Program-made: the position numbers and the translations under genes
Source: a virus
DNA length: 20,433 bases
Virus record (IMG/VR): IMGVR_UViG_3300001847_000739
Span: 1 to 20,433 of that record
Strand: one strand, 5' to 3'
Part shown: positions 1 to 20,433 of the stretch, in pieces
How positions within the stretch are numbered: position 1 is the first letter of the stretch
How the letters are laid out: the number at the start of each line of letters is the position of its first letter
The notes under the pieces: generated by a model
Seen by the model: only the letters and a program-made list of their open reading frames with translations
Databases searched by the model: none
Told to the model about the DNA's origin: nothing

Positions 1-518
1 GGTCTCTCAGGAACCTCTGCCAGCCACTTCCTATAAACATCTTCCTGTGAATTTTTCGTCTTCTCTTCTCTCTTTTCTTCTATTCTTATTTGTGTGCCAG
101 TTTTGTAACCCCCGCCCTCGTGTTTTGTAACCCCCGTAGTCACGTTTTGTAACCCCCGCCCCGACAAAGCCTCTATGATCATCTCGTCGTTTATCAGGTA
201 GTGATTAACAGTTTGAACTCCTTTAGAGGGAACGGTTGTCTGCTTAGGAACTATAGTCAGAAATCCCTTGTCCTGAAGATCCTTAGATGCACGTCTTCTC
301 ATCTGAGAACCCATGGCAAGATCTTCTTCTATCGTCTCAGATAGAGCGTAGAAGGACCCGTCTGATCCAAGATCTCCGCGCGCGTAAAAATACTCGCGTC
401 TCTGCACAAGGTCAGACAACAGAATTGCTGCACTATAGTTTCCGTCGAGGATCTTGACTAGATGCTTGTTTACTATCCAGAAAGAGTTCTGGCTTAACAT
501 ATTGGTCAGTAACTTCAT
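1..518 (-). CDS. Winged-helix replication-initiator-like protein, partial (C-terminus off the left edge)
   Basis: Reverse-strand reading from an ATG at 518 stays open for 172 codons to the window edge, so the C-terminus is missing. Residues about 11-110 look like the N-terminal winged-helix domain of phage replication initiators and replisome organisers: an FWIVNK start, a helix with AAILLSDLVQRREYF, an FYALSETIEEDL segment, a recognition-helix-like RRRASKDLQDKGFL, and a beta wing ending in NHYLIND. After that comes a glycine-rich linker and a strongly charged, Glu/Lys/Arg-rich stretch. The linker is encoded by three exact DNA repeats in three different frames, which argues that the DNA, not the peptide, is conserved there. 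The gene starts 3 nt after the primase stop, with no strong ribosome site, so it is probably translationally coupled. The family assignment is by pattern only; a plain transcription regulator is the alternative. Confidence 0.72.
   Translation of the reverse strand, partial: MKLLTNMLSQNSFWIVNKHLVKILDGNYSAAILLSDLVQRREYFYARGDLGSDGSFYALSETIEEDLAMGSQMRRRASKDLQDKGFLTIVPKQTTVPSKGVQTVNHYLINDEMIIEALSGRGLQNVTTGVTKHEGGGYKTGTQIRIEEKREEKTKNSQEDVYRKWLAEVPER
52..90. other. AT-rich, purine/pyrimidine-asymmetric tract next to the iterons (candidate duplex-unwinding element)
   Basis: Of these 39 nt only three are purines on the + strand (G58, A82, A88), and 28 of 39 are A or T. The tract begins 9 nt beyond the iteron array on the side of the gene's 3' end. 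A lambda-type origin has the same order within gene O: winged-helix code, iterons, then an AT-rich asymmetric unwinding region. It also encodes a charged Glu/Lys/Arg segment, which alone could explain the purine bias. Confidence 0.5.
100..158. repeat. Three direct 15-nt iterons at 22-bp spacing inside the initiator gene
   Basis: The 15-mer gttttgtaacccccg occurs exactly at 100-114, 122-136 and 144-158, so the period is 22 bp, about two DNA turns, and all copies lie on the same DNA face. The 7-nt spacers differ. Because 22 is not a multiple of three, each copy is read in a different frame (LQN, VTK and YKT on the reverse strand). Size, spacing and position match iterons bound by an origin-binding protein; binding itself is inferred. 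Confidence 0.85.
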
Positions 519-521
519 CTA

Positions 522-1400
522 TTAAGCTTTCTTTAAGCCTGAGGCAAGGTGAGCAGCCGGATCTTCACCGTTCCTCAGTAGGTCGTTCCAGTCTACGCCT
601 TCGCTCTTTACGAACGAGTAGTGCGTACATGCGCCGGCTGTTGCCATCTTATCGAAGGCCTTTAGTCCCGCGTCGTCGTTGTCGAATGCTGCTATAACTT
701 TAGTTCCAGATTCGATGAGCTCTCTGAGCTTTTCAGAATGGTATTTTGAGATGCTTGCGCCTGACGTTGATATACAGCGATATGGATTTTTTAGTAGGTT
801 TCCGTATTTTGCGTTGAGTGCCTGTTGAAGGCTTGCTGCATTTATCGCACCCTCAGCTACGACTACGTATCTTACGTTCGTGCTCAAAGGCTGCTGAGTC
901 CATCCCCAGAATAAGTACCCAAGTCTTGTACCTGGAAGTGTGGTGATCTTCCAGTCGTTTCCGTCTTGGTCTTTTCTTGGCTCTATGAACCTGATCTGTG
1001 CGCCTACGAAAGTGTTCTGAAAATAATAAGGAAGAACGATGCCGTCTTTTTCGCTGTCGTAGTACATCTCAGGTGGATTTATAAGTCCACGTGACTTCAA
1101 GTATGCTACGCCACGTGACGACTTAGGATCAGAGAGCGGATGAAAAGATCTCGGCCAACTCATAGCTGAGACTTCCATCTCGCCTGCTTCTTCAAACTTA
1201 AGTCCTAGAGACAAGAATTCTTTTAGAGAAATACCTGCAGTATTGCAGTAATCATACAACGAATATCCGCGCTGACATTTTCCCTGGCACCATAACCATA
1301 TCTCACCTGTGTCAGGATCTTTGTGCGCATACAAACAATCGTTGCGCCTTCCCTCCTTACAAATGAGACATTTTTTAAAACTTAAAGCGATATCGTTCAT
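522..1400 (-). CDS. DnaG-type DNA primase (zinc finger plus Toprim domain)
   Basis: This 292-residue protein would make RNA primers for phage replication. Residues 11-45 hold a zinc-binding module with C11-x2-C14 and C38-x3-C42. A Toprim fold follows: the catalytic glutamate lies in VVVAEG (E183) and the metal-binding DxD signature in FDNDDAG (D240, D242). It is shorter than bacterial DnaG and carries no helicase domain, unlike T7 gp4, so a separate helicase must be supplied by the host or by genes outside the window. Its ATG overlaps the stop of the preceding small gene as ATGA, which suggests translational coupling. The order small protein, primase, initiator forms one leftward operon. A Toprim nuclease is a less likely alternative because the zinc finger and gene context favour primase. 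Confidence 0.85.
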   Translation of the reverse strand: MNDIALSFKKCLICKEGRRNDCLYAHKDPDTGEIWLWCQGKCQRGYSLYDYCNTAGISLKEFLSLGLKFEEAGEMEVSAMSWPRSFHPLSDPKSSRGVAYLKSRGLINPPEMYYDSEKDGIVLPYYFQNTFVGAQIRFIEPRKDQDGNDWKITTLPGTRLGYLFWGWTQQPLSTNVRYVVVAEGAINAASLQQALNAKYGNLLKNPYRCISTSGASISKYHSEKLRELIESGTKVIAAFDNDDAGLKAFDKMATAGACTHYSFVKSEGVDWNDLLRNGEDPAAHLASGLKKA

Positions 1401-1675
1401 TTTAAGTGACCCTTGATTAGGGATTCGAGGGTCTTAATCTCTTGATCGATATCTGCTTGATCTCTTAAGGAGGATGGTTTGTGGTGCATTTTTTCTTCTG
1501 GAAATTGATCTGGCATCGTTTTTAGATTTGTGACTACGATCTTTATCGATGTTCCGAATCGGTTTGAAGAAACCAAGTCGATACGGTACTCGTCGCCGAT
1601 ATAGAACGGCCGATTGGTGTTAAGCCACCAGAACATAACCGTTTCAACTGGTTTACGAATTTTTTCCTTAAACAT
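1397..1675 (-). CDS. Small hypothetical protein, first gene of the leftward operon
   Basis: About 92 residues; no family recognised. The sequence has an aromatic, positively charged N-terminus (PVETVMFWWLNTNRPFYIG), a predicted beta-rich middle (YRIDLVSSNRFGTSIKIVVTNL) and an acidic helical tail. No membrane segment or signal peptide is evident. The longest reading starts at 1708, where its ATG would overlap the ATG of the divergent helicase. The ATG at 1675 is preferred because a perfect GAGGAG ribosome site (complement of 1683-1688) sits 7 nt upstream. The stop overlaps the primase start as ATGA. Being co-translated with primase and the initiator suggests a replication accessory role, but this is guilt by association only. 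Confidence 0.7.
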   Translation of the reverse strand: MFKEKIRKPVETVMFWWLNTNRPFYIGDEYRIDLVSSNRFGTSIKIVVTNLKTMPDQFPEEKMHHKPSSLRDQADIDQEIKTLESLIKGHLK

Positions 1676-1706
1676 GTAGAATCTCCTCATAACATCAGGG
1701 GTTTTC

Positions 1707-3131
1707 ATGTATCAAGATTATACGAAAGATCATCCATATGCGACAGTTGCGCACGTGTTTAATGATTTAATAAGAATCGATAATCTTGATAAATCGATCG
1801 AATCGGAAATAAAATCGCAGCTTACGTATGTAGATAAGTCAAAAGAGTATCAGCTAAGGCGCATGCAGAAAAATCCTTATACCAGAAACTCTGAGGCATA
1901 TGCGCAACTTTCCAAGGAATCAAAAGGAGATCTTTGGAAAGAGAGCGGCAACTCGCTGATTGTTCCGTCTGGTTTTCTTTACATCATAAAGAACTATGTA
2001 AACAACATAATCGATCATAGAAAAGACACTGGACCCCAGGTTTCCCTACCGTGGTCAACTCCAAAGGCTGCTTTTGAGCTTCGCGACTATCAGAAAGAAG
2101 CAATAGAGATAGCGTTAAAAAACTATCGAGGCATTATCAACTTAGCGACTGGGCTCGGCAAGACAAAGACCGCAATATATCTAATACGCCAGCTAAAGCG
2201 CAACACACTCATAGTGTGTCCTAGTAAATCGATAGCAAATCAGTTCTATTCAGAGCTGGTAGAGACATTTGGTAAGTCTAAAGTTGGATTCATAGGTAGT
2301 GGTAAGTATAAACCATCCATAATAACCGTCGGCATAGCAGCTTCTGTCTGTAACCGCATCGACGACATCAAGGCCCTCGACCTTGGCGTTGTAGTCTTCG
2401 ACGAGACCCACCATACTCCTGCTAGCACCTTCTATACTGTAGCCGAGGGATTAGGTACCGTGGGCCGTATGTACGGGCTCACGGCTACCGCTTTTCGATC
2501 GGACGGAAAAGACTTACTGATTCATGCAGCATGCGGTGAGATATTGGTTCAGCGAGACGTCGCCTGGGGAGTCGCAAAAGGATGGCTATCTCAGCCTTAT
2601 TTCATAGTTCGACACGTTAAAACGTCAGGACGCGACTTTAAAGACGACAAGTTAAGAGCATACAAAGAGCACATCTTAAACAGTAAAGATATGAACGATC
2701 GCTTAATATCAGACATATCTGCATTCGTTGCTGCTTCAAAATTTACGCTGATCCTTGTCGATCAGATCGACCATGGAGACACCTTATCTAAGGCTACTGG
2801 TGTTGCTTTTGCTAACGGAAGAGATAAGGGATCAGAAGCGCTCATAGGATCCTTTAACGACGGCAAGATCAAGTCGCTTATAGCAACCGATGGCCTAGTC
2901 GGCGAAGGTGTAGACACTAGAAATGTAGAAGTTCTTATAATAGCAAATTTTACAGCTTCTAAGTCTGCTGTGCTTCAAGCAGTAGGTAGAGGCTTAAGAA
3001 AGACTGCAACAAAGGATAAGTGCATAGTTCTCGACTATGTACCCGAAGGATCCTCGATGTTAGCTAGACATGCCGGCAAAAGAATATCCTACTACAAAGA
3101 GATAACTCACAACGTTAAAATCGTACAATAA
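1707..3131 (+). CDS. SF2 DEAD/DEAH-type helicase (UvsW-like)
   Basis: 474 residues. The N-terminal ~120 residues resemble the accessory region of phage UvsW-type helicases (GNSLIVPSGFL). The helicase core starts with the LRDYQKEAI Q-like motif, then Walker A ATGLGKTKT (147-155), DETH box (232-235), motif III LTATAF (258-263) and motif VI QAVGRGLR (424-431). UvsW in T4 unwinds R-loops and remodels branched DNA, helping the switch from origin-dependent to recombination-dependent replication. That role fits the RuvC-like nuclease, UvsX-like recombinase and SbcC-like ATPase encoded downstream. The start is preceded by a weak AGGGG (1697-1701), and the divergent operon begins only 31 nt away. T5 D10 is a similar phage helicase, so the exact orthology is open. 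Confidence 0.88.
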   Translation: MYQDYTKDHPYATVAHVFNDLIRIDNLDKSIESEIKSQLTYVDKSKEYQLRRMQKNPYTRNSEAYAQLSKESKGDLWKESGNSLIVPSGFLYIIKNYVNNIIDHRKDTGPQVSLPWSTPKAAFELRDYQKEAIEIALKNYRGIINLATGLGKTKTAIYLIRQLKRNTLIVCPSKSIANQFYSELVETFGKSKVGFIGSGKYKPSIITVGIAASVCNRIDDIKALDLGVVVFDETHHTPASTFYTVAEGLGTVGRMYGLTATAFRSDGKDLLIHAACGEILVQRDVAWGVAKGWLSQPYFIVRHVKTSGRDFKDDKLRAYKEHILNSKDMNDRLISDISAFVAASKFTLILVDQIDHGDTLSKATGVAFANGRDKGSEALIGSFNDGKIKSLIATDGLVGEGVDTRNVEVLIIANFTASKSAVLQAVGRGLRKTATKDKCIVLDYVPEGSSMLARHAGKRISYYKEITHNVKIVQ

Positions 3132-3135
3132 ACAA

Positions 3136-3329
3136 GTTCGGCAACGAACAGAAGTGTCTAGTCCTCTGCTTCTAGAAAAAAGTGTGGAAGGATAGCTTTG
3201 CCGGTCAAGAGCTCATGTTAACGCGAGCCCCACTAGCTGGCGGGTAAGCATAGTCTTAAAGACTAAGTAGCAGACCGGTCGAAAATATATGTACAGCTAA
3301 ACGTATATTTTCGCAACATGGGCATGTTG
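3136..3329 (+). ncRNA. Candidate structured RNA or structured 5' leader between helicase and dUTPase
   Basis: The 231-nt gap at 3132-3362 has no credible ORF but many potential helices: GTTCG/CGAAC closing a GNRA tetraloop GCAA (3136-3149); a 7-bp closing helix 3200-3206 with 3273-3279 (one G-U) enclosing GCTC/GAGC (3211-3228) and TAGTC/GACTA (3251-3265); a 13-bp hairpin 3280-3292 with 3301-3313 (loop 3293-3300); and a 6-bp hairpin 3314-3319 with 3324-3329. The last two abut each other with no gap. There is no T-run, so they are not a classic terminator. No known RNA family was recognised. It could be a small RNA, a dUTPase mRNA leader, or an RNA-processing site. Confidence 0.45.
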
Positions 3330-3362
3330 TAAAAAGGCCCAACATAACACCTCGGAGGCATC

Positions 3363-3812
3363 ATGGAAAAAATTATCAAGTGCAAAGTCTTAAAAGATGG
3401 ACAGCTTCCTGTAAAAGCTCATGCAACAGACGCGGGATACGACTTGTTCGCCACCGAAGACTTTACCGTAGAACCAGGTCAGATCGTAAAGCATCCGCTT
3501 AATATAAAGCTCGAGCTTCCTGATTCGTCTTATGCTGAGATAACTTCAAAGTCAGGAAACGGCGCCAAAGGCTTACTGGTTTACGCCGGCATCATCGACG
3601 AAGGCTATCGCGGAGTGCTTCATGTCATCATGACAAATCTTTGCTATCCGCTTCCTTCTAATGTATTGAGCATTAAAAAGGGTCAAAAGATAGCGCAGAT
3701 GATACTTCATCCTTATTCAAAGCACTACTCACTCATCGAGGTAGAAAGCATAGACGAGAACACCGATAGAGGTGCAGGAGGTTTTGGTTCGTCAGGCAAC
3801 TCTTTAGTTTAA
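3363..3812 (+). CDS. dut: dUTP diphosphatase (trimeric dUTPase)
   Basis: 149 residues, the usual length of homotrimeric dUTPases. All five motifs are present in order: ATDAGYDLFA (21-30), TSKSGNGAKG (62-70), AGIIDEGYRG with catalytic D79, KKGQKIAQMI (105-114), and the C-terminal P-loop-like RGAGGFGSSG (136-145). It hydrolyses dUTP to dUMP and pyrophosphate, keeping uracil out of phage DNA and feeding dTMP synthesis. Motif 2 has Lys where the family usually has Arg before Ser-Gly, a mild deviation. A strong CGGAGG ribosome site lies 7 nt upstream, so the start is secure. It follows the structured gene-free region and begins the run of closely spaced genes that leads to the methyltransferase-like gene and GroEL. 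Confidence 0.95.
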   Translation: MEKIIKCKVLKDGQLPVKAHATDAGYDLFATEDFTVEPGQIVKHPLNIKLELPDSSYAEITSKSGNGAKGLLVYAGIIDEGYRGVLHVIMTNLCYPLPSNVLSIKKGQKIAQMILHPYSKHYSLIEVESIDENTDRGAGGFGSSGNSLV

Positions 3813-3821
3813 GGTCAAAAT

Positions 3822-4526
3822 ATGACTAATGCTTCTACTATTTTTGGAACATCAATAAAAATTCATCAAACTAAGTTATTTGATCCAGATTCCGTATGGC
3901 CGCAGAACGTTGAGGTATGCATAACGCGAGTGCCTATCCGTAAGCGAGATGGATACTCGCAAGAGTTTATTAAGAACTTTGCAAACCGTTTAAAAAATTC
4001 CATGAGTAAAAACGGCATAGTCTTTCTAGTGTGCTATGCTCCAACGGAAGCAAAATGGCGCCCTTTTGAGGTGGCTAAGGAGATGGTTGACGTAGGTTTC
4101 AATCACGTCGATAATATAGTCATTGAAAAGACATGGCTGCCAGGAAAAAGAGCAGAGAACATGTTAGTGAATAGTCACGATTATGTTCTTTTCTTTTGTA
4201 ACGGCGACGTATGGAAGATCGATAGAAAACCAGTTAAAAAATATTCTCTTTTAGAAGAGAGCCCGCAATGTATAGGCAATACATGGCTGGTAGAGACAGG
4301 GTCCTTGGACGAGGCATACTCAGAAGATCTAGCCGAACTATTGCTTAGGACTGCAGATGCTCTTCCAGGAAGCAGCGTATTTGATCCATTTATGGGAAAT
4401 GTAGCTTCGCTTAAGGCGTGTCTTAAGCTTGGACACTCTTTAACTGGCTTTGAGACAGATCAGCGTAAGATCTCTCAGTACAACAAGATTATTCAGGAAT
4501 TTAAGAAGAAGGGAGCTTTTGCGTGA
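3822..4526 (+). CDS. DNA methyltransferase-like protein with degenerate catalytic motif
   Basis: 234 residues with the circularly permuted (class beta) order of N4/N6 DNA methyltransferases: the target region comes first and the SAM-binding motif I last, here VFDPFMGNVASLKACLKLGHSLTGFETD (186-214). The usual DPFxGSGTT is changed to DPFMGNVAS. The position expected to hold the catalytic motif IV (D/N/S-P-P-Y/F) reads CITRVPIRKRDGY (33-45), so the catalytic residues appear to be missing or strongly altered. It may therefore bind SAM or DNA without methylating, or use an unusual active site. The gene overlaps the GroEL start by 4 nt, so the two are made together. Ribosome site AAGG lies just upstream. 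Family membership is fairly sure; activity is doubtful. Confidence 0.72.
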   Translation: MTNASTIFGTSIKIHQTKLFDPDSVWPQNVEVCITRVPIRKRDGYSQEFIKNFANRLKNSMSKNGIVFLVCYAPTEAKWRPFEVAKEMVDVGFNHVDNIVIEKTWLPGKRAENMLVNSHDYVLFFCNGDVWKIDRKPVKKYSLLEESPQCIGNTWLVETGSLDEAYSEDLAELLLRTADALPGSSVFDPFMGNVASLKACLKLGHSLTGFETDQRKISQYNKIIQEFKKKGAFA

Positions 4527-6223
4527 TTTACGTAAAATCCAAATCCAAAGACATGATTGATGATCCTAATCAGATAAACAACGTAGTTCTATCTACTTTG
4601 TCTCGCATGGCAAATATCGCATCAAGAACCTTAGGACCGGGCGGAAGACCTGTCTTGATCGAGCGCGAGGGTATGCCACCTCTAGTCACAAAAGACGGCA
4701 TTACGGTAATCAAAGCATTAGGGATGCCAAATGCTGCGGCAAACACAGTTTTGGATACTTGCAAAGAGATATCGCTTAACACGGCAAGAGATGCGGGCGA
4801 CGGCACGACTACTGCGATCGTTCTCGCGGATGCAATTGTTAAAGCTGGATCTTCATTCATGGCCACAAATAAGCGTTATAATCCTCAGCGCCTTATAAGT
4901 GAACTACGTAAGTGTTACGATAAGGTAATCCTCCCTTACCTTAAGGACGTAGCGGTCCAGGTTAAGTCAGACGAAGATCTCAGAAGGGTAGCCTTGATAT
5001 CAGCAAACGGCGATCAAGACGTTGCAGACGTTGTAGTTAAGGCCTTCATGTCAGCGGGCGACGACGGTCATATCTTGATTCAAGAAGATCAGGGTGGAGG
5101 AATGCGCGTAGAGACTGTAGACGGTTTTATCGTGACCTCTGGTCTAAAAGATATCGGAGCAATCGGTACGGCTTTCATAAACGATCGAGCGAATCAGCAG
5201 GTCAGAATGGATGCTGGTTTAGTGGTTCTGTTTGACGGCACCTTAAACGATCTCGTCCTTCCTGCTGCGGTTCAATCTGCCTGTGAGAGCGATGCTGATT
5301 TCTTCGGAAAGCCTATCATCTTGATGGCTCACGGATTTGCGGACAACGTTATCGAGAAGTGCTTAAAGACCTCAAAAGGCGGCGTAACCGTTCTACCGGT
5401 AAAGGTTCCAAAGTCAAGCATCGCAAACTCACGAACTATGTTCCTGCATGATATGGCAGCATATACTGGCGCCACAGTCATGGATCCGGCAAGTGCTCCT
5501 TCTTTTGGCAGCGATCATTTTGGCAAGTTTACATCAGCAAAGATAAACACATACGAAGCGTTTATTCAGTGCGAATCAGATGGGGATCTGATCGAGGAGC
5601 GCGTGTCAGAGCTAAAGGCAATACTAACCGCTGCACACTCCGAGCACGATCGCGCTCATCTTAGGGCTGCTATAGCCAAGCTTACTGGTGGTATCTCTAC
5701 TGTTTGGGTAGGCGGTATCACCGATGCCGAGATCCGCGAAAGACGAGATCGAGTTCAAGATGCGGTTGAGGCGGTTAGATCTGCGGTAGCAGAGGGTATC
5801 GTAGCCGGCGGATGTGCAACACATCTTGCTCTTGCAAAAAAGATAAGAGAGGAAAGCCAATCTCCTGCCTGGAACATACTGGCAGATGCGTTAGAGCAAC
5901 CATTCAGCATTCTTTTGTCCAACTGCGGAGAATACGATCGACACAGCGAGCTATATTCTGCAATCGTCAAGAGCATCAGAGGATCTGTTCCTAAATTGGT
6001 GTTTGACGCAAACGATCACGAAACAGTCGATCCATTTAATGCCGGAATCGTAGAGCCTGCCAAGGTTCATCGCGTTGCAATCGGAAATGCTTTATCAGTA
6101 GCGTCGCTCATGGTTACGCTCGGTGGTATCGTAGTTGCTCCACGCGATTATAACCTAGAAACTCAGATGGAATTGAGTAAGGCAGCATTTAAGGATATGC
6201 TTACAGAAGTAGGTGATGAATGA
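4523..6223 (+). CDS. groEL: Phage-encoded GroEL-type chaperonin
   Basis: 566 residues, close to the bacterial 548. Hallmarks of the equatorial ATP site are kept: TLGPGGRPV (36-44), KDGITVIK (57-64, with the D52 equivalent), DAGDGTTTA (90-98, with the D87 equivalent), the RVQDAVEAVRSAVAEGIVAGG region (D398 equivalent) and GIVEPAKVHR near the C-terminus. The family folds substrate proteins in an ATP-driven cage. The C-terminus lacks the Gly-Gly-Met tail of bacterial GroEL, and many core residues differ, so this is a divergent viral chaperonin; known phage examples can work without GroES, and no groES is present here. Translation starts at a GTG overlapping the methyltransferase stop, with GGGAG upstream. 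Likely clients are phage virion or replication proteins. Confidence 0.93.
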   Translation: MIYVKSKSKDMIDDPNQINNVVLSTLSRMANIASRTLGPGGRPVLIEREGMPPLVTKDGITVIKALGMPNAAANTVLDTCKEISLNTARDAGDGTTTAIVLADAIVKAGSSFMATNKRYNPQRLISELRKCYDKVILPYLKDVAVQVKSDEDLRRVALISANGDQDVADVVVKAFMSAGDDGHILIQEDQGGGMRVETVDGFIVTSGLKDIGAIGTAFINDRANQQVRMDAGLVVLFDGTLNDLVLPAAVQSACESDADFFGKPIILMAHGFADNVIEKCLKTSKGGVTVLPVKVPKSSIANSRTMFLHDMAAYTGATVMDPASAPSFGSDHFGKFTSAKINTYEAFIQCESDGDLIEERVSELKAILTAAHSEHDRAHLRAAIAKLTGGISTVWVGGITDAEIRERRDRVQDAVEAVRSAVAEGIVAGGCATHLALAKKIREESQSPAWNILADALEQPFSILLSNCGEYDRHSELYSAIVKSIRGSVPKLVFDANDHETVDPFNAGIVEPAKVHRVAIGNALSVASLMVTLGGIVVAPRDYNLETQMELSKAAFKDMLTEVGDE

Positions 6224-6981
6224 ACATTTTATTAGAAAATATTGCTAAAAGCAAGTATGCACCGCACGCATTAGCTTTTGTGGGCGGTGTTATTTTGACT
6301 ATTGTTCTATATCCAAGTGGATCGATGACACAGACCGAAAAGTCAAAGATAGAACAAGAGATCCGGTCCTCTTATGAGGCAAAACTTCAGGAATCAGATA
6401 CTTTAATCAAGTCAGAAAGAGAGTCTAACCAAAAACAGATCGACTCTATAAAGCAAGAGTCTGCTAAAAAAGAGCTTGAGATGTCTACAAAAATCAACTC
6501 TCTTGTAACCGAGAACTCTTCCTTAAAGCAGAAGACAAAGATGGTTACGATAGAGAAAATATTTCCAGATGGAAGAATAGAGCGTAAAACTATATCGACA
6601 TCTGAGTTAGAATCAGAGACTCAAACTATAGCACGCGTTCAACAGGAAGCAGATCAAAAACTCAAAGAAACAGTATCAGCATTAAACGAGCAGCATGTTA
6701 AAGAGATTTCAGAAAAGACATCAAGTCTAAACTCAAAGATAGAAACCTTGTCTCTTAATCTTCAGACTTCAGAAAAGCTTCTAAAAGAAGAGCGAGAAAA
6801 AACTACCTCGTACACAAAGAATCCTAGGCCATTCGCCGTAGGTATCGGCCTAAATACCGACAAGCAATATACAGTAGAAACACAATACACTTTCTTAGGA
6901 CCAATATATCTAGGTGCCTCTTATGATAAAGGAGGTATATCTAATGACAGAGCGGGATTATCATTGGGGATAAGATTCTGA
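6220..6981 (+). CDS. Membrane-anchored coiled-coil protein with beta-rich C-terminus
   Basis: 253 residues, no family recognised. Residues 16-31 (HALAFVGGVILTIVLY) form one N-terminal membrane helix with a short basic N-terminus, so the rest is probably periplasmic. Residues about 38-198 are charged and Gln/Glu/Lys/Ser-rich with few glycines or prolines, typical of a long coiled coil. Residues 203-253 switch to alternating, glycine/aromatic-rich beta strands (FAVGIGLNTDKQYTVETQY, then YLGASYDKGG), ending in GLSLGIRF; a terminal Phe is typical of outer-membrane beta proteins. The layout inner-membrane anchor, long rod, beta end could span the envelope like a spanin, but this is inference. It overlaps the chaperonin stop (ATGA) and the next gene by 1 nt. 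Confidence 0.7.
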   Translation: MNILLENIAKSKYAPHALAFVGGVILTIVLYPSGSMTQTEKSKIEQEIRSSYEAKLQESDTLIKSERESNQKQIDSIKQESAKKELEMSTKINSLVTENSSLKQKTKMVTIEKIFPDGRIERKTISTSELESETQTIARVQQEADQKLKETVSALNEQHVKEISEKTSSLNSKIETLSLNLQTSEKLLKEEREKTTSYTKNPRPFAVGIGLNTDKQYTVETQYTFLGPIYLGASYDKGGISNDRAGLSLGIRF

Positions 6982-7334
6982 TGCCTAAATATAGGTTTAC
7001 ATGCGACAAATGCGAGGCTGGAGTTGTTAAGTACACTCCGGCCTCTACTCTTTCTATCAAGTGTGTCACGTGCGACACGGACATGCTTCGTCAGCTACCG
7101 TCTTCTGTTGAGCCTTCTACTGTCAAAGAGGTTGTGGATGCATACACTAATATTCAACTTCCTCCTGATAACAAAGAAATACTAGAATCTAGGCGTTCAG
7201 AATATTTTTGGGCAGTAGAGGTTCCTCGCCTAGTTCAAGAGTATCCACCCGATCACTCCTTAAAGGAAGGCTGGATCTACTACGATGAGCAGGGAAATAT
7301 AAAGGTTCATACAAAGCCGCCCCATAAGAGGTAG
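6981..7334 (+). CDS. Zinc-ribbon protein, FmdB-like N-terminus
   Basis: 117 residues. The N-terminus MPKYRFTCDKCEAG with C8-x2-C11 and C28-x2-C31 is a classic zinc ribbon of the type found in FmdB-like regulators and many small phage proteins. The remainder is acidic and helical, with a C-terminal WIYYDEQGNIKVHTKPP strand region; its role is unknown. The start is set by the TGATG overlap with the previous gene. It ends 2 nt before the SbcC-like gene, so it is made with the recombination ATPase; a DNA- or protein-binding accessory role is plausible but unproven. Confidence 0.75.
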   Translation: MPKYRFTCDKCEAGVVKYTPASTLSIKCVTCDTDMLRQLPSSVEPSTVKEVVDAYTNIQLPPDNKEILESRRSEYFWAVEVPRLVQEYPPDHSLKEGWIYYDEQGNIKVHTKPPHKR

Positions 7335-7336
7335 CC

Positions 7337-9085
7337 ATGCGAATACTGTCGTTGACTATCGAAAACATACTCTCAATAGAGTATGCAAAATTAAATTTCC
7401 CTGAATCAGGTCTCATCCTTGTTGAGGGCTGGAACAGTGATACTGACTCCGCCAATGGAGCTGGAAAAACTGCGATATTCGAGGCTTTAGCTTGGGGACT
7501 CTTTAATCAGTTTCCAAGATCGATCACTGTTTCAGATTTTGTGAGAATTGGGTCAAAGTCATCAAAAGTTATAGTAGTATTTTCAACTAAGTACGGTCAG
7601 ATACAGGTCGAAAGATCCAGACCAAAAGGCTTTAAGGCCACATTGGACGGTGGCTCTTTGATGGAAGAAGAGTACAACAATCTATTGCCGATGAATTATC
7701 AACAGTTTATAATTTCGCAGTATGCGTGTCAAGTCGGTGGTTTAAGGTTTTTAGACTTAAATGATTCGGGTCGTAAAGATCTAATACTTGAGCTAATGCG
7801 GGCAGACGGCTTTGCAGAAGCTAAAACTAAACTTGACTCTGATCTTAAGGATAAGACTGCCGAGATAGTTCGATTGACCAACGAGATATCAAATCTTAGC
7901 GGTAATGTCTCGATATACGAAGAAGGTCTCATAGACGAACGGTCGCACGTGTCCGAGATGAACGAGATAAGGACATCTATAGTATCAGTTTCAGAAGATA
8001 TTAAGAGCTTAGAAAACGAAATGATAGACGAAGAAGACGATCGCTACAGGGTCACGTTTGATAAGCTCTCCTCAAAGTTAAATGAGATATCAATACAAAA
8101 AGGTAAACTGAACGTTTATCGAAAGATGCTTCGAGATCTAAAGCCATTAGAAGAGCCAACCGAGTCAGACGGTACTTGTCCTTGCTGTGATATTGAGTTG
8201 GATATCGTAGATGGTGCTTTTTTAAAGCATGATAAAGATTCTATTGTTGCTAGAAACAAAGAGCGTCGTAAGTCTTACGATGATCGTCGCTTAGAAATAG
8301 TTACTGAAATCAATCAGTTAGAATCAAATATATCAAAAGAAGATCAGATAACTGAAGCGATTGATTCTATAAAACATAAATTACGCGAAAAAGATCGACT
8401 TCACAAATCTTTGTTTGCTAGAGTTAATGAGCTTAAGATTTTCGTTAAGCAAAATCAACTAAAGCTAGAATTGATGCAGGTTGCACTTGAAAAACAAGAA
8501 GCAAAAGTAGCAAAAATAAACTACATAAAACAAGAAATAGTTAAATTAAATCAAAAACTTGAAGAGAAGAAATCAAAAGTAGAATTGTTGCAAACTGGCT
8601 CCGTTGTCTTATCTCCGCTTGGAGCACCTGCTTATGTTATGGATTCTGTGATTCAAGGCATAAACGATAAGATACACGACATAATTCAGCTGGTGTGGCC
8701 AAATTCAAGTTACGAACTTCAGTCCTTTAAAGAAAATAAGTCAGGCAAGGTTACGACTAAGATGTCTGATCAGTTCTCGATAGATGGCGTGAAGCGATCT
8801 ATAGGCTCCCTATCTGGCGGCGAGAGAAGATGCTTGTCTATAGCGATAGATTTTGCTTTGATAAGCGTAGTATCAGCATACACGGGCGCTGAACTTAACC
8901 CAATCATCCTAGATGAGCCGTTTGATCACCTGGATGCTTCTAATAGGGCTAAGGTCATAGATCTTCTCCGAGAGATGGCAAACGAGCGCTGTATAATAGT
9001 CATTGACCACGCCGCTGAGGCAAAGGCAATGTTTGATAAGTCTATAAACGTTGTCAAGAAAAGCGGCATAACGATGGTGTCGTAA
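7337..9085 (+). CDS. SbcC/Rad50-type recombination ATPase (T4 gp46-like)
   Basis: 582 residues. SMC-like ABC ATPase halves bracket a coiled coil: Walker A GWNSDTDSANGAGKT (31-45), Q-loop region FIISQYACQ, zinc hook C281-P-C-C284, signature SGGERR (493-498), Walker B IILDEPFDHLD (D526/E527) and the switch histidine in VIDHA (H558). In T4, gp46 pairs with the Mre11-like nuclease gp47 to resect DNA ends and produce recombinogenic 3' tails. No SbcD/gp47 gene lies next to it; the metallophosphoesterase at 11686 is the only candidate partner in view. The coiled coil is short, as in other phage versions. Ribosome site AGAGGT lies 5 nt before the ATG. Confidence 0.93.
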   Translation: MRILSLTIENILSIEYAKLNFPESGLILVEGWNSDTDSANGAGKTAIFEALAWGLFNQFPRSITVSDFVRIGSKSSKVIVVFSTKYGQIQVERSRPKGFKATLDGGSLMEEEYNNLLPMNYQQFIISQYACQVGGLRFLDLNDSGRKDLILELMRADGFAEAKTKLDSDLKDKTAEIVRLTNEISNLSGNVSIYEEGLIDERSHVSEMNEIRTSIVSVSEDIKSLENEMIDEEDDRYRVTFDKLSSKLNEISIQKGKLNVYRKMLRDLKPLEEPTESDGTCPCCDIELDIVDGAFLKHDKDSIVARNKERRKSYDDRRLEIVTEINQLESNISKEDQITEAIDSIKHKLREKDRLHKSLFARVNELKIFVKQNQLKLELMQVALEKQEAKVAKINYIKQEIVKLNQKLEEKKSKVELLQTGSVVLSPLGAPAYVMDSVIQGINDKIHDIIQLVWPNSSYELQSFKENKSGKVTTKMSDQFSIDGVKRSIGSLSGGERRCLSIAIDFALISVVSAYTGAELNPIILDEPFDHLDASNRAKVIDLLREMANERCIIVIDHAAEAKAMFDKSINVVKKSGITMVS

Positions 9086-9089
9086 GTTA

Positions 9090-9536
9090 ATGGAATCGCT
9101 GATCAAAAAACTAGCTCAGTTGTCTGACTTGATGAAAGCCAGCCTGATGCCCAGCTTAAGGATGCCGTCCATTGAGCCGCCTAAGCCGCCTAAAGCTCCC
9201 TCGTTGGCCCCAAAACCCAAGAAGAATCCAATCAAAGTTGCGCAGCAGGTCACGGCCCCGAGCGCAAAGGATTTTGCTATGCGACAAGCCACTGCTCAGG
9301 TCCAAGCGGCCAGTAACCCTCTCGCATATACAGCAAAATCTGAGGGCGAATCTTATCATTACCACATAACCGAAAACGGTTATAGAATTACTGATAAGCC
9401 ACTTTCTCTTTCTGATATAAACGTCAAGCACGGCGGGGTAAAAAACCTTGAGAGTGCTGGATTTAGGCTCGTTCCAGTAAAGAAAGAGACCGTTAAGCTT
9501 TCTAAAAACGGCCAGTGGACTCTAACAGAAGAATAA
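9090..9536 (+). CDS. Hypothetical protein with proline-rich linker
   Basis: 148 residues, no family recognised. Residues 1-20 are a short helix (MESLIKKLAQLSDLMKASLM), residues 25-60 are a Pro/Lys/Ala-rich, probably disordered segment, and residues 85-145 look like a small alpha/beta domain (YHYHITENGYRITDKPLSL, then a VKNLESAGFRLVPV helix-strand pair). The stop is 3 nt before the RuvC-like gene start, so it belongs to the same operon. The ribosome site is weak (TAAG), so translation may be coupled to the SbcC-like gene ending 4 nt upstream. A linker joining two binding parts suggests an adaptor, but no function can be assigned. Confidence 0.72.
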   Translation: MESLIKKLAQLSDLMKASLMPSLRMPSIEPPKPPKAPSLAPKPKKNPIKVAQQVTAPSAKDFAMRQATAQVQAASNPLAYTAKSEGESYHYHITENGYRITDKPLSLSDINVKHGGVKNLESAGFRLVPVKKETVKLSKNGQWTLTEE

Positions 9537-9539
9537 ATC

Positions 9540-10184
9540 GTGAAAACAATACTGACGCTCGATCCAGGCCAGTCCTGCGGTTATTCTGTCGCCAAAATCG
9601 ACGGCGATCACTGCGAGATCATCGAGTACGGCTTCATAGACGTGGACAACTCCTCGCCGTACATGGGCGATTGGTGCATAGATCTTCAGCGAAGATTGTC
9701 TGAGATCAATGACAGAATCTCAGCAGACGAAGTGGCAGTTGAGGATTACTTTTATTCGAGTCGCTTCAAGCAAGGTGCAAACGTTAATCCAGCATATCGC
9801 GCGGCCATACACATGTGGTGCAGATCTAGAAATATGCACTACGAGATCCTTAACATCTCCAACTGGAAGGTCTTCATAGCTGGAAGATCCACGCCAACTA
9901 AGCTACAGAAACAGAAATGGGGTGCATCTCCGGCCAAAAAGCTTATGGTCGTTGAAGCGCTGTGGAAAAGATTCAATATAAGATTTCCAAATCACAGCAT
10001 ATCGGAAAACACCGGAAAACCTATCATATTTCGCTTCGATGTGGTAGACGCTGTGGCTCAAGGGATGTATGCTGCTTTTGCAAGATATAACTGCAAAACA
10101 TACACGTGTTCCGTTCCTGTTCCGCCAGACGTCACGTTCAAGAAGACCAACACGAAACAATTTGTTTATGAAGACCTTGTATAA
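9540..10184 (+). CDS. RuvC-like Holliday-junction resolvase
   Basis: 214 residues, starting at a GTG. The RNase H-like nuclease fold is visible: TLDPGQSCGYSV gives the first aspartate (D8), VAVEDYFYS the glutamate (E68), and FDVVDAVAQGMYAA the two C-terminal aspartates (D167, D170). This is the pattern of RuvC-type resolvases, which cut four-way junctions symmetrically. A long insert, QKQKWGASPAKKLMVVEALW (132-151), contributes basic residues probably used in DNA binding. Phages with recombination-dependent replication need such an enzyme, usually T4 gp49 or a RuvC, to debranch DNA before packaging, which matches its place beside the SbcC-like ATPase. Crossover-junction specificity itself is not shown by the sequence. 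Confidence 0.85.
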   Translation: MKTILTLDPGQSCGYSVAKIDGDHCEIIEYGFIDVDNSSPYMGDWCIDLQRRLSEINDRISADEVAVEDYFYSSRFKQGANVNPAYRAAIHMWCRSRNMHYEILNISNWKVFIAGRSTPTKLQKQKWGASPAKKLMVVEALWKRFNIRFPNHSISENTGKPIIFRFDVVDAVAQGMYAAFARYNCKTYTCSVPVPPDVTFKKTNTKQFVYEDLV

Positions 10185-10219
10185 GATCCATCGATCATCA
10201 ACATCGCCACGGAGTTTTT

Positions 10220-10540
10220 ATGGCAAACAATAAGGTCGACATCGGCAGAGCAAAAAATGTTTTATCTAAAGCTTTTGTTGAGAACAATGCTCACGTAACC
10301 CCAGAGGAAGCTGAACATCTCATCGCAAAATCAGAGATGAAGATCAAGCTTCTGCGCGAAGAAAAGCTTAACGACGACAAACTTAACGCTGCCAAGCAGA
10401 TCGTAAAAGACTTGAACGAAGGTTACAATTCTGCTATAAAGTATGAAAAAGCCAAGATCGACTTCCTCTTAGGAAAGATCGAAGAGATCGATTCTGGCGA
10501 GCTAAATCCGACTTCTAGCCTACCTCAGGCTTATCCGTAA
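10220..10540 (+). CDS. Small helical hypothetical protein
   Basis: 106 residues, not recognised. It is rich in Lys, Glu, Asn and Ala, with almost continuous helix-forming sequence (EEAEHLIAKSEMKIKLLREEK, then KLNAAKQIVKDLNEGYNSAIKYEKAKIDFLL), consistent with a two- or three-helix coiled coil. The C-terminal 15 residues are flexible (PTSSLPQAYP). A CGGAG ribosome site lies 7 nt upstream. The 35-nt leader contains a TATAAG box (10180-10185) reaching into the upstream stop. A 5-bp hairpin straddles its own stop codon. It could be a structural or scaffold-like protein, but nothing in the sequence decides this. Confidence 0.72.
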   Translation: MANNKVDIGRAKNVLSKAFVENNAHVTPEEAEHLIAKSEMKIKLLREEKLNDDKLNAAKQIVKDLNEGYNSAIKYEKAKIDFLLGKIEEIDSGELNPTSSLPQAYP

Positions 10541-10548
10541 CGAACGGA
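10534..10548 (+). promoter_or_regulatory. Small hairpin across the stop codon
   Basis: TCCGT (10534-10538) pairs with ACGGA (10544-10548) around a 5-nt loop; the TAA stop lies inside. No T-run follows, so it is not a standard intrinsic terminator. It may mark an mRNA 3' end or processing point. Confidence 0.35.
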
Positions 10549-10657
10549 AAAGGTGAGCCCATAGTAAGCTGCTCTAAGTTATTGAAACGTATCAGCTGCG
10601 TTAAGGCTGACCGTGGCCTGGGTATGCCTAAACTGCCCGCCTAATATCCTCATAGCG
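10541..10657 (+). other. Gene-free leader upstream of the beta-rich gene
   Basis: There are 156 nt without a convincing ORF between the helical protein and the next gene. Besides the promoter-hairpin unit at its 3' end it holds a possible hairpin TCAGC/GCTGA (10592-10596 with 10606-10610) and AGCTG/CAGCT pairs that are mutually exclusive with it. I see no recognised RNA family or tRNA. Confidence 0.4.
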
Positions 10658-10694
10658 TATAATAGTCTCTGTGCTTTATGACCTCAAGGAGACT
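10658..10694 (+). promoter_or_regulatory. TATAAT box abutting a hairpin that covers the ribosome site
   Basis: TATAAT at 10658-10663 is followed with zero spacing by AGTCTC (10664-10669), which pairs perfectly with GAGACT (10689-10694). The ribosome site AAGGAG (10686-10691) is partly buried in the 3' arm, 5 nt before the ATG at 10697. No -35 match is evident. A transcript starting about 7 nt after the box would lose the 5' arm and free the ribosome site. Confidence 0.55.
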
Positions 10695-10696
10695 TT

Positions 10697-11299
10697 ATGG
10701 CCACCCTTAAATCACTATATCTAGACGGTGCAAACGGCTTAAACGGCAAGCTAGCTGAAGCTTTCGAGCTTGGTCGCAGATTCATACTTCCGCAATATGA
10801 CGACGTTGTTCTTGAAGATGCCGTAGATATCGCTACTTCGTCTCCGATGTTTACTATCAACAACTCGGGCTCAAACGCACCTATACTTGCAGGATATACC
10901 GTTCGCTATCTTGAGTCCGGAGCAATGGTAGAGAAAATCGTAGCATCCCCTGTAGTTGCTGGATCCACGTTCGATGTTACGGTTGCGCCAGCTTCTGCTT
11001 TAAGCCACAAATCACTCAGATACTCCAGCCCAAGACCAGGATCGTATTCGACTCTTCTTGCTGGTCTTCAATCGGCTGCAGCAGCTGGCAAATCGGTATT
11101 TACAGTTACCGTACAAACATCTGATAATCCTACGTATCTTCGCCTAAAAGGCAACTACATGAATGCCTACTTTGCAGGCATATACTATGCCATGAACAAA
11201 GAGGGAATCTTCAATACTTATGAAGTAGACTTAAGCCTAGATACAAGTCAGGTATCAACTACGGGCGTAATATTTAGCTTCACGTTTACCTATTCTTGA
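10697..11299 (+). CDS. Beta-rich protein of unknown function, possibly virion-associated
   Basis: 200 residues, not recognised. The composition is rich in Ser, Ala, Thr, Val and Tyr, low in charge and without cysteine, which is typical of virion or extracellular beta-sandwich proteins. The middle has alternating strands (TVRYLESGAMVEKIVASPVV, STFDVTVAPAS, SVFTVTVQT), and the C-terminus ends in repeated aromatic strands (VIFSFTFTYS). It differs sharply from its enzymatic neighbours and has its own promoter-hairpin leader, so it is probably expressed on a different schedule, perhaps late and abundantly. A decoration, tail or inner-head protein would fit, but there is no specific motif. A ribosome site AAGGAG sits at the expected distance. 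Confidence 0.7.
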   Translation: MATLKSLYLDGANGLNGKLAEAFELGRRFILPQYDDVVLEDAVDIATSSPMFTINNSGSNAPILAGYTVRYLESGAMVEKIVASPVVAGSTFDVTVAPASALSHKSLRYSSPRPGSYSTLLAGLQSAAAAGKSVFTVTVQTSDNPTYLRLKGNYMNAYFAGIYYAMNKEGIFNTYEVDLSLDTSQVSTTGVIFSFTFTYS

Positions 11300-11320
11300 T
11301 GTATACCCATAAAAAAGTTG

Positions 11321-11346
11321 TAGAATCCCCGTGCATTGCACGGAGG
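11321..11346 (+). promoter_or_regulatory. TAGAAT box plus hairpin overlapping a GGAGG ribosome site
   Basis: TAGAAT (11321-11326) is followed 2 nt later by CCGTGC (11329-11334), which pairs perfectly with GCACGG (11338-11343) over a 3-nt loop. The ribosome site GGAGG (11342-11346) overlaps the 3' arm. A TTGATG lies 19 nt before the box and could be a weak -35. The design matches the leaders at 10658 and 13282. Confidence 0.5.
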
Positions 11347-11350
11347 TTTT

Positions 11351-11689
11351 ATGAACTGGATCGAGCATAAACGTCTCTTCGATAAGATCGTAAACGATGA
11401 GACGGATCTTCTTTATAAGAAGGGTCTTGAGTATGCTGGCGGCACAGATTCTTTGGCTAACTTCAAAGATTGTGACGATATAGGTATCGATCCAAAGCAA
11501 AAACTATGGATATTCTTATCTAAGCACCTATCGTCAATCAAAAGTTACATCAAGAACGGAACCGAGTACTCGACCGAAAGCATAGAAGGCAGAATAAATG
11601 ATGCAAGAAATTATCTTGCTTTGCTTTATATGTTGATTCAGGAAGAGAAAGCGGAGAAGGCAAAAGCTCAATTAGACAAGGCAAAATGA
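11351..11689 (+). CDS. Nmad1/DUF1599-type nucleotide-modification-associated protein
   Basis: 112 residues from the ATG at 11351; an upstream in-frame TTG at 11336 is rejected because it lies within the ribosome-site hairpin, and GGAGG is ideally spaced for 11351. The all-helical pattern fits the Nmad1 (DUF1599) family: KGLEYAGGTDSLANF, a GIDPKQKLWIFLSKHLSSIKSY segment, then ESIEGRINDARNYLALLYM with its Glu/Asp/Asn pattern. This family is found in phages near DNA-modification genes and is thought to act on nucleotides; its reaction is not established here. It overlaps the phosphoesterase gene (ATGA) and may be made with it. Together with dUTPase it hints at nucleotide-pool control or modified bases. 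Confidence 0.72.
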   Translation: MNWIEHKRLFDKIVNDETDLLYKKGLEYAGGTDSLANFKDCDDIGIDPKQKLWIFLSKHLSSIKSYIKNGTEYSTESIEGRINDARNYLALLYMLIQEEKAEKAKAQLDKAK

Positions 11690-13278
11690 TGAAAGACAAG
11701 AAAAGTCAAATAGTCAAGACGTACGTTAAGCTTGCTAAGAAACTAAAACGCGACGTCAAGATGAAGGATCTTCAGGAAGTCGATATCACAAAAGACATGG
11801 TGTCTCATCACTTTGGCTCCTTGTCTGCCTTGGAGAGAGTTGCGCGCAACTACAAACCAGATAATTTCTTTGATGTGCCGGTTGAAAGTCTTTATTCCCA
11901 AAAAGCTTTAGCTTCGCTGAGGGACGATGTTAAGTCTTATTCTAAGTTTGTTATCACAACTGCGGTTACTGGATGCGACGTACACGATAAGTTTTATGCG
12001 TCAATAAGAACATACTGCAAAGAAAACGACGCGAAGCTCCTTATCCTGATGTCGTCCGATCCTGCTCATACTAAATCAAGAGAATGGGGAACTATCGCGT
12101 CGAAGCTGAAGGGCGAAACCATAGTTCTAGAAGATACGAAATTAAACTCAAACGTGTTTCTATCTACGATAAAACTATCAGCGAAGCATATCGATCCCAC
12201 TACCGGGCTTGGTCGAATAGGTCAAAGAAACGGTACATTCGTTTATGCTTCGCCCAAGCAAAGACTCAAGGCGGTTCCAACGTCCAACAGCGAGCTTCCT
12301 CATTTCATGATGACGACAGGCGCTATTACAGCATCAAACTACAACTCTGAGATGTATATGTCTCAGAGGACCGCGTACATCGCCGAGCATGATCACGTTC
12401 TTGGTGCGGTTATCGTTGAGATCAAGGATGACAAGATCTATCACTTTAGACAGATCCAGGCTGATGCCAAAGGTTCGTTCTTTGACTTAGGCGTTAAATA
12501 CACACCGACCGGCTTCTCTGATTCAAGGCCAGAAGCTTTCGTATTAGGCGACTGGCACGCAGGATCTACTGATCCTAAAGCAAGACAAGCATGGTTCGAC
12601 GTCGCAGAGCTTACTTCACCCAAGCGCATCATACTACACGATGCGTTCGATGGCATGTCGATCAACCACCACGAGCAGCATTACAAACTACTAAAAGCAA
12701 AACGAGCAGAAAATGGTCAACTTTCTCTTGCAGAAGAATTAAAGATTCTAGCAAAAGATCTTGAAAGCATTTCTGCTTTAACAGACGAAGTGGTGATCGT
12801 AAAATCAAATCACGATCAGTTCCTAGAACGGTACCTTCAGGAAGCCCGATACGTTCAAGATCCACACAACCATAGGTTGGCGTTGAAGCTCGCTATAGAG
12901 GTTCTCGACGGCAAGGATCCGCTTAAATCGGCCATAACTGAGCTCCTTAAGCCTGAAGCGTCTAAGAAGATCAGATGGCTCTCAATAGATGACGACTATG
13001 CCGTAGAAGAGATACAGTGCGGCGCACATGGGCATCTAGGTGCCAACGGTGCAAGAGGAAGCCTACAATCAATGGAAGCCTCATACGGCAACTCTGTGTC
13101 TGGCCATTCTCATACGCCCGAGATCATGCGCGGAGCATGGTGTGTAGGGACTTCTTCATACCTCAAGCTTGATTACAACAAGGGAAGTTCATCCTGGCTC
13201 CACTCGTCATGCTTGATTCACCAAGGCGGATCTAGGCAGCTGGTAAATGCCATAGACGGCGAATGGCACGTCGAATGA
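11686..13278 (+). CDS. Calcineurin-like metallophosphoesterase with long N-terminal extension
   Basis: 530 residues. Metal-binding motifs of the calcineurin-like family lie in the C-terminal half: LGDWHAG (D289, H291), HDAFDG (318-323), KSNHD (N375, H376, D377), AHGHLG (H448, H450) and SGHSHTPE (H474, H476). Residues 1-280 form an extension, with a DNA-binding-like helical start (KDMVSHHFGSLSALERVARNY) and a mixed alpha/beta region. The family includes Mre11/SbcD nucleases and the long A1 proteins of T5-like phages, which have a comparable size; A1 is needed for host DNA breakdown. Either a partner of the SbcC-like ATPase 2.6 kb upstream or an A1-like nuclease is possible. Start alternatives at 11686 and 11689 cannot be separated. 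Confidence 0.82.
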   Translation: MMKDKKSQIVKTYVKLAKKLKRDVKMKDLQEVDITKDMVSHHFGSLSALERVARNYKPDNFFDVPVESLYSQKALASLRDDVKSYSKFVITTAVTGCDVHDKFYASIRTYCKENDAKLLILMSSDPAHTKSREWGTIASKLKGETIVLEDTKLNSNVFLSTIKLSAKHIDPTTGLGRIGQRNGTFVYASPKQRLKAVPTSNSELPHFMMTTGAITASNYNSEMYMSQRTAYIAEHDHVLGAVIVEIKDDKIYHFRQIQADAKGSFFDLGVKYTPTGFSDSRPEAFVLGDWHAGSTDPKARQAWFDVAELTSPKRIILHDAFDGMSINHHEQHYKLLKAKRAENGQLSLAEELKILAKDLESISALTDEVVIVKSNHDQFLERYLQEARYVQDPHNHRLALKLAIEVLDGKDPLKSAITELLKPEASKKIRWLSIDDDYAVEEIQCGAHGHLGANGARGSLQSMEASYGNSVSGHSHTPEIMRGAWCVGTSSYLKLDYNKGSSSWLHSSCLIHQGGSRQLVNAIDGEWHVE

Positions 13279-13281
13279 TCG

Positions 13282-13307
13282 TATAATCCGATGGAATAAA
13301 CCATCGG
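13282..13307 (+). promoter_or_regulatory. TATAAT box abutting a 7-bp hairpin next to the polymerase ribosome site
   Basis: TATAAT (13282-13287) is followed with no gap by CCGATGG (13288-13294), pairing perfectly with CCATCGG (13301-13307) over loop AATAAA. GGAGAAG (13306-13312) begins inside the 3' arm, 2 nt before the ATG at 13315. It may be a promoter, an RNA operator, or both. Confidence 0.55.
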
Positions 13308-13314
13308 AGAAGAG

Positions 13315-16300
13315 ATGAAAGCCTACCTTTACCTCGACGTCGAGACGACAGGCCTCAACCCATACACCAACGATATCATACAGCTCGCTTGCATCCCCAT
13401 CATCGATGGGGTCGAGCATGAGCCGTTTAACCAATATTGCCAACCTATAAATTGGAACAACATAGAAGAAGCCGCACTTAAGGTTCATGGAATCACCCGC
13501 GAACAAATATTGACCTTTCAATCGCCTTCCGATCTGGTCGATAATTTCGTTAAATATCTTTCTAAGTTTAAAGTTAAATTCGTGATGTCTGGTTACAATA
13601 CGAACTTCGATCGATCTTTCGTGTCGTCCTTGTTTCAAAAAGTAGGACGCCAGAGCGAGTTTGCGTCGTATTTTTCTAGCGAGATACGAGACGTCTACAT
13701 AAGGGCTAAAGGCGTTAAAGATCAACTTAAGACTACTAAGTTTAAGCTTGTGAATCTCGCTGAAGAGTTTGGCATAGAGATCAATGCTCACGAAGCAATG
13801 AGCGATATCAAGGCCACTTATCTAGTTGACATGCGTATCGCAGAACTGGTCGGTGAGCAGTTTGCTGAAGTCTCTATAGTTGATAACATCGAACCATTAG
13901 GCATAAAGAATCTGCCACTACTGCATGTTCACTCAGAATATAGCAATACCGACTCAGTTGTATCAGTTGAGGATTGGGTTCTGTGGGCTTATAAGAATGA
14001 TGCTAAAGCCGTAGCTTTCCCAGATCATCATTGGGCTGCCTCTTTATATAAGTCTATAAACTTTAAGGCTGTTGCAGACAGAATAAAGAAGATCCACAAA
14101 GTCTCAGTTCCAGAAGGTGCTGTAACAATCGTTCCTGCCATAAGCATAAACGTATCTGTTACCGGAAACCCGATGGATCACTTCAGGCTAAACGCTTGGG
14201 CTGTCTCAAATCAAGGCTATTTCAATCTGCTAAAGCTCTCTTCTTTAGGCTGGGATAAAGCCATAGAAGACTCAGATGTAAAGATGGCCGTTGTGCATAT
14301 CGATGAAGTTGCGAAATATAAAGAAGGCGTCGTTTTCGGTAGCGCGTGTGACAAAGGGCTTATAGCGTACCTATTCCTTAGGGAATCGAAGGACATACGT
14401 TTAGAAGTAGATAAGGTACGAAAGAAACTAGGATCACTGATACTCGAACTATTGCCGATCGATGTCACAAAACACTTTGGCAAAGGTATAGGTTTTAGAT
14501 CATTTCAAACCACAACAAACCTAACAGAATCAGTCAATCAAATAGTAGCAGATCTAATTGACTCTGGAAAGTACGATTTTATAGTATCTTCTGCGGCACA
14601 CTATATCGATCAAGACGATAAAGTCCTTCAAGACGTTGTCTCAAAATCTTCCTTCAAGGATAAGAGATTCTTCTATGAGTCTCGCCATCAAAGGCCCATG
14701 GATGAGCAGTACGCTATACTTAAGCGCCACCTAAAGAACTGGATGACCTTGGACAAGATCGAGTTGGCTCGCGCAACGGCTGACAAGATAGTAGACGAAG
14801 CTTCAAAGATCTCGATAAAGCATGAATACCATCTACCAAAGATCCCTATCCCAGAGTCTATATCGTCGCACACCGATGACTACGACAAGCAGTTATATTT
14901 ATTGCTGATGGCAAAGATAAAGGAACACGGTCGATGGTCCGATGATCCTGAGTACGTATCTCGGTTCAAGAAAGAATTGAACGTAATATGGAAGAACTCT
15001 AGACTTAACTTCTTGCCGTACTTCTTGATGTACGAGGACATATGCGCCTACGCTAGATCCAAAGGCATCCTTCAGAATCTTGCTCGTGGTTCTGCTGGCG
15101 GATGCTTGATATCGTATTACTTGAAGATCATCCACGTCAACCCGATAGAAGAAAAGCTGCCGTTCGAGCGCTTCCTAAGCCACGCCCGTATCAACGCTAG
15201 TAGTTTCCCAGACATCGATCTAGACCTTGGAAACCGCACCCCTGTTCTAAAGTATCTGGCTGAAAAATACGGCGTAGGTTTCGCTCAGATCGGTACGATA
15301 CAAAAGTTCAAGACCAAGAACGCCCTGAAGGACGCGATGTTTGCCATATTCGGCAGAAGCCGTACCGACCGAGAAGTCATGGATGTTTGTCAGACCATCC
15401 CAGACTCTCCACAGGGCCTCGATGAAACCGACTTCTTATATGGCTACACTGACTCAGAGGGCGTTTATCACAGAGGCAATTTAGAGGACAACGAGGTTCT
15501 TCAAGCATTCTTCAAGCAATACCCAGAGATCGAGCAGGTAACAAAACGCCTGATCGGTCTGCCTAAGGGCATGGGTAGGCATGCTTCAGCTTTTGTTATA
15601 TCGACTCTCGACATCTCGCATGAGCGCGTTCCGACCATGATATTCGAGGATGAAGAACTTGGTCCTGTGCCTGTGACTCAGTTTGAGGCGCCGATGATCG
15701 AGAAGTCTGGTCTCGTAAAGGCAGATGTTCTTGGTCTAACCACCATCAAGACCATAGAAATAGTCGTAGACCTAGTTAAGCGCAACACGGGCATCGATCT
15801 TCTCGAGGAAGACGACAGAGGCGTTCAGATGCTTTATCGTTTGCCAGAGGATCCAGGCGTTTACGAAGACTTCTACAAGCGAAAAACCGATTCGTCTTTT
15901 CAGTTCAACACGGATCTTATCAAAAGCTACATCAAGCAGTTCGCTCCTGTATGTCGCAAAGATCTAGCTGACCTTACTGCTTTATGTCGCCCAGGTGCAT
16001 TAGATGTCGAGTTTATCCCAGGCGTGTCTGCTACACAGTTCTATATAGACGTAAGAAACGGCGCTCGAGAGCCAGAATATATACACGAAGATCTTCGTGA
16101 GATACTCGAGGAAACCAATGGGGTAGTGACGTACCAAGAGCAACTCATGGAGATCCTGGTTAAGTTTTGCGGCTATACGCTCGAAGAATCTGACCAGATC
16201 AGATCTGCGATTGCAAAGAAGAAGCGCGACGTGATGACCAAGGCTTTTGACAAAGTTAGAACAGAGACCGCGAAGCACGGCTGGACGCTTGATCAAGCAG

Positions 16301-17340
16301 AAGAATTATGCAAGGTTTTGGAAGCATACTCCAATTACAGTTTTAACCGCTCACATTCCGCTGCATATGGACACCTCGGCTACATCACCATGTACCTTAA
16401 ACGAAACTTTCCACTAGAGTGGTGGGCGGCAGAACTCAACAACTCAGGCGAAGACAAGATCCGCCACTACGTCTCTATTCTAGGCGATCAGATAATTCCA
16501 CCGTCTATCCGCAATCCTTCAGATAAGTTTGCCATAGTTGGGAAGCGTATCGCAGCTCCACTTTCGACCGTTAAGGGTTTGGGCCCTGCCAGCATAAAGA
16601 ACATAATCGCAAAAGGACCGTTTACCTCCTTTGAAGATTTCGTCACCAAGACCAATGGCCCAGTAAACTCGTCCCATTTCTGGGCCTTACTAAAGGCAGG
16701 AGCATTTGATGAATTGGCAGACGACTCAGAGTCCATAACCGAAGCGCGTGAAAGATTTATAGCTTATTACACTAAACTAAAGAAGATACGAAAGGTACCA
16801 GAAGAAGTTGCTGACGTATCGCCGCTTAACATCTTTCTAAATCAGCGAGAGATCTATAAGTGTTTCAATAAAGCCGTACTCGACGATCCCTATATAAGGA
16901 GGCAAATATCCGAGATGTGGCCTGCTATGCGCGAGACCAGAAGAAAAGACATACCGTTGGCGTTTGGCTCAACTCCAGCCGTACCGGTAATAGCATCTGT
17001 AAGCGTAGCAGAAAAACTGATCGCCTCTCAAGAGTCAAGCGAAAACCCGTCTTCCATAAAAGTTGCTATGATAGGACTATATCAGTCATCGGAACACGCA
17101 GAAGGTATATCTAAGCACGGTAAACCATGGTCGCGAGTGAGGATGATATTATCCGATGGCTTGTCCTCTATGGAGTGCGTTAAGTGGGATCAGAAGAAGG
17201 CCTTCCGTTTTCCTGTAGACTCGCTTGTTTATGTTATGGGAAACCTTAAACGAGGATGGCGCGGTGCACCAACCATAGAGATACTTGAAGTAGAGAGAGT
17301 GGAAAGTCAGGAGACTTTAAATAATAGAAAGACGCGTTAG
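13315..17340 (+). CDS. dnaE: DNA polymerase III alpha subunit with fused DnaQ-type proofreading exonuclease
   Basis: 1341 residues: about 180 of exonuclease plus a full-length alpha subunit. Exonuclease motifs: DVETTG (8-13), GYNTNFDRSF (D99) and HEAMSD (H159, D164). A PHP domain follows (HVHSEYS 204-210, PDHH 236-239). Polymerase palm: PDIDLDL with catalytic D633/D635 or D635/D637, and D804 in KADVLGLTT; then TYQEQLMEIL, FNRSHSAAYGHLGYITMYLK, a helix-hairpin-helix GLGPASIKNII (from 1088) and a C-terminal OB fold (about 1238-1330). This is the replicative enzyme, replacing the A- or B-family polymerases usual in phages. No clear clamp-binding peptide was seen. Some PHP ligands look altered, so that domain may be structural. 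It is probably its own transcription unit with a regulated leader. Confidence 0.97.
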   Translation: MKAYLYLDVETTGLNPYTNDIIQLACIPIIDGVEHEPFNQYCQPINWNNIEEAALKVHGITREQILTFQSPSDLVDNFVKYLSKFKVKFVMSGYNTNFDRSFVSSLFQKVGRQSEFASYFSSEIRDVYIRAKGVKDQLKTTKFKLVNLAEEFGIEINAHEAMSDIKATYLVDMRIAELVGEQFAEVSIVDNIEPLGIKNLPLLHVHSEYSNTDSVVSVEDWVLWAYKNDAKAVAFPDHHWAASLYKSINFKAVADRIKKIHKVSVPEGAVTIVPAISINVSVTGNPMDHFRLNAWAVSNQGYFNLLKLSSLGWDKAIEDSDVKMAVVHIDEVAKYKEGVVFGSACDKGLIAYLFLRESKDIRLEVDKVRKKLGSLILELLPIDVTKHFGKGIGFRSFQTTTNLTESVNQIVADLIDSGKYDFIVSSAAHYIDQDDKVLQDVVSKSSFKDKRFFYESRHQRPMDEQYAILKRHLKNWMTLDKIELARATADKIVDEASKISIKHEYHLPKIPIPESISSHTDDYDKQLYLLLMAKIKEHGRWSDDPEYVSRFKKELNVIWKNSRLNFLPYFLMYEDICAYARSKGILQNLARGSAGGCLISYYLKIIHVNPIEEKLPFERFLSHARINASSFPDIDLDLGNRTPVLKYLAEKYGVGFAQIGTIQKFKTKNALKDAMFAIFGRSRTDREVMDVCQTIPDSPQGLDETDFLYGYTDSEGVYHRGNLEDNEVLQAFFKQYPEIEQVTKRLIGLPKGMGRHASAFVISTLDISHERVPTMIFEDEELGPVPVTQFEAPMIEKSGLVKADVLGLTTIKTIEIVVDLVKRNTGIDLLEEDDRGVQMLYRLPEDPGVYEDFYKRKTDSSFQFNTDLIKSYIKQFAPVCRKDLADLTALCRPGALDVEFIPGVSATQFYIDVRNGAREPEYIHEDLREILEETNGVVTYQEQLMEILVKFCGYTLEESDQIRSAIAKKKRDVMTKAFDKVRTETAKHGWTLDQAEELCKVLEAYSNYSFNRSHSAAYGHLGYITMYLKRNFPLEWWAAELNNSGEDKIRHYVSILGDQIIPPSIRNPSDKFAIVGKRIAAPLSTVKGLGPASIKNIIAKGPFTSFEDFVTKTNGPVNSSHFWALLKAGAFDELADDSESITEARERFIAYYTKLKKIRKVPEEVADVSPLNIFLNQREIYKCFNKAVLDDPYIRRQISEMWPAMRETRRKDIPLAFGSTPAVPVIASVSVAEKLIASQESSENPSSIKVAMIGLYQSSEHAEGISKHGKPWSRVRMILSDGLSSMECVKWDQKKAFRFPVDSLVYVMGNLKRGWRGAPTIEILEVERVESQETLNNRKTR

Positions 17341-17362
17341 TACAACAATATCTGCAACAAAA

Positions 17363-17377
17363 TATCTCAAGGAGATA
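17363..17377 (+). promoter_or_regulatory. Hairpin embedding the ribosome site of the gene after the polymerase
   Basis: TATCTC (17363-17368) pairs with GAGATA (17372-17377) around loop AAG, so the AAGGAGA ribosome site (17369-17375) is entirely within the hairpin, 3 nt before the ATG at 17381. No TATAAT precedes it, unlike the other leaders. Confidence 0.5.
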
Positions 17378-17380
17378 ATC

Positions 17381-18133
17381 ATGGACAGCGTATACGTATC
17401 TGTAAGTAAAATGCCAACAGATCTCTCTTATCAAGAGATGACTTTAGCAAAACCTGATTTCTTAGAAGAAGTTAGAGCTTGCGTCAAAAGACGAGGCGGA
17501 TCAGATATCTTAGGCTTAAACTATCTAAGAGCGATTGCTGAGGAAATTGGAAGAAAATACGATCGTACCTTTAATCCGTACAGGAATGTTGTGCCATCGG
17601 ATTACATAGGAAGATTTTGCAAAACCGACGAAGAAGTTGCAGCAGTTGTACACGAGATGTTTACAGCTCGGTACCCTCAAATTTATCAGAAGTATTATGA
17701 ATACCTTTTGAGACAAAGATCTTTTGATATCAGAGTCATATATTTTGCTGGCGATGCGCACGATGAGGGCGTTTTTAATCGTCTTGGCATTAGAAAGATC
17801 GATATGGATGAGATAAAGTCTCATCTAACGACGATTAAGACAAAGCCTATTAAAGAAGAAGCTTTAGATTCAGTAAAGAAAGCTGTAGAAAGTTTAAAAG
17901 ATAAAAATGATACAAAAATATTATCCAGTGAATCGATAGAAAGTGCTCCTGTAGCTGAAGAACCTATATCTAATATTAACGAAAAAGAAACATCTGATGC
18001 ACTAGATAAGTTGGCTAATGTAGCCATTGCAGAAGATAAGGTTGCAAAACCAAGACCTGAAAAACCATCTCAATATCAAAGAAAGAACAAAGAGCCTAAA
18101 TCTCAAGAAGGCACTGTTGATCAATCAACATAA
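17381..18133 (+). CDS. Hypothetical protein with helical N-terminus and disordered C-terminus
   Basis: 250 residues, no family recognised. Residues 20-140 are helical with conserved-looking aromatic and charged patches (FLEEVRACVKRRGGSDILG, KYDRTFNPYRN, MFTARYPQIYQKYYEYLLRQR). From about 145 it becomes low-complexity, rich in Lys, Glu, Ser and Asp (SSESIESAPVAEEPISNINE, RPEKPSQYQRKNKEPKSQ), probably disordered. Its place between polymerase and SSB, and the lack of enzymatic motifs, suggests a replisome adaptor, perhaps a tether for SSB or polymerase. The codons in the tail are more A/T-rich than in neighbours, as expected for a disordered segment. The ribosome site lies in a hairpin, so it may be expressed at low level. 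Confidence 0.75.
   Translation: MDSVYVSVSKMPTDLSYQEMTLAKPDFLEEVRACVKRRGGSDILGLNYLRAIAEEIGRKYDRTFNPYRNVVPSDYIGRFCKTDEEVAAVVHEMFTARYPQIYQKYYEYLLRQRSFDIRVIYFAGDAHDEGVFNRLGIRKIDMDEIKSHLTTIKTKPIKEEALDSVKKAVESLKDKNDTKILSSESIESAPVAEEPISNINEKETSDALDKLANVAIAEDKVAKPRPEKPSQYQRKNKEPKSQEGTVDQST
18115..18130 (+). promoter_or_regulatory. Short hairpin at the end of the preceding gene
   Basis: TGTTGA pairs with TCAACA around loop TCAA at the last codons of the preceding gene, 5 nt before a TATAAT box. There is no T-run. It could be an mRNA end-protecting element or a binding site. Confidence 0.3.
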
Positions 18134-18135
18134 GG

Positions 18136-18161
18136 TATAATGATATCAGACAATTGTGTCT
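18136..18161 (+). promoter_or_regulatory. TATAAT box and hairpin in the SSB leader
   Basis: TATAAT (18136-18141) is followed by a hairpin AGACA/TGTCT (18148-18152 with 18157-18161, loop ATTG) and an unstructured A/T-rich stretch before TAGGAG and the ATG at 18187. Here the ribosome site is outside the hairpin. GATAT and ATATC flanks (18142-18146 and 18182-18186) could additionally pair, closing the start codon region. Confidence 0.45.
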
Positions 18162-18186
18162 ATTTGCTTTAAATTAGGAGAATATC

Positions 18187-19263
18187 ATGTCAAAGAGCAC
18201 ACTCAAGATCAATCTAGATTCCCTCAAAGAAAGAAAAGACTGGAAACGTCATCAGATCAATCAAGGCGACAACGTTTATAGGATTCTTCCTCCGTTTGGC
18301 GAAAATTCAGATGGTTATGCATATCGCCGCTGGGTTGTTGCGTGGCTGTCTGATCCTCAGACAGGTCGCCGTAGGCCTTATGCTTCACCTCGCTCGTTCG
18401 GTGAGGACTCATGTCCCGTAACGGAATATATCTCCCGTCTTGAAAAGAAGCGTGAAACAATCGAAGCTCAACTTAAGGCAGAAGGCCTCTCTAAAGAAGA
18501 GATCCGCGATACATTAAAACCAATCAGCGATATCATCTGGACTACGAAACCAAAAGCTGTATACGTTTATAACGCCTGCAATAAAGCTGGCGAAGTTGGT
18601 CTTCTTGAGCTTAAGAAGACAGCTCACGACGCAATGAAGAAGCAGATGATGCAGTACGTGACTGATTACGGTCAAGACCCAACGTCGCTCCTGTCCGAGG
18701 ACGACGATGCCGGTGTATGGTTTAAGATTCGTCGCGACGGCGAGGGAACAAATACCGAATATTCTGTCGCTAAGAATCAAGCTAAAGAAAAAACAGCAAA
18801 AGGTATCAGCTACATCGACGATCGTGATCCTCTTCCGCAGAACGTCGTCGACAACTACGACAACCTAGGATACGATCTTACGACGCTTTATAAACGCCTA
18901 GATCATGATGAGTTGCACCAAGTTTTAATGGCAAACATCGCCCAACTCGTAGTCTCTTGTCCAGAGGCCTTGGTCGAAGGTTTCGAGATCGAAACCTCAA
19001 CTCCGGTTGCGCTAAAGAAACCTACTCCAGCAGTGGCTAAGAAACCCATCGCAACAAGATTCGACGACGTAGACGAGGATGACGAGCCAGCACCTCGATC
19101 GACAGCCAAGACTGCAAATGCATCTGTGGTTCATCGTCTAGAATCAACCCCTCCATGGGAAAGCAAGTCTTCTGCTCCAGCAAAGAAAGCACCTGTGTCT
19201 AAGCAAAGATCTCAAGCCGACGACGAGATCTTCGCGTACGCAGAATCACTCCTCGACAATTGA
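18187..19263 (+). CDS. gp32-like single-stranded DNA-binding protein
   Basis: 358 residues, longer than T4 gp32 (301). The N-terminal half resembles phage gp32-type SSBs: a basic start (LKERKDWKRHQINQGDNVYRI) then an OB-type stretch (YRRWVVAWLSD, CPVTEYISRL, WTTKPKAVYVYNACN) with many aromatics for base stacking. Residues about 270-345 are a Pro/Ala/Lys linker, and the protein ends in QADDEIFAYAESLLDN, the acidic amphipathic tail by which SSBs bind other replication proteins. A gp32-style zinc site is not clear. It coats unwound DNA and supports polymerase, UvsX and helicase loading. Ribosome site TAGGAG; hairpin leader; it is followed 8 nt later by the probable recombination mediator. Confidence 0.85.
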   Translation: MSKSTLKINLDSLKERKDWKRHQINQGDNVYRILPPFGENSDGYAYRRWVVAWLSDPQTGRRRPYASPRSFGEDSCPVTEYISRLEKKRETIEAQLKAEGLSKEEIRDTLKPISDIIWTTKPKAVYVYNACNKAGEVGLLELKKTAHDAMKKQMMQYVTDYGQDPTSLLSEDDDAGVWFKIRRDGEGTNTEYSVAKNQAKEKTAKGISYIDDRDPLPQNVVDNYDNLGYDLTTLYKRLDHDELHQVLMANIAQLVVSCPEALVEGFEIETSTPVALKKPTPAVAKKPIATRFDDVDEDDEPAPRSTAKTANASVVHRLESTPPWESKSSAPAKKAPVSKQRSQADDEIFAYAESLLDN

Positions 19264-19271
19264 GGTGAAAC

Positions 19272-19742
19272 GTGTCGGTAGACCTTGCAACAATAGAGTC
19301 TACGCTAGAGGCGATCGATCTTAAGAAGATCGCCGAGTTCACTAGAAAGCTTAGCGATATCGGCCAAGGTTTCAACAAGATGATGGCTCCCGTATATCTA
19401 CGGGAGTTCATCATCGCGTATGATGTTTCTTCGGTCATGCATGCTAAAGCAGTTCAAGCGGAACTCAACGCCAAGTCAGCGTTAGACACAGCAGAGGCGA
19501 TCGCATATCTAGATCGAGCGCCGGATTTCTTCAAGCAGAGAAACGAGAAACCAACCGTGGAATCGCGTAAAGCATACGTGGCACTTGATCCAGACGTTCA
19601 ATATGCCAAAGATGTGCACGCTAAGGCACAAGCCATGGCACTTCTCATGAAGAACAAGGTGCAAGAATTTAGATTTGCCATCGATGCGGTAAAAAAGCTA
19701 TCAGAAGACGGTTATATGTCGCCTTGGGAAGGCATTAAATAA
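19272..19742 (+). CDS. Small helical protein between SSB and UvsX; possible UvsY-like recombination mediator
   Basis: 156 residues, all predicted helix. The start is a GTG with GAGG 7 nt upstream. The pattern in residues 95-148 (TVESRKAYVALDPDVQYAKD, then a run of Ala/Gln/Met/Lys helix ending AIDAVKKL) resembles T4 UvsY, with an aspartate pair in the middle followed by an amphipathic C-terminal helix. UvsY (137 residues) loads UvsX on SSB-coated DNA. The gene sits exactly between SSB and the UvsX/RecA-like recombinase, the place such a mediator would be encoded. The similarity is loose and was judged by eye, so the assignment is tentative. Alternatives are a structural or SSB-associated accessory protein. 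Confidence 0.5.
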   Translation: MSVDLATIESTLEAIDLKKIAEFTRKLSDIGQGFNKMMAPVYLREFIIAYDVSSVMHAKAVQAELNAKSALDTAEAIAYLDRAPDFFKQRNEKPTVESRKAYVALDPDVQYAKDVHAKAQAMALLMKNKVQEFRFAIDAVKKLSEDGYMSPWEGIK

Positions 19743-19753
19743 ACGGAGATATT

Positions 19754-20433
19754 ATGAGCACAAACAAATGGATGTCTAAGCTTACAAACGATCTAGGTGT
19801 AGCAGCATCTAAACTTAAGACACAACAACCAAAACCTATCCGTTCGTGGAGTCCGTCTCTTAACTGGGCTACATGTCAAGGAGGATTCTTGCCTGGTAAG
19901 GTAAACATCCTCTACGGACCAGAGAGTTCTGGCAAGTCTATGCTTGCAATGATGGGTATCATTCAGCTTCAGAAACAAGATCCTGAAGCGTTGGCTGTAT
20001 GGTTCGATGCAGAGTTCAGCTTCAATGCTCAGATGTTTGAGAAGCTAGGAGGCGACGCAGATCGTCTAGTGGTTCGTAAATCTAACGATCCAGTCAAGAT
20101 CTTTGATTACATCGGCGGTGATTTGCTGGAGATGATCCAGGACGGTGCTCCTATCAGATCTATCGTCATCGACTCTATTAAATCGATTCGATATCCTAAG
20201 GATGTAAGAAAGCAGACAACCGATCAGATCATGGGCGGTAGTGGGTCTCAATATCTCGGCAGCGCTCTTAAACTTGTTGTTCCTGTTATCGCTGAGCATA
20301 AGTTATTGACTTTCTTCATACAACAGGTCACTGCGCAAATGGATGTAATGAAGGCTTTGCGAAATCCATACGTCATCTCTGAAGGTCATGCGTTAAAGCA
20401 TGCGGCAGATCTTATGTTAGAGATCACGCGCGT
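19754..20433 (+). CDS. uvsX: UvsX/RecA-like recombinase, partial (C-terminus off the right edge)
   Basis: Open for 226 codons to the window end. Walker A is GPESSGKS (55-62), followed by AVWFDAEFSFN (the catalytic-glutamate segment usually written vvyIDAE), a Walker B strand SIVIDSIKSI, and QQVTAQMDVMKALRNPYV plus the DNA-binding loop region (GGSGSQYLG and LKHAADLMLEITR) of the RecA core. N-terminal residues 1-45 are short, as in phage UvsX and archaeal-type RecA relatives. It forms filaments on single-stranded DNA and drives strand invasion for recombination-dependent replication, with the SSB and candidate mediator just upstream. Ribosome site CGGAG. About one third of the protein is missing. 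Confidence 0.92.
   Translation, partial: MSTNKWMSKLTNDLGVAASKLKTQQPKPIRSWSPSLNWATCQGGFLPGKVNILYGPESSGKSMLAMMGIIQLQKQDPEALAVWFDAEFSFNAQMFEKLGGDADRLVVRKSNDPVKIFDYIGGDLLEMIQDGAPIRSIVIDSIKSIRYPKDVRKQTTDQIMGGSGSQYLGSALKLVVPVIAEHKLLTFFIQQVTAQMDVMKALRNPYVISEGHALKHAADLMLEITR

Follow-up and report, generated by a model that had tools for sequence, protein, structure and literature searches.

A putative theta-type replication origin of iterons and an A+T-rich tract embedded in the initiator gene of an uncultured tailed phage

The window analysed in this work, meaning the whole stretch of 20,433 nucleotides, is a fragment of the genome of an uncultured tailed phage (IMG/VR record IMGVR_UViG_3300001847_000739). 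A replication initiator gene is located at its left edge, which truncates the gene and leaves residues 1-172 of about 300 visible. The window ends before the gene downstream of the initiator, and the helicase neighbour on that side is known from relatives. A co-directional Toprim primase-like gene lies directly upstream of the initiator gene, and a 103-aa ORF next to it apparently heads a primase-initiator(-DnaB) operon. The features of this region are the following:

3..518, minus strand: replication initiator gene (PHROG 428, E 1.1e-7; N-domain model and fold matches)
52..90: A+T-rich tract, polypurine on the coding strand, candidate DNA unwinding element
100..114: iteron 3, same 15-mer as iteron 1
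122..136: iteron 2, same 15-mer as iteron 1
144..158: iteron 1, closest to the gene's 5' end, coding-strand sequence CGGGGGTTACAAAAC
522..1400, minus strand: Toprim primase-like gene (Pfam Toprim_2, E 1.7e-9; PHROG 239/47 DNA primase)
1397..1708, minus strand: 103-aa ORF without a family match

The start codons of the 103-aa ORF on the minus strand and of a helicase gene on the plus strand (1707-3131) overlap in CATG at 1706-1709. Divergent promoters therefore cannot fit between them, and one of the two starts is probably wrong. The window also encodes Pol III alpha, UvsX-like, gp32-like, and SbcC-like genes, in agreement with an earlier sequence-only reading of this DNA, which had placed a Pol III-type polymerase and T4-like recombination genes nearby. 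The Pol III alpha (1341 aa, 13315-17340) carries a DnaQ-like exonuclease fused N-terminally, before the PHP domain, and no cultured phage has a single match covering 80% of this protein. Furthermore, a phage-encoded chaperonin of the Cpn60/TCP-1 family (566 aa) is located at 4523-6223, and an N6/N4 DNA methylase gene (PF01555, 3822-4526) lies between it and a dUTPase gene. No near DNA match was found among cultured phages, and one scan of 84,980 genomes returned no cellular-host or prophage relative.

The initiator gene contains three identical copies of the 15-mer GTTTTGTAACCCCCG with start-to-start spacings of 22 and 22 bp, about 360-420 nt into the gene, at codons 121-142 of about 300. Since 22 equals 1 modulo 3, each copy is read in another frame (RGLQN, GVTK, and GGYK); the repeats with their period and separate frames were thus exactly as first described. 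The best three-copy score in a 15-column window was 15/15 at the array versus 7/15 elsewhere in the 20,433 nucleotides, and it did not exceed 10 in 100 Markov shuffles of the window. There was no further copy of the 15-mer in the window. Across 21 viral stretches, outside three near-identical relatives, the 15-mer occurred in single copies only and formed no array, and in a 135-kb relative its core was found only within the equivalent three-copy array. The array is adjoined, toward the 3' end of the gene, by the 39-nt tract at 52-90, whose previously reported composition of 3 purines on the plus strand and 72% A+T was reproduced. It is the most strand-asymmetric 39-mer of the window, its asymmetry being reached only by the 39-mers starting at 52 and 53 when both strands of the whole window are considered. 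The array together with the tract is far beyond chance.

Both elements were retained in a 74%-identical relative (L004), which served as the reference for the codon comparison; the gene is present on contigs of 108, 135, and 31 kb. Synonymous change in the array and tract was nearly nil in this relative: the codons of identical residues were themselves identical in 29 of 31 cases, whereas outside these two elements only 47 of 93 in the gene were (Fisher p=6e-6). The corresponding count for the adjacent primase gene was 132 of 219. Judging by these counts, coding need alone does not explain the codon conservation of the array and tract.

Most of the homologues checked had repeats at the matching position of the gene, as the origin proposal had called for, although the repeat sequences differ. 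Significant linker arrays with a period of 22-24 bp (p<=0.02) were detected in 12 of 18 genes versus none of 18 controls taken from the 5' part of the gene. Significance was assessed against shuffles of each gene's linker; the 18 genes are not fully independent observations, as several close relatives are among them. Four of the 18 genes, some of them distant homologues, gave no significant array (p>=0.17), and the result was borderline for another two. A second clade, 27-54% identical to the L032 protein, has another iteron, GGGCTGAAAA....GCCCAGTACA, in three copies with a period of 24 bp at the same gene position, which are then followed by purine-rich DNA of the AATAAGAATAAAGAGAA type. A period of 24 bp preserves the reading frame, and in that clade the repeat may therefore be one of the protein. 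Farther out, starting with the Flavobacterium-phage type, the homologues often have arrays with a 23-bp period and still other sequence, and AATAATAATAA-rich linkers. In each of the six relatives measured, no other 40 nt of the gene are as rich in purines as this tract, which also ranks within the top 0.1% of the locus. In L004 its 40 bp are, in addition, the gene's least stable, but this does not always hold in the other relatives.

These data bear on the explanation that the repeats merely arose when a tolerant protein linker underwent tandem duplication, and that they have no function as DNA. The linker is predicted to be disordered (pLDDT 36-55) and the period is in frame in the second clade, both of which would fit such an origin of the repeats. 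On the other hand, the 22-bp period of the clade to which the window belongs is out of frame, out-of-frame 23-bp arrays recur in other homologues, and synonymous sites are nearly frozen in the array and tract, while half of them have changed elsewhere in the gene. A duplication by-product is thus considered highly improbable.

In addition to PHROG 428 'replication initiation protein', the 172 visible residues gave weaker profile matches to DnaD-like loaders and to the O-like family. Among 17 homologues, 16 matched PHROG 9773 'O-like' and 14 matched PHROG 428. Residues 1-118 form a winged-helix domain, followed at about 119-156 by the linker whose DNA contains the candidate origin. The model of the N-domain, built from a 17-sequence alignment, was a winged helix with pLDDT of about 90 over residues 21-90, so structure prediction and fold matches bore out the N-terminal winged-helix-like domain suspected earlier. 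In Foldseek, the top four solved structures were RepA_N plasmid initiators (prob 1.0), one of them in a Rep-DNA complex. A second structure comparison (VIA) placed 4pql, 4pt7, 4pta, and 5kbj within the top five at Z 9.2-9.8, where an unrelated winged helix, the archaeal regulator 2d1h, ties at Z 9.8; the DnaD N-domain reached Z 7.2. RepA_N was also ranked first by the N-domain sequence profile (4pql), with an E-value of only 0.12, and Pfam RepA_N (PF06970) was unmatched by all 17 homologues at E<=1. By its modelled fold, the protein would be closer to RepA_N/DnaD-type initiators than to lambda O. The C-domain model was poor (pLDDT 70), and a fold search with it gave nothing reliable, so the recruitment of helicase and primase proposed below is deduced from gene order only. 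A search for relatives of the C-domain bearing other N-domains returned only the already known set.

Together with the Stx-phage O/ori, the lambda ori is among the closest known systems (PMC7466680). When the same code was run on lambda O, the iterons were found at codons 117-145 of 299, and the 40 bp directly behind them were both the lowest in stability and the highest in purine content within the gene. The two systems are thus alike in having iterons mid-gene at nearly the same codons, with an A+T-rich, purine-asymmetric tract directly 3' of them. They differ in the number of iterons, which is four in lambda and three here, in the iteron sequence, and in the gene upstream of the initiator, which here is the primase. 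Moreover, the gene of the loader P follows O in lambda, whereas in the relatives a DnaB-type helicase gene follows the initiator (DnaB_C directly downstream in the 135-kb relative L060, DnaB-like in L036), so these relatives lack the O-P module with P directly downstream. An Endonuclease VII-like gene was also observed in L060, directly downstream of the helicase gene (9168-9869). A profile comparison with hhalign found no similarity to lambda O, and the 17 homologues gave no Pfam match to a phage O family, although 16 of them matched PHROG 9773 'O-like' as stated above. The lambda-like arrangement suggested for this locus therefore stands as an order of parts (winged helix, iterons, A+T-rich tract, C-domain), but not as profile similarity to O.

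The Rep protein of pSK41 binds, by its N-terminal 120 residues, four boxes located in the middle of the rep gene, and its origin-coded linker is dispensable (PMC5703833). In pPR9, the N-domain and origin were naturally swapped while the C-domain was retained (PMC5703833). RepA_N initiators (pSK41 Rep; 4pt7, 4pta, 4pql, 5kbj) resemble the protein studied here in their size of about 300 aa, in the sequence of winged-helix N-domain, origin-coded linker, and C-domain, in the central position of the boxes in the rep gene, in the N-domain fold as modelled, and in the exchange of N-domain and origin as a module (pPR9; here L032 versus L035). They differ in that the Pfam RepA_N family is not matched here and in that the present replicon is a virus rather than a plasmid. 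RepA_N C-domains have a DnaD-like fold and contact the DnaG primase; the weakly modelled C-domain here gave no fold match. The RepA of PLE is of the RepA_N type and has three semi-palindromic iterons of about 30 bp; there the origin varies together with the N-domain, against a conserved C-domain (PMC7145576, PMC8263062). PLE shares with the present family the three iterons and an origin co-varying with the N-domain, but its origin is intergenic, and PLE is a phage satellite that needs a helper phage to replicate. Among annotated phages, Flavobacterium phage Fpv5 (NC_031921) has an N-domain 35% identical to the one here in a PHROG 428 protein annotated as replication initiation protein, with an A+T-rich AATAATAATAA linker. 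Its C-domain is TIGR02220, unlike the C-domain here. In L046, a close relative of Fpv5, a 23-bp array was weakly visible (p ~0.05).

By comparing L032 with L035, the nucleotide identity was mostly 60-79% in the upstream primase gene, fell to 43-65% over positions 1-400 of the initiator gene, which cover the N-domain and iterons (mostly 43-53%, with one 100-nt bin at 65%), and rose to 69-82% past position 400 through the C-domain. The proteins are accordingly 44% identical in the N-domain and 79% in the C-domain. The reverse was observed for L036 and L040, which are 65% identical in the N-domain and 33% in the C-domain, and the iteron type is common to both. In these sequence comparisons, the iteron type tracks the N-domain and not the C-domain, which is expected if the N-domain reads the iterons. 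The same co-variation bears on the possibility that the array is a site for packaging (pac/terminase), partition, or recombination and not for initiation. Phages do carry several kinds of repeat sites within their genes as a matter of general knowledge, but here the repeat sequence follows the initiator N-domain across relatives, and the genes recognised beside the array in the window include no terminase or partition gene. Such a function is therefore judged very improbable.

We propose that the array and tract are very probably the origin of theta-type replication for this phage, situated within the coding sequence of the initiator that would act on it. This reading is supported because the lambda-O-like order is present and repeats occur at the same point in most homologues; the PHROG 428 match, the synonymous constraint, and the co-variation with the N-domain likewise favour the candidate origin put forward by the sequence-only reading. 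The class, an in-gene iteron origin, is already known from lambda and RepA_N plasmids, and the locus shows its marks: three direct repeats mid-gene, at a period within the range of about 20-24 bp, with an A+T-rich tract of low stability directly 3'. A winged-helix protein with cognate repeats would also be compatible with autoregulation, in which the repeats serve as an array of operators through which the protein only represses transcription or elongation of its own gene, and replication starts elsewhere. However, the array lies far inside the gene and away from its start, a conserved low-stability polypurine tract follows it as in the lambda ori, and the gene, which matches replication initiator families, is located between primase and (in relatives) DnaB. 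An operator is therefore improbable, if slightly less so than the two alternatives above. The skew data gave the origin no further indication. The GC-skew switch expected at the gene was absent, as the contigs of three relatives (134.9, 84.6, and 83.6 kb) had no clear turn there, nor did the cumulative skew of the 135-kb relative. A TA-skew maximum near the gene on the 134.9-kb contig arises because gene direction switches and was hence not counted as evidence.

In the mechanism of the proposed origin, the N-domain (about residues 1-118) would bind the three iterons, 22 bp apart, within the linker-coding part of its own gene. The occupied array would strain the adjoining A+T-rich polypurine tract, which would then open. 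Two enzymes would next be recruited by the C-domain: the DnaB-type helicase, whose gene comes after the initiator in relatives, and the Toprim primase from the gene just before it. The rest of the phage replisome, including the Pol III-type polymerase, would follow. A precise and testable candidate origin would thereby become available for a group of large uncultured phages that encode a Pol III-type polymerase of their own alongside T4-like recombination genes, and the in-gene iteron layout of lambda and RepA_N plasmids would extend to a divergent initiator family. Since natural mosaics show the iteron type tracking the N-domain, these initiators lend themselves to the study of how winged-helix and iteron specificity change together.

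We raise, as a tentative idea that is rather less likely to be right than wrong, that the N-domain and in-gene iterons are a self-contained specificity cassette swapped as a unit, while the primase, C-domain, and DnaB gene are kept. If so, a single recombination event would alter both the origin and the domain reading it. Pressure for such exchange may come from interference directed at origins or from co-infecting phages competing with one another, for which PLE RepA and the Odn nuclease offer a published precedent.

Among the homologous initiators, that of L056 (2986-3400; IMGVR_UViG_3300028534_000053) is open only with TGA read as sense. Under code 25 (TGA=Gly), the codon falls on conserved glycines (LGQ, LKGIPAK), and this sequence pattern suggests a host of the Gracilibacteria/Absconditabacteria type for that phage.
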